Origin: Acidovorax sp. SUPP3334
Lineage (GTDB): Bacteria > Pseudomonadota > Gammaproteobacteria > Burkholderiales > Burkholderiaceae_C
Assembly (NCBI RefSeq): GCF_030159055.1
Contig: NZ_BQXQ01000032.1
Coordinates: forward strand, 1-64,000
DNA length: 64,000 nt
Direction: 5' to 3'
Below are positions 1-64,000 of the stretch, in pieces (positions within the stretch are counted from its first letter, which is position 1; each line of letters begins with the position of its first letter). The translations under genes and the position numbers were made by a program. The notes under the pieces were generated by a model. That model worked only from the letters and a program-made list of their open reading frames with translations, was not told the origin of the DNA and ran no database searches.

Positions 1-1
1 C

Positions 2-235
2 TTTTGCGACCCGCATAGCCCATGGCAGCGCGGCTCCAACGAGAACGCCAACGGCCTGGTGCGCCAATTCCTGCCCAAGGGCATGGACCTCAGCCAGATC
101 AGTCATCAGCAGCTCACCGCCATCGAGCACAGTCTGAACCACCGGCCTCGCAAAATACTCAACTTCCATTCCCCGCATGAAGTGTTCTCAGAACTCACTG
201 CGGATCTCATTGCCGGCGTTGCACTTCAAGTTTGA
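2..235 (+). CDS. IS30-family transposase, C-terminal part (truncated by window edge)
   Basis: The frame starting at base 2 reads without a stop to TGA at 233-235 and gives the typical C-terminus of IS30-family DDE transposases: FCDPHSPWQRGSNENANGL, then RQFLPKG, a LNHRPRK segment and a final helix. The catalytic Glu that follows the WQRGSNEN motif region in this family is included, while the two Asp residues lie outside the window. The gene end (TTGCACTTCAAGTTTGAGACCGC, split here as TTGCACTTCAAG and TTTGAGACCGC) resembles an IS30 terminal repeat overlapping the stop codon, so the element probably ends near 240-245. The opposite end cannot be seen, so completeness of the IS is unknown. Confidence 0.85.
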   Translation, partial: FCDPHSPWQRGSNENANGLVRQFLPKGMDLSQISHQQLTAIEHSLNHRPRKILNFHSPHEVFSELTADLIAGVALQV

Positions 236-245
236 GACCGCCCTC

Positions 246-539
246 CTCGGAGAAATTTGCAAGAAAACAGAGATAGGCAAAACCATACCTTGCAAAGGCT
301 GCGGCCATCAACCCCAAGAACTGCAAGCAAGATCAACGACTTGCGAGTTGTTCAGGGCGGACTCAATATCTGCCATTGAAGCTATCGGCGATGGCATTCA
401 AGTCATCCCGGCTTTACATGCACAAGTCGGTGTCCCTGGACGGGTATTGGCTCATAACCCGTTGGTGCTCTCGCAGCTGCCATGCTGCCGGTGACTGTGC
501 CGACCCATCTTGGCGTCAACGGTACCCAACTTCGCCCAC
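246..539. other. Intergenic stretch between IS end and waaA; no gene recognised
   Basis: About 290 bases lie between the IS30 end and the waaA stop codon. Short open frames exist on both strands, but none gives a recognisable protein or has a convincing ribosome binding site. The left part is less GC-rich than the neighbouring genes. It may be the scar of a gene disrupted by the IS, but nothing in it can be named. Confidence 0.5.
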
Positions 540-1919
540 TCACTCCACCTCGGCGGCGGCATGGGAGCGCAGCAGTTGCGCCACGGCCAGTGCGGTGGCC
601 AGCGCCGCGCCACGGTGCGCGCCGGTGAATGCCAGCGCCTTTTCCTGTGTTTCGGCCAACCGGGAAGCGCCGTGCACCAGCGCCCGGGCAGCGGCCACGC
701 CCTCGGCCATGTCGGCCACGCGCAGGGCCGCGCCGGCCTCGCAGGCGAGCCGCGCCGCCTCGGCGAAATTGAAGGTGTGCGGACCCGTGACGACCGGGCA
801 CCCGCAGGCCGCGGCTTCGATCAGGTTCTGCCCACCCAGCGGCGCGTAGCTGCCACCCAGCAGCGCCGCATGCGACATGCCGTAATACAGCGCCATCTCA
901 CCGAGCGAATCGCCCAGCCACACGTCGGCGGCTTCCGGGCCCGCGCTCCAGGTGCTGCGCGGCGACACGGTCAGGCCGGCGGATTCGATCAGTTGCCGCA
1001 CCGCATCGAACCGCTGGGGGTGGCGCGGAACCACCAGCCACTGCACCGGCAGGCCCGCTGGACCCGCCTCATCGAATGCTCCTGAATCAATAGCAGGCTG
1101 CCCTAGTGCTGATTGCGCTGGTGGCCGATTTGACTGCAAAGCCTCCAGCCACATGGCTTCTTCGCCATCGCGGCTGCTGGCCAGCAGCACCACGCGGCGG
1201 CCGCTCGCGTTGCGCCAGGCACGGCCTTGCGCCAGTTGGCCCGCATCGGGCACCACGTCGAACTTGAGGTTGCCGAACACGCCCTGCACCGGCGCTCCAG
1301 CAGCCCGCAGGCGCTCGGCGTCGGCATCGGTCTGCGCCCAGACCGCGGCGAGGCCCGCGTAGGCAGGGCGGGAGAGCCACGACAAGCGACGCGCGCCAGC
1401 GAGTGATTTTTCGTTCAGCCGCGCGTTGGCCAGCACCACCGGAATGCCCCGGTGGCGGCAGCCGGCCAGCAGGTTGGGCCAGATCTCGGTTTCCATCAGG
1501 ATGCCGACCGCCGGGCGGAACTGCCGCAGAAAGCGCTGCACCGCGCCGGGCGTGTCCCACGGCTGCCAGACCTGAACGTCGCCCGGCTGCATCATCTTTT
1601 CGCCCTCGGCGCGGCCGGTGGCGGTGCCGTGGGTGAGCAGCAGCCGCATGCCGGGCAGCAATTGCCGCAGTTCGGCCAGCAGGATGGCCGCGGCGCGGGT
1701 TTCGCCCAGCGACACGGCATGCAGCCACACGAAGTGGCCACCCAGGCCGGTGGTGCTGATCGGGCTCAGGCTGTCCAGCGCGGGCGCGTAGTGCCCGAAT
1801 CGTTCTTCCACCGCCACGCCGTAGCCGGGCTCGGTGGCGGCGCGGCGGCGCAGCTTGGCGCGCAGCAAAGGCTGCGCCATCCAGGTGACCGCCGAATACA
1901 GGGCGCGGGCGGGGGTCAC
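540..1919 (-). CDS. waaA: 3-deoxy-D-manno-octulosonic acid (Kdo) transferase
   Basis: WaaA/KdtA adds Kdo residues from CMP-Kdo to lipid IVA at the inner face of the cytoplasmic membrane, giving the Kdo-lipid A core of LPS. The protein is about 459 residues. It has an N-terminal membrane-anchoring helix (ALYSAVTWMAQPLL), the donor-family motif WLHAVSLGE, the ILMETEIWPN segment and a C-terminal nucleotide-sugar site GGSYAPLGGQNLIEAAACG. I chose the GTG at 1919 because it overlaps the stop of the upstream amidase gene (GTGA), which implies translational coupling; a longer frame upstream exists. Residues roughly 260-290 (LQSNRPPAQSALGQ and flanks) are extra to the family and are encoded by a copy of the dispersed repeat at 1078-1136. 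Confidence 0.93.
   Translation of the reverse strand: MTPARALYSAVTWMAQPLLRAKLRRRAATEPGYGVAVEERFGHYAPALDSLSPISTTGLGGHFVWLHAVSLGETRAAAILLAELRQLLPGMRLLLTHGTATGRAEGEKMMQPGDVQVWQPWDTPGAVQRFLRQFRPAVGILMETEIWPNLLAGCRHRGIPVVLANARLNEKSLAGARRLSWLSRPAYAGLAAVWAQTDADAERLRAAGAPVQGVFGNLKFDVVPDAGQLAQGRAWRNASGRRVVLLASSRDGEEAMWLEALQSNRPPAQSALGQPAIDSGAFDEAGPAGLPVQWLVVPRHPQRFDAVRQLIESAGLTVSPRSTWSAGPEAADVWLGDSLGEMALYYGMSHAALLGGSYAPLGGQNLIEAAACGCPVVTGPHTFNFAEAARLACEAGAALRVADMAEGVAAARALVHGASRLAETQEKALAFTGAHRGAALATALAVAQLLRSHAAAEVE
1078..1136 (+). repeat. Dispersed palindrome-led repeat, copy inside waaA
   Basis: On the plus strand this copy runs from a degraded GCT..ATAGC palindrome through CCCTAGTG and ATTGCGCTGG to GGCCGATTTGACTG. 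The same order of blocks occurs at 6019, 20745, 49849 and 51637. On the coding (minus) strand it is read in frame as LQSNRPPAQSALGQPAIDSG within waaA. It interrupts a region between two conserved parts of the glycosyltransferase without breaking the frame. Confidence 0.8.
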
Positions 1920-2743
1920 TGCCGTGCCACGCCCGTGGCGCCGGGCAGATCGATCACGCGGCCCTGCCACGCGGCGCTGCCCGCCTCCTCACCACGGTCA
2001 TGGCCGTCGCGTGAAGCGATGACCAGGCAGGTGCCCGTGCCGGGGGCCGCCACCACGCACTCGCCGCCCGGCGCCCAGAAGGCGCTGCGCCCCGCGCAGG
2101 CATAGCCGCCGGTCGGGCCGCCGTGGTTGGCCAACAGCACGGCCAATCCCAGGTCGGCCGCGTCGCTTTGCAACTGCCCGGACTCGCGGGCATAGCTGCC
2201 GTCCGAGATCACCGAGCCGCAGGCGTACAGGGCGGCGCCGCCCTGGCGTGCATCCCGCGCATGTGCGGGGTGCGTGGCGTCGGCGCAGACCGCCCACGCC
2301 GTGGGCTGGCCGGGGAATGGAACGACCTGGAAATCCTCGGCCCCCGCGCTCGCGAAGGCCTCTTCGCCGGCGTGCAGATAACGCTTGCGGTACAGCGTGG
2401 CGCGGCCGTCGGGATAAAACGCCCAGGCGCCGATGGCAGGCTTTTCGCCCGCAACCCAAGGCGACACGGGGGCGCCCACCACCAGCGCCATGCCGGTGGC
2501 ACGGGCCGCATCGCGCAGCGGCGCGAGCACGGCATCGTCCGCGCCGAGCACGCGGACGGCCAGCAGATCCGGCTCATAGCCCGTGAGCGACAGCTCCGGG
2601 AACACCAGCAATTGCACGCCCTCCGAGGCAGCGGCATGCACCAGGGCGAGATGCACCTGCACATTGGCCGGCACGTCGCCGGGGACGGAAATCGACTGCG
2701 CCGCTGCGACGGTGCGCAGCAGCTGGGGCACGAAAGGGTTCAA
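1916..2743 (-). CDS. Carbon-nitrogen hydrolase (nitrilase superfamily amidase)
   Basis: A 275-residue member of the nitrilase superfamily, which hydrolyses C-N bonds of amides or nitriles in the cytoplasm through a Glu-Lys-Cys triad. All three are visible: Glu in VFPELSLTGYEP (about residue 49), Lys in LYRKRYLH (about 120) and Cys in AVCADATHP (about 153). Length is normal for small single-domain members. The substrate cannot be told from sequence; the family includes omega-amidase, N-carbamoyl-putrescine amidase and others. Its stop codon overlaps the GTG start of waaA, so the two are co-transcribed, although I see no functional link to LPS synthesis. Confidence 0.85.
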   Translation of the reverse strand: MNPFVPQLLRTVAAAQSISVPGDVPANVQVHLALVHAAASEGVQLLVFPELSLTGYEPDLLAVRVLGADDAVLAPLRDAARATGMALVVGAPVSPWVAGEKPAIGAWAFYPDGRATLYRKRYLHAGEEAFASAGAEDFQVVPFPGQPTAWAVCADATHPAHARDARQGGAALYACGSVISDGSYARESGQLQSDAADLGLAVLLANHGGPTGGYACAGRSAFWAPGGECVVAAPGTGTCLVIASRDGHDRGEEAGSAAWQGRVIDLPGATGVARQ

Positions 2744-2803
2744 GAGCGGGCAGTCAGTGGAGGGAATGGGCAGGCGGCAGGCAAGGTCGTCGTCAGCGGC
2801 CCA

Positions 2804-4192
2804 TCAGTGCGCCGCGGCACCCACCTGCGCGCCGGGCTTGACCCGGTGCAGCAGCGCCAGCATGGCGGCCTCGATGCGCGACAGCGCCTCGGGCGTGTGG
2901 CCTTCGAAGCGCAGCACCAGCACAGGCGTGGTGTTGCTGGCGCGGATGAGGCCGAAGCCGTCCGGCCAGTCCACGCGCAGGCCGTCGATGGTGTTGATCT
3001 CGGCCGGGGCGGCGAAGGTTTCGGCGGCCAGGGCCTGCAGCTCGGCCGTGAGGCGGTGGGGCTCGCCCTCTTCGCACGACACGTTCAGCTCGGGCGTGGA
3101 ATGGCTGGTGGGCAGCGCGTTCAGCACGGCGCCCGGGTCGCTCTCGCGGCTCAATATTTCCAGCAGGCGGCAGCCGGCGTAGGTGCCGTCGTCGAAGCCG
3201 AACCAGCGTTCCTTGAAGAAGATGTGGCCGCTCATCTCGCCGCCCAGGGGCGAGTCCAGCTCTTTCATGCGCGCCTTGATGAGCGAGTGGCCCGTCTTGT
3301 ACATGACGGGTTGGCCGCCCGCCTCGGCGATGGCGGGCGCCAGCCGCTGGGTGCATTTCACGTCGAAGAGGATGTGGCCGCCGGGCACGCGCGAGAGCAC
3401 GTCGCGGGCGAACAGCATCATCTGGCGGTCGGGGAAGATGTTCTGGCCGTCCTTGGTGACGATGCCCAGCCGGTCGCCGTCGCCGTCGAAGGCCAGGCCC
3501 AGTTCGGCGTCGCTCGATTGCAGCGTCTTGATCAGGTCGCGCAGGTTCTCGGGCTTGCTCGGGTCGGGGTGGTGGTTCGGGAAGTTGCCGTCCACCTCGG
3601 AGAAAAGCTCGATCACTTCGCAGCCGAGCGCGCGGAAGATGCAGGGGGCAGAGGCGCCCGCAATGCCGTTGCCGCTGTCCACCACGACCTTGATCGGGCG
3701 CGCCAGCTTCACGTCGCTGGTGATGCGCTCCACATAGGCGGGCAGCACGTCGGCCTGGCGCACGCTGCCGCCGTCTTTCAGCTGCCAGCTTTCTTCTTCC
3801 ATGGTGCGGCGCAGGGCCTGGATCTCTTCGCCGTAGATGGCGCGGCCGGCCAGCACCATCTTGAAGCCGTTGTAGTCCTTGGGGTTGTGGCTGCCGGTCA
3901 CCTGGATGCCGCTCTGGCACAGCGTGTGGGCCGCGAAGTACAGCATGGGGGTGGTGGCGGGGCCGATGTCGATGACCTCGATGCCCGCGTCCACCAGGCC
4001 GGCGATCAGCGCGGCGGACAGCGAGGGGCCGGACAGGCGCCCGTCGCGCCCCACGGCCACCACCGTCTGCCCTTCGGCCCGCGCGGCGGTGCCGAAGGCG
4101 CGCCCCAGGCCCCGGGCCACGTCGTCGTTCAGGGTGCTCGGCACGATGCCGCGAATGTCGTAGGCCTTGAAGATGGCGGGCGTGGGCTGCAC
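2804..4192 (-). CDS. Phosphomannomutase/phosphoglucomutase (AlgC-type)
   Basis: A 462-residue alpha-D-phosphohexomutase that interconverts 6-phospho and 1-phospho sugars (mannose or glucose), feeding GDP-mannose, UDP-glucose and LPS or exopolysaccharide precursors. Domain marks are in order: FKAYDIRGIVP at the N-terminus, the phosphoserine loop TGSHNPKDYNGFK, the Mg-binding loop DGDGDRLG, the sugar-binding loop GEMSGHIFF and the phosphate-binding RASNTTP near the C-terminus. The GTG start at 4192 is preferred over a longer frame because AAGGA lies at the right distance upstream and homology starts just after it. It lies on the same strand as the amidase-waaA pair with a 60-base gap, consistent with an envelope-polysaccharide operon. 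I cannot separate mannose from glucose preference. Confidence 0.92.
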   Translation of the reverse strand: MQPTPAIFKAYDIRGIVPSTLNDDVARGLGRAFGTAARAEGQTVVAVGRDGRLSGPSLSAALIAGLVDAGIEVIDIGPATTPMLYFAAHTLCQSGIQVTGSHNPKDYNGFKMVLAGRAIYGEEIQALRRTMEEESWQLKDGGSVRQADVLPAYVERITSDVKLARPIKVVVDSGNGIAGASAPCIFRALGCEVIELFSEVDGNFPNHHPDPSKPENLRDLIKTLQSSDAELGLAFDGDGDRLGIVTKDGQNIFPDRQMMLFARDVLSRVPGGHILFDVKCTQRLAPAIAEAGGQPVMYKTGHSLIKARMKELDSPLGGEMSGHIFFKERWFGFDDGTYAGCRLLEILSRESDPGAVLNALPTSHSTPELNVSCEEGEPHRLTAELQALAAETFAAPAEINTIDGLRVDWPDGFGLIRASNTTPVLVLRFEGHTPEALSRIEAAMLALLHRVKPGAQVGAAAH

Positions 4193-4434
4193 TGGTGGAA
4201 TCCTTCGCGGTTCGGGAGAAATCGCGGAGCGCCGCCGGGCGCGATCAGCGCGGACGACGCCCCTTCTCGGTGGAATGGGTCGCGGCATTGTAGGCGCGGC
4301 TTCGGGCGTCGCCGGGGGGCCGGCGCGTAGGCCGAAGCCGCATCTTCGGCAGAGCGATGGCGAGTCCCGCAGGGGTCATGCACAGGTCCGGAAACGGCCA
4401 GCACCCGCAGGGTGGCGGCCTATGATTGCGCCCC

Positions 4435-6033
4435 ATGAGCACCCCCCGCCCTCCCCTGGCCAGCGACCCGGACGATGCCCGCTACCGGGCCATGGCGGCG
4501 CGGGATGCGCGCTTCGACGGGCGGTTCTTCACCGGCGTGACCTCCACCGGCATCTACTGCCGCCCGGTGTGCGCCGTGCGCACGCCGCGGCGCGAGAACT
4601 GCCGCTTCTTCGCGCTGGCGGCCCAGGCCGAGAGCGCGGGGTTTCGCCCCTGCCTGCGCTGCCGGCCCGAACTGGCTCCGCGTTCGCTGGCGTGGTCGCT
4701 GCAGGATGCGCCGGACATCCTGGTGCGCGAGGCGCTGCGCCTGCTGGAAGGCGAAGGCGCCTGGGCCGCCGCCGATGGCATGGCGGACGGAACCGGGGAC
4801 GGGGTGGCCGGCTCCCCTTTGCAGCGCCTGGCCGCTCGCCTGGGCGTGAGCGACCGGCACCTGCGCCGCATCTTCGAAACCGCGCTGGGCGTGTCGCCCC
4901 TGCAGTATCTGCAGACGCGCCGTCTGCTGGCGGCCAAGCAGCTGCTGACCGACACCGACCTGCCCGTCACCCAGGTGGCGCTGGCCAGCGGCTTCGGCAG
5001 CGTGCGGCGCTTCAATGCCGCGTTCGCCGGGCATTACGGCCTGAACCCCACCCAGTTGCGCAAGACCGGCGCTGGCGCGGCGGCAGGCGGCGCCAGCAGC
5101 ACGGTGCGCCTGGCCTACCGGCCGCCGCTGGACGTGGCGGCCCTGCTGGCGTTCTTCGCCAAGCGGCAGATCCACGCGGTGGAGTCGGTCGCCACCGAGG
5201 GCGAACAGGCGCTTCGCCGCACGGTGCGGCTGGTGGCGGGCGGGCAGATGTACGCGGGCTGGCTGAGCGCGCGCTTCGATCCCGTTCGGCCGCACGTGCT
5301 GCTGCAAACGAGCGACAACCTGCACCCGGTCCTGCCCCTGGTGATCGCACGGGTGCGCGCCCTGCTCGACCTGGATGCCGACCCGCAGGCCATCAACGCC
5401 GTGCTGCATGGCGCCTTCCCCGAAGGCGACGGCCTGCGCGTGCCCGGCGCGTTCGACGGGTTCGAGCTGGCCGTGCGCGCCGTGCTGGGCCAGCAGATCA
5501 CCGTGGCGGCCGCACGCACGCTGGCCCAGCGGCTGATGGAACGCTTCGGCGAACCCATCGAAACCCCCTGGCCCGCGCTGACGCGGCTGTTTCCCTCGCC
5601 CGCCGTGCTGGCGGGGGCGGCCGGCGACGCGCTCGGCCAGCTGGGCATCGTGCGCCAGCGGCAGGCCGCCATCGTGGCCCTGGCCCAGGCCGTGGACAGC
5701 GGCCGCCTGGCGCTGCACGGCGCCGCCGACGTGGCCACCACCACCGCCGCGCTGTGCGAACTGCCCGGCATCGGCGACTGGACGGCGCAGTACATCGCCA
5801 TGCGCGCGCTGCGCTGGCCCGATGCCTTTCCAGCAGGCGACGTGGCGCTGCACAAGGCGCTGGGCGTGCAGGGCGAACGCCGAGCGGCGCAGGCAGCGGC
5901 CGAGGCATCGCAGGCATGGCGGCCCTGGCGCAGCTACGCGGTGATCCGCGCCTGGACGCTGGGTGGCGCGGCGGCATCGGCAGCGCCGGCCGTTCCTTTG
6001 GCAGGCGCTAATCAATCACTATCGAATGCATAG
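4435..6033 (+). CDS. alkA: Ada-like/AlkA fusion: DNA-3-methyladenine glycosylase II with Ada Zn domain and AraC-type HTH
   Basis: A protein of about 532 residues combining three modules. Residues about 15-75 are the Ada metal-binding domain with the four Cys in GIYCRPVCAVR and RPCLRCRPE, where Ada takes a methyl group from phosphotriesters. Residues about 120-215 are an AraC-type DNA-binding domain (LAARLGVSDRHLRRIF; FGSVRRFNAAF). The rest is AlkA, with its N-terminal domain and a helix-hairpin-helix glycosylase core (LCELPGIGDWTAQYIAMRA, catalytic Asp in FPAGDVALHKALG). It should both sense alkylation and excise 3-methyladenine. ATG 4435 is chosen; an in-frame TTG at 4426 is possible. The last codons and the stop lie in a dispersed repeat copy. 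ogt follows 52 bases downstream. Confidence 0.9.
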   Translation: MSTPRPPLASDPDDARYRAMAARDARFDGRFFTGVTSTGIYCRPVCAVRTPRRENCRFFALAAQAESAGFRPCLRCRPELAPRSLAWSLQDAPDILVREALRLLEGEGAWAAADGMADGTGDGVAGSPLQRLAARLGVSDRHLRRIFETALGVSPLQYLQTRRLLAAKQLLTDTDLPVTQVALASGFGSVRRFNAAFAGHYGLNPTQLRKTGAGAAAGGASSTVRLAYRPPLDVAALLAFFAKRQIHAVESVATEGEQALRRTVRLVAGGQMYAGWLSARFDPVRPHVLLQTSDNLHPVLPLVIARVRALLDLDADPQAINAVLHGAFPEGDGLRVPGAFDGFELAVRAVLGQQITVAAARTLAQRLMERFGEPIETPWPALTRLFPSPAVLAGAAGDALGQLGIVRQRQAAIVALAQAVDSGRLALHGAADVATTTAALCELPGIGDWTAQYIAMRALRWPDAFPAGDVALHKALGVQGERRAAQAAAEASQAWRPWRSYAVIRAWTLGGAAASAAPAVPLAGANQSLSNA

Positions 6034-6076
6034 CAAACTGCCGGCGTATTCATTGCGCTGGCGGCCTTTTTGACTG
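6019..6076 (+). repeat. Dispersed palindrome-led repeat, copy at alkA/ogt junction
   Basis: CTATCGAATGCATAG (CTAT/ATAG arms) is followed by ATTGCGCTGGCGGCC and TTTTTGACTG, the same block order as in the intragenic copies. The alkA stop codon (TAG 6031-6033) is formed by the right arm of the palindrome, so the element supplies the end of the gene and the short alkA-ogt spacer. Confidence 0.75.
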
Positions 6077-6085
6077 AAACCCACC

Positions 6086-6676
6086 ATGCAATTCCACCCC
6101 CTCACGGTGCAGAGCCGCACCCCCACCCCGCTGGGCGATGTGCGCCTGGCCGCGTCGCCCCAGGGCCTGTCGGGCCTGTGGTTCGACGGCCAGCGCCACC
6201 AGCCGTCGGCCTGGCTCGACGGCCCCGCAGCCTGGCCGGTGGACGATGCGCACCCCGTGATGCGGCAGGCCGCCGCCCAGTTGCACGAATACCTGGCCGG
6301 CCAGCGCACTCGCTTCGACCTGCCGCTGGACCTGTCGGGTGGTACGCCTTTCCAGCAGGCGGTGTGGCAGGCGCTGCTGGGCATTCCCTGCGGCGCCACC
6401 ACCAGCTACGGCGCCCTCAGCCGCGCGCTGGACCGGCCGCTGGCCGTGCGCGCCGTGGGCGCCGCCGTGGGCCGCAACCCGGTGAGCGTGATCGTGCCGT
6501 GCCACCGCGTGCTGGGCACCAGCGGCAGCCTCACGGGCTATGCCGGCGGGCTGCCGCGCAAGGAGTGGCTGCTGCAGCGCGAAGGCGCCGCGCCACCGCC
6601 CGGCGCCGGCCGAGGCCACCGCACGCTGGCGCTGTTTGCCGACGAGCCGCTCGCCGCCACCGGAGCCGCCGCATGA
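6086..6676 (+). CDS. ogt: Methylated-DNA--[protein]-cysteine S-methyltransferase
   Basis: A suicide repair enzyme that moves the alkyl group from O6-alkylguanine to its own cysteine. The 196-residue protein has the active-site motif VIVPCHRVLG (Cys near residue 139), the helix-turn-helix minor-groove reader TSYGALSRAL and the recognition segment NPVSVIVPCHR. The C-terminal extension after LLQREG, about 30 residues rich in Gly/Ala, is longer than usual. It follows the alkA fusion and overlaps the next gene (ATGA), so alkA, ogt and the transporter form one operon. This is the part of E. coli Ada that is missing from the upstream fusion, so together the two genes restore the full Ada/AlkA repertoire. 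Confidence 0.92.
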   Translation: MQFHPLTVQSRTPTPLGDVRLAASPQGLSGLWFDGQRHQPSAWLDGPAAWPVDDAHPVMRQAAAQLHEYLAGQRTRFDLPLDLSGGTPFQQAVWQALLGIPCGATTSYGALSRALDRPLAVRAVGAAVGRNPVSVIVPCHRVLGTSGSLTGYAGGLPRKEWLLQREGAAPPPGAGRGHRTLALFADEPLAATGAAA

Positions 6677-7596
6677 GCGCGCTGCCGTCTGCCGCAGGCA
6701 CCGCCCCGAAGGCGTGGCTGGGCGAATTCCTCCTTCTCTCGGCCTTGTGGGGCGCTTCGTTTCTCTTCATGCGGCTGGGCGCGTCGGAGTTCGGGGCACT
6801 GCCGGTCGTCGGCTTGCGGGTCGGCCTGGCCACGCTCTTCCTGTGGCCGATCCTGCTGCGGCAAGGGCAATGGCCCGCGCTGCGCCGGCACTGGAAGCCG
6901 GTGCTCCTGTCGGGGGTGATCAACTCGGCCATTCCGTTTTCGTTGTTCGCCTGGGCGGTCATGCACCTGACCACCGGGCTCACGTCCATCCTGAACGCAA
7001 CGGTGCCGCTGTTCGGCGCGCTGGTCGCGTGGGCCTGGCTGGGCGACCGCATCAGCAAGCTGCGCTGGCTGGGCCTGGCCCTGGGGTTCATCGGCGTGGC
7101 GCTGCTGGCCTGGCGCGCGCCGGCCGGCATGGGCCTCAAGAGCGGCCACGCCGGCTGGGCGCTGGGCGCCTGCCTGCTGGCCTCGTCGTGCTACGCGGTG
7201 GCCGCGAGCTTCGCGCGCCGCTACCTGGTCGGCATTCCGCCCTTGGCCACCGCCACGGGGAGCCAACTGGGTGCCACGCTGGCCCTGCTGATCCCCGCCG
7301 CATGGCTCTGGCCCGCGCAAATGCCCGGCCTGCACGCGTGGGCCGCAGTGGTGGCGCTGGCGGTGCTGTGTACGGGCATCGCGTACATCCTGTACTTCCG
7401 GCTGATCGCCCATGCCGGGCCCAGCCGGGCGCTGGCGGTCACCTTTCTGGCGCCGGTGTTCGCGGTGTTCTACGGCGCGGTCTTTCTGCACGAGGCCATC
7501 ACGCCGTGGATGGTGGGCTGCGGCATGGTGATCGTGTGCGGCACCATGCTGTCCACCGGGCTGATCGGTCCGCGGCGGCGGACCGGCGCGGCCTGA
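6673..7596 (+). CDS. EamA-family (DMT) transporter
   Basis: A 307-residue integral membrane protein with ten predicted helices in two EamA repeats: the first starts at EFLLLSALWGASFLFMRLG, and the second after the basic RRYLVG loop near residue 180. Such proteins usually export metabolites or amino acids from the cytoplasm. ATG 6673 overlaps the ogt stop (ATGA), so it is translationally coupled to the alkylation-repair genes. The link may be only positional. The C-terminus (GPRRRTGAA) is short and basic. Substrate unknown. Confidence 0.88.
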   Translation: MSALPSAAGTAPKAWLGEFLLLSALWGASFLFMRLGASEFGALPVVGLRVGLATLFLWPILLRQGQWPALRRHWKPVLLSGVINSAIPFSLFAWAVMHLTTGLTSILNATVPLFGALVAWAWLGDRISKLRWLGLALGFIGVALLAWRAPAGMGLKSGHAGWALGACLLASSCYAVAASFARRYLVGIPPLATATGSQLGATLALLIPAAWLWPAQMPGLHAWAAVVALAVLCTGIAYILYFRLIAHAGPSRALAVTFLAPVFAVFYGAVFLHEAITPWMVGCGMVIVCGTMLSTGLIGPRRRTGAA

Positions 7597-7615
7597 AGCC
7601 CGCAGGGCGGACCTG

Positions 7616-7810
7616 TTGCGCGCCCGCGCCATGGGGATGGGGTACGAGATCTCGACGCGCATCGGCGTGGTCCTGGGCCGCACGCGCTACCGGTTCTGGC
7701 ACAACACCGGCACCGTGGGTGCCTTCGGCGCCGCAGCGGCAGCCGGCTGCTCGCGAACCTCTGGGCGCTGGACCGGGCGGGCGATCTGCGGGGCCTCGCC
7801 GCCTGCCTGA
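7616..7810 (+). pseudogene. MmgE/PrpD-family remnant
   Basis: The frame at about 7631-7740 reads GMGYEISTRIGVVLGRTRYR followed by FWHNTGTVGAFGAAAAAG, the central signature of MmgE/PrpD proteins (2-methylcitrate dehydratase-like), in which a Tyr-Glu segment is followed by a His-x-Thr-Gly-Thr and an Ala-rich helix. Family members are about 450 residues. Here only about 40 recognisable residues remain before similarity is lost, and flanking sequence codes for nothing else of the family. I call it a decayed fragment in the space between the EamA gene and the GGDEF-EAL gene. Confidence 0.7.
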
Positions 7811-7998
7811 CACCTGGGCATGGCGCCTCGTACCGAAGCGGGCGCCGGGGCCGCGAATTTCGTGCCGGGGGTGCGGGGCCGGAGTCATGAACCCGTTCTA
7901 AACTCCGCGCATGCCTATCGCGCTCACCCCTTGCATGGACCGCCCGCCATTGGCCCTTGCCATGGGCCGCAGGGCTGCCACCCCGTTGGCGCCGCACG

Positions 7999-10900
7999 AT
8001 GGGGCATGAGATCTTTCTTCTCGGCGGGGTCCACCTCCTCCTGATCGCGGTGCTGGCCCTGTTGCCCGGCGCCGAACTCCTGCAGCCATCCCGTCGCACG
8101 CGGGTGCGCGCCGGCCTCGCGGGCGGCGTGGCCGCCGTGCTGATCATGGTGTTTACCCAGGCGTTCGACCCCACGAACGCGGCCCTTCCCCACCCCACCA
8201 TCGCGGCCGTGTGTACGCTGATGTTCGGCCCCGTGGCGGGCGCGATCTCCGCCTTGCTCACCGTGCTGGGCTTTTGGCTGCTGGCCGCCGGGCCGCTGTC
8301 CACCGGGCTGGGGGTGATCGGCACGGTGTTCGCCGTGAGCTTGGCGTGGCGTGCCGTGCGCGTGCGCACCGGTTTGAACCTTTGGGTGGTGATCGTCGCC
8401 CTGGCCGCTTGCCTTCCGCCCTGCATGCTGTTCTGGCGCGAAGGGCCTGCCGCATTCTTCCCCGCGCAGGGTATGGAGGGCTTGGCGGGCCTGCTCGCCT
8501 GGCTGCAGCAGATGCCCTGGCGGTACTTCACGGGCTTTCTTATCCTGGGCGGGGGCACGCAGCTGCTGTGCAGCCGGGCCCATTCGCTGGAAACGCTGCG
8601 CCGCCAGGAGCAGGAACTGCTCATGGCCCTCGATGCCACGGGCGGCGGCCGCTGGGAGTGGGATGTGCCCGAGCGGCGCTTTTCGTACCGCGGCAGCTTC
8701 TACCAGGCCTTCGGTCTGGAAGACCGCGACACCCGCCGCGGTGCCGGCTCGGCGTCGCGGGATGCGAGCGACTGGCAGCGCTGGAACGAGCGCCGTCACC
8801 CCGACGACGCAGCCCGCCTGGCCACCTACCTGCAGCGCGCGATGGAGGGGCACGAAGACAGCTTCAACGCCGAGTTCCGCATGCAGGACATGGAGGGCCG
8901 CTGGCGCTGGGTGATCGCCCGGGGCCAGGTGGCAGAGCGCGATGCCCACGGCCGCCCGCTGCGCCTGGTGGGCATGGACCTGGACGTCACCTCCCTGCAC
9001 GAGATGCAGGAGGCGCTGCGCCTGTCGGAGATCAAATACACCACCATCTACCAGATGCTGCCCGACCCCGCCGGGGTGACGCGGCTGGCCGACGGCTGCT
9101 ACCTCGACGTGAACGAGGCCTTCACCGAACTGCTGGGCCACACCCGGGAAAATACCGTGGGCCGGACCTCGCTGGAGCTGGACATCTGGGCCTACCCCGA
9201 GCAGCGCGCGCAGATGGTGGCGATGCACCGGCGCGACGGCTACGTGGACCGCATGCCCATGGTGGCCCAGCGCGGCAACCGGCAGATTCCCGGCCTGATG
9301 TCGGCGCGGCCCGTGACGATGTCGGGCGAGGAGTGCATCGTCTTCGTGTTCCACGACATGACGGCCGAAGAGCGCAGCCGCGCCCAGCTCATGGACGCCA
9401 ACCGCCTGCTGCAACAGGCCGGTCGCATGGCCCGCATGGGTGCCTGGGAGCACATCGTCGGCGAGGGACTGGTGTACTGGTCCGATGTGTCGTACGGCAT
9501 TCATGGCCTGCCGCCGGATGCGCCACTGCCGCGCAACGATTACCTGGAGCGGTTCGTGGCACCGCCGTTTCGCGACATGCTGCGCGAGCGGTTCCGCCAG
9601 TGCATCGTCGATCGGGCCGAGTGGAGCATGGAGCTGCAGATCGTGCGGGCCGACGACGGGAGGCGCGTCTGGGTCAGCGCGAGCGCCGAGCCCATGCTGG
9701 AAAACGGCCAGGTCACCCGCGTGCGCGGCGTGATCCAGGACATCGACGAATCCCGGCGCGCCACCGAGCGGCTGAGCCAGTCCGAGGACCGCTTCGCCCG
9801 CGTGTTCCGACTCATGCCCTACCCCATGGGCCTGTCGCGCCGCGACGACGGCGCCTACATCGACGTCAACCCCGCCTGGGAGGCGATGCTGGGCATTCCC
9901 CGGGACGAGGCCATCGGCCGCACCGCCGTCGAGCTGGGCATCGTCACGCAACAAGAGCGCGAGGCGCTCATGAAGTCCGTGCAGGATCGCACTGCCATCA
10001 ACGGCGTGGAAATCACGATGCACACGCGCCACGACGGTTTGCGCACGGTGCTGCAGTCCATGCACGCCACCGAGATCGACGGCGTGCCGGCCTGGCTGTT
10101 CTCGGGGCATGACATCACCGAGCGCAAGCGCATGGAAGACCAGGTGCGCGAGCGCGAGGCGCTGCTGTCGCTCACCATCTCGGCCGCCTCCATCGGCCTG
10201 TGGGACTGGAACCTGCAGACCGGCACGCTCACTGGCGACGGCCGCTGGCGCGACCTGCAGGGCCTGCCACCCGCCGCGGGCGACCCCTCGCCCGTGCACT
10301 GGACCGCCGGCATGGCGCCCGCCGACATCGAGGCGGTCACCACCGAACTGGCACGCCACACCGGCCACCCCGCCACGCCGTTCGACGCCACCTGGCAGAT
10401 CGCGCTGCCCCAGGGGCCCGGCCGCTGGGTGCGCAACCTGGGCAAGATCGTGGACCACGACGAGACGGGCCGGCCGCAGCGCATGCTGGGCGTGGGCATC
10501 GACGTGAGCAGCCAGCACGTTCAGGAAGAGCTGCTGCAAAAGCTCGCCCATTTCGATGCGCTCACCGGCCTGCCCAACCGGGTGCTGCTGGCCACGCGGT
10601 TGCAGCAGGTCATGGCGCGGGCGCGTGAGCGGGGCCTGTTGCTGGGCGTGGCCTACCTCGACCTGGACGGCTTCAAGCCCGTGAACGACCGGCTCGGCCA
10701 CGACGCGGGCGACCGCCTGCTGGTGATCGTGGCCGGCCGCCTCACGCGGGCACTGCGCCCCGTGGACTGCGTGGCTCGGCTGGGCGGCGACGAATTCGTC
10801 ATCCTGCTGCCCGACCTGGCGACCCGCGCCGACGGCGAGCGCCTGCTGCGCCGGGTGATGGAAAGCGTGGCCGCGCCCTATACCCTGGGCACTGAGCGGG

Positions 10901-11865
10901 TAGCGGTGACGGTGACGGCCAGCGTGGGCTACACCCTCTACCCCGACGACGACGCGGACGCCGATGCGCTGCTGCGCCATGCCGACCAGGCCATGTACGC
11001 GGCCAAGCAGTCCGGGCGCAACCGCTTCCACGCCTTCGACGCCGCGCAGGAGCGCGCGCTGCAAAGCCACCGCGAACAGGGCGAGAAGGTGCGCGATGCC
11101 ATCGCGGCGGGCGAATTCGCCCTCTTCCTGCAACCCAAGGTGGACATGCGCCTGGGCACGGTCGTGGGCGCCGAGGCGCTGGCACGCTGGCACCACCCGC
11201 AGCGCGGCACCCTGTCGCCCGGCGCCTTCCTGCACCTCATGGACGGCACCGACCTGGAGACCGTCTTCGGCGAGTGGGTGGTGGACACGGCGCTGGACTG
11301 CATCGCCGCACTGCTGCGTGCCGGCCTGCGGCTACCGGTGAGCGTCAACATCTCGGCCCAGCACCTGCAGCGCGAAGGCTTTGCCGACTGGCTGGCCGCC
11401 CGGCTGGCGCAGCGGCCCGAAGTGCCCGCCGACCTGCTGGACATGGAGATCACCGAAAGCGCGGCGCTCTACGACATCGGCCACGTCGCGCTGCAGTTGC
11501 AGCAGTTGCGCGACCTGGGCGTCACCGTGTCGCTGGACGATTTCGGCACGGGGTACTCGTCGCTCACCTACCTGCGCCGCCTGCCCATGGACACGCTCAA
11601 GCTCGACCAGAGCTTCGTGCACGGGATGATGACCGACTCCGGCGACCTGGCCATCGTGCAGGGCGTGATCGGGCTGGCGCGCTCGTTCGGCTACTCCATC
11701 GTCGCCGAAGGCGTGGAAACCGTGGAACAAGGACAGATGCTGCTGCAGATGGGCTGCGCGCTGGCGCAGGGCTACTGCATCGCCCGGCCCATGCCGGCGA
11801 GCGAACTGCCGCAGTGGCTGGCGCAATGGCACGCGCCCGAAGGCTGGCAACCGCGCGGGCCTTGA
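7999..11865 (+). CDS. Membrane PAS-PAS-GGDEF-EAL protein (c-di-GMP turnover)
   Basis: A large protein of about 1288 residues. It has five or six N-terminal membrane helices (residues 1 to about 195), several consecutive PAS/PAC units (about 205-840), a GGDEF domain (FDALTGLPNR; RLGGDEFVILLPDL near residue 930) and an EAL domain (GAEALARWHHP near 1058, NISAQHL, DDFGTGYSSLTYLRR, KLDQSFV, VAEGVET). Both catalytic signatures look intact, as does the product-inhibition site RPVD five residues before GGDEF, so it could make and degrade c-di-GMP. ATG 7999 is used; an in-frame TTG at 7957 would add 14 residues without hydrophobic character. It is monocistronic as far as can be seen. The input signal is unknown; the membrane part resembles 5TM/MHYT-like sensor regions only loosely. 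Confidence 0.92.
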   Translation: MGHEIFLLGGVHLLLIAVLALLPGAELLQPSRRTRVRAGLAGGVAAVLIMVFTQAFDPTNAALPHPTIAAVCTLMFGPVAGAISALLTVLGFWLLAAGPLSTGLGVIGTVFAVSLAWRAVRVRTGLNLWVVIVALAACLPPCMLFWREGPAAFFPAQGMEGLAGLLAWLQQMPWRYFTGFLILGGGTQLLCSRAHSLETLRRQEQELLMALDATGGGRWEWDVPERRFSYRGSFYQAFGLEDRDTRRGAGSASRDASDWQRWNERRHPDDAARLATYLQRAMEGHEDSFNAEFRMQDMEGRWRWVIARGQVAERDAHGRPLRLVGMDLDVTSLHEMQEALRLSEIKYTTIYQMLPDPAGVTRLADGCYLDVNEAFTELLGHTRENTVGRTSLELDIWAYPEQRAQMVAMHRRDGYVDRMPMVAQRGNRQIPGLMSARPVTMSGEECIVFVFHDMTAEERSRAQLMDANRLLQQAGRMARMGAWEHIVGEGLVYWSDVSYGIHGLPPDAPLPRNDYLERFVAPPFRDMLRERFRQCIVDRAEWSMELQIVRADDGRRVWVSASAEPMLENGQVTRVRGVIQDIDESRRATERLSQSEDRFARVFRLMPYPMGLSRRDDGAYIDVNPAWEAMLGIPRDEAIGRTAVELGIVTQQEREALMKSVQDRTAINGVEITMHTRHDGLRTVLQSMHATEIDGVPAWLFSGHDITERKRMEDQVREREALLSLTISAASIGLWDWNLQTGTLTGDGRWRDLQGLPPAAGDPSPVHWTAGMAPADIEAVTTELARHTGHPATPFDATWQIALPQGPGRWVRNLGKIVDHDETGRPQRMLGVGIDVSSQHVQEELLQKLAHFDALTGLPNRVLLATRLQQVMARARERGLLLGVAYLDLDGFKPVNDRLGHDAGDRLLVIVAGRLTRALRPVDCVARLGGDEFVILLPDLATRADGERLLRRVMESVAAPYTLGTERVAVTVTASVGYTLYPDDDADADALLRHADQAMYAAKQSGRNRFHAFDAAQERALQSHREQGEKVRDAIAAGEFALFLQPKVDMRLGTVVGAEALARWHHPQRGTLSPGAFLHLMDGTDLETVFGEWVVDTALDCIAALLRAGLRLPVSVNISAQHLQREGFADWLAARLAQRPEVPADLLDMEITESAALYDIGHVALQLQQLRDLGVTVSLDDFGTGYSSLTYLRRLPMDTLKLDQSFVHGMMTDSGDLAIVQGVIGLARSFGYSIVAEGVETVEQGQMLLQMGCALAQGYCIARPMPASELPQWLAQWHAPEGWQPRGP

Positions 11866-11950
11866 CGGCAGGCCGGTCGCTCCGGAAACCGGACACCGTG
11901 GCACCGAACGGCGGCGCGCAGCGCACTGTGCGCTGCGTTGAGGCTTGGGG

Positions 11951-12006
11951 CAAAAAAGGCCTCCAGCGCAATATCCACTAAGGCATATTGCTATATAAAT
12001 AATAGC
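11951..12006 (-). repeat. Dispersed palindrome-led repeat, intergenic copy (reverse)
   Basis: Reading the minus strand gives GCTATTATTTATATAGC, then ATGCCTTAGT, ATTGCGCTGGAGGCC and a T-run, matching the block order of the other copies. It lies about 85 bases after the GGDEF-EAL stop and could form an RNA hairpin through the GCTAT/ATAGC arms. Confidence 0.75.
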
Positions 12007-12141
12007 ATCGGCGCATCGCCTGGTGACGATTCCAGCCGGGTCACCCGCCTGTCCCACCGCCGGGAGCCGACAACGCGCCCCGTTCAACGCCCCTTTTGCT
12101 CGCGCAGCACTGCAAGCGGGCCGCGCCCCACCGTTGCCATT

Positions 12142-12216
12142 TCATTCTGAAAAACAAGAATGATTTAAATACATATAAGGCGATATTGATTTATATCATA
12201 AACATATCGTCGATAT
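12142..12216. promoter_or_regulatory. AT-rich promoter region with three inverted repeats upstream of the 12514-16737 cluster
   Basis: Bases 12140-12250 are strikingly AT-rich against a GC-rich background. Three inverted repeats lie close together: TCATTCT (12142-12148) with AGAATGA (12157-12163); GATAT (12182-12186) with ATATC (12193-12197); and ATATCG-T-CGATAT (12204-12216), a perfect 13-base dyad. Such clustered dyads upstream of an operon are typical operator sites, but no regulator gene is adjacent. The 5' untranslated region to the first ATG (12514) would be about 250-300 bases, long enough for further control. Function is inferred only. Confidence 0.45.
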
Positions 12217-12513
12217 ATTAAATACTCATTCTCCGAATAAAATATTTTGGACCTCAACTGGGATAAAGTATGCCGGGCGGTTCATTTAAAACCAGCCTGA
12301 GTGCGGTTTTAAATGCCGTTGATTTGAATGCCATTAACACGGGGAGATTTTTTTGGCAGTGCATGCATGAATGCACCCCTGTCCATAAAAAGGTTATCAA
12401 GGCATCACTGATGCCGCAACTGCCAGGTTTCACCTGTGCTCTACGGCGCGATGTCAATGCGGATTCCGCCCCGGCATTTCGCACCAAAAATAACTCTGAG
12501 GTATGAAGACGGT
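12217..12513 (+). other. Long AT-rich leader before the dehydrogenase gene
   Basis: About 300 bases without a convincing gene. Two near-repeats, TTCATTTAAAACC and GCGGTTTTAAATGCCG, sit at 12280-12320, and a GCATGCATGAATGCA dyad near 12362 could fold. A 78-residue frame (12270-12506) has no recognisable product and a poor start. The region may be an untranslated leader; I see no known riboswitch consensus. Confidence 0.35.
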
Positions 12514-13551
12514 ATGAACGCAATTGGTTTGATCGATCAGCAAAAACTGGGTTTGATCACCCACCACGACATCGATGCGTTGGCAGCCGATGGCGTCGAA
12601 ATCGACATTGTCCTGTCCGGCATCTGCGGAACCGACCTGGCGGTCCTGTCCGGCCGGGAGGAAGGGAAAATCGGCGTCATTCGCGGCCACGAAGCGGTCG
12701 GCGTGATCGCCAAGGTCGGCACAGGCGTCAAACACCTGCGCACGGGAATGCGGGTCGTGGTGGACCCCAACGAATATTGCGGAACCTGCGAATTCTGCGC
12801 TTGCGGCCAAACCCACCTGTGCAATGGCGGCGCGAATGCGGCGCTGAATATCGCGGGGGTCAACAAGCATGGCACGTTTGCCGAACGCTTCGTTACCCGC
12901 GAGCGGTTCGTCCATCCCCTGCCGGACGACATGAGCTGGGAAACCGGCGTATTGATCGAACCCGTCGCCTGCATTCTGAACAACATCGATCAGGCCATGA
13001 TTCAGGCAGGCGATCGGGTTTTGCTGCTCGGCTCAGGGCCCATGAGCCTGGTCGCGCAACTGCTTTTGCGCGCGATGGGCGTCAATACCCTCGCCACCGA
13101 CGTAAACCCGCACCGGATCGAATTCGGCCGCTCGCTCGGATTGGAGGTCGTGCATCCCGACGAACTCGATGCGCGCATGCAGCAGGGCCATGTGGATGCT
13201 GCCATCGACACCGTTGGCAATCAGCTGGGAACGGCCGCCCGGCATATTCGCCGGGGCGGAAAAATCGTCCTTTTCGGATTCAACGGCAATTATCAATACC
13301 CGCTGCCCGTCAAGCATTTTCTCGTCAACGCCATCAGCATTATTTCCGCCGGTGAATACAACCAGCATTTTCCCCGTGCACTGCGCATGGCAAAAATGCT
13401 GCCCGAGCTGGGTCGCCTGGTAACGCACCGCTACGGACTGGAGGCTTACGCCACGGCATTCGACGGACTGCTGAACGACCCGTCCGTGCCCACGATCAAG
13501 GGCGTTTTCACGCCGAACCCGCAATACCTGCAAACCTCGGCCAACGATTAA
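12514..13551 (+). CDS. Zinc-dependent medium-chain alcohol/polyol dehydrogenase
   Basis: A 345-residue MDR-family NAD(P)-dependent dehydrogenase. It has the catalytic zinc ligands in SGICGTDLAVL and RGHEAVG (Cys, then His-Glu), the structural zinc cluster of four Cys in EYCGTCEFCACGQTHLC, and the cofactor-binding glycine motif LLLGSGPMSLVAQLL followed by an Asp (ATDVNPHR) that suggests NAD preference. It is closest in style to threonine, sorbitol or butanediol dehydrogenases. ATG 12514 is preferred to an in-frame upstream start because homology starts at MNAIGLIDQQ. It is the first gene of a tightly spaced five-gene set and would oxidise or reduce a secondary alcohol in that pathway. Codon use is visibly less GC-rich than in the flanks. 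Confidence 0.85.
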   Translation: MNAIGLIDQQKLGLITHHDIDALAADGVEIDIVLSGICGTDLAVLSGREEGKIGVIRGHEAVGVIAKVGTGVKHLRTGMRVVVDPNEYCGTCEFCACGQTHLCNGGANAALNIAGVNKHGTFAERFVTRERFVHPLPDDMSWETGVLIEPVACILNNIDQAMIQAGDRVLLLGSGPMSLVAQLLLRAMGVNTLATDVNPHRIEFGRSLGLEVVHPDELDARMQQGHVDAAIDTVGNQLGTAARHIRRGGKIVLFGFNGNYQYPLPVKHFLVNAISIISAGEYNQHFPRALRMAKMLPELGRLVTHRYGLEAYATAFDGLLNDPSVPTIKGVFTPNPQYLQTSAND

Positions 13552-13570
13552 AAAAACAAAGGGAGTTATC

Positions 13571-14248
13571 GTGAAAGTCACTGTATTCAGCCAGATTTCC
13601 ATCGACGGCAAATTGACGTTGGGGGGCAATGGGGCATCGAGCAAGGCGCTGTTCCAGCGCTTCAACGATGACGACATGCGCTTCATCCATAAATTTCGCG
13701 GCGAGGTGGACGCCATCATGGTCGGCCGCAAAACCATCGTCACCGACGACCCCCAGTTGACCAACCGTTACGAGGCCGGGCGCAACCCCATCCGCATCAT
13801 TCCGACGACATCGCTGGACTTCCCCGTGTCCGCCAAGATCCTGAGTTCGCCCGAAGAAACCATCATCGCCACGACGGAGCAGGCGCGTGACCACGAAATG
13901 GTGGAGCAAATTCGCGCCCAAGGAAAAGAAGTGATTTTCGTCGGCGCATCGCAGGTGGATTTCAAGCTGCTTTTCCCCTTGCTCGAAGCTCGCGGAATCA
14001 AGCACATCATGGTCGAGGGCGGTGGCCAGTTGAACTGGCAGATTTTCGATCTCGATCTGGTGGACGAAATCATTCTCATGCAATTGCCCATCATCATCGG
14101 CGGCTCGGAAACGACCACGCTGACCGACGGCGAAGGTTATCGAAACATCGAAATGACCAAGTCATTCAAGCTGCATGCCTTCGATGCGCGCTCCAACTAC
14201 AACCTCATGCATTTCAAGCGCGAGCTGGCATCGCAAAGGACGCATTGA
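13571..14248 (+). CDS. RibD C-terminal-domain reductase (dihydrofolate reductase-like fold)
   Basis: A stand-alone 225-residue RibD_C-family reductase. In riboflavin synthesis this fold reduces a phosphoribosylamino side chain to ribitylamino with NADPH. Visible marks are the start KVTVFSQISIDGKLT, DAIMVGRKTIVTDDPQLTNR and the nucleotide-binding end segment HIMVEGGGQLNWQIFDLDLVDE. No deaminase domain is attached. It lies 19 bases downstream of the dehydrogenase and overlaps the HAD gene by one base (TGATG), so the three are translationally linked. A ribosylated or ribose-derived substrate is the reasonable guess, but the true substrate is unknown. Confidence 0.85.
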   Translation: MKVTVFSQISIDGKLTLGGNGASSKALFQRFNDDDMRFIHKFRGEVDAIMVGRKTIVTDDPQLTNRYEAGRNPIRIIPTTSLDFPVSAKILSSPEETIIATTEQARDHEMVEQIRAQGKEVIFVGASQVDFKLLFPLLEARGIKHIMVEGGGQLNWQIFDLDLVDEIILMQLPIIIGGSETTTLTDGEGYRNIEMTKSFKLHAFDARSNYNLMHFKRELASQRTH

Positions 14249-14901
14249 TGCCGGAAATCCGCGCTGTTATTTTCGACATGGACGGGGTACTGATCGACAG
14301 CGAACCCCTTTACATGGAGCAGGAAAGGCTTTCCTACGCCCGCTACGGCGTGACGCTCGACACAGCAGGGCTGTCACGTTTCGTGGGAACCACCCAGCGG
14401 TACATGTGGAGCACCATCAAGGCGGAGCATGGCCTGGCCGAACCGTTGGATTTTTTGATGGCACAGCACCAAAAGCAGGTGGTTCAGGCCATGGGCAATG
14501 CCCCTCTTTCAGCCATGCCCGGAGTGCCGGATTTTCTCGGCACGTTGAAAGAAGCGGAAATACCGTGCGCCGTGGCCTCGTCTTCTCCCGCTGAACTGGT
14601 GGGGGTGATTTTGCAGAAAACCGAACTGCGGCCTTTTTTCGATCATGTGGTGTGTGGAACGGACGTCAAAAACAGCAAGCCCGATCCCGAAATCTTTCTT
14701 CTGGCAGCCGAGAGGCTGGGCGTCGCTCCCCACGAATGTGCGGTGATCGAAGATTCGAGCCACGGCGTGGCCGCTGCCAAAGCCGCGGGCATGTTTTGCA
14801 TCGGGTTCTTCAATCCCCATTCGGGAATACAAAATTTGAGCGCGGCGGATCTGTGTGCGCGCCACCACAACGAAATCGCGAAATGGTTTCTTGAGCAATG
14901 A
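14248..14901 (+). CDS. HAD-family phosphatase (beta-phosphoglucomutase-like)
   Basis: A 217-residue haloacid dehalogenase-superfamily hydrolase with all four motifs: FDMDGVLIDSEP (nucleophile Asp and acid Asp), Ser in VASSSPAEL, Lys in NSKPDPEIF and the acidic pair in VIEDSSHGVAAAKAAG. The helical cap between motif I and II is of the sugar-phosphatase and beta-phosphoglucomutase kind. It probably removes phosphate from (or moves it on) a small sugar phosphate. Its ATG overlaps the stop of the RibD-like gene, and its own stop overlaps the next ATG. Pairing a RibD-type reductase with a HAD phosphatase recalls the two consecutive steps in riboflavin synthesis. Confidence 0.87.
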   Translation: MPEIRAVIFDMDGVLIDSEPLYMEQERLSYARYGVTLDTAGLSRFVGTTQRYMWSTIKAEHGLAEPLDFLMAQHQKQVVQAMGNAPLSAMPGVPDFLGTLKEAEIPCAVASSSPAELVGVILQKTELRPFFDHVVCGTDVKNSKPDPEIFLLAAERLGVAPHECAVIEDSSHGVAAAKAAGMFCIGFFNPHSGIQNLSAADLCARHHNEIAKWFLEQ

Positions 14902-15506
14902 CAATGAAAAAATTCAACATCGCGGATTTGAAATGGATCAATCAGCCGGCGTCATCTTCCATCACCGAACGGGAAATCGTCATTCGCACCGCCCCGGATA
15001 CGGATTTTTGGCAGGGCACCTATTACGGGCTGGAATATGACAACGCCCCCGCGCTGGTTCTTTCCAGCGAGGAAACATTCTGGACCTTGAAAGCCAAGGT
15101 CGCCTTCGACTCCAAAGTGCACTTCGACCAATGCGGTTTGTTCATCTATCAGGACAAAAACAATTGGATGAAGAGCGGCATCGAATACCAGAGCAACGGC
15201 TATCAGCAATTGTTCGCCGTCGTGACGAATCATGGGTTTTCAGATTGGTCGATGGCCAATTTCGACCGAACCACGCAGACCATGCATTACCGGCTCAGCC
15301 GCCGGGGCAGCGATTTTCTGCTTGAAAACTCCGTCGATGGAAACCGCTTCAACATGATGCGCATGTTCCATTTGTTCGAAGCGCAAGGCGCCGTTCGATT
15401 CGGGTTCTTCGCCAGCAGCCCGGGCGACTCGTCGTTCGACGCGCATTTCTCGGACATCGAGTGGACGGAATGCCTGTGGCAAGAGCACGGTTCCAACCGC
15501 TTCTAG
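14898..15506 (+). CDS. DUF1349-family protein
   Basis: A 202-residue cytoplasmic protein of the DUF1349 family (COG3506, concanavalin A-like jelly-roll fold, named for 'regulation of enolase' in yeast). Typical features are aromatic-rich beta strands such as DFWQGTYYGLEYDNAPAL, GLFIYQDKNNWMKSGIEY and RFGFFASSP. Members bind carbohydrates or act as small-molecule isomerases or hydrolases in some structures, but no activity is firmly assigned. The start ATG overlaps the HAD stop (ATGACA); a second ATG six bases later is possible. No signal peptide. In this cluster it may bind or process the same sugar-like metabolite. Confidence 0.8.
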   Translation: MTMKKFNIADLKWINQPASSSITEREIVIRTAPDTDFWQGTYYGLEYDNAPALVLSSEETFWTLKAKVAFDSKVHFDQCGLFIYQDKNNWMKSGIEYQSNGYQQLFAVVTNHGFSDWSMANFDRTTQTMHYRLSRRGSDFLLENSVDGNRFNMMRMFHLFEAQGAVRFGFFASSPGDSSFDAHFSDIEWTECLWQEHGSNRF

Positions 15507-15543
15507 GACATAAGCCATATCCCTACCCATATCCATATCCACA

Positions 15544-16737
15544 ATGAAAACTTCAGTCGATCAGAACCGCCGCGCGCTTCACGCCTGCTACGCGGCCATG
15601 ATGTGCTTGGCCATCGCCCTGAACTTTCTGCCGGTGTATCTGACCACGTTCAGCGACACCTTCGGAAACCAGGGCGGGCTGACTGCGGAGCAGCTGGGGC
15701 GCATCCCGGCCATCATGTTCCTCAGCTTCATCATTGCCATCCTGGTGACCGGGCCTCTGGCGGACCGGGGCGATGCCAAGCGGATCATTCTTTTCGGGCT
15801 CGTCACCACCACGGCCGGCCTGGTGTTGGTCGGTTTTTCCCCGTCCTATGCCTTTTTGCTGTTTGCGGTCGCCGTGATGGGGTTCGGTGCGGGCGTGCTG
15901 GACATGATCCTCAGTCCCATCGTGGTCGCACTCCAGCCCGACCGGCGCAGCGCCGCCATGAATTGGCTGCATGCGTTTTTCTGCGTCGGGGCGGTGGGTG
16001 CCGTGCTGATCGCCAGCATCGGCCTGAAATGGGACGTGTCCTGGCGCATGGTTGCCCTGGGCATCACGATCGCGCCGATCGTCACCTTTGTGCTGTTTCT
16101 CGGATTGAAGCTGCCGCCCCTGATCCAGGAAGACGCGCAACGGGAATCGATGCCCCAACTGATCAGGCAGCCCTACTTCATCGCGTGCCTGATCGCCATC
16201 TTTCTCGGGGGCGCCACGGAAACGGGGCTGTCGCAATGGCTGCCCACCTATGCCGAACAGGGCCTGGGGTATTCGAAGGAAGTGGGTGGTTTCGCCCTTG
16301 CAGGGTTTTCCGTCGGAATGGCGCTCGGCAGGATGGCCGCGGCCCTGCTGCATGAGCGCATCGCGCCGATCTCCCTGATGCTGGGCTGCTGTGCCGTGAC
16401 CATCGGCCTTTTCTTCGTCATCAGCTTTCCGCCGAGCCCGGCCGTGGCCATCGCCGCCAGCATTGCCGCCGGGTTTTCGGGCAGTTGCCTGTGGCCCACG
16501 ATGCTGGCCATCACGGCGGACGCCTACCCTCGTGGTGGGGCAACCATGTTCGGCGTGCTGACCGCTTTCGGCAATGCCGGATGCAGCCTGATCCCCTGGC
16601 TGGTGGGGATCATCATCGAATACTCTGAAATCCACATCGGGTTGCTGGCCGTCGCGCTTTGCCCGGCGGGCATGATCGGCTTGCTCTTGTGGATGTCCAG
16701 ACGGTCACCCAGGCAAGCACCGGCCCTGGCGCATTAG
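15544..16737 (+). CDS. MFS transporter (sugar/metabolite permease)
   Basis: A 397-residue major facilitator with twelve predicted helices. It has the loop 2-3 signature as GPLADRGDAKRIILFG and a central cytoplasmic loop with PLIQEDAQRESMPQL. The arrangement resembles fucose-permease-type sugar MFS members (GGATETGLSQWLPTY in helix 7, LWPTMLAITADAYP in helix 10). It is the last gene of the five-gene cluster, 37 bases after the DUF1349 gene, and would import the substrate or export the product. A GC hairpin lies 31 bases after the stop. Direction of transport cannot be told. Confidence 0.87.
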   Translation: MKTSVDQNRRALHACYAAMMCLAIALNFLPVYLTTFSDTFGNQGGLTAEQLGRIPAIMFLSFIIAILVTGPLADRGDAKRIILFGLVTTTAGLVLVGFSPSYAFLLFAVAVMGFGAGVLDMILSPIVVALQPDRRSAAMNWLHAFFCVGAVGAVLIASIGLKWDVSWRMVALGITIAPIVTFVLFLGLKLPPLIQEDAQRESMPQLIRQPYFIACLIAIFLGGATETGLSQWLPTYAEQGLGYSKEVGGFALAGFSVGMALGRMAAALLHERIAPISLMLGCCAVTIGLFFVISFPPSPAVAIAASIAAGFSGSCLWPTMLAITADAYPRGGATMFGVLTAFGNAGCSLIPWLVGIIIEYSEIHIGLLAVALCPAGMIGLLLWMSRRSPRQAPALAH

Positions 16738-16767
16738 CGCAAAAACGCAAAAGCCGGTTTTCCTCCC

Positions 16768-16788
16768 GCCACCGCCAGGTGCGGTGGC
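16768..16788. terminator. Hairpin between convergent MFS and prpE genes
   Basis: GCCACCGC and GCGGTGGC form a perfect 8-bp stem with a CAGGT loop, midway between two convergent stop codons (16737 and 16825). It could act in both directions. The T-run expected of an intrinsic terminator is weak (interrupted T-runs follow on the minus strand). Confidence 0.5.
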
Positions 16789-16824
16789 TCCCGGTGACCT
16801 CTCATTGAATGGCGAATCGGTGCA

Positions 16825-18759
16825 TCAGCCGACCAGTTCCTTCACCTGCTGCAGTGCGGCCGGGTCTTCCATCGTGGTCAGGTCGCCCGGGTCGCGCCGC
16901 TCGGCCACGGCCTGCAGGGCGCGGCGCAGCAGCTTGCCGCTGCGCGTCTTGGGCAGCGCCGCCACGAAGTACACCCGCGCCGGGCGCGCCACGGCGCCCA
17001 GGCGCTGCGCCACCTGCTGCATGACCTCGCCTTCCAGCGCCAGGCGTGCCGCCTCGTCGGTCAGCACCGCTGCATCGCGCACCACGGCGAAGGCCATGGC
17101 GACCTGGCCCTTGAGCGCGTCGGCCACGCCCACCACCGCCACCTCGGCGATCTGCGGGTGGCCGGCGATGCTTTCTTCGATCTCGCGCGTGCCCAGGCGG
17201 TGGCCGGCCACGTTGATCACGTCGTCGGTGCGGCCCAGGATGAAGTAGTAGCCGTCCGCATCGCGGATGCCCCAGTCGAAGGTGCTGTAGCGCATCGGCC
17301 CGGGCAGGCTCTGCCAGTAGGTCTGCACGAAGCGGTCGTCATCGCGCCACACCGTCTGCAGGCAGCCGGGCGGCAGCGGCCCTTCGATGGCGAGCACGCC
17401 CTTCTGGTGGGGCTCGGTGAGCTCTTCGCCCGTCACCTCATCGACCAGCTTGACGTCGTAGCCGTACATCGCGCGGCCCGGGCTGCCCAGGCGCGCGGGC
17501 TGCGGCTCCACGCCGCGGGCCAGGGTGAGGATGGGCCACCCCGTTTCGGTCTGCCAATAGTTGTCGATCACCGGCACGCCCAGCGCATCGGCGATCCACT
17601 CGGCCGTGGGCGCATCCAGCGGCTCGCCGGCCAGCCACAGGCCCTGCAGGCTCGACACGTCGTGCCGGCGCAGAAAAGAGGCGTCCTGTTTCTTCAGCAC
17701 CCGCACCGCCGTGGGCGCCGAGAACATGTGCGTGACGCGGTACTTTTCCACCAGGCCCCACCACACGCCCGCATCCGGCCGCGTGGGAAGGCCCTCGTAC
17801 ACCAGCGTGGCCATGCCGGCGATGAGCGGGCCATAGACGATGTAGCTGTGGCCCACCACCCAGCCGATGTCGCTGGTGGCGAAGAAAACGCCCGGGCTGG
17901 CAGGGGCGCCTTCGGCCTTTTCACCGCCCTCTTCTTCGGCGCCCACGCCGAAGATGTGCCGCATGCTGGCCGCCAGCGCCACCGCATAGCCGCCCGTGTC
18001 GCGCTGCACGCCCTTGGGTTTGCCGGTGGTGCCGCTGGTGTACAGCGTGTAGCTGGGGTGGGTGGCGTCCACCCATTCGCAAGGCACGCTGGCCTGCCGG
18101 TGCTCTTCGCGCAACGCGGCCCAGTCGTGGTCGCGGCCCGGTTGCAGCGCCATGGGCGCCAGGCCACGGTCCACCAGCAGCACGGCCGCTGGCTGGTGGC
18201 GCGACTGGGCGATGGCATCGTCCAGCAGCGGCTTGTAGGGAACGACCTTGCCGCCGCGCGAGCCCGCATCGGCGCTCACGATGGCCACGGGCTCGGCATC
18301 GTCGATGCGCGAGGCCAGCGAGGCGGCCGCAAAGCCGCCGAACACCACCGAATGCAGCGCGCCGATGCGCGTGCAAGCCAGCATGGCGAACACGGCCTCG
18401 GCAATCATCGGCATGTAGATCAGCACCCGGTCGCCCTGCCCCACGCCGATCGCGCGCAGCACGGCGGCCATGCGCTGTACCTCGGCATGCAGCTCGGCGA
18501 AGGTATAGGTGCGCTCGGTGTTCGTCTCGGTGGACACCGCGATCAGCGCCGGCTGGCTGCCCCTTTCGGCCAGGTGCCGGTCCACGGCGTTGTGGCACAG
18601 GCTGGTGGTGCCCCCCGCGAACCAACGCGTGAAGGGCGGGCGGCTGTTGTCGCAAATCTGCGGCGGCGGCGTGTGCCAGTCGATCAGGCGGGCCTGCTCG
18701 GCCCAGAAAGCATCACGGTCTTCGAGGGACCGGCGGTGAAAGTCGGCGTAGCGCGGCAT
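16825..18759 (-). CDS. prpE: Propionate--CoA ligase / acetyl-CoA synthetase family
   Basis: A 644-residue AMP-forming acyl-CoA synthetase. Motifs are YTSGTTGKPKGVQ (ATP loop, near residue 240), GWVVGHSYIVYGPL, NYWQTETGWPI, the hinge region DDVINVAGHRLGTREIE and the catalytic C-terminal Lys in KTRSGKLLRR. The GHSYIVYGPL segment and overall length favour propionyl-CoA synthetase over acetyl-CoA synthetase. ATG 18759 is preceded by GGAGACAAGCC (good ribosome binding site); the frame extends upstream but without homology. It feeds propionate into the methylcitrate cycle; no prpBCD genes are nearby in this window. Confidence 0.88.
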   Translation of the reverse strand: MPRYADFHRRSLEDRDAFWAEQARLIDWHTPPPQICDNSRPPFTRWFAGGTTSLCHNAVDRHLAERGSQPALIAVSTETNTERTYTFAELHAEVQRMAAVLRAIGVGQGDRVLIYMPMIAEAVFAMLACTRIGALHSVVFGGFAAASLASRIDDAEPVAIVSADAGSRGGKVVPYKPLLDDAIAQSRHQPAAVLLVDRGLAPMALQPGRDHDWAALREEHRQASVPCEWVDATHPSYTLYTSGTTGKPKGVQRDTGGYAVALAASMRHIFGVGAEEEGGEKAEGAPASPGVFFATSDIGWVVGHSYIVYGPLIAGMATLVYEGLPTRPDAGVWWGLVEKYRVTHMFSAPTAVRVLKKQDASFLRRHDVSSLQGLWLAGEPLDAPTAEWIADALGVPVIDNYWQTETGWPILTLARGVEPQPARLGSPGRAMYGYDVKLVDEVTGEELTEPHQKGVLAIEGPLPPGCLQTVWRDDDRFVQTYWQSLPGPMRYSTFDWGIRDADGYYFILGRTDDVINVAGHRLGTREIEESIAGHPQIAEVAVVGVADALKGQVAMAFAVVRDAAVLTDEAARLALEGEVMQQVAQRLGAVARPARVYFVAALPKTRSGKLLRRALQAVAERRDPGDLTTMEDPAALQQVKELVG

Positions 18760-19066
18760 GGCTTGTCTCCTTGATCGTTCTCGTGTCAGGACGGACCATT
18801 CTGCCAACAGATGAACGGACGGCATTCGTTGCCCCGCCAAACCGGCCTGTGCGGTCCGCCGATTTCCGCCAGCACAGGCCAAGGGGACAGCGGGTTCCGG
18901 ATGACCGAATGGTGGCAACACGGCAAATTCCGCTCCACGAAAGTGCTCGCTTGTCACAGACGCCCCGTTCTGGAGCAGGGTCCGCGTACACTTTGAAACA
19001 TCGGGAGGCTATTTCCAGGCCGCCCGCAGCCCCCGTCCCTCTGGCTCTTGTCCTGGAAGTCCCTTC
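18760..19066. other. Divergent intergenic region prpE / chemoreceptor
   Basis: About 307 bases separating two divergent genes, so it must hold both promoters. I see no strong dyad. The chemoreceptor has TACACTTTGAAACATCGGG about 70 bases upstream of its ATG, without a convincing sigma-28 match. Confidence 0.4.
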
Positions 19067-20698
19067 ATGACCCCTACCCACTTCACCATCGGGCGCCGTC
19101 TGGCGCTGGTCCTTGGCACCATCCTGGTGCTTTTCCTGATCAGTTGCCTGTATGGCATTTTTCAGTTGCGCGCCGTCACCCAAGAGATGAACGTGATGCT
19201 CAGCAGGTCGCTCGCGACCGAACGGGCGGCCAGCGACTGGTATCGCAACATCACGAACGGCGCCCAGCGCGTGGCGGCCATCGCCAAGAGCAGCGACCCG
19301 TCCCTGGCGGACTTCTTTGCAGCGACCGCTGCTGAATCGAGCAAGCAGTCGTCCGCGCTGCAGCAACAGATCGAAAAATTGCTGGACAGCGATGCCGATC
19401 GCGCGCTGTTTGCGCAGATCGGCGAGCACCGCAAAGCCTATCTCACGACCCGCGATGAAGTGACCAAGCTCAAGAAGGAAGGCGACCCCGAGGCGGTCGC
19501 GCGCGCTTTCACGCAGCGGTTTGAGCCCGCATCCATCACCTTCCAGCAGACCATCAGCAAGATGGTGGACCTGCAGCGCAGCGAACTGGACGCGGCTGGC
19601 GAACGCATTCGCGCAGCGAGCCAGGCCGCCACCGGCTTGCTCACCGCCCTGTGCGTGGGCTCGCTGCTGCTGGCCGCCTTCCTGGCCTGGCGCCTGGCCT
19701 TGAGCATCACGCGCCCGCTGGCCGAGGCTCGCCAAGTGGCCGACCAAATCGCCGCCATGGACCTGACCGGAAAGGACCACGGCCGCCACGCCGGTGACGA
19801 AACCGGAATGCTGCTGGGCGCCCTGGCCTCCATGCGCGGCGCGCTGGAAGGCTCGCTGATGGAAGTGCGCAACGTGGCCGACTCCATCGCCACGGCCACG
19901 CGCGAGATCGCCACGGGCAACGCCGACCTGAGCGCGCGCACCGAGCAGACCGCCAGCAATCTGCAGGAAACCGCCAGCTCCATGGAGGAGCTGACCGCCA
20001 CCGTGCGCCAGTCGGCCGACTCCGCCGCCACGGCCAACAAACTGGCCAGCTCGGCCGCCGAGGTGGCCGCGCGCGGCGGACTGGTGGTGACCCAGGTCGT
20101 CTCCACCATGGACGAAATCAACCAGAGCTCGCGCAAGATCAGCGACATCATCGGCGTGATCGACGGCATCGCCTTTCAGACCAACATCCTGGCGCTGAAC
20201 GCGGCGGTCGAAGCCGCCCGCGCCGGTGAACAGGGCCGCGGCTTCGCCGTGGTGGCGAGCGAAGTGCGCAGCCTGGCCGGCCGCTCGGCCGAAGCCGCCA
20301 AGGAGATCAAGGCGCTCATCGGCAACTCGGTCAAAAAGGTGGAGGCCGGCTCGCGCCTGGTGCAGGACGCGGGCACGACCATGGAAGAGATCGTGAGCAG
20401 CGTGCAGCGCGTGAGCGACATCATCGGCGAGATCACTGCGGCCACCTCCGAGCAGTCGGACGGAATCCGCCAGGTGAACACCGCCGTCAACCAGCTCGAC
20501 CAGATGACCCAGCAGAACGCGGCGCTGGTCGAAGAATCGGCCGCAGCGGCCGAAAGCCTGAACGAGCAGGCCAGCCGTCTGGCCGCGACGGTGGCGCAGT
20601 TCCGGCTCAATGCCATGGGCAGTGGCGGTGGCGGTGCGGGCCTGGCGCGCGGAGCGCTGGGCGCGCCGTCGGGGATGGGCGTGCCACGGCTTCAATGA
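19067..20698 (+). CDS. Methyl-accepting chemotaxis protein
   Basis: A 543-residue transmembrane chemoreceptor. Helix 1 lies at residues about 10-33 and helix 2 at about 188-210, enclosing a periplasmic four-helix-bundle ligand domain of about 150 residues. A HAMP segment ([16 protein letters not shown]) and the cytoplasmic signalling coiled coil follow, with the conserved hairpin tip [19 protein letters not shown] and [19 protein letters not shown]. The C-terminal CheR/CheB-tethering pentapeptide is absent, and the tail is Gly-rich instead. It stands alone. The periplasmic domain does not reveal the ligand. Confidence 0.93.
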
Positions 20699-20744
20699 GG
20701 GGACTTGGAGGCTGTTCCAGATCAGCGAATGAATCGCTCGATTT

Positions 20745-20800
20745 GCTATTGATTCAATAGCAAAAAAGCATTTCTGCGATTGCGCTGGCGGCCTGAAAAG
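20745..20800 (+). repeat. Dispersed palindrome-led repeat, intergenic copy
   Basis: GCTATTGATTCAATAGC, a near-perfect 17-base palindrome, is followed by GATTGCGCTGGCGGCC about 20 bases later. It sits 46 bases after the chemoreceptor stop. The CCCTAG block of the other copies is missing here. Confidence 0.75.
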
Positions 20801-20935
20801 CTATTGGCTCCTGAAGTCAGGGGCCCACAAAGCCGGGCCATCCAACCCGCGGGATCGTTCAAGCAAGCGGCTTTGCCGCCTGGGTCACGTCGCTCGCCTG
20901 CCGGGGCGCCGGATCACAGCCCAGCGCAGTCATGG

Positions 20936-21193
20936 TCATGGCTGCCCTTCGAACGACTCGATTCCCTCGGGCAGTTCCACCCAATCGTGGCGGCGCCGCG
21001 TCCAAATCTGGTGCTTCGGGGTGCCGAGTTCCTGCCGCTGCTTCAGCGTGCCGATCCGCAATGAATAGGACGGTGGATTCTCGACAGCGCAGGCATACAG
21101 CGAACTCCCGCAGACCTCGCAAAACGCGAGAACGCGCTGGTTGCCGCTGGCGGCAGTCTTGATGTAGGTGCGGGGCAGCAGGTCAACCGGCAC
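20936..21193 (-). pseudogene. GFA-domain protein remnant (C-terminal half)
   Basis: The minus-strand frame reads TYIKTAASGNQRVLAFCEVCGSS, split here after the Cys pair, then LYACAVENPPSYSLRIGTL and HQIWTRRRHDWVELPEG. This is the C-terminal half of GFA proteins (glutathione-dependent formaldehyde-activating-like, zinc-binding). The N-terminal CxC zinc motif and the CxxC of the central region are missing, and the 85-residue frame starts abruptly next to another gene's end. Complete members are 120-150 residues. I read it as a 5'-deleted pseudogene. Confidence 0.7.
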
Positions 21194-21716
21194 ACACGGA
21201 CACAGGCCGGCATGGACCGCCGCCTCCGGGGCTCAGCTCAGCGGACCTTGTACAGCACCGCCGCGCCGCGCCGGGCCTTGGCTCGAAGGCCGGCACGGTG
21301 CGTTGCTTCACGGGGGCGCCTTTGGCATCCCATACCAGCGTCTCCACCGGGTACTCGTCCTTGCGGGTCATGGCGCTGATCTGCTGGACGATGACCGCAG
21401 AGCCGGCCGCCACTTCCGGATTCCAAGCGAACACGCCGACCCTGCCGTAGAAAACGGCCGGTGCATCGGCGTCGAGGCGACGGTCCGGGCACATCACCAA
21501 GCCGCGTTCCAGCATGACCCGCAATGCGCCGACCGGCACGGCCTTCACCGTGGGCGTGGTGCGCTCGGTGCTGTGGCCAGGACAGACGTTGGCCGAACGG
21601 GTCACCATGTCTTCGGCCACCTGGCGATCGGACTGCGCCAACGCAGGCAGCGTGGCGCCAGACAGCGCGAGCAAAGCGGCAGCGGACTTCCAGTGCATCG
21701 GGTGAAAACGCCTCAT
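21183..21716 (-). CDS. Hypothetical periplasmic protein, C-terminus possibly frameshifted
   Basis: Starts at ATG 21716 with GGAG 9 bases upstream. It has a signal peptide (KSAAALLALSGATLPALAQ) and a small domain with two Cys (SANVCPGHS, GLVMCPDRR). I do not recognise a family. The uninterrupted frame ends at 21183 in an unnatural tail (RRCCTRSAELSPGGGG), whereas a one-base shift within the GC-repeat at about 21259-21272 would give GAAVLYKVR and a stop at 21238. Either the gene carries a recent indel or the base call in gcggcgcggcgg is wrong. It is followed downstream by the GFA remnant on the same strand. Confidence 0.55.
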   Translation of the reverse strand: MRRFHPMHWKSAAALLALSGATLPALAQSDRQVAEDMVTRSANVCPGHSTERTTPTVKAVPVGALRVMLERGLVMCPDRRLDADAPAVFYGRVGVFAWNPEVAAGSAVIVQQISAMTRKDEYPVETLVWDAKGAPVKQRTVPAFEPRPGAARRCCTRSAELSPGGGGPCRPVSVCAG

Positions 21717-21884
21717 GAGGTAGTGCTCCAAAGTTTGCAGTCGCTCCCAAGCGGCGGCTGCGAATGGTTGAAATACGCGCTGAGCCCAGATCAGGCCAAG
21801 CCCCTGGATGGCATCTCGGAAATCACCGAAAGGGTGCTGCGTTGGGCGGGACAACACCACGGCCCGCGGCGTTGCCCTGCCCGC

Positions 21885-22487
21885 TCACTTCACGAGAGCC
21901 AGCAAATCCTTGAAGGCAGGGTTCTCGGCGGTCCGCGCCCATTCGAAGATGACCATTTCCGTGGTGACCAGTTCGGCACCCGCACCGGCCAACCGGTCGA
22001 AGGCGGCGTCGCGGTTGCGCTCGGTGCGCGAACCGCAGGCGTCGGTCACCACGCACACGTCGAACTCGTCCTCCAGCAAATCCAGCGCCGTCTGCAGCAG
22101 GCACACATGGGCCTCGCAGCCGGCAATGACGATGGCGCCGGGCTCTTCCGCCGTGGGCTGGGGTTTTTGGAGGTGCTTGGGCAGGCTGCGGGCATTGCCG
22201 GCCGGGGATTTGGGTTCGGGGCGCAGCCATTCGCCCAGACCTTCTTCCGCCGCGCTGAAATGCATCTTGGCCAACGTCTTTCGGCACAGCGCGCGCAGCG
22301 CCGGATCGTTGCCACCCAGCCGGGACGGATTTTGCTCGGTGCCCCACACCGGCACCTCCAGCAACTGGGCCGCCCGCGCCAGACGCAAGGCATTGGCCAG
22401 CACGGCCGGGCCGTCGGAGATGACCGACAACAGGCGTTCCTGGTAATCGATCAGGACGAGTTGGGATTCAGAGGCGTCGAGCAGCAT
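21885..22487 (-). CDS. Isochorismatase-family hydrolase
   Basis: A cysteine hydrolase of about 200 residues (YcaC/nicotinamidase-like fold). The triad is visible: Asp in LVLIDYQERLL, Lys in LAKMHFSA and Cys in IAGCEAHVCLLQTA. ATG 22487 fits the start of homology (MLLDASESQLVLIDYQ); the longer frame adds an arginine-rich stretch without support. An insertion of about 30 residues (RPEPKSPAGNARSLPKHLQK) lies between Lys and Cys. The exact amide or ester substrate is unknown. It lies on the same strand as the PQQ sugar dehydrogenase, 90 bases downstream of it. Confidence 0.85.
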   Translation of the reverse strand: MLLDASESQLVLIDYQERLLSVISDGPAVLANALRLARAAQLLEVPVWGTEQNPSRLGGNDPALRALCRKTLAKMHFSAAEEGLGEWLRPEPKSPAGNARSLPKHLQKPQPTAEEPGAIVIAGCEAHVCLLQTALDLLEDEFDVCVVTDACGSRTERNRDAAFDRLAGAGAELVTTEMVIFEWARTAENPAFKDLLALVK

Positions 22488-22577
22488 GGGCAGGGTGCGC
22501 AAGGCAGAAGGTAGAAGATGCCGGGATTGTCGCAGCCGGGGCAAGCGCCCATCCGGGCGCGCACGGGCGGGGGGCGG

Positions 22578-23756
22578 TCAACGGGTGAGGCGCAGCAAAC
22601 GCCCCTGGGGACCATCGGTCAGCAGATACAGCCAGCCATCGGGACCCTGCCGCACATCGCGAATGCGCTCACCCAGGCCCGCCAACAGGTATTCGTCGCG
22701 AACCACCCTGGAATCGGTCACCTCCAGGCGGTGCAGCCGGCTGAATTTGAGCGATCCGATGAAAAGGCTGCCCGTCCAGTCGGCGCCATAGCGGTCGCTG
22801 GTCAGAAACGCCATGCCCGAAGGCGCAATGGACGGCACCCAGTAATGCAGCGGCGGCTCCATGCCTTCTTTTTCGGTGAGCCCTTCGCCGATCTTGCCGC
22901 CGCCGTAATTCTCGCCATAGGTGACCACCGGCCAGCCGTAATTGCGGCCGGCCTGGGGCACATTGATCTCGTCGCCGCCCTGCGGACCGTGTTCGTGGAT
23001 CCAGAGCCTGCCATCAGGCGCTATCGCCGCCCCCTGCGGGTTGCGATGGCCCCAACTCCAGATGCCCAGCAGCGCGCCCGCAACGGTCGGATTGCCCGAA
23101 GCCGGGGCGCCATCGGGCTGCAGGCGCACCACCTTGCCCAGATAACCGTCCAGCTTTTGCGCATCTTCCTTGCGGGAGGACCGCTCTCCCAACGCGAGAA
23201 AGATCGACCCGTCGCGGGCCTGCGCGATGCGGCACCCGAAATGCAGGCCGCTTTGCACTTTCGGCCGCTGGCTGAAAATCACGCGCACGTCGCTCAGCGC
23301 GGCCTCTCCTGGTGCGAGGACTGCACTTGCCAGAGCGGTGCTGTTTCCGGTCTCGCCATCGGCAGCGGCTTCGGAGTAGCAAAAGAAGATGCGCCGGTTG
23401 CGCTCGAACTGCGCGTCGGTGACCACATCCAGAAGACCGCCCTGCCCGCCGAACACCACCGCAGGCACGCCGGACACCGGGGCATTCAACCGCCCATTGG
23501 GTTCGACCACGCGCAATCGGCCAGAACGCTCGGTGACCAAAAAACGCCCACCCGGCAGAAAGGCCACCGCCCATGGATTGGACAAATCCCGGGCCACGGT
23601 GACCACATCCGCATTGGTTTTGGCGGCTTGCGGTGTGACGGGTGCGGGCGCCTCGGCGTTGGCAAGCGCTGCCGCCCCCATGGCCAGAACCCCGGCCGTT
23701 ACATATTCAAGGGGTGCAAAGATAGCGGCCAGACGCGTGGATTTATTAAATTTCAT
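22578..23756 (-). CDS. PQQ-dependent aldose sugar dehydrogenase (YliI-like)
   Basis: A 392-residue exported six-bladed beta-propeller of the soluble glucose/aldose dehydrogenase family. It has a signal peptide ending near ALANAEA, then NPWAVAFLPGGRFLVTERSG, GGQGGLLDVV and the catalytic His in WSWGHRNPQGAAIAPDG, followed by the PQQ/Ca segment IHEHGPQGGDEINV. It oxidises aldoses to lactones in the periplasm with PQQ. An inverted repeat (23762-23793) sits directly before the start. PQQ synthesis genes are not in this window. Confidence 0.9.
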   Translation of the reverse strand: MKFNKSTRLAAIFAPLEYVTAGVLAMGAAALANAEAPAPVTPQAAKTNADVVTVARDLSNPWAVAFLPGGRFLVTERSGRLRVVEPNGRLNAPVSGVPAVVFGGQGGLLDVVTDAQFERNRRIFFCYSEAAADGETGNSTALASAVLAPGEAALSDVRVIFSQRPKVQSGLHFGCRIAQARDGSIFLALGERSSRKEDAQKLDGYLGKVVRLQPDGAPASGNPTVAGALLGIWSWGHRNPQGAAIAPDGRLWIHEHGPQGGDEINVPQAGRNYGWPVVTYGENYGGGKIGEGLTEKEGMEPPLHYWVPSIAPSGMAFLTSDRYGADWTGSLFIGSLKFSRLHRLEVTDSRVVRDEYLLAGLGERIRDVRQGPDGWLYLLTDGPQGRLLRLTR

Positions 23757-23761
23757 TCAGC

Positions 23762-23793
23762 GGAAATTTTGTAACATGTAACGAAAATTTTCC
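23762..23793. promoter_or_regulatory. Inverted repeat upstream of the PQQ sugar dehydrogenase
   Basis: GGAAATTTT and AAAATTTTCC flank GTAACATGTAACG, giving an AT-rich dyad immediately 5' of the start codon on the minus strand. It could be an operator or part of a leader hairpin. Function is inferred from position only. Confidence 0.4.
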
Positions 23794-23878
23794 AGCGTGT
23801 CGAGGGCAGCGGCCTCTCTCCGGCACTACCTGGGTTGGTGATAGAGGATGCCATATCGCCTCCTTAATAGCTAAAACA

Positions 23879-23914
23879 CATTAGCAAGGTGTGTTGCGAC
23901 GACTATTGCTAATG
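23879..23914. promoter_or_regulatory. Inverted repeat upstream of the NlpC/P60 gene
   Basis: CATTAGCAA (23879-23887) and TTGCTAATG (23906-23914) are perfect 9-base arms around an 18-base spacer, 33 bases before the ATG at 23948. TTAATAGCTAAAACA just before is reminiscent of the palindromic end of the dispersed repeat. It may be an operator or a leader hairpin. Confidence 0.4.
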
Positions 23915-23947
23915 GAAGCCGGGGCATGCGTGATAACCTCGCGCCCC

Positions 23948-24496
23948 ATGTCTCGATGGATCTGCCTCTTGTTGCTGGCTTGCGCCAGCGCCCACGCCGC
24001 CCCCAACAATGCGCCCTCTGATGATTTAGACCGTCTGGTTCTTGAGAGAACCATGCTTTCGCACCTTCAGGAAGCACGCCACAACGTGCAGGACAAGACC
24101 GGTGAACTCGTCGCGACCGCGATGGGTTTCCTGGGAGTGCCCTACCGACGTGGCGGAAACGATGTCGAAACCGGCTTCGATTGCAGCGGCTTCATCCGAA
24201 CCATCTACGGCAAGGCCGCCGGCCTGGTTCTCCCGCGCCGCGCCGACCAGCAGGCCGCAGCGACCGAAAAGATCGAAAAGAAAGACCTCCAGCCCGGGGA
24301 TCTGGTCTTTTTCAACACGATGCGCCGCACCTTCAGCCACGTCGGCATGTACGTCGGCGACGGCAAATTCATCCATTCGCCCCGAAGCGGCGCCGAAGTC
24401 CGCGTGGAGGACATGGGTGCCTCGTATTGGCAGCGTCGTTTCAACGGCGCACGCCGCGTCAGCACGGCGCAAGCCAACGCCGACGCATCCAACTGA
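23948..24496 (+). CDS. NlpC/P60-family (C40) peptidoglycan endopeptidase
   Basis: A 182-residue secreted cell-wall hydrolase. ATG 23948 gives a clean signal peptide (SRWICLLLLACASAHAA). The papain-like core has Cys in FDCSGFIRTIYG, His in FSHVGMYVGDG and a third polar residue in KFIHSPRSG; the LPRRADQQ and LQPGDLVFFNT segments are typical of Spr/MepS-type enzymes that cut D-Ala-mDAP cross-links or stem peptides in the periplasm. It is shorter than LysM-bearing relatives. It appears monocistronic. Confidence 0.9.
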   Translation: MSRWICLLLLACASAHAAPNNAPSDDLDRLVLERTMLSHLQEARHNVQDKTGELVATAMGFLGVPYRRGGNDVETGFDCSGFIRTIYGKAAGLVLPRRADQQAAATEKIEKKDLQPGDLVFFNTMRRTFSHVGMYVGDGKFIHSPRSGAEVRVEDMGASYWQRRFNGARRVSTAQANADASN

Positions 24497-24550
24497 TTCG
24501 ATGGGCCTGCGCCGGCTGTCGCGCTCATTGCGTTGACTCGCTAGCGGATC

Positions 24551-24934
24551 TCAGGGCTTGATGACCGTCGTGGTTTCAGTGCTGCGGATGGGCTCGCCCA
24601 CCACGTTCACCGGACCTGCATCGGGATTGCGCAACATCTCACGGGCCGCCGCCATGTCGGCCTTGTAGCGGGCCCTTGCGTCCGCTTCGCAGGATTTGCG
24701 GGCTCCCGCATCGCCCTCGCGGCATTCTTGCAACGCCACCTTCAAACCACCGCCAGCTTCCCGGATCGCCGTCTGGTAGCGCTGCGCGGGCGTCGTGTCT
24801 GGACGCGCTCCACGATCCAGCGAGGCTTGATCGCTCTGCGCCATCGCCGTGCCGGGCAGGAAGGCGCCGCTGCTTGCCGCAGCCAGCGCCAGTACGGTGG
24901 CGGACAGGAAGGTACGGGGGGATCGGATCGGCAT
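24551..24934 (-). CDS. Hypothetical secreted protein
   Basis: A small exported protein of about 127 residues. Two ATGs lie close together (24940 and 24934). The second is preferred because AAAGGA ends directly before the first and leaves correct spacing only for the second. After a signal peptide ending at AMAQ it is helical, with one Cys pair (LQECREGDAGARKSCEADAR) and repeated Ala/Arg-rich segments, ending in VNVVGEPIRSTETTTVIKP. I do not recognise a characterised family. Confidence 0.65.
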   Translation of the reverse strand: MPIRSPRTFLSATVLALAAASSGAFLPGTAMAQSDQASLDRGARPDTTPAQRYQTAIREAGGGLKVALQECREGDAGARKSCEADARARYKADMAAAREMLRNPDAGPVNVVGEPIRSTETTTVIKP

Positions 24935-24940
24935 GTGCAT

Positions 24941-25182
24941 TCCTTTCTCTTATTGTTGGCAGGACACCGACCTTATCCAGCCGGTGAAAAGACGACCGCC
25001 GGATGCGTGCGCGTCGGGCTGTCGGCGGCCTCCCACACCGCCGAGGTTTGGAGGGACACGTTTTGGCTTCGTGCGAAAGCCCCTATTTTTGGTGCGAGCC
25101 ATATTGCGCCTTGTCCGACAGGGCGCCATGGGGCGGGCCGGGTAGATTCTCCGCATCCCAACCCTCTCAGAAAGTGTCTTCC
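24941..25182. other. Divergent intergenic region
   Basis: About 240 bases between the divergent secreted-protein and GlsB genes. No strong dyad or repeat was seen; it must contain both promoters. Confidence 0.35.
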
Positions 25183-25434
25183 ATGTTCTCCGTACTCGGT
25201 GTTCTTCTCGTCGGTCTCGTCGTCGGTCTGCTGGCCCGCGCCTTAAAACCAGGGGATGACAAACTGGGCTGGATCATGACGTCGCTGCTGGGTGTCGCGG
25301 GCTCGTTCCTGGCCACCTACATCGGCATGGCCATGGGCTGGTACAAGGAAGGCGAGCCTGCGGGCTGGATCGCCTCCATCCTGGGCGCCATCCTCTTGCT
25401 GGTGGTGTACGGCCTCGTCAAGAGAAAGAATTGA
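25183..25434 (+). CDS. GlsB/YeaQ/YmgE-family stress-response membrane protein
   Basis: An 83-residue inner-membrane protein with three hydrophobic, glycine-rich helices (VLLVGLVVGLLARAL, SLLGVAGSFLATYIG, ILGAILLLVVYGL) and the family motif ARALKPGDDKLGW. The family is linked to general stress response, but its biochemical role is unknown. ATG 25183 is the only start that begins with the helix. The gene with the GTG start at 25456 follows 21 bases downstream and may be co-transcribed. Confidence 0.85.
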   Translation: MFSVLGVLLVGLVVGLLARALKPGDDKLGWIMTSLLGVAGSFLATYIGMAMGWYKEGEPAGWIASILGAILLLVVYGLVKRKN

Positions 25435-25455
25435 AGACGAACTTGCGGGCCGATC

Positions 25456-25977
25456 GTGGCTGAACGTCTTCCGAGCGCCATCACGCTGGCCGACGGCGAC
25501 CCTGCCCTGCTGGCGGCCGTGCAGCGCAGCCGCCGCCTCCTGCATCGGCGCGCATTGATGGCTGCAGCCGCCGGCACGGTGCCCATCCCTGGGCTGGATT
25601 GGGCGGTCGATGCGGCATTGCTGTCCCGTCTGGTGCCGCAGATCAACGCCGAGTTCGGACTGACGCCCGAGCAGATCGACCGTTTGACCCCGCACAAGCG
25701 AGAACAGGTGCAGAAAGCGGTCGGGCTCGTCGGATCGGCCTTGATCGGAAAATTCGTCACGCGCGAACTGGTGATCCGTGCGACGCAGGCGGTCGGCATG
25801 CGTCTGACAGCCAAGCAGGCCGCCAAATATGTGCCCCTCGCGGGTCAGGCCGTGGCAGCGGTACTGGGCTACACCACCCTGCGCCTGCTGGGAGAGCAGC
25901 ACCTGCGCGACTGCGTGCAGGTCGCCAAAGCCGCTCAGCTGACGCTGCCCGATCCGAAGGATGCCGGCCGGCCCTGA
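25456..25977 (+). CDS. Hypothetical protein with hydrophobic helices (possibly DUF697/EcsC-like)
   Basis: A 173-residue protein from GTG 25456. It contains HRRALMAAAAGTVPIPGLDW, a proline-glycine turn before a hydrophobic helix, and a later hydrophobic run around KYVPLAGQAVAAVLGYTTLR. This pattern (IPG-D then PLAGQ) recalls DUF697 and EcsC-type membrane-associated proteins, but the match is only by eye. It lies between the GlsB gene and the SNF2 helicase on the same strand. No function is assigned. Confidence 0.6.
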   Translation: MAERLPSAITLADGDPALLAAVQRSRRLLHRRALMAAAAGTVPIPGLDWAVDAALLSRLVPQINAEFGLTPEQIDRLTPHKREQVQKAVGLVGSALIGKFVTRELVIRATQAVGMRLTAKQAAKYVPLAGQAVAAVLGYTTLRLLGEQHLRDCVQVAKAAQLTLPDPKDAGRP

Positions 25978-26014
25978 CAAGGGCGCCACCGTTGCGGCGG
26001 CAAAATGACCGCCG

Positions 26015-28852
26015 ATGTCTTCGCGCCCCCCTCCACGCACCGCCAGTACACCGACGCCGCCTTCAAGGGCCGTGCAACGCGATCACGCCATCGCGGCATG
26101 GGTCGAGGCGCTGCAACGGCAGGCGGATGCCACCACGCTGGCAGGGCTGCCCACGCTGTCCGACGCCGACGCAGCCAGGGTGATGGCGCGGTTGCGGGGC
26201 GATGCACCGGCTGAGCCGCCTGATCAGCCTGAGCCCCCCGCCCCGGCAGGCATTCCCGAAAGCCAGAACACCACGGCCGGCCGCTTTCAACCGCGCATCA
26301 CGCTGCAGACGCTGGGCCGCGGCGATGGGCTGCTGGGCTTGCGCCCCCATGGCCCCATCGGCCCGCGCGGCGATCAGGTCACCCTGGCGCACATCGACTG
26401 GACGTACCGCACCCCGCAGGGCGCATGCTGGGAAACGCCGGCTCCCACCTCCGTGCTCAACAGCAGGCCGCCCGCCGTTCAGGAGCTGTACGACGCCGGC
26501 AGCCCGGTCGTGCGCCTGCAGCGCGAACTGGCGGCAGAAGCCGACGCCATCGACTTCGTGCGGGACCTGGGCCTGCTCCCGGTGCCGGAATCTGCCTTGC
26601 AATGGCGCGACCGTGCGCAGGCCCCCGTACTGGACCCGGTGTGGACGTTGCCGCAGGAGGCCGCCTTCGGCGACTTCTGGGCCGAGCAGGTGCCACGGCT
26701 GCAATCGAGGGGCTGGGCCGTCGTGGTGCTGCCCGGTTTCGCCCACGAAAGCGTGCCGGTGCAGCGCTGGACGCTGCGCATCGACCCCGACACCGGCGAA
26801 TGGCTGGGCAAAGAGGTCGCCGGCCCGCTGGGCGAGCGCGAACGGCCTGTGCAAAAGCTCCATCTGCCCGAGCGCGAGGGCGCCTGGCTGCTCAGCCTGG
26901 GCATCGAGGTGGACGGCGAGAGCCTGGACCTTGCCCCGTTGCTGGCCGATCTGCTCCAGCGCGAGCCGCGCTGGCTGAACGCTGCGCAATTGGCCGCCAT
27001 CGACGACCACGCCACCATTTCGCTGCGCGCGCCCGGCGGGCAGCGGATCGATGCCCCGGCTGCGCCGATCAAGGCCATCGTCGGCGCGCTGGTCGATTTG
27101 CTGACCGATCCACTGCGCAATGCCCATCGGCACCGCGAAGATGGCGACCCGCTGAGCCTGGGCGCGTGGGAAGTGCGGCGCCTGGAAGCGCTGCGCGCAG
27201 GATTGGTCCAGGCGCACCGCGTGGGCACGGTCAATGGCTGGGACAACGCGTGGCAATTGCAGGGCGACGCGGGACTGGCGCATTTGGCGCAGCGGCTGCA
27301 AGCGGCCGGTACGCCAGCGCCCATCGCCGCGCCAGCGGGCCTGGGCATAGCGCTGCGCCCTTACCAGCTCGACGGCCTGGCCTGGCTGCAATACCTGCGC
27401 GAACAAGGATTGGGCGGCATTCTGGCGGACGACATGGGTTTGGGAAAGACCGCGCAGGCCCTGGCGCACGTCCTCACCGAAAAAGAAGCGGGCCGCCTCG
27501 CGCACCCGGCGCTCGTGGTGTTGCCGACTTCGCTGCTGTTCAATTGGCAGGCCGAGGCGCAACGCATGGCGCCGGGCCTGCGCGTGCTGGCGTTGCATGG
27601 CCCCGACCGCCGTGAGCGGTTTGCGCACATCGCGCAGCACGACCTGGTGCTGACGACCTACCCGCTGCTGTGGCGCGACATCGACGCGCTGGCCGCGCAG
27701 CCGTTTCATCTGTTGATCCTGGACGAGGCGCAGATGGTCAAGAACGCGGGCAGCCGCAGTGCCCGCGCCCTGCGACGCCTGAAGGCGCCGCATCTGCTGT
27801 GCCTGACCGGCACCCCGCTGGAGAACCACCTGGGCGAACTGTGGGCGCAGTTCGACTTTCTGATGCCCGGCTTTCTGGGCGATGCACGCAGCTTCAACGC
27901 CCGCTGGCGCAAGCCCATCGAAGAACACGGCGAAACCCTGCGCGCCCAGTTGCTGGCCCAGCGCGTGCGCCCCTTCATCCTGCGCCGCCGCAAGCAGGAT
28001 GTGGCCGCTGAGCTGCCGCCCCGCACCGACGTGATGGTGCGCGTGTCGCTCCAGGGCCGCCAGCGCGAGTTGTACGAGTCCGTGCGCGTGGCCGCCGACA
28101 AGCAGGTGCGCCGCGTGCTGCAGCGCCAGAGCTTCGATGGCGCGCAGATCACCCTGCTGGACGCCCTGCTCAAGCTGCGCCAGGTCTGCTGCGACCCGCG
28201 CCTGGTCAAAGGCAGCGAGGCCGCGAAGGCGAAGCCCGCCACCATGGAGCGCGCCAAGCTCGAATGGCTGGCCGGCACGCTGCCGGCGCTGGTCGCCGAG
28301 GGGCGCCGCGTGCTCGTGTTTTCGCAGTTCACCGAGATGCTGGCGCTGGCGGCCGAGGACCTCGATGCGCTCGCCCTGCCCTACCTCCGCCTCACCGGCG
28401 ACATCCCGCCCCGCTCGCGCGGCGCCGTGGTGCGGCGCTTTCAGGCGCAGGACGACCCCGCAGCGCCACCCATCCTGCTGGTCAGCCTGAAGGCCGGCGG
28501 CGTGGGTCTGAACCTGACCGCGGCCGATACGGTCATCCACCTCGATCCCTGGTGGAACCCTGCGGTGCAAGAACAGGCCACGGCACGTGCCCACCGCATC
28601 GGGCAGGACCAGCCGGTGTTCGTCTACAAAATCGTGGTGGAAGGCAGCATCGAAGAGCGCATGCTGGAATTGCAGGCGCGCAAACTGGCCCTGGCCCAGG
28701 GCGTGCTGGGGCACGACGCGGCAGGCGCGGCCAAGTTCAGCGAGGCAGACTTGAACGCGCTGCTGGCCCCGCTCACCGAGCCCAAGGACAACCCATTGGC
28801 CATTCCCGCGCCCGACACGGTCCGCTGGGGCGGCACGGGCGAGCGGCGCTGA
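26015..28852 (+). CDS. SNF2-family DEAD/DEAH-box helicase (RapA/HepA-like)
   Basis: A 945-residue bacterial SNF2 ATPase. The N-terminal half (about 1-440) is the bacterial SNF2-associated region. The helicase core has Walker A in LADDMGLGKTAQALAH (near residue 472), the DEAQ box in LLILDEAQMVKNAG, SAT-equivalent LTGTPLENHLGELW, and the C-terminal motor with VFSQFTEML, LLVSLKAGGVGLNLTAADTV and QATARAHRIGQ. Such proteins remodel nucleic acid-protein complexes, as RapA does for stalled RNA polymerase; other members sit in defence systems, but no defence partner is adjacent here. It overlaps no neighbour. Confidence 0.9.
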   Translation: MSSRPPPRTASTPTPPSRAVQRDHAIAAWVEALQRQADATTLAGLPTLSDADAARVMARLRGDAPAEPPDQPEPPAPAGIPESQNTTAGRFQPRITLQTLGRGDGLLGLRPHGPIGPRGDQVTLAHIDWTYRTPQGACWETPAPTSVLNSRPPAVQELYDAGSPVVRLQRELAAEADAIDFVRDLGLLPVPESALQWRDRAQAPVLDPVWTLPQEAAFGDFWAEQVPRLQSRGWAVVVLPGFAHESVPVQRWTLRIDPDTGEWLGKEVAGPLGERERPVQKLHLPEREGAWLLSLGIEVDGESLDLAPLLADLLQREPRWLNAAQLAAIDDHATISLRAPGGQRIDAPAAPIKAIVGALVDLLTDPLRNAHRHREDGDPLSLGAWEVRRLEALRAGLVQAHRVGTVNGWDNAWQLQGDAGLAHLAQRLQAAGTPAPIAAPAGLGIALRPYQLDGLAWLQYLREQGLGGILADDMGLGKTAQALAHVLTEKEAGRLAHPALVVLPTSLLFNWQAEAQRMAPGLRVLALHGPDRRERFAHIAQHDLVLTTYPLLWRDIDALAAQPFHLLILDEAQMVKNAGSRSARALRRLKAPHLLCLTGTPLENHLGELWAQFDFLMPGFLGDARSFNARWRKPIEEHGETLRAQLLAQRVRPFILRRRKQDVAAELPPRTDVMVRVSLQGRQRELYESVRVAADKQVRRVLQRQSFDGAQITLLDALLKLRQVCCDPRLVKGSEAAKAKPATMERAKLEWLAGTLPALVAEGRRVLVFSQFTEMLALAAEDLDALALPYLRLTGDIPPRSRGAVVRRFQAQDDPAAPPILLVSLKAGGVGLNLTAADTVIHLDPWWNPAVQEQATARAHRIGQDQPVFVYKIVVEGSIEERMLELQARKLALAQGVLGHDAAGAAKFSEADLNALLAPLTEPKDNPLAIPAPDTVRWGGTGERR

Positions 28853-28924
28853 GCGCGTGCGATGCCTGCGGGCATATGACATATGGCATCCGGCAAGGAG
28901 GAAATATGGTCATATCGGGCTCAC

Positions 28925-28965
28925 GCCCTAGTGAATCATGCGCTGGCAGCTATCAAATAAATAGC
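28925..28965 (+). repeat. Dispersed repeat, rearranged copy
   Basis: GCCCTAGTGAATCATGCGCTGG precedes a GCTATCAAATAAATAGC palindrome (quoted here as two blocks: GCCCTAGTGAATC and ATGCGCTGG). The blocks are the same as in other copies, but the palindrome follows rather than precedes the CCCTAG and GCGCTGG blocks. Confidence 0.6.
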
Positions 28966-29027
28966 AACCGGCGACTGCATCGCTTTGGGCCATCGCCTTG
29001 CCCATTCCGTGCGGCCAGAATGGCGCC

Positions 29028-29555
29028 ATGACGACGACCACCCGCAGGCCACCCCACTACTGGCTCATGAAGTCCGAGCCGCAGGAATGCTCGATCGACG
29101 ACGCCCTCGCGGCCCCGGGCGCCAAGGTGCCGTGGACCGGCGTGCGCAATTACCAGGCGCGCAATTTCATGCGGGACGGCATGCAGGTGGGCGATGGCGT
29201 GCTGTTCTATCACTCCAGCTGCCCCGAGCCCGGCATCGCCGGCATCGCGCGCGTTGCCTCCGCCACCCGGGCGGACCCGACGCAGTTCGATCCCGAATCG
29301 CCCTACCACGACCCCAAGTCCCCGCCCGACCGGCCGCGCTGGCTGCTGCTGGATGTTCAGGCGCTGCGCAAGACACGCCTGCTGCCTCTGGCCGAGTTGC
29401 GTTCGCACCCTGAACTGGCCGGCCTGCAGGTGCTGCAAAAGGGCAGCCGGTTGTCGATCACGCCCGTGGATGCGGCCGATTGGGAGCAGATCACCGACCT
29501 GCTGGGCGTATCGCCGTCATCGCCCCGCACGGGCCAGGGCGACGACGCGGCATAG
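29028..29555 (+). CDS. EVE-domain protein
   Basis: A 175-residue single EVE domain (PUA-like fold) as in human THYN1 and many small bacterial proteins. Typical segments are YWLMKSEPQECSIDD, WTGVRNYQARNFMRDGMQVGD (quoted to 20: WTGVRNYQARNFMRDGMQVG), GVLFYHSSCPEPGIAGIARV and DPKSPPDRPRW. EVE domains bind modified bases in DNA or RNA. ATG 29028 is the natural start. It is located alone between the helicase and a convergent hydrolase gene; a link to RNA modification rather than defence is more common for stand-alone forms. Confidence 0.88.
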   Translation: MTTTTRRPPHYWLMKSEPQECSIDDALAAPGAKVPWTGVRNYQARNFMRDGMQVGDGVLFYHSSCPEPGIAGIARVASATRADPTQFDPESPYHDPKSPPDRPRWLLLDVQALRKTRLLPLAELRSHPELAGLQVLQKGSRLSITPVDAADWEQITDLLGVSPSSPRTGQGDDAA

Positions 29556-29621
29556 TCGGCGCGGCGCGTGCGGCACGCGGTGGCTGAGCCGGTGCCGGTG
29601 CAGTCACCGCATCCCGCTCTT

Positions 29622-30485
29622 TCACCCACTGCCGCGCAGGTGCTTTGCCAAAAACGCCGCGATTCTCGCTTCGTAGGCCGGGGCATCGAACGCATGCAGG
29701 TCCACATGGGCGGCACCATCGACCACCCAAAGCGCTTTCGGCTCGGCCGCTGCCGCAAAGATTCGCCGCGTTTCCGCCAATGTCGTATGCCGATCCTGCG
29801 CGCCCGAGGCAATCAGCAGCGGGGCGTGCAATGACGCAAGCTCGGCGATGGGCTGAAGCTGCTGGGCAGACACCCCCAGCCGCACCGGAAGCTGCCACAG
29901 CAACAGCGGCGTGAGCCACCGGCCCGCCGCGCCCAGATACAGCGCCAGCCGGTTGGAGACGGCTTCTTCAAGGGTCGGAAACATCGACTCCAGCACCACG
30001 GCATTCAGTGGGACGGCCGAATGGGCAAGCACCAGTGAAGCGGCTCCCAGCGAGGCGCCGATCACGCCGATCTTCTCCCCCGGCGTGGCCTGCGCCAGAT
30101 AGGCCAATGCGGCGTTCACCCCTTGCGATTCGTTCCACCCGAATGTGACCTTGTCTCCAGAGCTTTCGCCGTGCGCGGGAAGATCGATCAGCAGCACGGA
30201 GTAGCCCAACCGGTGCAGAAATTTTGCCCGCCCGAGCATCTGCCGCCGATCCGCCCCGATGCCGTGCAGCAGCAGCACGGCCCCGGCGCCGGGCTGGCCA
30301 CGCACGAGCCACCCCGAGAGCGCCTGGTGCGCGGCGGTGTCGAACTGAACATTCACCACCGGCAGATCCACCGGCGCCGGGCCCACCGACCGATGGTGCG
30401 GCTGGCTCAGGAATTGGCCGGCCCCGAGCAAGACGGCCAGGCACAGAAAACCCATCACCAGGGCCACGAGAATTCGACGTTTCAT
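29622..30485 (-). CDS. Alpha/beta hydrolase, membrane-anchored or exported
   Basis: About 287 residues from ATG 30485. A strong N-terminal hydrophobic helix (RILVALVMGFLCLAVLLGAG) implies a membrane anchor or signal. The hydrolase core has the oxyanion-hole region LLLHGIGADRR, the nucleophile elbow GVIGASLGAASLV, an acidic residue in IASGAQDRHTT and the catalytic His in VVDGAAHVDLHAF. It resembles the YfhR/BAAT-like 'dienelactone/peptidase S9' group. Substrate unknown. The longer upstream frame (22 residues) lacks support. Confidence 0.82.
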   Translation of the reverse strand: MKRRILVALVMGFLCLAVLLGAGQFLSQPHHRSVGPAPVDLPVVNVQFDTAAHQALSGWLVRGQPGAGAVLLLHGIGADRRQMLGRAKFLHRLGYSVLLIDLPAHGESSGDKVTFGWNESQGVNAALAYLAQATPGEKIGVIGASLGAASLVLAHSAVPLNAVVLESMFPTLEEAVSNRLALYLGAAGRWLTPLLLWQLPVRLGVSAQQLQPIAELASLHAPLLIASGAQDRHTTLAETRRIFAAAAEPKALWVVDGAAHVDLHAFDAPAYEARIAAFLAKHLRGSG

Positions 30486-30603
30486 GGCACGGATGCTATC
30501 GAACGCCAGCCTTCGGCATTGGGGCATGAACGATGTGTCAATGAAATTCACTGAAGACCTGTAGCGCAGAGCTGCGTGAAATACCCACGGAAAAAGAACC
30601 TCG

Positions 30604-31323
30604 TCAGTTCTGAAGCGCTAACTGTATCTTCTGGCGAGAAAAAATGGTTACCCCCCCGAAAGACCGCACAAAAACCCACGCGACGAAAGCGCCATAAATC
30701 GCGGCGATGCAGAGAACGGTGCCCCTTCGCAATGGATACCACCGAGCCACTGCCCACGCGGCCAGCGGCACGGCATGCATGGCGTGCGTCGCAAAAAAGT
30801 GCGGAACGCGCAGGTCTCCCGGGTTACCCAGCCCGCCCAGGATCGGCCAGGCTGCGGCGCCTTCGCCCGCAGCGCCGATGCGGTGGCTGCCCAACACGGC
30901 CATGGTGCCGGCCGTTGCCAGCGTCAGCACCCCCGTCATCAGCAAGCCGATGACGATCGCTTCGCGAATGCCGCCCTGGATCGGCCGCTGGCCCGGATGG
31001 CGCGCCAGGCCCATGGCAACCAGCGGGGCCATGGCCAGCAGTGCGAGGGAGCCGACGCCCATCACCGCATACAACGCCCCGTCGAACGCCGTGGCCGCGT
31101 TGAAATGCGAGCCCACTCCCCGTGCAGACTGCAAGGTGATGATGGTCTGTTCCACCACGATGGCTGACGATCCCGCCAAGATGGGCCAGCGAAAGGCGCC
31201 CGTTTTGCGCCACGCCGGGTCGATGTACGCGCAAAACGCGGCCAGACTGAGCAGATAGACCGCAAACCACTGCGCGGCACCGCCAGGCGCGCGGGCGTGA
31301 GCCACGCGGCGCCTGCGCACCAC
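30604..31323 (-). pseudogene. Membrane protein, probably 5'-truncated
   Basis: A 239-residue frame with about six hydrophobic helices (QWFAVYLLSLAAFCAYID at its start, MGVGSLALLAMAPLVAMGL, AIVIGLLMTGVLTLATAGTM, AVPLAAWAVARWY, VLCIAAIYGAFVAWVFV). No family is recognised. Its first 17 codons are antisense to the helix-turn-helix of the TetR remnant (31270-31330), and no good start precedes the first helix. I infer the original 5' end was lost by a deletion that joined it head-to-head with the TetR fragment. It could still be expressed from the GTG at 31323. Confidence 0.55.
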
Positions 31324-31803
31324 TTCGTCAATACCGAGGCGCTCTTGTATGCACTGGCATTGCGGGGCTTCTCGGAACTCTCCGAAGCGATGGAGCGCGG
31401 GATGGAGCAGGCCGCCCCGAACCCCCGCGCCAGGTTGTCCGCGACCGGCAAAGCCTATGTGGCGTTCGCCCTGGCGAATCCCCAGCTGTTCAGGTTGATG
31501 TTCTTCGGCAAGCGACCCCTGCAGTTGCCCTTACCCGAAACGCCAGGCCACGGCCCTTCGGCAAATCCGCTGGGGCTTTTGCATTCCTGCATCGAGGCCG
31601 CGTTGGGCCCTGCCGCTTCGCCGCTCGATGTGGCAACCGCCGTGGCATCGAGCTGGGGCTTGGTTCACGGCCTGTCCCACCTTTTGATCGAAGAGGCTGC
31701 GGGCTTTTTGCAGCCCTTGGCGTTGAGCGACCGGCTGCAGATCACCGACCGGGCCATCGACCAATTGGCGGCCGGCCTTTCGCGTCAATTCTCTGACTTG
31801 TAG
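31270..31803 (+). pseudogene. TetR-family regulator, N-terminally truncated
   Basis: The frame starts in the second half of a TetR helix-turn-helix (LRGTARRAGVSHAAPAHHF, recognition helix GVSHAAPAHHF) and continues through a ligand domain typical of the WHG group (LSATGKAYVAFALANPQLFR, VASSWGLVHGLSHLL) to TAG at 31803. Helices 1-2 of the DNA-binding domain and the N-terminal Met are missing, replaced by sequence that belongs to the membrane-protein frame on the other strand. The only internal start would be GTG 31297, after the helix-turn-helix has begun. It therefore probably cannot bind DNA. The 3' end overlaps the marR stop by 19 bases. Confidence 0.7.
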
Positions 31804-32318
31804 GCCGCCAGAAACGCGTCGGAGGCCACCTGGTCGGCCAGGGCCCTCAGGCTAGCAGCCGATGCCGAGCCCAGCACCGCCTCGACCCGCTCATTGGCGG
31901 CTGCCCAGCGCCCGACCGCTTCCGCCAGCAACTGCTTGCCCCGTGCGGTGAGCACGCCGTGCTTGGTGCGCCGGTCCTGCGCGTCCTGGCGCAACTCGAC
32001 GATGCCGTCGCGCACCAGCGGCCTCAAGGCGTGCGTCAACGCCGATAACTGAATGGCGAGGCGATTCGCGAGGTCCTGCAAGGTCGGCCCTTGCGCGTCG
32101 GCGCTCTTGAACTTGCCGATCTCGACGATCAGGGCGAGCTGGGTCGCTTTCAGGTTCAGCGGCGCAAGCGCTTCGTCGTAAAGCTGCCCCAATCTTCGGG
32201 CGGCCAGGCGCACCGATGTGTTCGTACAGATCTGCACGCCACTCATGGCCGTGGCATCTGCAATCGCTTGCTGCAGCGCGCAGTCGGAACCGGCTTCCGC
32301 AACCACAGGGGTTTTCAT
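31785..32318 (-). CDS. MarR-family transcriptional regulator
   Basis: A 177-residue winged-helix regulator from ATG 32318. The DNA-binding region reads TLQDLANRLAIQLSALTHAL, LVRDGIVELRQDAQDRRTKH, with the wing DRRTKHGVLTARGKQLL. Residue Cys in VQICTNTSV near the N-terminus is of the kind that senses thiol-reactive compounds, though this is a guess. It is divergent from the SDR-OYE pair, and two TTGAG-N2-CTCAA dyads lie in the shared promoter, so it most likely represses itself and the two oxidoreductases in response to an electrophile. Confidence 0.88.
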   Translation of the reverse strand: MKTPVVAEAGSDCALQQAIADATAMSGVQICTNTSVRLAARRLGQLYDEALAPLNLKATQLALIVEIGKFKSADAQGPTLQDLANRLAIQLSALTHALRPLVRDGIVELRQDAQDRRTKHGVLTARGKQLLAEAVGRWAAANERVEAVLGSASAASLRALADQVASDAFLAAYKSEN

Positions 32319-32385
32319 AATTCCCACACTTTCCGAATGGTTGAGCGCTGCACCATTTTTGGCGCACCATCGTTCAACCATACAT

Positions 32386-32418
32386 TTGAGCCCTCAACTG
32401 AATTGGTTGAGCACTCAA
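32386..32418. promoter_or_regulatory. Twin palindromic operator, probable MarR binding sites
   Basis: Two perfect 12-base palindromes, TTGAGCCCTCAA (32386-32397) and TTGAGCACTCAA (32407-32418), share the form TTGAG-N2-CTCAA with centres exactly 21 bases apart, two helical turns. A degraded third copy (TTGAGCGCTGCA) is at 32341-32352. They lie between the divergent marR and SDR genes, the right-hand one 20 bases before the SDR start codon, where bound repressor would block the promoter or initiation. Confidence 0.7.
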
Positions 32419-32437
32419 TTTTATTGAAGAACACTTG

Positions 32438-33238
32438 ATGCCCCATCCCAATTCCAACAAAGTCGCATTGATCACCGGGGCTTCTTCGGGCATCGGCGCG
32501 GTCTATGCCGACCGGCTTGCCGCGCGTGGATACGATCTTATTCTGGTCGCCCGGCGTGCCGACCGCCTGAAAGCACTCAGCGAGCGGATCGCCAAAACCC
32601 ATGGGGTGCAGGCGGAAGCCGTGGTGGCGGACCTGCGCGACACCGCGGACCTGGCGCGTGTCGAAGCCATCCTGTCCGCCAACGAGCGTCTGCACCTTCT
32701 GGTGAACAACGCCGGAATCGCCCGACTGGGGCCGGTCGCGCAGCGGTCCGCCGAAGACGCGTTGTCCCAGATCACGCTCAACATCACCGCCCTGACGCGG
32801 CTGACCCAGGCGGTGCTCCCGGCATTCATCGCGAGAAAACAGGGCGTGATCATCAACATCGCCTCCGTGCTGGGCATTCATGCGCTGCCCGTCAGCGCCG
32901 TGTACGGCGGCACCAAGGCCTTCGTCCTGCAGTACAGCAGGGGCCTGCAGCAAGAACTCGCAGGCACCGGGGTCAAGGTTCAGCTGGTCTTGCCGGCATC
33001 CACCGCCACCGAGATCTGGGACCTGTCGGGCGTGCCGCTCGCAGCCCTCGACAAAGACGCCCTGATGACCACCGAACATCTGGTCGATGCCGCTCTCGCA
33101 GGGCTGGACCAGGGCGAAACCATCACCTGGCCGTCGGTCGCCGACATGGGCCTGTGGGACAAGTACGAAGCAGCCCGCGCGGAGCTGTTCGCCAGCACCC
33201 AGGTGGGCACGCCAGCCCCTCGCTACAACGTCATTTGA
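32438..33238 (+). CDS. Short-chain dehydrogenase/reductase (SDR)
   Basis: A 266-residue classical SDR. It has a cofactor motif ALITGASSGIGAVYADRLA followed by an Arg pair (VARRADRL) that favours NADPH, the NNAG motif in LLVNNAGIARLG, the catalytic Ser region IINIASVLG and YGGTK as the catalytic Tyr/Lys. Members of this subgroup (YqjQ/DltE-like) reduce aldehydes or ketones. It precedes nemA by 57 bases on the same strand. Both are presumably released from MarR control by the same inducer. Confidence 0.88.
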   Translation: MPHPNSNKVALITGASSGIGAVYADRLAARGYDLILVARRADRLKALSERIAKTHGVQAEAVVADLRDTADLARVEAILSANERLHLLVNNAGIARLGPVAQRSAEDALSQITLNITALTRLTQAVLPAFIARKQGVIINIASVLGIHALPVSAVYGGTKAFVLQYSRGLQQELAGTGVKVQLVLPASTATEIWDLSGVPLAALDKDALMTTEHLVDAALAGLDQGETITWPSVADMGLWDKYEAARAELFASTQVGTPAPRYNVI

Positions 33239-33295
33239 CGCCACGCACTGCCCCCTCGCCTTTTCGTTTTCTCCTCACTCCTTTCAGGACAGACC

Positions 33296-34372
33296 ATGCT
33301 CTTCGACGCCTTTCACCTGCGTAAAACACCGCTTGCCAACCGCGTGGTGATGTCGCCGCTCACGCGCAGCCGGGCCGTGGACAACAACACGCCCAACACC
33401 CTCATGGCGACCTACTACGCACAGCGTGCCACGGCCGGTCTCATCATCACGGAAGGCACTTCGCCATCGCCCAACGGCCTGGGCTACGCACGGATTCCCG
33501 GCCTGTTCAACGACGCCCACGTGCAAGGCTGGAAGCTGGTCACGGATGCGGTGCATGCCAAGGGCGGCAAGATCGTCGTGCAACTGATGCACACCGGCCG
33601 CGTGGCCCACCGGGCCAATCTGCCCGCGGGCGCCGAAGTGCTGAGCGCCAGCGCGGATGTCTGCCCTGGCGAGATGTGGACCGACACCCAAGGCAGCCAG
33701 CCGCACACCGCCCCCCGCGCCATGACCGGAGCCGAGATCCAGGCCGTGATCGGAGAATACGCCACGGCGGCGCGCCTGGCCATCGAAGCGGGCTTCGACG
33801 GCATCGAGCTGCACGCGGCCAACGGCTATTTGCTGGAGCAATTCCTGAATGCGAACATCAACCGCCGCACGGACGGCTACGGCAAAACGGCCGAAGGCCG
33901 CAACCGGCTGGTGCTCGAAGTCGCACGCGCCGCCGCCAAGGAAATCGGCGCGGATCGTGTGGGCATTCGACTGTCGCCCCACGGCGTGGTCAACAGCGCC
34001 GGAGCGTTCGACGGTGTGGACGAACAATACCTGGCGCTGGTGAAGTCGCTTTCAGCGCTCGGCCTTATGTACGTCCATGTCCTGGACCACTCGGCCATGG
34101 GCACGCCGCCCGTTCCCGCCCAGCTGAAAACGGACCTGAGAGCCGCCTTCGACGGCCCGTTCATCCTCGCTGGCGGACTCGGCAAAGCCAGCGCACAGCA
34201 GGCGCTGACCGAAGGCCGCGCGGACCTGACCGCCTTCGGCCGCGCCTTCATCGCCAATCCGGACCTGGTGGAGAGAATGCGCAAGGGCGCGCCTTTGAAC
34301 GCACCGTCGCCCGCCACGTTCTACACGCCGGGCGCCGAGGGCTACACGGACTACCCGACGCTGGCCGCCTAG
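33296..34372 (+). CDS. nemA: Old Yellow Enzyme-family alkene reductase
   Basis: A 358-residue FMN-dependent ene-reductase (NemA/OYE). Hallmarks are RVVMSPLTRSRAVDN at the N-terminus, the substrate-binding HAANGYLLEQFLNANINRR (His and Asn that hold the carbonyl), the flavin contacts QLMHTGR and the phosphate-binding ILAGGLGKASAQQAL and GRAFIANPDL. It reduces activated double bonds, N-ethylmaleimide and nitro-esters with NADPH. Together with the SDR under MarR control it forms an electrophile-detoxification module similar in logic to nemRA of E. coli. Confidence 0.92.
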   Translation: MLFDAFHLRKTPLANRVVMSPLTRSRAVDNNTPNTLMATYYAQRATAGLIITEGTSPSPNGLGYARIPGLFNDAHVQGWKLVTDAVHAKGGKIVVQLMHTGRVAHRANLPAGAEVLSASADVCPGEMWTDTQGSQPHTAPRAMTGAEIQAVIGEYATAARLAIEAGFDGIELHAANGYLLEQFLNANINRRTDGYGKTAEGRNRLVLEVARAAAKEIGADRVGIRLSPHGVVNSAGAFDGVDEQYLALVKSLSALGLMYVHVLDHSAMGTPPVPAQLKTDLRAAFDGPFILAGGLGKASAQQALTEGRADLTAFGRAFIANPDLVERMRKGAPLNAPSPATFYTPGAEGYTDYPTLAA

Positions 34373-34439
34373 GCAGAGGGCCGGCGCTGCCAGGCCACGG
34401 GCGCCGGGCGATCCTGGCCGCTGCCTCGACCCGGCCGGC

Positions 34440-35393
34440 CTACAAGTCCGGCGCCCGGTAGACCAGCACCTTGAGCGCCCGCTCCTCCTGCACATCCGCG
34501 AACGCCGGCGGATTGGCCACGCGCGCGACGAACGCCAGCTCGGGCGCCAGTTCCTGCATCTGCCCTTGCAGGAAATCGGTGCCCAGTTCCGGCGCGTTCA
34601 AACACAGCAGCGCGTGGCCGCCCGGCGCCAGCAGATCGGGCAGGCGCCGCATCAGCCGGGCATAGTCCTTGGTCGCGACGAAGCTGCCTTTCTGGTAGCT
34701 GGGCGGGTCCACGATCACCACGCCGTAGGGCCCGCCGCGCGTGATCTTTCCCCAGGTGCTGAAGATGTCGTGCGCCAGAAAGCTCGCGCCGCTGGCCAAG
34801 CCGTTGAGCTGGTGGTTCTGCTGCCCGATGGCGATGGCGCCATGGGCCATGTCGACATTCATCACGTGCCGGGCGCCGGCCTGCAGGGCCGCCACCGAGA
34901 ATGCGCAGGTGTAGGCGAACAGGTTCAACACCTTGGCGCCGCGCGGCTCGCGCGCCCTGTCGGCCGCCAGGTGCTCACGCACCCATCGCCGCCCCTCGGC
35001 CATGTCCAGAAACAGGCCATGGTTCTGCCCTTTCAGCACATGCACGCGAAAGCGCGCTCCGTGCTCGGTCACCACGTGGGGGTCGGGCACGCTGCCCGCC
35101 ATCAGCCGCGTCTCGGTACGGCCCTGCACGCGCATCTGCTCGTGGCGGCACTGGAACACCCAGTTCAAGGGCTCGCCCGGAGCGATCAGCGCCCAGCGGC
35201 TCTGCAGCGCCTCGCCGATGGTGGCGAGTGCTTCGTCGCCCACGGGCTCGAAGCTCGTGAGCACGAAGACCGGTGGGTAAGCGTCCAGCGACCACTGTTC
35301 GCAGCCGGGAAACAAGCCGCCGCGGCCATGGAAGATGCGCTGGGCATCGGTGGGAACCGCCATCGCGGCGATGGCATCGAGCAAAGGTTGCAT
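34440..35393 (-). CDS. Class I SAM-dependent methyltransferase, RlmI/RlmK-like
   Basis: About 317 residues from ATG 35393. SAM-binding motif I is VLNLFAYTCAFSVAALQAGA, the acidic motif II is HVMNVDMAHGAI, and the catalytic-region motif is VVIVDPPSYQKGSF, as in RlmI-type rRNA methyltransferases. The PUA-like N-terminal domain of RlmI is shorter or diverged here, and the RNA Cys of m5C enzymes is not evident in an obvious TPC motif, so it might methylate another position of 23S rRNA. It is not in an operon. Confidence 0.78.
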   Translation of the reverse strand: MQPLLDAIAAMAVPTDAQRIFHGRGGLFPGCEQWSLDAYPPVFVLTSFEPVGDEALATIGEALQSRWALIAPGEPLNWVFQCRHEQMRVQGRTETRLMAGSVPDPHVVTEHGARFRVHVLKGQNHGLFLDMAEGRRWVREHLAADRAREPRGAKVLNLFAYTCAFSVAALQAGARHVMNVDMAHGAIAIGQQNHQLNGLASGASFLAHDIFSTWGKITRGGPYGVVIVDPPSYQKGSFVATKDYARLMRRLPDLLAPGGHALLCLNAPELGTDFLQGQMQELAPELAFVARVANPPAFADVQEERALKVLVYRAPDL

Positions 35394-35404
35394 GGCGGAA
35401 TTGT

Positions 35405-35474
35405 GGCAAAAATCCAAGCCAAAATGCCTGTCCGCGCATATTTAACTAGGGCATATAGCTATTAATTCCATAGC
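35405..35474 (-). repeat. Dispersed palindrome-led repeat, intergenic copy (reverse)
   Basis: On the minus strand GCTATGGAATTAATAGCT is followed by ATATGCCCTAGTTAAATATG, the degraded CGCGG block and GGCATTTTGGCTTGG. This copy lies 12 bases upstream of the methyltransferase start, so it probably sits in its 5' leader. Confidence 0.7.
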
Positions 35475-35529
35475 ATCCGTGGTCGCCGTGCAATCCGCAC
35501 TCTTTGCCCGCGGCTCAACCTCCGTGCGC

Positions 35530-35862
35530 TCAATCCACCGACGCGCCGGACTGCTTGACCGCCTTGCCCCACTCCACGATCTCGCTGGCGACGAACTGGT
35601 CCATCGCCTCGGGCGTGCTGGGCGCGGGCTCCGAACCCCGGTCGCGCATGAATTTCTGCATGTCGGCGCTTCCCAGAATGTCCACCACCATCGGCTGACC
35701 GAGGCGGGCTCCGAGCTTTTCGGCCAGCGCCCGGGCGAAGATGTCGGTCGCCTGGCCGGGCGGGAACGGAACCACGAGCGTGATGGGCTTGTCGGGCCAG
35801 GCCGCCATGGCAGCGCTGGACAGGGCCAGCAAAGCGGCCGGCACGCAAAACTTCAATCGCAT
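35530..35862 (-). pseudogene. Tripartite tricarboxylate transporter (Bug-family) binding protein, internally deleted
   Basis: The frame begins with a signal peptide ([16 protein letters not shown]) and the Bug N-terminus [20 protein letters not shown], then at about residue 60 jumps directly from QPMVVD to the C-terminal part ([15 protein letters not shown] and [15 protein letters not shown]). Bug proteins are about 320 residues, so roughly 200 central residues including most of the ligand site are missing with the frame kept. Start and ribosome binding site (AGGAGA) are intact. I infer a non-functional in-frame deletion product. Confidence 0.8.
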
Positions 35863-35915
35863 GGGAAATGTCTCCTCGTTGTTGACGGGCTGGCCCCGCA
35901 GCGGGGCAGCGAAAG

Positions 35916-35969
35916 CGCCGCGCCGCGCCGCGCCGTGCTGCGCCGTGCTGCGCCGTGCTGCGCCGCGCG
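35916..35969. repeat. Short tandem repeat upstream of the Bug remnant
   Basis: CGCCGTGCTG is repeated three times in tandem (35931-35960), flanked by CGCCG units (CGCCGCGCCGCGC before, CGCCGCGCG after). Total about 54 bases. It lies just 5' of the Bug ribosome binding site on the minus strand, a position where copy number could alter expression. Confidence 0.8.
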
Positions 35970-36199
35970 AAGCCGCAACCCATGATAGGCCGCACCCCAC
36001 CGCCGCCAGGAGCGTCTTTCGCCCCGAATTGGCCACCTTCCATTCCACGAAACCATCGTCGCCTGCTGCCACCGGGGCATCCCACGCACCGGGTGCAGTC
36101 ACGCTGCGCCCGGGCCAGAGAGAGGTGTCCGCTGAAAGCCATGGGCTGGCGGAAGGCCTGCGCGCAACCTCCAAAAACCAATTCATAACAGAGTTAGAA

Positions 36200-37060
36200 A
36201 TGATCAAGTCATTGGCTACGGCCATCATCGGCATCAGCATGTCCGTGGGCGTCTGGGCCCAAGGCGCCGAATCGCAGCGCCAGGAAAAAATCGCCGAACA
36301 GGTGAAAGCCCTGCACTGGATCGACCAGGGCCAGGGAACCATCGGCAGCAACGCCACCATCAAGATTCCAAAAGGCTATGCCTTCCTCGACGACAAGGAC
36401 ACGGCGAAGCTGCTGGAGCTGTACGGCAATCCGCCCACGCCCCACCACTACCTGATCGCCCCCCGCTCGCTGGACTGGTTCGCCGTGTTCTCGTTCGACG
36501 ACACGGGCTACATCAAGGACGACGAAAAGATCGACGCGCCCGAGTTGCTCTCCTCCATCAAGGCCGCCGATGTGGAAGGCAACAAGCAGCGCAAGAAGCT
36601 GGGCATGGAAGCCCTGTACACCGAAGGCTGGCAGGTCGAGCCGCATTACGACTCGCAAAGCAAGCGCCTGGAATGGGGCCTGCGCCTGCGCGATGAAAGC
36701 GGCCACCGGGCCGTCAACTACACCTCGCGCATTCTGGGCCGCACGGGTGTGATGAGCGCCATCCTCGTGTCCGACCCGCAGAGCCTGACCCAGGACACCG
36801 AGCAATTCAAGCAGGTGCTCACGGGCTTCAACTACAACAGTGGCCAGACCTATTCCGAGTTCAAGAACGGCGACAAACTCGCCAAGATCGGCCTGGGTGC
36901 GCTGGTGCTGGGCGGCGCGGCCGCCGTGGCCACCAAGAAGGGGCTGTGGACGATCATCGGCGGCTTCATCGCCGCATTCTGGAAGTTCCTGCTCGTCGGC
37001 GTGGCCGCCTTCTTCGGCGCCATCGGCAAGCTCTTCGGCCGGGGCAAGAAGGAAGCCTGA
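36200..37060 (+). CDS. DUF2167 membrane protein
   Basis: A 286-residue protein of the DUF2167 family. It has a signal peptide ([17 protein letters not shown]), a large periplasmic domain with [20 protein letters not shown] and [20 protein letters not shown], and two C-terminal membrane helices ([39 protein letters not shown]) ending in a basic tail. The family is widespread in proteobacteria with no assigned activity. ATG 36200 is chosen because the signal peptide starts there; the frame is open for 150 codons upstream through the tandem repeat, without homology. Confidence 0.85.
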
Positions 37061-37076
37061 GGCTGCGCGGTACCCC

Positions 37077-37859
37077 GTGTTCCTTCCCATCGGCCCCGAA
37101 GCGCAGGTGATGCTCGCCATCTGCGCGTTCTACCTGTACGACGCCTGCGTGCCGCTCTCGGCGGACGCCGGCCAACTGCACCCCGGCCGTTCGGGTTGGC
37201 ACGGCCTGCTGGCCGGGCAGGCTTTCGAGGTCCGCTGGGCCTACCTGGCCTGGCCGGCGCTGCTGCAGCCGCACCGGCCGGTGTACCGGCTGCGCTGGGA
37301 CCCGGCACAGGTGCAATTGCCCGGCAATGCAGAGGCCGTTCAGGCACTGCAGGCGCATGCCGCGAGCTTCAGCGGCTTCGCCGTGCCGCTTTACGCGCTC
37401 GGCATCGTGCTGTTCGCGCTGCTGCCGGCAGCCCTTTTCGTGTGGCCCAGCGATGCGGCTCAGTTGGCCGTCCTCGGGCTGATCTACGGCTTTGCGCTCT
37501 GGATCGCGGTGCTGGCCAGGCGGCACGCACGACGCGGCCACACGCCGCGGCGGACCGCGAACTCAGTGGCGATGCAGGCGGTGCTGTGCCCGCCCTTCGC
37601 CCTCAATGCGGTCCGCAAGCTGTCGCTGGCCTGCTCGCCATCGTGCGATGCGCTGGCGGCCGCCCATCGTTTGATGGCGCCGCAGGCATGGCACGCGCTG
37701 GCAGCGCACGCGCAGACGGTCGTCGATGCCCAACTCGAAGATGCCTTGGCAGACGGTCTCGATGGACCGCTGGTTCAGCGCATCAAGGCATCCGGTGACC
37801 GACTGCGGGACTGGCGCAATCGCAAACATCGGCTTGGCATCGATGCACACGAGGCCTGA
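37077..37859 (+). CDS. Hypothetical membrane protein
   Basis: A 260-residue protein starting at GTG 37077, 16 bases after the DUF2167 stop (an ATG at 37110 is an alternative). It has two adjacent hydrophobic helices in the middle (FAVPLYALGIVLFALLPAAL and AVLGLIYGFALWIAVLA) and a cytoplasmic helical C-terminus. The position suggests an operon with the DUF2167 gene. No family recognised. Confidence 0.7.
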   Translation: MFLPIGPEAQVMLAICAFYLYDACVPLSADAGQLHPGRSGWHGLLAGQAFEVRWAYLAWPALLQPHRPVYRLRWDPAQVQLPGNAEAVQALQAHAASFSGFAVPLYALGIVLFALLPAALFVWPSDAAQLAVLGLIYGFALWIAVLARRHARRGHTPRRTANSVAMQAVLCPPFALNAVRKLSLACSPSCDALAAAHRLMAPQAWHALAAHAQTVVDAQLEDALADGLDGPLVQRIKASGDRLRDWRNRKHRLGIDAHEA

Positions 37860-37996
37860 TCCGCACGGCCGAGGCGGTCAAGCAGAAAGCCTTCAGGGTC
37901 CACCGATTCGCCAGGGGCCCAACCGTTGGCAATGTTCCCAGGTCTCGCATTGCCGATAGAAAAGGCCGGCGGCTGCGTGAGTCGGCGCCGTAACGG
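37860..37996. other. Boundary between core DNA and the restriction island
   Basis: Convergent genes end on either side (37859 plus, 37997 minus). No attachment-site repeat, tRNA or integrase was seen in this 137-base gap. Confidence 0.4.
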
Positions 37997-39618
37997 CTAC
38001 GGCAAAAGACTCAACCCCAGCTCTTTCAAGAAAGCATTGTGTTTCTGCTTGGCCGCTGCGATGGCTTTCTCGATTTCCACCAATTCGGCGTGTGTTGCCG
38101 CCAAGTCAATCTCCGCCTCGCCCACCGCCGTGCTGATGTAGCGCGAAATATTCAGGTTGAAGTCGTTCTTCTCGATCTCGGCCATCTCCACGCGGCGCGC
38201 GTACCGCGTCTCTTCCTCGCGGAACTGGTAGGTCTTGATGATCTTGTCGATGTGGTCCTGCGTCAGCTGGTTCTGGCGCTTGCCTTTGACGAAGTGCTCC
38301 GGGCCGCTGGCATTGATGAACAGCACGTCGTCCGGCTTCTTGCACTTCTTCAGCACCAGGATGCACACCGGAATGCCGGTGGAATAGAACAGGTTGGCGG
38401 GCAGGCCGATCACCGTGTCGATGTGCCCGTCCTTCAGCAGCTTGGTGCGGATGCGCTCCTCGGCCCCGCCCCGGAACAGCACGCCGTGCGGCAGGATGAT
38501 GGCCATCACGCCCTCGTCCTTCAGAAAGTGAAAGCCGTGCAGCAGAAAGGCGAAGTCGGCCGCCGACTTGGGTGCCATGCCGTGGTTCTTGAAGCGCACG
38601 TCTTCGGCCAGCGCATCCGTGGGGTCCCAGCGGTAGCTGAACGGCGGGTTGGCCACGATGGCGTCGAAGCTCGGCTTCTTGGCCGGGTTCAGCTCGCGCA
38701 GCATGTCCCAGTCGTTGGTCAGCGTGTCGCCGTGGTAGATCTCGAACTCGGTGTCCTTCACCCCATGCAACAGCATGTTCATGCGTGCCAGGTTGTAGGT
38801 GGTGATGTTCTTTTCCTGGCCGTGGATCTTGCCGATGTCCCCGCCCGCCTGCTTCATCCTCTTGCGGATGTTCAGCAACAGCGAACCCGAGCCGCAGGCG
38901 AAATCCATCACGCTGTCGAGACGCGGGCGCGCGCCCGTCCTGGGCTCCTGGCTGTCGAGCGTGACTATCGTGGAGAGGATGTCCGAGATCTGCTGCGGCG
39001 TATAGAACTCGCCGGCCTTCTTGCCCGAGCCGGCGGCAAACTGGCCGATCAGGTATTCATACGCATCGCCCAGCGCATCGATGTCGGTCGAAAAGTCGGC
39101 CAGCCCCTCCGCGATCTTCTGGATGACGGTGCAGAGCTTGGCATTGCGCTCGGTGTAGCCCTTGCCCAGCTTGGGCGAGCCCAGGTCGATCTCCGAAAAC
39201 AGCCCGCCGAACGTGCTCTGGAACGACTGGGTTTCGATGTATTTGAAACCCTCCTGCAGCGTGTTCAGCAACCCCGCATGCTGCGTGTGCGCGCCATGTG
39301 GGCGATGCTGCTCCACAGGTGCTGCGGCTCGATCACGTAATGCACCTTGCGGCGCATCTGTTTTTCGAACGCAGGCACATCGGCCGCGTTGTCGGCATAC
39401 CAGATGGCCAGCGGTGCACGGCGGTCTTCAGCCTTCGGCTTCGGATAATCCTTGCCCAGTTCCTTCTTGGCTGCGGTTTCGTAGTTGTCCGACAGATAGC
39501 GCAGGAACAGGAACGACAGCATGTAGTCGCGGAAATCGTCCGCGTCCATCGCGCCACGCAATTGGTCGGCAATGGCCCAGAGCGTCTTGCCCAGTTGTTT
39601 TTGGTTGTGGTCGGTCAT
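37997..39618 (-). pseudogene. hsdM: Type I restriction-modification DNA methyltransferase subunit, frameshifted
   Basis: HsdM is the adenine-N6 methylase subunit required for both modification and restriction. ATG 39618 starts TDHNQKQLGKTLWAIADQLR and continues to the family segment LWSSIAHMART, after which the frame runs into a stop (RSMRGC). The frame displaced by two bases resumes with QHAGLLNTLQEGFKYIETQ and reads on through motif I (DFACGSGSLLL) and NPPF (VANPPFSYRW) to 37997. The total length is 3x540+2, and removing two bases from the GTGTG at 39286-39290 restores MARTQHAGLLNTL. So a 2-bp duplication splits an otherwise well-kept gene; a base-calling error is the main alternative. It is last in the seven-gene island. 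Confidence 0.85.
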
Positions 39619-39652
39619 TCGGCTCTTCGGCTCTTCAATAGGGTGCGTGGCG

Positions 39653-40678
39653 TCAATGCAGTTTCGAGGGTGCGCCACAGCACTTCTTGAACTTCTTGTC
39701 GCTGCCACAGGGGCACGGCTCGTTGCGGCCCACTTTGTGGCCCGAGCGCTGAAATGGCTGGCGCTCGCTGGCAGCATGCCGCACCGGCAGCCAAAAGGCG
39801 TGGATTTGCAACAGGCTGGGGCCAATATCGGCCGCCAGGGCATGGCGCTGCTGCGGGGTCCTGGTCAATGCATCCTGGTCGGCTGAAAACTCGCCCTCCC
39901 CCAACAAGCCGATCGGGCGATACCAGCGCTGACCCTCGGGGTCGCGCAGCAGTGGCTGCCATGCAGGCCGGTTGAGCTGGACCCCTTCGCAAAAGCCGTA
40001 GGCCCACATTTCGGCATCGTCGAACTCGCCATGGTCGGTGGCGCGAATTCCCCATATCGGCGAGAGCATGGGTGGCTGCGCCGCGAACCCCGAAACGATG
40101 CCGTTGTAGTGGCGCATGACCAAGCCCAGAAGGCGGTTGAAAGCGTCCAGACTGGGCATGGGCGGCATCATGGCATCGCCGTATCCCCACACTTTGGGCA
40201 GCCATTGGTCGGGATGGATGAACTCCGGCGCGATGGCAATGGCATGCAAGTAGCCATCGAGCGTGTCCAGCGTCATGCCCTCTTCGGTTTCCAGTTCATG
40301 CAACAGAAACTGGTCCAGCTCTGCCAGTTCTTCCTCGGTCAACGGAACGAACAAATCGTTGACGCCCAGTGGCGCCGGCGCAGCGCCCTGTTGCGCCAAG
40401 GCATGCAGTTGGTCGGGTGCCGCGTCTTGCGCCGCCTCGTGGGCATCGACGACAAATTTGCGAATGCCCTCGGACTCAATGGCCAGAAGCGCTGTTTCCA
40501 ATGCCGCCTTGTCCGTCTCAAACGGGTCTTCCCACACGGTGGAGGTACCCAGTTCGTCCTCTACCTCCAGCACCCAGGGTGAATCAGAGCTGCGGTAGAT
40601 CTGAATGTGCAGCGTGTGCCCGTCCGCACGGTAGGTCTGCGTCAGGGGCGAGTGGATGAGTTCAATCTCGTCAGTCAT
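39653..40678 (-). CDS. UPF0149/YecA-family protein with SEC-C metal-binding tail
   Basis: A 341-residue protein with a central UPF0149 (YecA) domain ([49 protein letters not shown]) and a C-terminal SEC-C zinc motif [19 protein letters not shown] with three Cys and a fourth ligand, as at the end of SecA. The acidic N-terminal 100 residues are extra. Its position between rhuM and hsdM inside the restriction island (gap 34 bases to hsdM, 114 to rhuM) is unusual for this family. Whether it works with the island is unknown. Confidence 0.82.
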
Positions 40679-40792
40679 GGTTTTTCTGCGTTTTCTTCAT
40701 GGAAGATTCTGCCGTCCTTGGGCCCAGCCATCGGCCGTTTCTCGCACCCGACTTCGCCATCGCGATGCCCGTGCGAAAAATGGTGACCACCG

Positions 40793-41794
40793 TCATGGTT
40801 TGGGGCGTTTCTTGATCGTGTTTTCCAGCGCCTTCAAGTCAACCTCGTCCTGCTGGTCGGCGCGCAGGGCTTCCTGGTGTTGGCGGCGCTGGTCGAAGTC
40901 CTGGTAAAGCGCCTCGGTTTTCCGTTCCATCTGCGCGTGGCTGATGCCGCCAGCGTTGGCCAGCAGCGGAAAGCCGTTGGAGCCGATGATCTGGCCCACG
41001 TTCTGCTGCCAGAAAGCCATGCGAATCTCCTGGCGGCTCTTGGTGCGCAGCTCTGCCGTTTCCAGAAAGATCACCACCAGCCGGTTCAGCGTGTCGATCT
41101 CGTCCTCGGTCAGGTAGTTCTTGGCGACCAGAATGTCCTGCTTGCGCACCTGCGCGCCCTTCCAGTTCAGCAGGCCGAAGTTCGGATCACTACTGTCAGC
41201 GCGGGCGGTGATGATCTCCGCCGCCGTCTTCTGCGTCACTGCGTACAGCAGCAGGTTCTGCACCGTGGCGAAGAACGTCTGCGTGGTCTGGTCGGTCTTG
41301 TCGTAGTCGCTGGAGAGCGCCAGCAGATCGCGCACCTTTTGGTAAAAGCGCTTTTCCGAGGCCCGAATGTCCCGGATGCGCGCCAGCATCTCGTCGAAGT
41401 AATCCGGGCGGCCATCCGGGTTCTTCAGCCGCTCGTCGTCCATCACGAAGCCCTTGACCAGAAACTCCTTGAGCACGGTGGACGCCCAGCGGCGGAACTG
41501 CACGCCGCGTGGCGAGCGCACGCGGTAGCCCACGGCGAGGATGGCGTCGAGGTTGTAGAGCTGCGTCTGGTAGCTCTTGCCGTCGGCGGCAGTGATCAAG
41601 GATTCCTTGACAACTGAATTCGCATCCAATTCGCCGTCTTCAAAGAGGTTTTTGAGGTGCAGCGAGATGTTTTGCTTGGTGGCGTCAAACAGCTCTGCCA
41701 TTTCTAACTGTGTGAGCCGCACCGTGCCCAGGTCGGACCGCAGCTTGATCTGGCTGCGGCCGTCCTCGGTGATGTAGAGGATCAAATCAGTCAT
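40793..41794 (-). CDS. rhuM: RhuM-family protein (virulence RhuM)
   Basis: A 333-residue RhuM-family protein. Family marks include LTQLEMAELFDATKQNISLH, a helix-turn-helix-like segment, followed by YNLDAILAVGYRVRSPRGVQ and FRRWASTVLKEFL, and a C-terminal Fic/DOC-like-adjacent region around AEIITARADSSDPNFGL. RhuM was first named in a Salmonella pathogenicity island and is frequently found inside type I restriction loci, as here; biochemical function is unknown. Its ATG overlaps the prrC-like stop (ATGA), so the two are coupled. Confidence 0.9.
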   Translation of the reverse strand: MTDLILYITEDGRSQIKLRSDLGTVRLTQLEMAELFDATKQNISLHLKNLFEDGELDANSVVKESLITAADGKSYQTQLYNLDAILAVGYRVRSPRGVQFRRWASTVLKEFLVKGFVMDDERLKNPDGRPDYFDEMLARIRDIRASEKRFYQKVRDLLALSSDYDKTDQTTQTFFATVQNLLLYAVTQKTAAEIITARADSSDPNFGLLNWKGAQVRKQDILVAKNYLTEDEIDTLNRLVVIFLETAELRTKSRQEIRMAFWQQNVGQIIGSNGFPLLANAGGISHAQMERKTEALYQDFDQRRQHQEALRADQQDEVDLKALENTIKKRPKP

Positions 41795-42930
41795 GCCATC
41801 GCAACCGGTTCCGGTGCTACCAGAGGCGTCGCATCCGGTGCGGGCGTATGCAAAACGAACTGATACTTTTCCTTCAGACCGGTAAAAATTTTCTCAAATG
41901 TCTTGAGCGAATCGGCGTTCAATTCATCCGATTCAAAGTAGTAGACCTTTTTGTGAGACAGGGTATTGACGATGGCGGCAACTTCATCCGCATCAACGAT
42001 TCCTATCTGCTTTAAGACATAGCCAAACTGGCCCACATCAAGGAACGACGCCACATTTTCAAGAATCTGACGAAGCAGCGCGAAGTGATATGCCTTCACT
42101 GCACCAGTTGCATGCGCCTGATTCAGAACTTGGAGAAGGCGGAGGTGATACAAGAAGACATCCTTCTGGCAACTCTCCAGCGAGATTTCATTACCCTTGA
42201 GACTGAGTGTGCAGACTCGGGTCAGCTTCTTGAACTTTGAAGCCTTTTCTCCCTTTGTCAGCATGTCCGAAAGAATTGAAAAGAATCCAATGTGGTGCGT
42301 CGTGATAACGAACTTTCTCTTCTCATGATGCTCTTCGATCAGGTCGTAAATGGTCGACGCTGTGATGAAGATGTTGTGATCGTCCAAACTTGAGACGGGA
42401 TCATCAATAAAAAAATGGGACGACTGTTTGTCCGCCCATCCTTCGACCTCGAAAAGCGCGAGAAAGAAGCACCAGACAAAAATCCGTTCCTCACCCCGTG
42501 AGATCTTGAATGGCACCTTAAAGATCTTGTTCGGATCAGTAGGATCAGCGACTTCATGAAAAAACATCACAGACTTGATGCCGTCCTCAGGGTTTGCGTG
42601 AGGAATAAAGTCAAACCGATAGTCAGGCCGGAATCGGTTGAGCTTGTCCCGAATGTCGTCCTCAGTGAGTGAACTGTGAAAGCGGTTTAGGCTGCTCTTT
42701 CGAATATCCAGTTGGATATTGACATCGCCGTTTTCAGAATCGTTGTCCCATACGAAGAGGTCTTCGCTGTAGGCGTTGTAATAAACCCCCGCATGTTCGC
42801 CGCTCTTGTACTTGGTGGCATTCTTGTAGGCAACAGACAGCCTGGTTTTGCCGGTCGCATTGAAAGCGTAAATGAGCGTGATCCGCTCTTTGGCCCCCTC
42901 AATTTCCTTGGCGATCAGTTCGTGGCTCAC
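41791..42930 (-). CDS. prrC: PrrC-like anticodon nuclease (restriction-linked latent tRNase)
   Basis: A 379-residue protein resembling PrrC, the tRNA-Lys anticodon nuclease kept latent by a type Ic restriction enzyme and released when a phage inhibits it. The NTPase half has Walker A IYAFNATGKTRLS (residues 20-32), YYNAYSEDLFVWDND, an ABC-signature-like KISRGEERIFVWCFF and Walker B FFIDDPVSSLDD (about 173-184). The nuclease half keeps the expected triad order Arg287 and Glu291 (LLRQILENV) and His326 (TLSHKKVYYF), spaced much as in E. coli PrrC (320, 324, 356, from memory). GTG start 42930 overlaps the hsdS stop (GTGA) with GGAGG upstream. Lower GC than flanking core genes. RloC or another AAA ATPase is the alternative. 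Confidence 0.78.
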   Translation of the reverse strand: MSHELIAKEIEGAKERITLIYAFNATGKTRLSVAYKNATKYKSGEHAGVYYNAYSEDLFVWDNDSENGDVNIQLDIRKSSLNRFHSSLTEDDIRDKLNRFRPDYRFDFIPHANPEDGIKSVMFFHEVADPTDPNKIFKVPFKISRGEERIFVWCFFLALFEVEGWADKQSSHFFIDDPVSSLDDHNIFITASTIYDLIEEHHEKRKFVITTHHIGFFSILSDMLTKGEKASKFKKLTRVCTLSLKGNEISLESCQKDVFLYHLRLLQVLNQAHATGAVKAYHFALLRQILENVASFLDVGQFGYVLKQIGIVDADEVAAIVNTLSHKKVYYFESDELNADSLKTFEKIFTGLKEKYQFVLHTPAPDATPLVAPEPVAMA

Positions 42931-44171
42931 TTTTCCTCCTCCAGAGATGGGAACAGCTGCTGCATCAGCCCTTTCTTGTGGTTCTTGAGGGCTTCGAGCA
43001 CTTGGGAATTGGTGAAGATCGTTTCGTCAAGTGACGACATGCAATCTGCAATGCGCTTCTGCTCTGGTAGATTGGGAACACTCAGCCCCACAGATGAAAA
43101 CAGCGACTTATTGACTATAGGAACCGCCTGTTTCCCAGCAATATTGGCGATCTTGTCAGCAATGCCACTAATCGCGTAGTAAACAAAACCATCGGAGTTT
43201 TCGGCGCTTGGAACAACCGCATTGATCTGCTGATTGGTTGCGCATTCCTGTTTGTTTTGTGCAATTTTTCCAATCGTAGAACCAATGCAAACAAAAAAAA
43301 TGCTGTTTGCCTTTATCGGACGAGTTTCAAGGAAGCCTAATTCGGTCAAAGTCGTCTTGGTCTTCTCGATAAATCTGTTGTCTGAGATGTCGGCCGGAGA
43401 AACGAAATGCCTGTCACCACCGTAGTATTCACTCTTGACGGTGCTGGGTGTGCTCCCGGTGACGATCTCACCAAGTTGTCCGATTGCTTTTGGCTCCCAC
43501 GCCGCTGCATCCCGAAATTCAGGAAACCGCAGGCGGGGTTGGGTTTCGCCTTCGCGGGGGAAAAGCTGCTGCATCAGCCCTTTTTTATGGGTCTTGAGCG
43601 CGTCCACTTTGCGCGCTTGCGCGGCGATCAGTTCGTCCAAGGAACTCAGGCAATCGGCGATTTTTTTTTGCTCTGGCGAAGTTGGAAGCGCTATTGGAAA
43701 TGATTGAAATGTTTCAGTATGGATACGCCGAGCCTTTCTACTCCCATCGGCGGTTTCCCCAAGTCTTTCATAAAATTCTTTGCGTTTGACGTATTCCAAC
43801 AAGAACACTGGATCAAGCCCCTCAGAAATATCGAAGCACGGCAAATCCACCGTGGATTCATAGCCATCCAGATCGGGTGGAATTATGCCGAAAGCCTGAT
43901 TCAAGAAGTCGAGCTTGCTATAAATGAATTGTCCAGAATTTCGCCGAAAATACTGCGTATTGATACTGCCTTGAATAGCTTCATTCTTTCCAAATACGCC
44001 ATTTCCCCAAAGCTTTACTGTTAATTTCTTCGCGATGTCGCCCTTACTGCCAGGTAACCGACTTTCGGTGAGAAAGTCACCGATTTTTCTTTCTTTCCAT
44101 TCAGCCGCCTGTTGAAACTCCGCAAACCGCAGCTTGGGCAGCGCGGCGCATTTTTCCGATTCGCTGCTCAT
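42927..44171 (-). CDS. hsdS: Type I restriction-modification specificity subunit
   Basis: A 414-residue HsdS with two target-recognition domains, each followed by a near-identical conserved repeat: PEQKKIADCLSSLDELIAAQ (about residues 170-210) and PEQKRIADCMSSLDETIFTN at the C-terminus, both ending HKKGLMQQLFP. This two-repeat layout is typical of type Ic systems and permits domain swapping. The TRDs (about 25-165 and 225-370) are AT-rich relative to the rest, as expected for variable DNA. The codons for QKKI contain a run of nine A (43661-43669 as T on the plus strand), a potential slippage site. Start overlaps the dinD stop (ATGA); the end overlaps the prrC-like start. Confidence 0.92.
   Translation of the reverse strand: MSSESEKCAALPKLRFAEFQQAAEWKERKIGDFLTESRLPGSKGDIAKKLTVKLWGNGVFGKNEAIQGSINTQYFRRNSGQFIYSKLDFLNQAFGIIPPDLDGYESTVDLPCFDISEGLDPVFLLEYVKRKEFYERLGETADGSRKARRIHTETFQSFPIALPTSPEQKKIADCLSSLDELIAAQARKVDALKTHKKGLMQQLFPREGETQPRLRFPEFRDAAAWEPKAIGQLGEIVTGSTPSTVKSEYYGGDRHFVSPADISDNRFIEKTKTTLTELGFLETRPIKANSIFFVCIGSTIGKIAQNKQECATNQQINAVVPSAENSDGFVYYAISGIADKIANIAGKQAVPIVNKSLFSSVGLSVPNLPEQKRIADCMSSLDETIFTNSQVLEALKNHKKGLMQQLFPSLEEEK
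42949..43068 (-). repeat. hsdS conserved repeat, distal copy
   Basis: About 120 bases encoding the C-terminal conserved region of HsdS; closely similar to 43559-43680, with stretches of exact identity such as AGCTGCTGCATCAGCCCTTT. The pair flanks the second target-recognition domain and could recombine. Confidence 0.75.
43559..43680 (-). repeat. hsdS conserved repeat, proximal copy, with A9 tract
   Basis: Partner of the repeat at 42949-43068, located between the two target-recognition domains. It contains nine consecutive T on the plus strand (43661-43669), read as A9 in the gene; the distal copy has a mixed sequence at this point. Confidence 0.75.
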
Positions 44172-45013
44172 TCGCTCCCCAATCTATCCGGCTTTTTCAG
44201 CACATTCTTTTCCGCCGACACCAGCCGCCTTTCGATTTTTTTCACATCTTCAGCAGGGGGCAAACTTTCTGGCCGGATTCCCCGGCTCAGTAGCGTTTTC
44301 CGCACCGCTTCGTTGTTGGTGACATGTTCGATTGAAATCTGGCGCTCGGTCAGCAGTTGCTGTGCGCGAGCGTTGTGGATGGTGATTTCGGTAGCGAAGT
44401 CTTTGGCTTTCAAAACGATGGTGGGCGCAAAGTCAGCCAGCGGGCGGCTGTCTGGCACCTTCCACTGCGCTTTCATGGCTTGGGTGCTTTTGCCGAACAA
44501 GGCGTGATCGCCTTTGGAGCGGATGAGCGCGAAATCTTGATTGCCGCCCGTTTGTTCGTAGATGACGCAGGAGAGCTCTTTTTCCGTGTCCGATAATTTT
44601 TTGCGGGCCACGACCCGCTCGGCCTCCAGCAAACGCTGTTCGATCAACTCGGCCTTGCGGGTTTGCATGGCGAAGTAGGTTTGGGCAAAAGCAATTTCCT
44701 GCTTTCGCGGGTCGCCGTTTTGCGCAATCAGGTAGCAGGCGTAGCGGGTGAGCATGACGTCGTCAATTTCGCGCTGCCCGCCCTTGCCGAGCTCGATCAT
44801 TTTGTTGACGTCAACAAAATGATCGGTCACCCGGTGCCCGGACACTTCACAGGCGGTTTCGGCTTTGCTGACCGTTTTCAGGAAGTTGCGCCATTCGGCG
44901 TAACCCAGCAAGGTTTGCAAATCGCGCGCCAGCCAGTACTCCACGCCACTGTCGGCCTGCTGTGCATGGCCTTCGAACGACAAGGTCAGGCTGTGGATGA
45001 GTTCATTTTTCAT
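44168..45013 (-). CDS. dinD: DNA damage-inducible protein D
   Basis: A 281-residue DinD-family protein. The N-terminal BRO-N-like domain (LARDLQTLLGYAEWRNFLK) and the family core TRYACYLIAQNGDPRKQEIA, FAQTYFAMQTRKAELIEQRL are intact, as is the C-terminal helical part with NNEAVRKTLLSRGIRPE. In E. coli DinD is LexA-regulated and inhibits RecA-mediated strand exchange; dinD genes are often embedded in type I restriction loci. It is 17 bases downstream of hsdR and overlaps hsdS by 4 bases. A perfect 32-bp palindrome lies within it (44794-44825). I see no clear LexA box, since the gene has no promoter space of its own. Confidence 0.9.
   Translation of the reverse strand: MKNELIHSLTLSFEGHAQQADSGVEYWLARDLQTLLGYAEWRNFLKTVSKAETACEVSGHRVTDHFVDVNKMIELGKGGQREIDDVMLTRYACYLIAQNGDPRKQEIAFAQTYFAMQTRKAELIEQRLLEAERVVARKKLSDTEKELSCVIYEQTGGNQDFALIRSKGDHALFGKSTQAMKAQWKVPDSRPLADFAPTIVLKAKDFATEITIHNARAQQLLTERQISIEHVTNNEAVRKTLLSRGIRPESLPPAEDVKKIERRLVSAEKNVLKKPDRLGSE
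44794..44825. repeat. Perfect 32-bp palindrome inside dinD
   Basis: CGATCATTTTGTTGAC is followed immediately by its reverse complement GTCAACAAAATGATCG, with no spacer. It codes for DHFVDVNKMI within DinD. Arms of 16 bases without mismatch are far beyond chance expectation. Confidence 0.95.
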
Positions 45014-45030
45014 GGATAGCGTTCCTTGGT

Positions 45031-48000
45031 TTACTGGTCATACGCACTCAACCCCGAAATGTCCCGCCCCTGCGCACGCTTTTGCAAGAGCGGCAGCAGT
45101 TCTTGCATCAGTGCCGTCTCAGCCTGCGCCCGCGCCTTCCACCCCAGCTCCAGCGGCGCCATCAGGTCGCTCAGCACCTCGCCATCAAAAATCATGCGCT
45201 GCAAGATGCCTTCCACAAAGGTCTGCAGCGCCGCTGGGACCAAGCCGTGCCGGGTGGCGATGCCTGCCAGCTCCGCAGCATCCTTCTCTTTCTTGAACCG
45301 GGTGTAGCCCTCGCGGATGGCCTGCTCGCTCAACCCCTCGCCGGTCTTCAAGGTGCCGATGTACGCGGCAATGTCGCCCTTCTCATTCATGAACTTGGCA
45401 TCGCTCTGGATCAGGCCAATGAGTTCATCGCGGCCCATGGTCTGCTTCGCTCCCGGCCCCTGCTGCGTGTAGCGCGACATCAGGCCCATGATGTAGTCGT
45501 AGTCGATCACCGCGCTGGCGAACAGCACGAACTCGAAGTCGAGCTGGTCCACCGCAGCCTCTCCATCCTGGCCCTGGTCCGGGTCACCGCCCGCCGCGCC
45601 GCCCTTGTCCTGCTGGGCCTGCTGCTGCTTGAGGCGCTGGGCCGTCTCCAGGTACACGCCGCGAAAACCCTGCAGGTTCTCGGCGGGCAGGATCTGCTCG
45701 ATGGCGGTGGCGTGGTCGGCAGTCAGGTCGGTGTACTGGTCCAGCTGGGTCTTCAGGCGCTGCACTTCCTTGAAGTTCTGAATGAAGGCCACGCGGGCGG
45801 CATCGCCCTTGAGCTGGGGCACGGCATCTGGCGTGCAGGCCAGCCCTTGCGACTGCATGAAGTCGGCCAGCTTCTGCACCGCCGCATCGAGCTTTTCGAT
45901 GACGACGGGGGCCTTGTCCACCAGCCAGATCTTGCGGGCCTCGTCGCCCGACTTTTCGCCCGAGAACAGGGCGATGGCCGCATCCACGCTGGCCTGCTGC
46001 TGGCGAAAGTCGAGGATGTTGCCGTAGGGCTTGGTGCCGTTCAACACGCGGTTGGTGCGCGAGAACGCCTGGATCAGGCCGTGGTGCTTGAGGTTCTTGT
46101 CCACGTACAGCGTGTTGAGGTACTTGCTGTCGAAGCCGGTGAGCAGCATGTCCACCACGATGGTGATGTCGATCTTTTGCGCCGCCGGGTAGTCGGCGTT
46201 GGGCCACTGCTGGTCCTTGATGCGCTTTTGCACGTCCTGGTAGTACAGGTCGAACTCGCCGAGGGTGTGGTTGGTGGCGTAGCGGGCGTTGTACTGGGCC
46301 AGGATGGCCTTGAGGGCGGCTTTCTTGCCCTCGGGGTCTTGCTGGTTGTCGGTTTTTTCCTGTGGCAGGTCTTCCTGGATCTGCTTCACGTCGGCATCGC
46401 CTTCGGCGGGCGGCGAGAACACGCAGGCGATGTTCAAGGGCACGAAGGCCGGGTCGGCGGCCTGCCGCGCCGCCTGCAGTTCGCCGAACAGGCGGTGGTA
46501 TTCGATGGCGTCGTTGATGCTGCCGGTGGCCAGCACGGCGTTGAAGCGGCGGCTGGCGGTGGCGGTGTCGTGCTTGGCCAGGATGGCCTCTGCGACGGCC
46601 TTCTTGGCCAGCGCCTCGCCGGGCTTGGGCGGGTTCTTGCCCTCGGGCTTGAAGTAGTCCACGTGGAAGCGCAGCACGTTGGCGTCTTCGATGGCGTGGG
46701 TGATGGTGTAGGCGTGCAGTTGCTGCTGGAACAGGTCTTGGGTGGTCCTGAGCTGACCCTCTTCGCCCTCGAACTGCTTGGCGGTGGCGTTGGCCTCGAA
46801 GATGGGCGTGCCGGTGAAGCCGAAGAGCTGCGCCTTGGGGAAGAACGCCTTGATGGCGTCGTGGTTGGCACCGAACTGCGAGCGATGGCATTCGTCGAAG
46901 ATGAAGACGACGCGCTTTTTCTGCAGCGGTGCCAGTTGCTGCTTGAAGGTGGCCTTGCCCTCTTTCTTTTGCTGCTGGTTGCGCTTGCTGTTCTCGTCCA
47001 GCGCCAGGCCCAGCTTCTGGATGGTGGTGACGATGACCTTGTCGGCATGGTCGTCCGACAGCAGGCGGCGCACCAGCGTTGCGGTGTTGGTGTTCTCTTC
47101 GACGCAGCCTTCCTGGAAGCGGTTGAATTCCTCGCGGGTCTGGCGGTCCAGGTCCTTGCGGTCCACCACGAACAGGCATTTCTCGATGTCGGGGTTGTCT
47201 TTGAGCAGCGTCGAAGCCTTGAAGGACGTGAGCGTCTTGCCGCTGCCGGTGGTGTGCCAGATGAAGCCGTTGCCGCTGTTGTGGTGGATGCAGTCCACGA
47301 TGTGCTTGACGGCATACACCTGGTAGGGCCGCATCATCAGTAGCTTCTGCTCGGCGGCCATCAGCACCATGTAGCGGCTGAGGGTCTGGCCCAACGTGCA
47401 TTTGACGAGGAAGGTCTCGGCAAAGCTGTCGAGGTGGGTGATCTTGTGGTTGGCCTCGTCGGCGAACTGGTAGATGGGCAGGAACTGTTCGTCGGCGTTG
47501 AACGCGAAATGGCGCGCGTTGTTGTTGGCGAAGTAGTAGGTGCTGGTGCGGTTGCTGACGATGAAGATCTGCACAAAGCACAGCAGCGTCTTGCCGTAGC
47601 CGTTGCCGGGGTCGTTCTTGTAATCGACGATCTGCTCCATCGCCCGGCGCGGCTGGATGTTGAGCGTCTTCAGTTCGATCTGCACGCAGGGCACGCCGTT
47701 GATCAGGATGATCACGTCGAACCGGTGGTGGCTGTTGTCGGTGTTGACGCGCAACTGGTTGACCACCTCGAAGGTGTTCTTGCACCAGTCCTTGATGTTG
47801 ACCAGCGTGTAGTTCAGCGGCGTGCCGTCTTCGCGCGTGAAGGCGTTGATGCTGCGCAGGGTGCGGGACGCGGTGAAGACGTCGGGAGTGACGATGTCGT
47901 CCAGCAGCCGCTTGAATTCGCCATCGGTCAGCGTGACCCGGTTCAGGGCATCGAACTTCTCGCGGAAGTTGCGTTCCAGCGCCGCGCGGTCGCGGATGTC

Positions 48001-48123
48001 GGGGCGGTACTCGTACTTGAGGCCCTGCAGCTTGCCGATGAAGCCGTATTCGATCTGCTGCTCTTTGACAGTGAGGCTTGGCGCGGTCGGCGCAGGGGCG
48101 TAACTGGAAGTGGATGGCGACAT
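45031..48123 (-). CDS. hsdR: Type I restriction-modification endonuclease/translocase subunit
   Basis: A 1030-residue HsdR, the length of type Ic enzymes such as EcoR124I. The nuclease domain has the PD-(D/E)xK pattern Asp in RFDVIILING and Glu-x-Lys in VQIELKTLN (near residue 149). Motor domains have Walker A HTTGSGKTLTSFKAS (near 293), the DECH box FIFDECHRSQFG (near 408), FGFTGTPIFEAN (motif III) and QAFSRTNRVLNG (motif VI). It looks complete. HsdR has no activity without M2S1, so with a broken hsdM it would be silent. It is first in the island, with about 200 bases of non-coding DNA before it that should hold the promoter. Confidence 0.95.
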   Translation of the reverse strand: MSPSTSSYAPAPTAPSLTVKEQQIEYGFIGKLQGLKYEYRPDIRDRAALERNFREKFDALNRVTLTDGEFKRLLDDIVTPDVFTASRTLRSINAFTREDGTPLNYTLVNIKDWCKNTFEVVNQLRVNTDNSHHRFDVIILINGVPCVQIELKTLNIQPRRAMEQIVDYKNDPGNGYGKTLLCFVQIFIVSNRTSTYYFANNNARHFAFNADEQFLPIYQFADEANHKITHLDSFAETFLVKCTLGQTLSRYMVLMAAEQKLLMMRPYQVYAVKHIVDCIHHNSGNGFIWHTTGSGKTLTSFKASTLLKDNPDIEKCLFVVDRKDLDRQTREEFNRFQEGCVEENTNTATLVRRLLSDDHADKVIVTTIQKLGLALDENSKRNQQQKKEGKATFKQQLAPLQKKRVVFIFDECHRSQFGANHDAIKAFFPKAQLFGFTGTPIFEANATAKQFEGEEGQLRTTQDLFQQQLHAYTITHAIEDANVLRFHVDYFKPEGKNPPKPGEALAKKAVAEAILAKHDTATASRRFNAVLATGSINDAIEYHRLFGELQAARQAADPAFVPLNIACVFSPPAEGDADVKQIQEDLPQEKTDNQQDPEGKKAALKAILAQYNARYATNHTLGEFDLYYQDVQKRIKDQQWPNADYPAAQKIDITIVVDMLLTGFDSKYLNTLYVDKNLKHHGLIQAFSRTNRVLNGTKPYGNILDFRQQQASVDAAIALFSGEKSGDEARKIWLVDKAPVVIEKLDAAVQKLADFMQSQGLACTPDAVPQLKGDAARVAFIQNFKEVQRLKTQLDQYTDLTADHATAIEQILPAENLQGFRGVYLETAQRLKQQQAQQDKGGAAGGDPDQGQDGEAAVDQLDFEFVLFASAVIDYDYIMGLMSRYTQQGPGAKQTMGRDELIGLIQSDAKFMNEKGDIAAYIGTLKTGEGLSEQAIREGYTRFKKEKDAAELAGIATRHGLVPAALQTFVEGILQRMIFDGEVLSDLMAPLELGWKARAQAETALMQELLPLLQKRAQGRDISGLSAYDQ

Positions 48124-48255
48124 AAGTAGGGCGAGAGAAATATCGGCTGCCGTGTGGAGCGGCTCGGTGAATCCAAGGCAGCCCCGATTGTGACGACCTG
48201 ACGCGCCGTTTCAACGGATGGCTCGCCCTGCATGGATGGCGGGCAAGGTTACCCA

Positions 48256-48292
48256 TGAAAAAGCCGCGCAGCCCTTATAGAGTCTGCGCGGC
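48256..48292 (-). terminator. Intrinsic terminator of the pyruvate dehydrogenase operon
   Basis: On the minus strand GCCGCGCAG and CTGCGCGGC form a perfect 9-bp GC stem with a 12-base loop followed by TTTTT, about 40 bases after the lpdA stop. It separates the pdh operon from hsdR. Confidence 0.85.
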
Positions 48293-48332
48293 CAGCTACC
48301 GAATGCGTAGCGCTTTCAGTCGGGTGCCGGCT

Positions 48333-50213
48333 TCACTTCTTCTGCGGTGGCACATCCGTGCAGCTGCCATGCGCGATCTCCGCCGCCATGCCGATGCTCT
48401 CGCCCAGCGTGGGGTGCGGGTGGATCGTCTTGCCGATGTCCACCGCGTCGGCGCCCATCTCGATCGCCAGGGCGATCTCGCCGATCATGTCGCCAGCGTG
48501 CGTGCCGACCATGCCGCCGCCCAGGATGCGGCCGTGGCCATGGGCCTCGGGTGAATCGTCGAACAGCAGCTTGGTGACGCCTTCGTCGCGGCCGTTGGCG
48601 ATGGCGCGGCCGGAGGCGTTCCAGGGGAACAGGCCCTTCTTGACCTTGATGCCCTGCGCCTTGGCCTGGTCTTCGGTGAGGCCGACCCATGCCACTTCGG
48701 GGTCGGTGTAGGCCACGCTCGGGATCACGCGGGCGTTGAAGGCGGCCGAGGCCAGTTCCTTGTTGCCCTGCAGTTCGCCAGCGATGACTTCTGCCGCCAC
48801 GTGCGCCTCATGCACCGCCTTGTGCGCCAGCATGGGCTGGCCCACGATGTCGCCGATGGCGAAGATGTGCGGCACGTTGGTGCGCATCTGGATGTCCACG
48901 TCGATGAAGCCGCGGTCGGTGACGGCCACGCCGGCCTTGTCGGCGCCGATCTTCTTGCCGTTGGGCGTGCGGCCCACGGCCTGCAGGACCAGGTCGTACA
49001 ACTGCGGCTCCGGAGCGGTGCCGCCCTCTTGCGCCGCGGCGAAGGTCACCTTGATGCCTTCGGGCGTGGCCTCGGCACCCACCGTCTTGGTCTTCAACAT
49101 GATGTTGTCGAAGCGCCTGGCGTTCATCTTCTGCCAGATCTTGACGAGGTCGCGGTCGGCGCCCTGCATCAGTCCGTCCATCATCTCGACCACGTCCAGG
49201 CGCGCGCCGAGGGTGCTGTACACCGTGCCCATTTCCAGGCCGATGATGCCGCCGCCCAGGATGAGCATGCGCTTCGGAACCGACTTGAGTTCCAGCGCGC
49301 CGGTGGAATCCACCACGCGTGGGTCCTTGGGCATGAACGGCAGATGCACGGCTTGCGAGCCCGCGGCGATGATGGCGTTCTTGAAGGCGATGACCTTCTT
49401 GGTGCCCGTCTTCTCCTGGCCTTTGGCGCCCGTGGTTTCGTCCACTTCGAGGTGGTTCGCGCCCACGAACTGGCCGACGCCGCGCACGGTGGTTACCTTG
49501 CGCATCTTGGCCATGGCGGTCAGCCCGCCCGTCAGTTTGCCGATGACCTTTTCCTTGTGGGCGCGCAGCTTGTCGATGTCCAGGCTGGGCTCGCCGAAGC
49601 TCACGCCCAGGTCGGCCATGTGGCTGACTTCGTCCATCACGGCTGCCACGTGCAGCAGCGCCTTGGACGGAATGCAGCCCACGTTCAGGCAGACGCCGCC
49701 GAGGGTGGCGTAGCGTTCGACGAGCACGACCTTCAAGCCGAGGTCGGCCGCGCGGAAGGCGGCGCTGTAGCCGCCGGGGCCGCCGCCCAGCACGAGCACA
49801 TCGCATTCCAGATCGGCCGTGCCGCTGTAGCTGGCGGCCGAAGAAGTTGCTATATTTTTTGTAGCACCACCCCCTACTGTTGATTGCGCTGGAGCCTGTT
49901 TTGACTCAGATGCGCCAGCCGGCGCTGTGGGCGCAGGCGCAGGGGCCGCAGCCGGGGCCGGCGCGCTGGCGGCGTCGGACGCTTCCAGCGTGAGCAGCAC
50001 GGAACCTTCCGCGACCTTGTCGCCGATCTTGACCTTGAGCTCCTTCACCACGCCGGCATGGCTGGACGGGATTTCCATCGAGGCCTTGTCGGATTCCACG
50101 GTGATGAGGCTCTGCTCGGCCTTGATGGTGTCGCCGGGCTTCACCAGCAATTCGATCACGCCGACTTCGGCGAAGTCGCCGATGTCGGGTACTTTGATGT
50201 CGATCACTGCCAT
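48333..50213 (-). CDS. lpdA: Dihydrolipoyl dehydrogenase (E3) with N-terminal lipoyl domain
   Basis: A 626-residue E3 component, about 150 longer than ordinary lipoamide dehydrogenases because it carries its own lipoyl domain (residues 1-80, modified Lys in [16 protein letters not shown]). A linker with [19 protein letters not shown] follows, then the FAD-binding [19 protein letters not shown], the redox disulfide [16 protein letters not shown] (near 174), NAD-binding [13 protein letters not shown] and the His-Glu active base in [10 protein letters not shown] near the C-terminus. It reoxidises dihydrolipoamide with NAD+. Part of the linker is encoded by the dispersed repeat. It ends the aceE-aceF-lpdA operon, 12 bases after aceF. 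Confidence 0.95.
49849..49907 (+). repeat. Dispersed palindrome-led repeat, copy inside lpdA linker
   Basis: Plus strand: GCTATATTTTTTGTAGC, then CCCCTACTG, GATTGCGCTGGAGCC and TGTTTTGACTC. On the coding strand it is read in frame as [20 protein letters not shown] between the lipoyl domain and the FAD domain. Confidence 0.85.
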
Positions 50214-50225
50214 AGGGATGCTCCT

Positions 50226-51947
50226 TTACAGCAGGATGCGGCGGTAATCCGCCAGCACTTGGCCGAGGAAGGCGTTGAAGCGCGCGGCGCTGGCGCCGTC
50301 GATCACGCGGTGGTCGTACGACAGCGACAGCGGCAGCACCAGGCGCGGCACGAAGGCCTTGCCGTCCCACACGGGCTTCATCTGACCCTTGGACAGGCCG
50401 AGGATGGCCACTTCGGGGGCGTTGATGATCGGCGTGAAATGCGTGCCGCCGATGCCGCCGAGCGAGCTGATCGACATGCAGCCGCCCTGCATGTCGGCAG
50501 AGCCCAGCTTGCCGTCGCGCGCCTTCTTGGCGAGCTCGCCCATCTCCGTGCTGATCTGGATGATGCCCTTCTTGTCGGCATCCTTGAGCACCGGCACCAC
50601 CAGGCCGTTGGGCGTGTCGGCCGCGAAGCCGACGTTGTAGTACTGCTTGTAGACGAGGGTGTCGCCGTCCAGGCTGGTATTGAACTCGGGGAACTTCTTC
50701 AGCGCGGCCACGATGGCCTTGATGACGAAGGCGAGCATGGTCACCTTGACGCCGGACTTCTCGTTCTCCTTGTTGGTGGAGACGCGGAAGGCTTCCAGTT
50801 CGGTGATGTCGGCCTCGTCGTTGTTGGTGACGTGGGGAATCATCACCCAGTTGCGGTGCAGGTTGGCGCCGCTGATCTTCTTGATGCGCGACAGATCCTT
50901 GCGCTCGACCGTGCCGAACTTGGAAAAATCCACCTTCGGCCAGGGCAGCAGGTCCATCCCGACGCCCGATCCGCCGGCGGAGGGCTTGGCCGCCTGGGCC
51001 TTGGTCTGGGCGGCACCGCTCATCACCTGCTTGGTGAAGGCCTGCACGTCGTCCTGCGTGATGCGGCCTTTGGGGCCGGAACCCTTGACCTCTTCCAGCG
51101 GCACGCCGAGTTCGCGGGCGAACTTGCGCACGGACGGGCTGGCATGCGGCAGGCCGACGGGCGCAGCGCCCGGGGCGTGCGGCGCCGGGGCCGATGGCTT
51201 TGACTCGACCTGCGGTGCAGGCGGAGCAAACATGCGCATGACTTGGGAGACAGCGGCCGAGGGCTTCGGTTCTGCCGGTGGTGTGGACGCGGCGGCAGTG
51301 GGCGCCGAAGCCGCAGTAGGTGCCGCCGCTGGGGCTGCACCTGCGGCGCCTTCCATGATCGCCACGAGATCGCCCACATTGAGCTTGTCGCCGATCTTGA
51401 CCTTCAGTTCCTTGATGACCCCCGCCGCAGGCGAGGGGATTTCCATCGAGGCCTTGTCGGACTCCACGGTGAACAGCGATTGCTCGGCCTTGACGGTGTC
51501 GCCCACCTTGACCAGCAGTTCGATGACCGCGACGTCCTTGAAGTCGCCGATGTCGGGCACGTGCACGTCCACGGGGCCCGACGCAGCGGGCGCCGCGGCC
51601 GGTGCGGCGGGAGCTTCTGCAGGCGCGGGGGCGGATGCTACTGATTTAGTAGCGCCCTGCCCTAGTTCCGATTGCGCTGGAGCCTGTTTTGACTCGGAAG
51701 CTGCATCGCCTGCGGCCTCGACCACCACGATGACCGAGCCTTGCTTGACCTTGTCGCCCACGGCGACCTTCAGTTCTTTCACCACGCCGGCGTGGCTCGA
51801 CGGAATCTCCATCGAAGCCTTGTCCGACTCCACCGTGATGAGCGATTGCTCGGCCTTGACCGTGTCGCCGGGCTTGACCAGCAATTCGATCACGCCCACT
51901 TCGTCGAAATCCCCGATGTCCGGGACCTTGATATCTACCAATGCCAT
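50226..51947 (-). CDS. aceF: Dihydrolipoyllysine-residue acetyltransferase (pyruvate dehydrogenase E2)
   Basis: A 573-residue E2 core protein. Two lipoyl domains (1-75 and about 120-195), each with the [12 protein letters not shown] lipoylation loop, are joined by Ala/Pro-rich linkers. Then comes the E1/E3-binding domain [15 protein letters not shown]...KGRITQDDV (about 275-312) and the catalytic acetyltransferase domain with [15 protein letters not shown] at the C-terminus. It transfers acetyl groups from E1-bound lipoate to CoA. The first linker contains [19 protein letters not shown] encoded by the dispersed repeat at 51637-51695, homologous to the lpdA linker. Start 51947 is 104 bases after the aceE stop. 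Confidence 0.95.
51637..51695 (+). repeat. Dispersed palindrome-led repeat, copy inside aceF linker
   Basis: Plus strand: GCTACTGATTTAGTAGC (near-perfect palindrome), GCCCTGCCCTAG, GATTGCGCTGGAGCC and TGTTTTGACTC. Read on the coding strand in the same frame as the lpdA copy: [20 protein letters not shown]. Confidence 0.88.
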
Positions 51948-52050
51948 GTTTATGCCTCCTGCCGAGCCGCCTCAAAGGAGGCATGTGCCCCCTTGGGGGG
52001 CAGCGAATGAATATGAGCGTGGGGGTTCACCGTGCGTCTCCGGTGGGTGG

Positions 52051-54774
<2,724 letters not shown>

Positions 54775-54844
54775 GCCTGTCTCCTTTATGGGTGCTGGCG
54801 TTGGAAATTTCGGGCGAGTTTCTCATATTTTTTTGCTATTTCAA

Positions 54845-54867
54845 ATTGTGCTTTTCATTTTCACAAT
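54845..54867. promoter_or_regulatory. Dyad in the aceE / sensor kinase divergent promoter
   Basis: ATTGTG (54845-54850) and CACAAT (54862-54867) are perfect 6-base arms around CTTTTCATTTT, in a short AT-rich window in the middle of the 164-base divergent region. The arrangement is that of an operator for a dimeric regulator. The adjacent FixJ-type response regulator is an obvious candidate, but this is inference. Confidence 0.5.
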
Positions 54868-54938
54868 GCAAAATAATGCTGCAACTGCACATTGCTTTCA
54901 CTGGGTGACGCGATGTGGCGCTCCCCTACACTCGGTCC

Positions 54939-57497
54939 ATGGATCGCCCGCCCTCTTCTCCCTCGGCCATCAAACCCGCCATGGCCGCCCCGGCCCGCTG
55001 GTGGCGCACATGGTGGCGCAGCCTCTCGCCTACCCGGCAGGACCGTTTCGCTGCCTTGGCACCACTGGCCGCCGTGCTCATGTTTCTGGCGGCCATCGTG
55101 GCGGCCTTCTGGTATTTGCGCATGGAAGAAGGCGAGCGCGAGCAGGAAGCCCTCAAGCGCGACGTGGAATATGCCCAGCAACGCGTGCGGCTGCGGCTTC
55201 TGGAGCGGCAGGAGCAGATCATGCGCATCGCGCGCGACCTCTCCAATCAGGATCTGGAGCGCGCCGACTTCGTGGCGCGCGCCGAAGGCCTCATCAGCCA
55301 GTACCCCGAGTTGCAGGCCATCAGCTGGATCGACGACCGCCGCCGCATCCGCGCCAGCCACGCAGCGCCCACCGTCACCAGCGGCCAGTTGCGCGTGGCC
55401 GGCGAAGTGCTGAAGAACGGCGACACGGCCGACACCTTCAGCCTGGCGCGCGATCTGCAGCAACCCGTGTATGCCCAGCCCACCGGGACCGAGGGCGAAA
55501 CCGCTCCGCTGCTGCAACTGCAGGTGCCGCTCGCCGCGCAGGGCAAATTCACCGGCGTGGTGCTGGCCGAATATTCGATCGACAGCCTGCTGCGCTACGG
55601 CACACCGACCGAAGTGCTCGCGCGGTATGCCGTCACCCTGCTGGACGGACGCGACCAGGTGCTGGCGGGCAGCGCGCTCACGCCGCGCGCTGCGTCCGGC
55701 TTGCTGCCATGGACGGTGCGCGCCAACGAATACGAAGTGCCGGTTTCTCCGGTGGGCAACGGGCTGGTGCTGCGCGCGCAGGCCTACCGCACGTCGCTGG
55801 GCGTGGTCGGCAGCGGGCTGTTCTGGCTGGTGGGCACGCTGAGCGCGATGACCGCGTGGTTGCTGATCGCCACCTGGCGCCACACCCGGCGACGCATGCA
55901 GGCCCAGCAGGCGCTGGTGGCCGAAACCAATTTCCGCCGCGCGATGGAGAACTCCATCCTCACCGGCATGCGGGCGCTGGACATGCAAGGGCGCATCACC
56001 TATGTGAACGCGGCGTTCTGCCAGATGACGGGCTGGAACGAGGCCGATCTGGTCGGCCAATCACCGCCTTACACCTACTGGCCCGAAAGCGACCATGAGG
56101 CGTTGCACGCCAAGCTGCGCGACGAGCTCAGCGGCAAGGTCTCGCTCGGCGGTTTCCAGGTGCGGGTCAAGCGCAAGAGCGGCACGCTGTTCGATGCACG
56201 GCTTTACGTCTCCCCGCTGATCGATGCGCATGGCCATCAGACCGGGTGGATGACCTCGATGACCGACATCACCGAGCCCAACCGCGTGCGCGAGCAGCTG
56301 TCGGCATCGCATGAACGCTTCACTATCGTGCTGGAATCGCTCGACGCGTCGGTGTCGGTGGCGCCGCTGGGCAGCGAGGAACTGCTGTTCGCCAACAAGC
56401 TGTACCGCCAGTGGTTCGGCTCGCAGACCGGTGGACATCTGCAACTGGTGGCGCAGGCCGGAGTGCTGCCCTCCACCACGGCCAGCGCGCGCGGCATGGA
56501 CGACGAAGACGGACTGATGGGCCTGCCCACCGATCCGCTCACCAGCGCACGGTCGGAAAACGCCGAAATCTACCTGCCCGACCTGGGCAAATGGCTCGAA
56601 GTGCGATCGCGCTACCTGAACTGGGTGGACGGGCGTCTAGCGCAGATGGTGATCGCCACCGACATCACGCCGCGCCGGCAGGCCGAAGAGCAAGCTGCCC
56701 GCCAGGCCGAGCGCGCGCAGTCGGTGAGCCGCCTCATCACCATGGGCGAGATGGCGTCCAGCGTGGCGCACGAGCTGAACCAGCCGCTCACCGCCATCAG
56801 CAACTACTGCAGTGGCATGGTGTCGCGCATCGAAAGCGGCCAGATCACCGAAGAGGCTCTGCTCTCCGCGCTGCAAAAGACCGCCCATCAGGCGCAACGC
56901 GCAGGGCAGATCATCCAGCGCATCCGCGCCTTCGTGAAACGCAGCGAACCCAACCGGGCCCTGGCGGACGTCCACACCATGGTGACCGAGGCGGTGGAGC
57001 TGGCCGATATCGAACTGCGGCGGCACAACGTGCGCCTGACCCATTACCTGGCAGCGCGGCTGCCGCAGGTGATGGCCGACACCATCCTGATCGAACAGGT
57101 GCTGGTCAACCTGATGAAGAACGGCGCCGAGTCGATCGAGCACGCCCAGCGCCCGCCACCCCGGCGCAGCGTGGAGTTGCGGGTCGTGCCGCGCCAGGTC
57201 GAAGGCCGCGAGGTGATCGAGTTCACGGTGCAGGACACCGGCAAGGGCCTGGCACCCGAGGTGCTGGAGCATCTCTTCGAAGCCTTCTTCTCCACCAAGC
57301 AGGAAGGCATGGGCATGGGCCTGAATCTGTGCCGCAGCATCGTCGAGTCCCACCAGGGGAGGATGCAGGCGGAGAACCTCTACAATGGAACGGAGGTCAC
57401 CGGCTGCCGGTTCTCCTTCTGGCTTCCGCTGGCGCAGCCTGCGGATGCCACTACGAATTCTGTAGCAAACGCATCACATCCAAGGACCCCTGCATGA
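54939..57497 (+). CDS. PAS-domain sensor histidine kinase (FixL/DctB-like)
   Basis: About 852 residues from ATG 54939. Helix 1 (residues about 37-62) and helix 2 (about 289-313) enclose a periplasmic sensor domain. A PAS domain (AMENSILTGMRALDMQGRIT), a second PAS-like segment (ERFTIVLESLDASVSVAPLG) and the HisKA domain with the phosphoaccepting His near 610 (SSVAHELNQPLTAISNYCSG) follow. The ATPase domain has N box LVNLMKNGAES, G1 VQDTGKGL and G2 GMGMGLNL. It overlaps the response regulator (ATGA). The C-terminal residues ATTNSVANA are encoded by a partial dispersed-repeat palindrome. The ligand is unknown; divergence from aceE hints at a pyruvate- or carboxylate-related signal. Confidence 0.92.
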   Translation: MDRPPSSPSAIKPAMAAPARWWRTWWRSLSPTRQDRFAALAPLAAVLMFLAAIVAAFWYLRMEEGEREQEALKRDVEYAQQRVRLRLLERQEQIMRIARDLSNQDLERADFVARAEGLISQYPELQAISWIDDRRRIRASHAAPTVTSGQLRVAGEVLKNGDTADTFSLARDLQQPVYAQPTGTEGETAPLLQLQVPLAAQGKFTGVVLAEYSIDSLLRYGTPTEVLARYAVTLLDGRDQVLAGSALTPRAASGLLPWTVRANEYEVPVSPVGNGLVLRAQAYRTSLGVVGSGLFWLVGTLSAMTAWLLIATWRHTRRRMQAQQALVAETNFRRAMENSILTGMRALDMQGRITYVNAAFCQMTGWNEADLVGQSPPYTYWPESDHEALHAKLRDELSGKVSLGGFQVRVKRKSGTLFDARLYVSPLIDAHGHQTGWMTSMTDITEPNRVREQLSASHERFTIVLESLDASVSVAPLGSEELLFANKLYRQWFGSQTGGHLQLVAQAGVLPSTTASARGMDDEDGLMGLPTDPLTSARSENAEIYLPDLGKWLEVRSRYLNWVDGRLAQMVIATDITPRRQAEEQAARQAERAQSVSRLITMGEMASSVAHELNQPLTAISNYCSGMVSRIESGQITEEALLSALQKTAHQAQRAGQIIQRIRAFVKRSEPNRALADVHTMVTEAVELADIELRRHNVRLTHYLAARLPQVMADTILIEQVLVNLMKNGAESIEHAQRPPPRRSVELRVVPRQVEGREVIEFTVQDTGKGLAPEVLEHLFEAFFSTKQEGMGMGLNLCRSIVESHQGRMQAENLYNGTEVTGCRFSFWLPLAQPADATTNSVANASHPRTPA
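57451..57465. repeat. Partial dispersed-repeat palindrome at kinase C-terminus
   Basis: CTACGAATTCTGTAG matches the palindromic head of the dispersed element (CTAC/GTAG arms). It is read as TTNSVA, similar to TKNIA and TKSVA in the lpdA and aceF copies. The rest of the element is absent. Confidence 0.5.
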
Positions 57498-58120
57498 GCT
57501 TGATTCCGAAAAAAGGCACCGTCTACGTCGTGGATGACGACGAAGCCGTCCGCGACTCCCTGCAGTGGTTGCTGGAAGGCAAGGACTACCGGGTGCGCTG
57601 CTTTGATTCGGCGGAGTCCTTTCTCTCGCGCTACGACCCCCGCGAAGTCGCCTGCCTGATCGTGGACATCCGCATGGGCGGCATGACCGGCCTGGAACTG
57701 CAAGACCGGCTGCTGGAACGCAAATCCCCCCTGCCCGTCGTCTTCATCACCGGCCACGGCGACGTTCCCATGGCCGTGAACACCATGAAAAAAGGCGCGC
57801 TGGATTTCATCCAGAAGCCGTTCAACGAAGAAGAACTCGTCGGCCTGGTCGACCGCATGCTCGACCGGGCGCGCGAATCGTTCGCCGGCCACCAGCAGGC
57901 CGCCAGCCGCGATGCCCTGCTCTCCAAGCTCACGGGCCGCGAGGCCCAGGTGCTGGAGCGCATCGTCGCCGGCCGCCTGAACAAACAGATCGCCGACGAC
58001 CTGGGCATCAGCATCAAGACGGTGGAAGCGCACCGCGCCAACATCATGGAAAAGCTGAACGCCAACACCGTGGCCGACCTGCTCAAGATCGCCCTCGGCC
58101 AAAATGCGCCCAAAGGCTGA
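57494..58120 (+). CDS. FixJ-family response regulator (REC-LuxR)
   Basis: A 208-residue two-domain regulator. The receiver domain (1-120) has the acidic pocket VYVVDDDEAVRDS, the phosphoacceptor Asp in CLIVDIRMGGMTG (about residue 57), Thr in VVFITGHGDVPMAV and Lys in DFIQKPFNEEEL. The LuxR-type helix-turn-helix spans about 140-200 (LTGREAQVLERIVAGRLNKQ, KTVEAHRANIMEKL). Start ATG 57494 overlaps the kinase stop, so it is the cognate partner. A direct target is not given by sequence; the divergent aceE promoter dyad is the nearest candidate. Confidence 0.93.
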   Translation: MSLIPKKGTVYVVDDDEAVRDSLQWLLEGKDYRVRCFDSAESFLSRYDPREVACLIVDIRMGGMTGLELQDRLLERKSPLPVVFITGHGDVPMAVNTMKKGALDFIQKPFNEEELVGLVDRMLDRARESFAGHQQAASRDALLSKLTGREAQVLERIVAGRLNKQIADDLGISIKTVEAHRANIMEKLNANTVADLLKIALGQNAPKG

Positions 58121-58146
58121 TCGCTCCTGATTTAATAGCTGCCAGC

Positions 58147-58182
58147 GCAATAAAAACGGCGGTGTGCAGCAGTTTTTATTGC
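58147..58182. terminator. Perfect hairpin between the response regulator and folD
   Basis: GCAATAAAAAC (58147-58157) and GTTTTTATTGC (58172-58182) are perfect 11-base arms around a 14-base loop. The right arm carries TTTTT, and a second T-run (GTTTTTTCG) follows at 58191. It lies 27 bases after the regulator stop and 20 bases before folD. The left flank TTAATAGCTGCCAGCGCAAT is derived from the dispersed repeat. It may terminate or attenuate transcription. Confidence 0.6.
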
Positions 58183-58202
58183 TAACCTGAGTTTTTTCGA
58201 CG

Positions 58203-59054
58203 ATGACAGCCCAACTGATCGACGGCAACGCGCTCTCCCGCCAATTGCGCACTGAAGTGGCCCAGCGCGCCGCCGACTTGAAAGCGCGGGGCACCGTGCC
58301 CGGTCTGGCCGTGGTGCTTGTGGGCGACAACCCTGCCAGCCAGGTCTATGTGCGCAACAAGGTCAAGGCCTGCGAAGACAGCGGCCTGCACTCGGTGATG
58401 GAAAAGTACGACGCCGCCATGACCGAGGCCGAGCTGCTCGCCCGCGTCGAGGCATTGAACAACGACCCCGCCATTCACGGCATTCTGGTGCAACTCCCCC
58501 TGCCAGCGCACATCGACGCGCAGAAGGTGATCGAAGCCATTTCGCCCGCCAAGGATGTGGATGGCTTTCACATCGCCAGCGCTGGCGCGCTCATGACCGG
58601 CATGTCCGGCTTCTGGCCCTGCACGCCCTATGGCTGCATGAAGATGCTCGAATCCATCGGCTACTCGCTCAAGGGCAAGCACGCAGTGGTCATCGGCCGC
58701 AGCAACATCGTCGGCAAGCCCATGGCGCTCATGCTGCTGCAGCAGAACGCCACCGTGACGATCTGCCACAGCGCGACGCAAGACCTCAAGGCCCAGACCC
58801 TGCAGGCGGACGTGATCGTGGCTGCCGTCGGCAAGCGCAACGTGCTCACCGCGGACATGGTCAAGCATGGCGCGGTCGTCATCGATGTGGGCATGAACCG
58901 CAACGACGAAGGCAAACTCTGCGGCGACGTGGACTTTGCCGGCGTGAGCGAAGTGGCGGGCTGGATCACGCCCGTGCCCGGCGGTGTCGGCCCGATGACG
59001 ATCACCATGCTTCTCGTGAACACCCTGGAAGCCGCGGAGCGCGCAGCGGCGTGA
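58203..59054 (+). CDS. folD: Methylenetetrahydrofolate dehydrogenase/cyclohydrolase
   Basis: FolD interconverts 5,10-methylene-, methenyl- and 10-formyl-tetrahydrofolate using NADP, supplying one-carbon units. The 283-residue protein has the substrate/cyclohydrolase region [20 protein letters not shown] (catalytic Lys in [10 protein letters not shown]), [13 protein letters not shown], the cofactor motif [18 protein letters not shown] and the C-terminal signature [19 protein letters not shown]. Length is normal. It appears to have its own promoter or to be read through the hairpin before it. Confidence 0.96.
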
Positions 59055-59111
59055 AGATTTCGCTGAAGCGACCGGCTTGAACCCGCCCCATCCAACGCCA
59101 TCTAATCGCGC

Positions 59112-61151
59112 ATGAGCAATCCCCTCCTCGAATCCTCCGACCTTCCCCTGTTCGACCGCATCCAGCCCTCCGACGTGGCACCGGCCGTCGATGTGCTGCT
59201 GCAACGCGCCAGCGCGGCGCTGGAAACCGTCACGGCGCCGGAATTCCCGGCGCGATGGGAATCGATCGCGGAGGTTCTGGATGTCGCGACCGAAGCGCTG
59301 GGACGCGCCTGGGGCGCCGTGAGCCATCTCAACAGCGTTGCGGATACGCCCGAGCTTCGCGCTGCCTATAACGAGGCCCTGCCGCGTGTGACCGAGTTCT
59401 GGACCCGCCTGGGTGCCGACGAACGCCTGTATGCCAAGTACAAGGCCATCGACCCGCAGGCCTTGAACACCGAGCAGCGGCAAGCATGGCGCAATGCCAT
59501 CCGCAACTTCGTGCTGTCGGGTGCCGAACTGCAAGGCGCTGCCCGCGAGCGCTTCGCGCAAATCCAGGAAAGGCAGGCCGAACTGAGCCAGAAGTTCAGC
59601 GAAAACGCGCTCGACGCCACGGATGCCTTCGCCTACCACGCCCGTGAGGACGAGCTCGACGGCCTGCCCGACGATGTGAAGCACGCAGCGCTGGCTGCTT
59701 CGCAGGCCGAGGGCAAGGAAGGCTACAAGCTCACCCTCAAGATGCCGTGCTACCTGCCGGTGATGCAGTTCGCACGCAGCAGCGCTTTGCGTGAAACCCT
59801 GTACCGCGCTTATGTCACCCGCGCTTCCGACCAAGCCGAGGGCGACGCCAAGCGTTTCGACAACAGTGCGTTGATCCGCGAAATCCTCGCGCTGCGCAAG
59901 GAAGAGGCGCAATTGCTGGGCTACGCCAATTTCGGAGAGGTATCGGTCGTGGCCAAGATGGCCGACTCCCCGCAGGAGGTCATCGATTTCCTGCGGGATC
60001 TGGCCCGCCGCGCTCGGCCTTACGCCGAAAAAGACATCACCGACATGCGCGCTTTCGCCGCCCAAGACTTGGCGATTGCCGATCCCCAAGCGTGGGACTT
60101 GCCTTACATCTCCGAAAAACTGAAAGAAGCCCGCTACGCGTTCAGCGAGCAAGAGGTCAAACAGTATTTCACCGCACCGAAGGTGCTGGCCGGCCTGTTC
60201 AAGATCGTCGAAACGCTGTTCGAAGTGGCCATCCGCCGTGACACCGCGCCCGTCTGGAACCCGACCGTTGAGTTCTACCGCATCGAGCGTGGCACCGAAC
60301 TCGTCGGCCAGTTCTATCTCGACCAACCGGCGCGCAACGGCAAACGTGGCGGCGCCTGGATGGACGACGTGCGCACCCGCTGGCTGCGGCCCGACACGGG
60401 CAAGCTGCAGACGCCCGTGGCGCATCTGGTGTGCAACTTTGCGGAGGGCGTCAACGGCGCTCCGCCGCTGCTGACGCATGACGACGTCATCACCCTCTTT
60501 CACGAGTTCGGTCACGGCCTGCACCACATGCTCACGCAGATCAACGAACGCGATGTCTCGGGCATCAGCGGCGTGGAATGGGATGCCGTCGAGCTGCCCA
60601 GCCAGTTCATGGAGAACTTCTGCTGGGAGTGGGATGTGCTCAAGCACATGACGGCGCATGTGGACACCGGCGAGCCGCTGCCCCGCGCGCTGTTCGACAA
60701 GATGATCGCCGCCAAGAACTTTCAAAGCGGCATGGGCACGCTGCGCCAGATCGAGTTCGCGCTGTTCGACATGCTGCTGCATACCTCGCATGACCCGTCG
60801 CAAGATTTCATGCCCCTGCTGACACAGGTTCGCGGCGAGGTATCGGTGTTGACTCCGCCGGCCTTCAGCCGCACGGCGCACACCTTCAGCCATATTTTTG
60901 CCGGTGGGTACGCGGCGGGTTACTACAGCTACAAATGGGCGGAAGTCCTGAGTGCGGATGCCTATGCGGCTTTCGAAGAAACCGCCGGGGCCGATGGCAT
61001 GCCCAGTGCAGAGACGGGGCGCCGCTATCGCCAAGCTATTCTGGAAGCGGGCGGTAGCCGCCCCGCCATGGAATCGTTCAAGGCGTTCCGCGGCAGGGCG
61101 CCCAGCCTGGATGCGTTGCTGCGCCACCAAGGCATGGCCGGCAACGCCTGA
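59112..61151 (+). CDS. prlC: Oligopeptidase A (M3-family metallopeptidase)
   Basis: A 679-residue cytoplasmic zinc oligopeptidase that degrades signal peptides and short peptides. The zinc motif HEFGHGLHHML (HExxH, near residue 464) is followed by the third ligand Glu in ENFCWEWDVL. Other family marks are LPVMQFARSSALRETLYRAY and AGGYAAGYYSYKWAEVLSAD near the C-terminus. Length matches OpdA/PrlC. It lies 57 bases after folD, the same neighbourhood as in several betaproteobacteria, and 42 bases before the glutaredoxin-like gene, so the three may be co-transcribed. Confidence 0.95.
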   Translation: MSNPLLESSDLPLFDRIQPSDVAPAVDVLLQRASAALETVTAPEFPARWESIAEVLDVATEALGRAWGAVSHLNSVADTPELRAAYNEALPRVTEFWTRLGADERLYAKYKAIDPQALNTEQRQAWRNAIRNFVLSGAELQGAARERFAQIQERQAELSQKFSENALDATDAFAYHAREDELDGLPDDVKHAALAASQAEGKEGYKLTLKMPCYLPVMQFARSSALRETLYRAYVTRASDQAEGDAKRFDNSALIREILALRKEEAQLLGYANFGEVSVVAKMADSPQEVIDFLRDLARRARPYAEKDITDMRAFAAQDLAIADPQAWDLPYISEKLKEARYAFSEQEVKQYFTAPKVLAGLFKIVETLFEVAIRRDTAPVWNPTVEFYRIERGTELVGQFYLDQPARNGKRGGAWMDDVRTRWLRPDTGKLQTPVAHLVCNFAEGVNGAPPLLTHDDVITLFHEFGHGLHHMLTQINERDVSGISGVEWDAVELPSQFMENFCWEWDVLKHMTAHVDTGEPLPRALFDKMIAAKNFQSGMGTLRQIEFALFDMLLHTSHDPSQDFMPLLTQVRGEVSVLTPPAFSRTAHTFSHIFAGGYAAGYYSYKWAEVLSADAYAAFEETAGADGMPSAETGRRYRQAILEAGGSRPAMESFKAFRGRAPSLDALLRHQGMAGNA

Positions 61152-61193
61152 CCCGTGTATCAACCGCCTCTTTCGCATCCGGAGTCTTCAGAC

Positions 61194-61838
61194 ATGACGC
61201 AATCGCTCTTCGCCAACGCGCTGCTGGCTTCTGCCCTCCTGGCGGCAAGCGCCCTGCCCGCCCAGGCCCAGCAGGTGTACCGCATCGTCGGTCCCGATGG
61301 AAAGGTGACCTTTTCCGACCGCGCGCCCGATGCCAAGACGGCTCCCTCCCAGGTGGGTGGTGGCCGCGCCACAGGCCCTGCATTGCCGTACGAGCTGCAA
61401 CAGGTGGCTGGTCGGTTCCCCGTGACGCTCTATACCGGCAACGATTGCACGCCATGCGTGAGCGCGCGCAACCTGCTGATCAACCGCGGCGTGCCGTTTT
61501 CTGAGCGCACCGTGAATACCGAAGAAGATGCCGAAGCGCTCAAGCGCCTGAGTGGATCGACCAGCTTGCCCTTCGGCACCATCGGCTCTCAGCAACTGAT
61601 CGGCTTTGCGGACAGCGAGTGGACGCAGTACCTGGATGCGGCTGGCTATCCCAAGCAATCGGCGCTTCCCCCGAGCTATCGCCGCGCGCCGCCCGCGCCG
61701 CTGGTGGCCGCCAAGCCAGCCACGCCGGCAGCTGCAGCGGCGCCCGCCGCGGCCGCCCCAGCAGAAGCGCCCCGCCCTGCAACACCGGCCGGCAACGGCG
61801 CCAGGACGCCGAGCAACCCTGCAGGGATCAGTTTTTAA
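61194..61838 (+). CDS. Exported DUF4124 / glutaredoxin-like protein
   Basis: About 214 residues. It has a signal peptide (NALLASALLAASALPAQAQQ), a short DUF4124 segment (VYRIVGPDGKVTFSDRAPD) and a glutaredoxin-like domain with the redox pair CTPC (YTGNDCTPCVSARNLLIN) and the cis-Pro region STSLPFGTIGSQQLIGF, ending in an Ala/Pro-rich low-complexity tail. A periplasmic thiol-disulfide or thiol-sensing role is plausible. ATG 61194 is chosen for the signal peptide; a longer start (61155) would bury it. Confidence 0.85.
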   Translation: MTQSLFANALLASALLAASALPAQAQQVYRIVGPDGKVTFSDRAPDAKTAPSQVGGGRATGPALPYELQQVAGRFPVTLYTGNDCTPCVSARNLLINRGVPFSERTVNTEEDAEALKRLSGSTSLPFGTIGSQQLIGFADSEWTQYLDAAGYPKQSALPPSYRRAPPAPLVAAKPATPAAAAAPAAAAPAEAPRPATPAGNGARTPSNPAGISF

Positions 61839-61973
61839 GAAGCAAGGGTCGCGCGCGATTGAACCCATCGCGGCAAGGAGCGCGATGGTCACGTCAGCCG
61901 CCGCGCATGCCATCGAAGCCTCACGTCGCCGAAGCGCTTCTCTGGCGAGGCGCGTGACGACAGGCGATAACGC
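61839..61973. other. Intergenic region between convergent genes
   Basis: About 135 bases between the convergent glutaredoxin-like and rpiA genes. No clear hairpin plus T-run was seen. Confidence 0.3.
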
Positions 61974-62663
61974 TCAGTACTGAACGGTGCGCACACCCTG
62001 TGCGGTGCCCAACAGGCAGACGTGTGCCTTCTGGTGAGCGAACACGCCCACCGTCACGACGCCTGGCCATTGGTTCACCGATGATTCGAATGCCAGTGGA
62101 TCGCTGATGCTCAATCCACGCACATCCAGAATGTGCTGGTGGTTATCGGTGACCAACGGCGCACCGTCTTTTTGCCGGAGCGTGGCGTGCCCGCCCATCG
62201 CCGCGAATTGGCGTGCAATTTGCTGTGCGGCCATTGGAATCACCTCTACCGGCAAAGGGAAGTGGCCCAAGGCGCCTACCAGTTTCGATTCGTCCGCAAT
62301 GCAGACGAACTGCCGTGCCAAGGCAGCAATGATTTTCTCGCGCGTGAGTGCGGCCCCGCCCCCTTTCACCATATGGCCCTTGGCGTCGATTTCATCGGCG
62401 CCATCGATGTAGACCGCGAGGGAATCCACTCCGTTCGCATCGAACACCGGAATGCCAAGAGCCTTCAGCCGCTGGGTGCTGGCCTCCGAGCTGGACACCG
62501 CGCCGCGGATGTCATTTTTCATGCCCGCAAGCGCGGTGATGAAATGATTCACCGTGGAGCCCGTGCCGACGCCGACGATCTCGCCGGGCACGACATATTG
62601 CAGGGCCGCTTGGCCTACCAAAGCCTTGAGTTCGTCTTGTGTGAAGGAAGAAGGAGTCGTCAT
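61974..62663 (-). CDS. rpiA: Ribose-5-phosphate isomerase A
   Basis: RpiA interconverts ribose 5-phosphate and ribulose 5-phosphate in the pentose phosphate pathway. The 229-residue protein has the phosphate-binding loop [13 protein letters not shown], the active-site Asp/Lys region [20 protein letters not shown] with the catalytic Glu in LTREKIIA, and a C-terminal [18 protein letters not shown]. Length normal. Divergent from pyrD with 35 bases between start codons, so the two share overlapping promoters. Confidence 0.96.
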
Positions 62664-62698
62664 GGGAGAAAATCCGAAGTAATCACCGAATTATCCCC

Positions 62699-63769
62699 AT
62701 GTCACTGATCCCTTACGCCCTCGCACGCCCTCTTCTTTTCGGCATGGATGCCGAAGCCGCTCACGAGCTGACCATGGACATGCTGGCGCGCGGCCAGCGT
62801 ACGCCCCTGCAATGGGCCTGGTGCAACGAAACCGTGGAAGACCCAGTGACCTTGGCGGGCCTTACCTTCCCCAATCGCGTCGGTCTGGCGGCGGGACTGG
62901 ACAAGAACGCACGCTGCATTGATGCCCTTGGCGCCATGGGGTTCGGATTCGTGGAGGTGGGAACGGTGACCCCCAAAGCCCAGCCAGGCAACCCGAAGCC
63001 ACGCATGTTCCGACTGCCTGAAGCCAACGCACTCATCAACCGCTTGGGGTTCAACAATGAAGGACTCGATGCGTTCTTGCGCAATGTGCAGCAGGCCCGC
63101 TTTCGTTCGCAGTCGGGCAAGCGTCCTATGCTGCTGGGCCTGAACATTGGCAAGAATGCCGCCACACCTATCGAAAATGCCACGGCGGATTACCTGGCGT
63201 GCCTTGATGGCGTATATCCGCATGCCGACTACGTGACGGTCAACATCAGTTCCCCCAATACGCAGAACCTTCGCGCACTGCAAAGCGATGAAGCGCTGGA
63301 TGGTCTTTTGAGCGCTCTTGCCGAACGCCGCGAAGCCCTGGCGTTGCGCCATCCGCGCACAGATGGGACACCCCGGCGTGTTCCGCTCTTTGTAAAGATC
63401 GCTCCCGATCTGGATGCAGCCCAGGTGCAACTGATTGCGGCGACCTTGCAGCGCCATGGCATGGACGGCGTGGTGGCGACCAACACTACGATCAGTCGGG
63501 ATGCCGTCAAAGGCATGGCCCATGCCGATCAGACCGGCGGGCTCAGCGGAACGCCGGTGCTCGAAGCCAGCAACCGCGTCATCCGCCAACTGCGTCAGGC
63601 ACTGGGCCCAGATTTTCCAATCATTGGCGTGGGCGGCATTTTGAGTGCGGAAGATGCGGTCAGCAAAATTCGCGCAGGCGCGGATGTCGTGCAAATCTAC
63701 ACGGGGCTGATCTATCGGGGGCCGGCGCTGGTCCCCCAAGCCGCTCGAGCGATCAAAGCAATCGGCTAG
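62699..63769 (+). CDS. pyrD: Dihydroorotate dehydrogenase, quinone-dependent (class 2)
   Basis: A 356-residue membrane-associated class 2 enzyme that oxidises dihydroorotate to orotate with a quinone acceptor. An N-terminal helical quinone-tunnel segment ([20 protein letters not shown]) precedes the FMN barrel. Conserved pieces are [40 protein letters not shown], the catalytic Ser in [21 protein letters not shown] and the FMN-phosphate loop [17 protein letters not shown] followed by [12 protein letters not shown]. Length normal. Confidence 0.96.
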
Positions 63770-63835
63770 AAACGAAATAGGATCCACGAGGTCAATGCCA
63801 GTCAGTTAAGCCCCCAGGCCAACTGATGCAGTAAG

Positions 63836-63865
63836 AAGGGAGCGTGTTCAACACGTTCCCTTTTT
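63836..63865. terminator. Hairpin with T-run at the start of the IS4-family element
   Basis: AAGGGAGCGTGTT and AACACGTTCCCTT pair with one G-T around a single-base loop and are followed by TTTTT. It is 66 bases after the pyrD stop and 5 bases before the transposase ATG. It could end pyrD transcription and also protect the transposase gene from read-through expression. Confidence 0.65.
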
Positions 63866-63870
63866 GCTTG

Positions 63871-64000
63871 ATGAGCCTGCTTCAGAGCGCGCTGCGCGAT
63901 ACCTTGCCCCGAGTTCCAGATCGGCTTGATGAACTCAGCGCGTTGATAGACCCCGGCTGGATCGCGCAGGTGCTTGCGGCCAGCGGCAAGGCCTCCATCC
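63871..64000 (+). CDS. IS4-family transposase, N-terminal part (cut by window edge)
   Basis: The frame from ATG 63871 reads SLLQSALRDTLPRVPDRLDE, then SALIDPGWIAQVLAASGKAS, open to the edge. The segment LIDPGWIAQVLAASGKAS is the N-terminal signature of IS4-type transposases. An in-frame GTG at 63844 lies inside the hairpin. The DDE residues lie outside the window. The IS left end is probably close to 63797-63812, judging by the change of sequence character (CAGTCAGTTAAGC), but the terminal repeat cannot be confirmed without its partner. Confidence 0.75.
   Translation, partial: MSLLQSALRDTLPRVPDRLDELSALIDPGWIAQVLAASGKASI

Follow-up and report, generated by a model that had tools for sequence, protein, structure and literature searches.

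We analyzed a window comprising the first 64,000 nucleotides (positions 1–64,000, forward strand) of contig NZ_BQXQ01000032.1 from Acidovorax sp. SUPP3334 (GCF_030159055.1). At 12514–16737, the open reading frames of the window and Pfam identify five intact frames on the + strand, and the families, coordinates and strand given in an earlier note on this DNA agree with the frames and with Pfam/NCBIfam. The features are as follows.

11866..12513, + strand, AT-rich leader, presumed promoter region, inside the insertion (flank homology break; Rfam scan)
12514..13551, + strand, Zn-dependent medium-chain dehydrogenase, ADH (Pfam ADH_N, ADH_zinc_N)
13571..14248, + strand, stand-alone RibD_C-type reductase of a divergent subfamily, GTG start (Pfam RibD_C; residue comparison)
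14248..14901, + strand, HAD subfamily IA phosphatase, beta-phosphoglucomutase/sugar-phosphatase-like (family models; PDB; residues)
14898..15506, + strand, DUF1349 protein, concanavalin-like beta-sandwich family (Pfam DUF1349; PDB 3mep, 3o12)
15544..16737, + strand, MFS permease, accessory member of the unit (Pfam MFS_1; neighbourhoods in 12 loci)
16738..16824, unstranded, right edge of the insertion (host homology restarts at 16825)

The genes had been described as overlapping or nearly so, and indeed the RibD–HAD and HAD–DUF1349 pairs overlap at their ends, while gaps of 19 bp and 37 bp separate ADH from RibD and DUF1349 from MFS. The ADH start (ATG 12514) is the same in all 12 aligned loci. 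For the HAD gene, ATG 14248, which is the start in relatives and overlaps the RibD stop, is more likely than the listed TTG 14245; similarly, ATG 14904, as in relatives, is a more likely DUF1349 start than 14898. The unit is single-copy in its own genome at the DNA level. As the earlier note had it for deaminase and synthase, Pfam detects no deaminase, synthase or GTP cyclohydrolase within the five genes.

Insertion in Acidovorax and distribution in Pseudomonas

The GC content of the five genes (0.53–0.63) is lower than that of the three host genes measured (0.67–0.70), as had been remarked, and the same pattern is seen for third-position GC (0.67–0.82 vs 0.87–0.91, again for three host genes). 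The site is empty in all three same-genus genomes searched: homology ends at window positions 11799–11857 and restarts at 16825–16834, with ~100–490 bp in between. These empty sites indicate that ~4.9 kb was inserted, including the AT-rich 11866–12513 leader, which the 12514–16737 span leaves out. Together with the same gene order in Pseudomonas, they support the suggestion that the genes were acquired as a unit. No Rfam family was detected at E ≤ 1 in 11500–17200, so the leader contains no known FMN riboswitch; no leader block common to the window and Pseudomonas was seen except around the start codon. There is no tRNA in the window and no ICE genes adjoin the unit there, the frames of 10500–19500 include no mobility gene recognisable by eye, and the search for terminal repeats at the insertion edges returned only short matches at a chance-like level. 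The gene to the right of the insertion is on the minus strand, ends at 16825 and appears by eye to be acyl-CoA-synthetase-like.

Outside the window, the same gene order is found in Pseudomonas in several genomic contexts. The RibD-like protein is present in 9/398 Pseudomonas genomes and the DUF1349 protein in 6/314, and all six of the latter are RibD-positive. Across 12 compared loci, representing about six lineages, the gene set is conserved with one exception, and the lack of conservation in other genomes that the earlier note named as a refutation is not seen. ADH, RibD-like, HAD and DUF1349 genes are present in 12/12, whereas the MFS gene is adjacent in nine, falls at a contig break in one and is absent beside the unit in two; no MFS match was detected in the P. 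lini genome at E ≤ 1e-60. The proposed five-gene set is therefore constant for four of its members and variable for the permease.

The units of P. californiensis (L003) and P. tremae (L006) lie beside integrase and TraI relaxase (TraI_2) genes at tRNA-Lys sites near queC and clpB, which are sites where P. syringae ICEs insert (PMC10945833). In this respect they resemble PsICE cargo of the P. syringae complex (e.g. Tn6212); according to PMC10945833, 70% of the genes in cargo DNA of this kind lack a predicted function. The main text of that paper mentions neither RibD nor DUF1349, and Tn6212 was considered as a carrier of the unit and not supported. The five-gene block seems to be mobile among Pseudomonas species and at least one bacterium of a different genus. 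It is a transferable cassette, carried in plant-associated Pseudomonas by conjugative elements, and the identity of its product would assign a function to PsICE-type cargo DNA. No DNA match was found among 72,556 plasmid records, all RibD protein relatives on plasmids are below 60% identity (best 35%), and one scan found no viral carriage. E. coli genomes gave no DNA match to the DUF1349 gene, the one gene tried. Regulators near the unit vary between loci by eye, with an AraC type confirmed in one (L027).

Of 18 computable dN/dS values, 17 fall between 0.035 and 0.213, which points to purifying selection; the exception (1.45; RibD, L003 vs L006) involves very few changes. Gene-by-gene identity matrices are correlated, with r from 0.865 to 0.99 across 10 gene pairs.

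The RibD-like protein and its partners

The RibD-like protein has 225 aa and contains RibD_C only (146 bits, cut-off 24.1), with no N-terminal deaminase domain. Among curated models it scores highest with TIGR01508, the archaeal reductase (166.2 bits, under the cut-off of 186.45), and among PDB chains with M. jannaschii 2azn. Like the archaeal/fungal DARPP reductases (2azn, yeast Rib7), it is a stand-alone RibD_C protein with the E-G-G and DDPxL motifs and the Arg188 position; unlike them, it falls below the model cut-off and carries an SSKxLF loop with a 4-residue insertion. With bacterial bifunctional RibD (TIGR00326) it shares the reductase fold family, the catalytic Asp/Glu positions and the two phosphate-binding Arg residues, but it lacks the deaminase domain and the S-x-W-I-T motif, and four residues are replaced.

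In the numbering of A. baumannii RibD (PMC3668577), R43 and R66 align with the phosphate-binding arginines (Arg188 and Arg211) and D59 with the Asp204 position; all three are kept in 12/12 copies, as is E149-G150-G151. The superfamily features (catalytic Asp/Glu, phosphate-binding Arg pair) are thus present throughout as D59, E149, R43 and R66. In contrast, Lys156, Trp174, Thr176 and Arg181 are F6, K25, F31 and M36 in 12/12 unit copies; F6 and M36 are fixed by ungapped alignment, whereas the placement of K25 and F31 hinges on a gap. All four residues are kept in 31/31 ordinary RibDs, a set made up of the host RibD and 30 loci (BLAST-picked frames) that are the best-scoring of more than 100 matches, with 58/60 genomes matching, and in which low-scoring RibD_C relatives are not represented. 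We also aligned two haloarchaeal sequences together with a Streptomyces and an Ilyobacter sequence. Among aligned sequences other than the unit copies and a Rhizobium relative, 35/35, both haloarchaeal reductases included, have Thr or Ser at the Thr176 position; the unit has Phe. The haloarchaeal pair also lack Lys156, Trp174 and Arg181 (N, A/T and F, respectively), so only Phe at 156 and 176 and the loop insertion distinguish the unit from them; the pair have Asn rather than Phe at the C2-selecting position and Ser rather than Phe at 176. Since one subunit of the A. baumannii structure shows Arg181 in contact with the phosphate as well (PMC3668577), its replacement cannot be counted as a change on the base side alone. 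The AlphaFold model of the protein is poor (mean pLDDT 45.9). The host has its own full-length RibD (368 aa) and a GTP cyclohydrolase II match. Judged by its residues and the missing deaminase domain, the RibD-like protein is not an ordinary RibD.

For ADH, the best PDB chain is the ketose reductase 1e3j, and the chains ranked after it include L-arabinitol and sorbitol dehydrogenases. Its catalytic and structural zinc ligands and Rossmann motif are complete in 12/12 loci, with Cys38, His59, Glu60, Glu149, four structural-Zn Cys and Asp196 invariant, and it is probably an NAD-linked enzyme of the sorbitol/ketose-reductase type. The HAD protein, whose best PDB chain is the phosphorylated-carbohydrate phosphatase TM_1254 (3kbb), retains the DxD nucleophile, Lys145 and the acidic motif Glu169-Asp170 in 12/12 and is a predicted phosphatase, possibly a mutase. 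As a beta-phosphoglucomutase (TIGR01990) it scores 113.8 bits, under the cut-off of 189.4. The DUF1349 protein (PF07081; 202 bits, cut-off 32.4) matches 3mep and 3o12 (yeast YJL217W) by sequence; its AlphaFold model is poor (mean pLDDT 49.7) and still retrieves both, adding little to the sequence match. The permease, previously called sugar-like, does belong to MFS_1, but "sugar-like" is unproven, the best NCBIfam model being TsgA at 77 bits against a cut-off of 221.

Possible functions of the cassette

The literature searched, including DUF1349 with RibD and "RibD family protein" with Pseudomonas, assigns no pathway to this gene set, in line with the earlier note. DUF1349 papers, judged by titles and abstract starts, include none on the five genes, and URC1 with uracil and GTP cyclohydrolase II returned nothing.

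The unit is most economically read as reducing a ribosyl phosphate and dephosphorylating it. That much survives of the parallel drawn earlier with riboflavin synthesis, which is weakened by the replacement of the four pyrimidine-side positions in 12/12 copies and by the host's own RibD and GTP cyclohydrolase II match. Tentatively, we favour a mobile cassette that may reduce, dephosphorylate, oxidise and export a ribose-bearing compound; we infer the reactions, their order and the direction of transport. The RibD-like enzyme would act on an N-(5-phosphoribosyl) compound, opening its ribosyl moiety and reducing it with NADPH to give a ribityl phosphate; the substrate would be a phosphoribosyl-amine of another base, its aglycone probably not the riboflavin pyrimidine. 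The HAD enzyme would take off the phosphate, and the NAD-linked sorbitol-dehydrogenase-like enzyme would then turn one ribityl hydroxyl into a ketone, so that, taken together, the three steps would apply a polyol pathway to a nucleotide-like precursor. DUF1349 could bind or process the sugar part, and the MFS protein, where present, could export the product.

This proposal is favoured by the conserved phosphate and catalytic positions beside four replaced pyrimidine-side positions, and by complete HAD and ADH active sites in enzymes close to sugar-phosphate phosphatases and polyol/ketose dehydrogenases. Purifying selection, correlated identity matrices, DUF1349–RibD co-occurrence and the host's own riboflavin enzymes also argue for it. 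It is weakened by the MFS gene missing beside two units, by the 12 loci amounting to about six lineages, by the single dN/dS of 1.45, and by the haloarchaeal reductases, which lack three of the positions though such enzymes act on a riboflavin intermediate. These haloarchaeal residues slightly lower our confidence in it and slightly raise that in a riboflavin side branch. There, the GTP cyclohydrolase II product (2,5-diamino-6-ribosylamino-pyrimidinone 5'-phosphate) would be reduced undeaminated, as archaea and fungi do, dephosphorylated and oxidised on the ribityl chain, and a C2' ketone could close on the 5-amino group to give a dihydropterin. We consider such a branch somewhat unlikely. The archaeal reductase provides the best curated model and PDB chain, and archaeal enzymes likewise lack the Trp-Arg pair and the Lys, but the model cut-off is not reached, the unit has no GTP cyclohydrolase, and Phe replaces the Thr/Ser facing the pyrimidine amino group. 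The C2-selecting position is also Phe, rather than the bacterial Lys (31/31), the Asn of two haloarchaea or the Thr of yeast (PMC3631187). The 35%-identical Rhizobium plasmid relative shares the SSKxLF loop; its gene and one of the GTP-cyclohydrolase-II family belong to a single same-strand row, in which the last gap is ~0.5 kb. Toxoflavin-type pathways have been proposed to divert the same intermediate (PMC9911603). The toxoflavin/pseudoiodinine cluster psdABCDEFG of P. mosselii resembles the unit in that it, too, is a Pseudomonas system in which a RibD-type gene is used beyond riboflavin synthesis (PMC9911603). Membership was rejected, as its GTP cyclohydrolase, methyltransferase, WD-40 and sulphatase-modifying-factor genes, as described there, are absent from the unit.

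In another reading, which is unlikely, the unit takes up an outside sugar, sugar-alcohol or nucleoside-like compound and breaks it down or detoxifies it: MFS would import, the dehydrogenase and reductase interconvert, the phosphatase trim and DUF1349 bind. An operon-end MFS gene, a carbohydrate-type dehydrogenase and the lectin-like fold family of DUF1349 fit this, and PsICE cargo can bring an advantage (PMC10945833). However, no kinase, isomerase or regulator lies inside the unit, nearby regulators vary, the MFS gene is the only one found missing, and a phosphatase runs counter to the phosphorylation usual in sugar breakdown. It is extremely unlikely that the unit is a spare riboflavin step backing up the host RibD: RibD_C membership is consistent with this, but the host frame is full-length, the deaminase domain is absent, no FMN riboswitch was found, substrate-side positions are replaced, and none of the four partner genes is known to act in riboflavin synthesis. 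HAD enzymes dephosphorylate a riboflavin intermediate in some bacteria.

Returning to a reduced, exported ribose-bearing compound, a very unlikely elaboration is that the product mimics a phosphoribosyl intermediate of primary metabolism and acts as an exported antimetabolite of tryptophan (or purine, histidine) synthesis. An aromatic pocket (F6, F31) and K25 would suit N-(5-phosphoribosyl)anthranilate, whose reduced ribityl form would resemble reduced CdRP, an inhibitor of indole-glycerol-phosphate synthase. If this held, such a self-contained antimetabolite, travelling on conjugative elements, would represent a small weapon or signal of a new type. More generally, if the substrate is not the riboflavin intermediate, Pfam and NCBIfam assign to riboflavin families a group of reductases with another role, and the identity of the product would test how a few substitutions and an inserted loop segment redirect a phosphoribosyl-reducing scaffold.

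No RibD is annotated in the neighbourhoods of four DUF1349 relatives (44–47% identity), for which the gene table is incomplete and the Vibrio record carries no annotation. Neither an MFS nor an alcohol dehydrogenase gene is near the Enterococcus relative; both are near that of Pseudanabaena. In Cetobacterium, a YjjG-type nucleotidase, a HAD enzyme, lies ~3.6 kb away on the opposite strand.

Gene content and insertion of the unit

The five families described in the earlier note were all found on the plus strand by open reading frames and family matches:

12514-16737, plus strand: Zn-dehydrogenase, RibD_C protein, HAD hydrolase, DUF1349 protein and MFS permease

The RibD and HAD genes overlap at their ends, as do the HAD and DUF1349 genes. 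Per unit gene, GC content is 0.53-0.63 and third-position GC 0.67-0.82; the three host genes used for comparison have 0.67-0.70 and 0.87-0.91, respectively, confirming the lower GC first noticed by inspection. The unit occurs once in its own genome. It is missing from all three same-genus genomes searched, which came from the sample of 299 family genomes, and in each of these the flanking genes adjoin; flank homology ends at window positions 11799-11857 and restarts at 16825-16834, with a spacer of ~100-490 bp in the empty sites. Therefore, the inserted DNA is ~4.9 kb, AT-rich leader included, and the suggestion that the genes were acquired together is supported. No tRNA or convincing terminal repeats were found at the edges of the unit in the window, nor were mobility genes recognised there by eye. 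In one of the empty sites (genome G190, locus L042), a short spacer with inverted-repeat ends was seen by eye at the cassette's position.

Distribution, co-inheritance and mobility

The RibD-like protein was detected in 1 of 299 family genomes and 1 of 369 class genomes (E ≤ 1e-40), and in 1 of 398 phylum genomes (profile, E ≤ 1e-45), the window's own genome being the sole carrier each time. In one scan of genome contigs covering 84,980 species, six loci were confirmed, all of them in Pseudomonas (P. syringae pv. cilantro, P. californiensis, P. helleri, P. lundensis, P. tremae and P. lini), with RibD identities of 77-88% (best segment). Among 398 sampled Pseudomonas genomes, nine carry the protein, four of them already among the six scan loci. 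None of these 398 genomes recurs in the family sample, suggesting that the host of the window lies outside Pseudomonas. Twelve loci were compared in detail (the window, L002-L007 and L023-L027), representing about six lineages and hence not 12 independent cases. Dehydrogenase, RibD, HAD and DUF1349 genes stand in identical order in all 12, so the conservation in other genomes that the earlier note had named as a check is present. The MFS gene directly follows in nine; in P. lundensis (L005), the contig stops after DUF1349 and, as judged from this truncated locus, an MFS relative begins ~160 bp from the end of another contig. MFS does not adjoin the unit in P. lini (L007) or L023, and the P. 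lini genome has no MFS match at E ≤ 1e-60. The DUF1349 protein was found in 6/314 Pseudomonas genomes, all six RibD-positive.

Synonymous changes were saturated in nine of 27 gene-by-pair dN/dS comparisons. Of the 18 left, 17 gave values of 0.035-0.213; the other, RibD between P. californiensis and P. tremae, gave 1.45 from very few changes. When the pairwise identity matrices of the genes are compared with one another, r is 0.865-0.99 across the 10 gene pairs. Joint transfer of the five genes would give such values, and shared species history adds to the correlation.

Pseudomonas genomes have a mean GC of ~0.6, and the unit genes are low in the nine Pseudomonas loci measured (0.43-0.58 per gene). 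The unit occupies differing genomic contexts across the loci. In P. californiensis (L003), queC/tRNA-Lys is separated from the unit by a tyrosine integrase and a TraI_2 relaxase, and a TraG_N gene is found on the far side of the unit; in P. tremae (L006), an integrase and TraI_2/TraI_2_C genes occupy the stretch from clpB/tRNA-Lys to the unit. Integrative conjugative elements of the P. syringae complex are reported to use two attachment sites within tRNA-Lys, att-2 close to queC and att-1 close to clpB (PMC10945833). Since integrase and relaxase genes adjoin the unit at these sites, it is very probably conjugative-element cargo in both loci, at two attachment sites. The P. tremae integrase (L006:2901-4354) appears as two open frames and is a single frame in P. 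californiensis; the TraI-type relaxase shows the reverse, with two frames in P. californiensis (L003:4355-6284) and a single frame in P. tremae.

The reductase and its predicted pathway

The sole domain of the RibD-like protein is RibD_C. Among curated models it scores best against that of the archaeal reductase, TIGR01508 (166.2 bits, under the cut-off of 186.45), and among solved structures against M. jannaschii 2azn. The active site of A. baumannii RibD is described as binding phosphate through Arg188 and Arg211, plus Arg181 in one subunit; Trp174 pairs with Arg181 and would stack against the pyrimidine, Thr176 points towards a pyrimidine amino group, and Lys156, Ser172, Asp204 and Glu290 are further conserved residues (PMC3668577). 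For yeast Rib7, the Lys position, here equated with Lys156, is linked to C2 selection, and Asp83 and Glu180, here equated with Asp204 and Glu290, are reported as required (PMC3631187).

Mapping through the host's own RibD recovers every A. baumannii residue between 156 and 211 with the correct spacing. Ser172, Arg188, Asp204 and Arg211 are retained in 12/12 unit proteins (S23, R43, D59, R66), as is E149-G-G, matching yeast Glu180-Gly-Gly. Lys156, Trp174, Thr176 and Arg181 are retained in 31/31 ordinary RibDs (the 30 best-scoring loci plus the host's own) and replaced in 12/12 unit proteins by F6, K25, F31 and M36, the K25 and F31 assignments depending on gap placement in the alignment. At positions 156/174/176/181, two haloarchaeal reductases have N/N, A/T, S/S and F/F, and a Streptomyces relative has S, R, S and F, whereas an Ilyobacter RibD keeps K, W, T and R. 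The Trp-Arg pair and the Lys are thus characteristic of bacterial RibD. With the unit and its Rhizobium relative set aside, 176 is Thr or Ser in 35/35 sequences. A loop with SSKxLF and a four-residue insertion is present in 12/12 unit proteins and 0/31 ordinary RibDs. SSKxLF also occurs in the Rhizobium relative (35% identity), which retains Arg181 and carries a Tyr at 176.

The dehydrogenase has a full zinc ligand set in 12/12 loci and Asp196 after the Rossmann motif, a placement that usually indicates NAD; its nearest PDB chains comprise a ketose reductase along with alcohol, L-arabinitol and sorbitol dehydrogenases. The HAD active site is complete and its nearest PDB chain is a sugar-phosphate phosphatase, with no equivalog cut-off reached among the 25 of 37 families listed. 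The simplest predicted order using all three enzymes would be reduction of a ribosyl phosphate by the RibD-like enzyme, dephosphorylation by the HAD protein and oxidation of the ribityl chain by the dehydrogenase.

As the host genome has a GTP cyclohydrolase II match and a full-length RibD, the unit is not needed for vitamin synthesis. The altered substrate side, above all Phe at 156 and 176 together with the loop insertion, favours a different aglycone. However, archaeal and fungal enzymes likewise do not have the Trp-Arg pair, which keeps a riboflavin side branch a serious rival.

The MFS protein resembles TsgA, scoring 77 bits where the cut-off is 221. The nearest PDB chains of the DUF1349 protein, 3mep and 3o12, were both deposited as uncharacterised; the yeast DUF1349 protein YJL217W is Ree1, an enolase regulator. 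In Francisella, the RibD deaminase domain, which is absent from the unit's protein, is reported to bind enolase (PMC12742849); the pairing of this link with the yeast protein (window 13571-14248, 14898-15506) may be coincidence.

Known pathways and neighbouring gene groups

No described pathway with this five-gene set was found in the literature searched, as the earlier note had held. Pseudoiodinine/toxoflavin biosynthesis offers a Pseudomonas precedent for a RibD-type gene outside vitamin synthesis (PMC9911603), but the gene sets of those clusters differ from that of the unit. We rate the protein folds as familiar and the reductase subfamily as distinct, in a conserved mobile combination without assigned product.

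A second gene group lies beside the unit in three Pseudomonas loci (L024:501-5959, L026:13023-18428, L027:13224-18663), comprising a membrane protein, a radical SAM enzyme (above the AmmeMemoRadiSam cut-off in L027, 292 vs 220 bits), a Cys/Met-type PLP enzyme, a PLP aminotransferase and a LysE exporter. In L025, the high-identity match to this group is limited to the LysE gene; the radical SAM gene is reduced to a 43-residue match and two other genes have no match.

On Rhizobium leguminosarum plasmid CP050552 (L030:7998-11919), a gene for a RibD-like protein that has the SSKxLF loop shares a same-strand row with genes for an iron-containing redox enzyme (Haem_oxygenas_2), a Rieske protein and a GTP_CH_N/GTP cyclohydrolase II protein scoring above the PRK07198 cut-off. 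This type of GTP cyclohydrolase is linked to uracil breakdown, and the row looks like another uncharacterised pathway.
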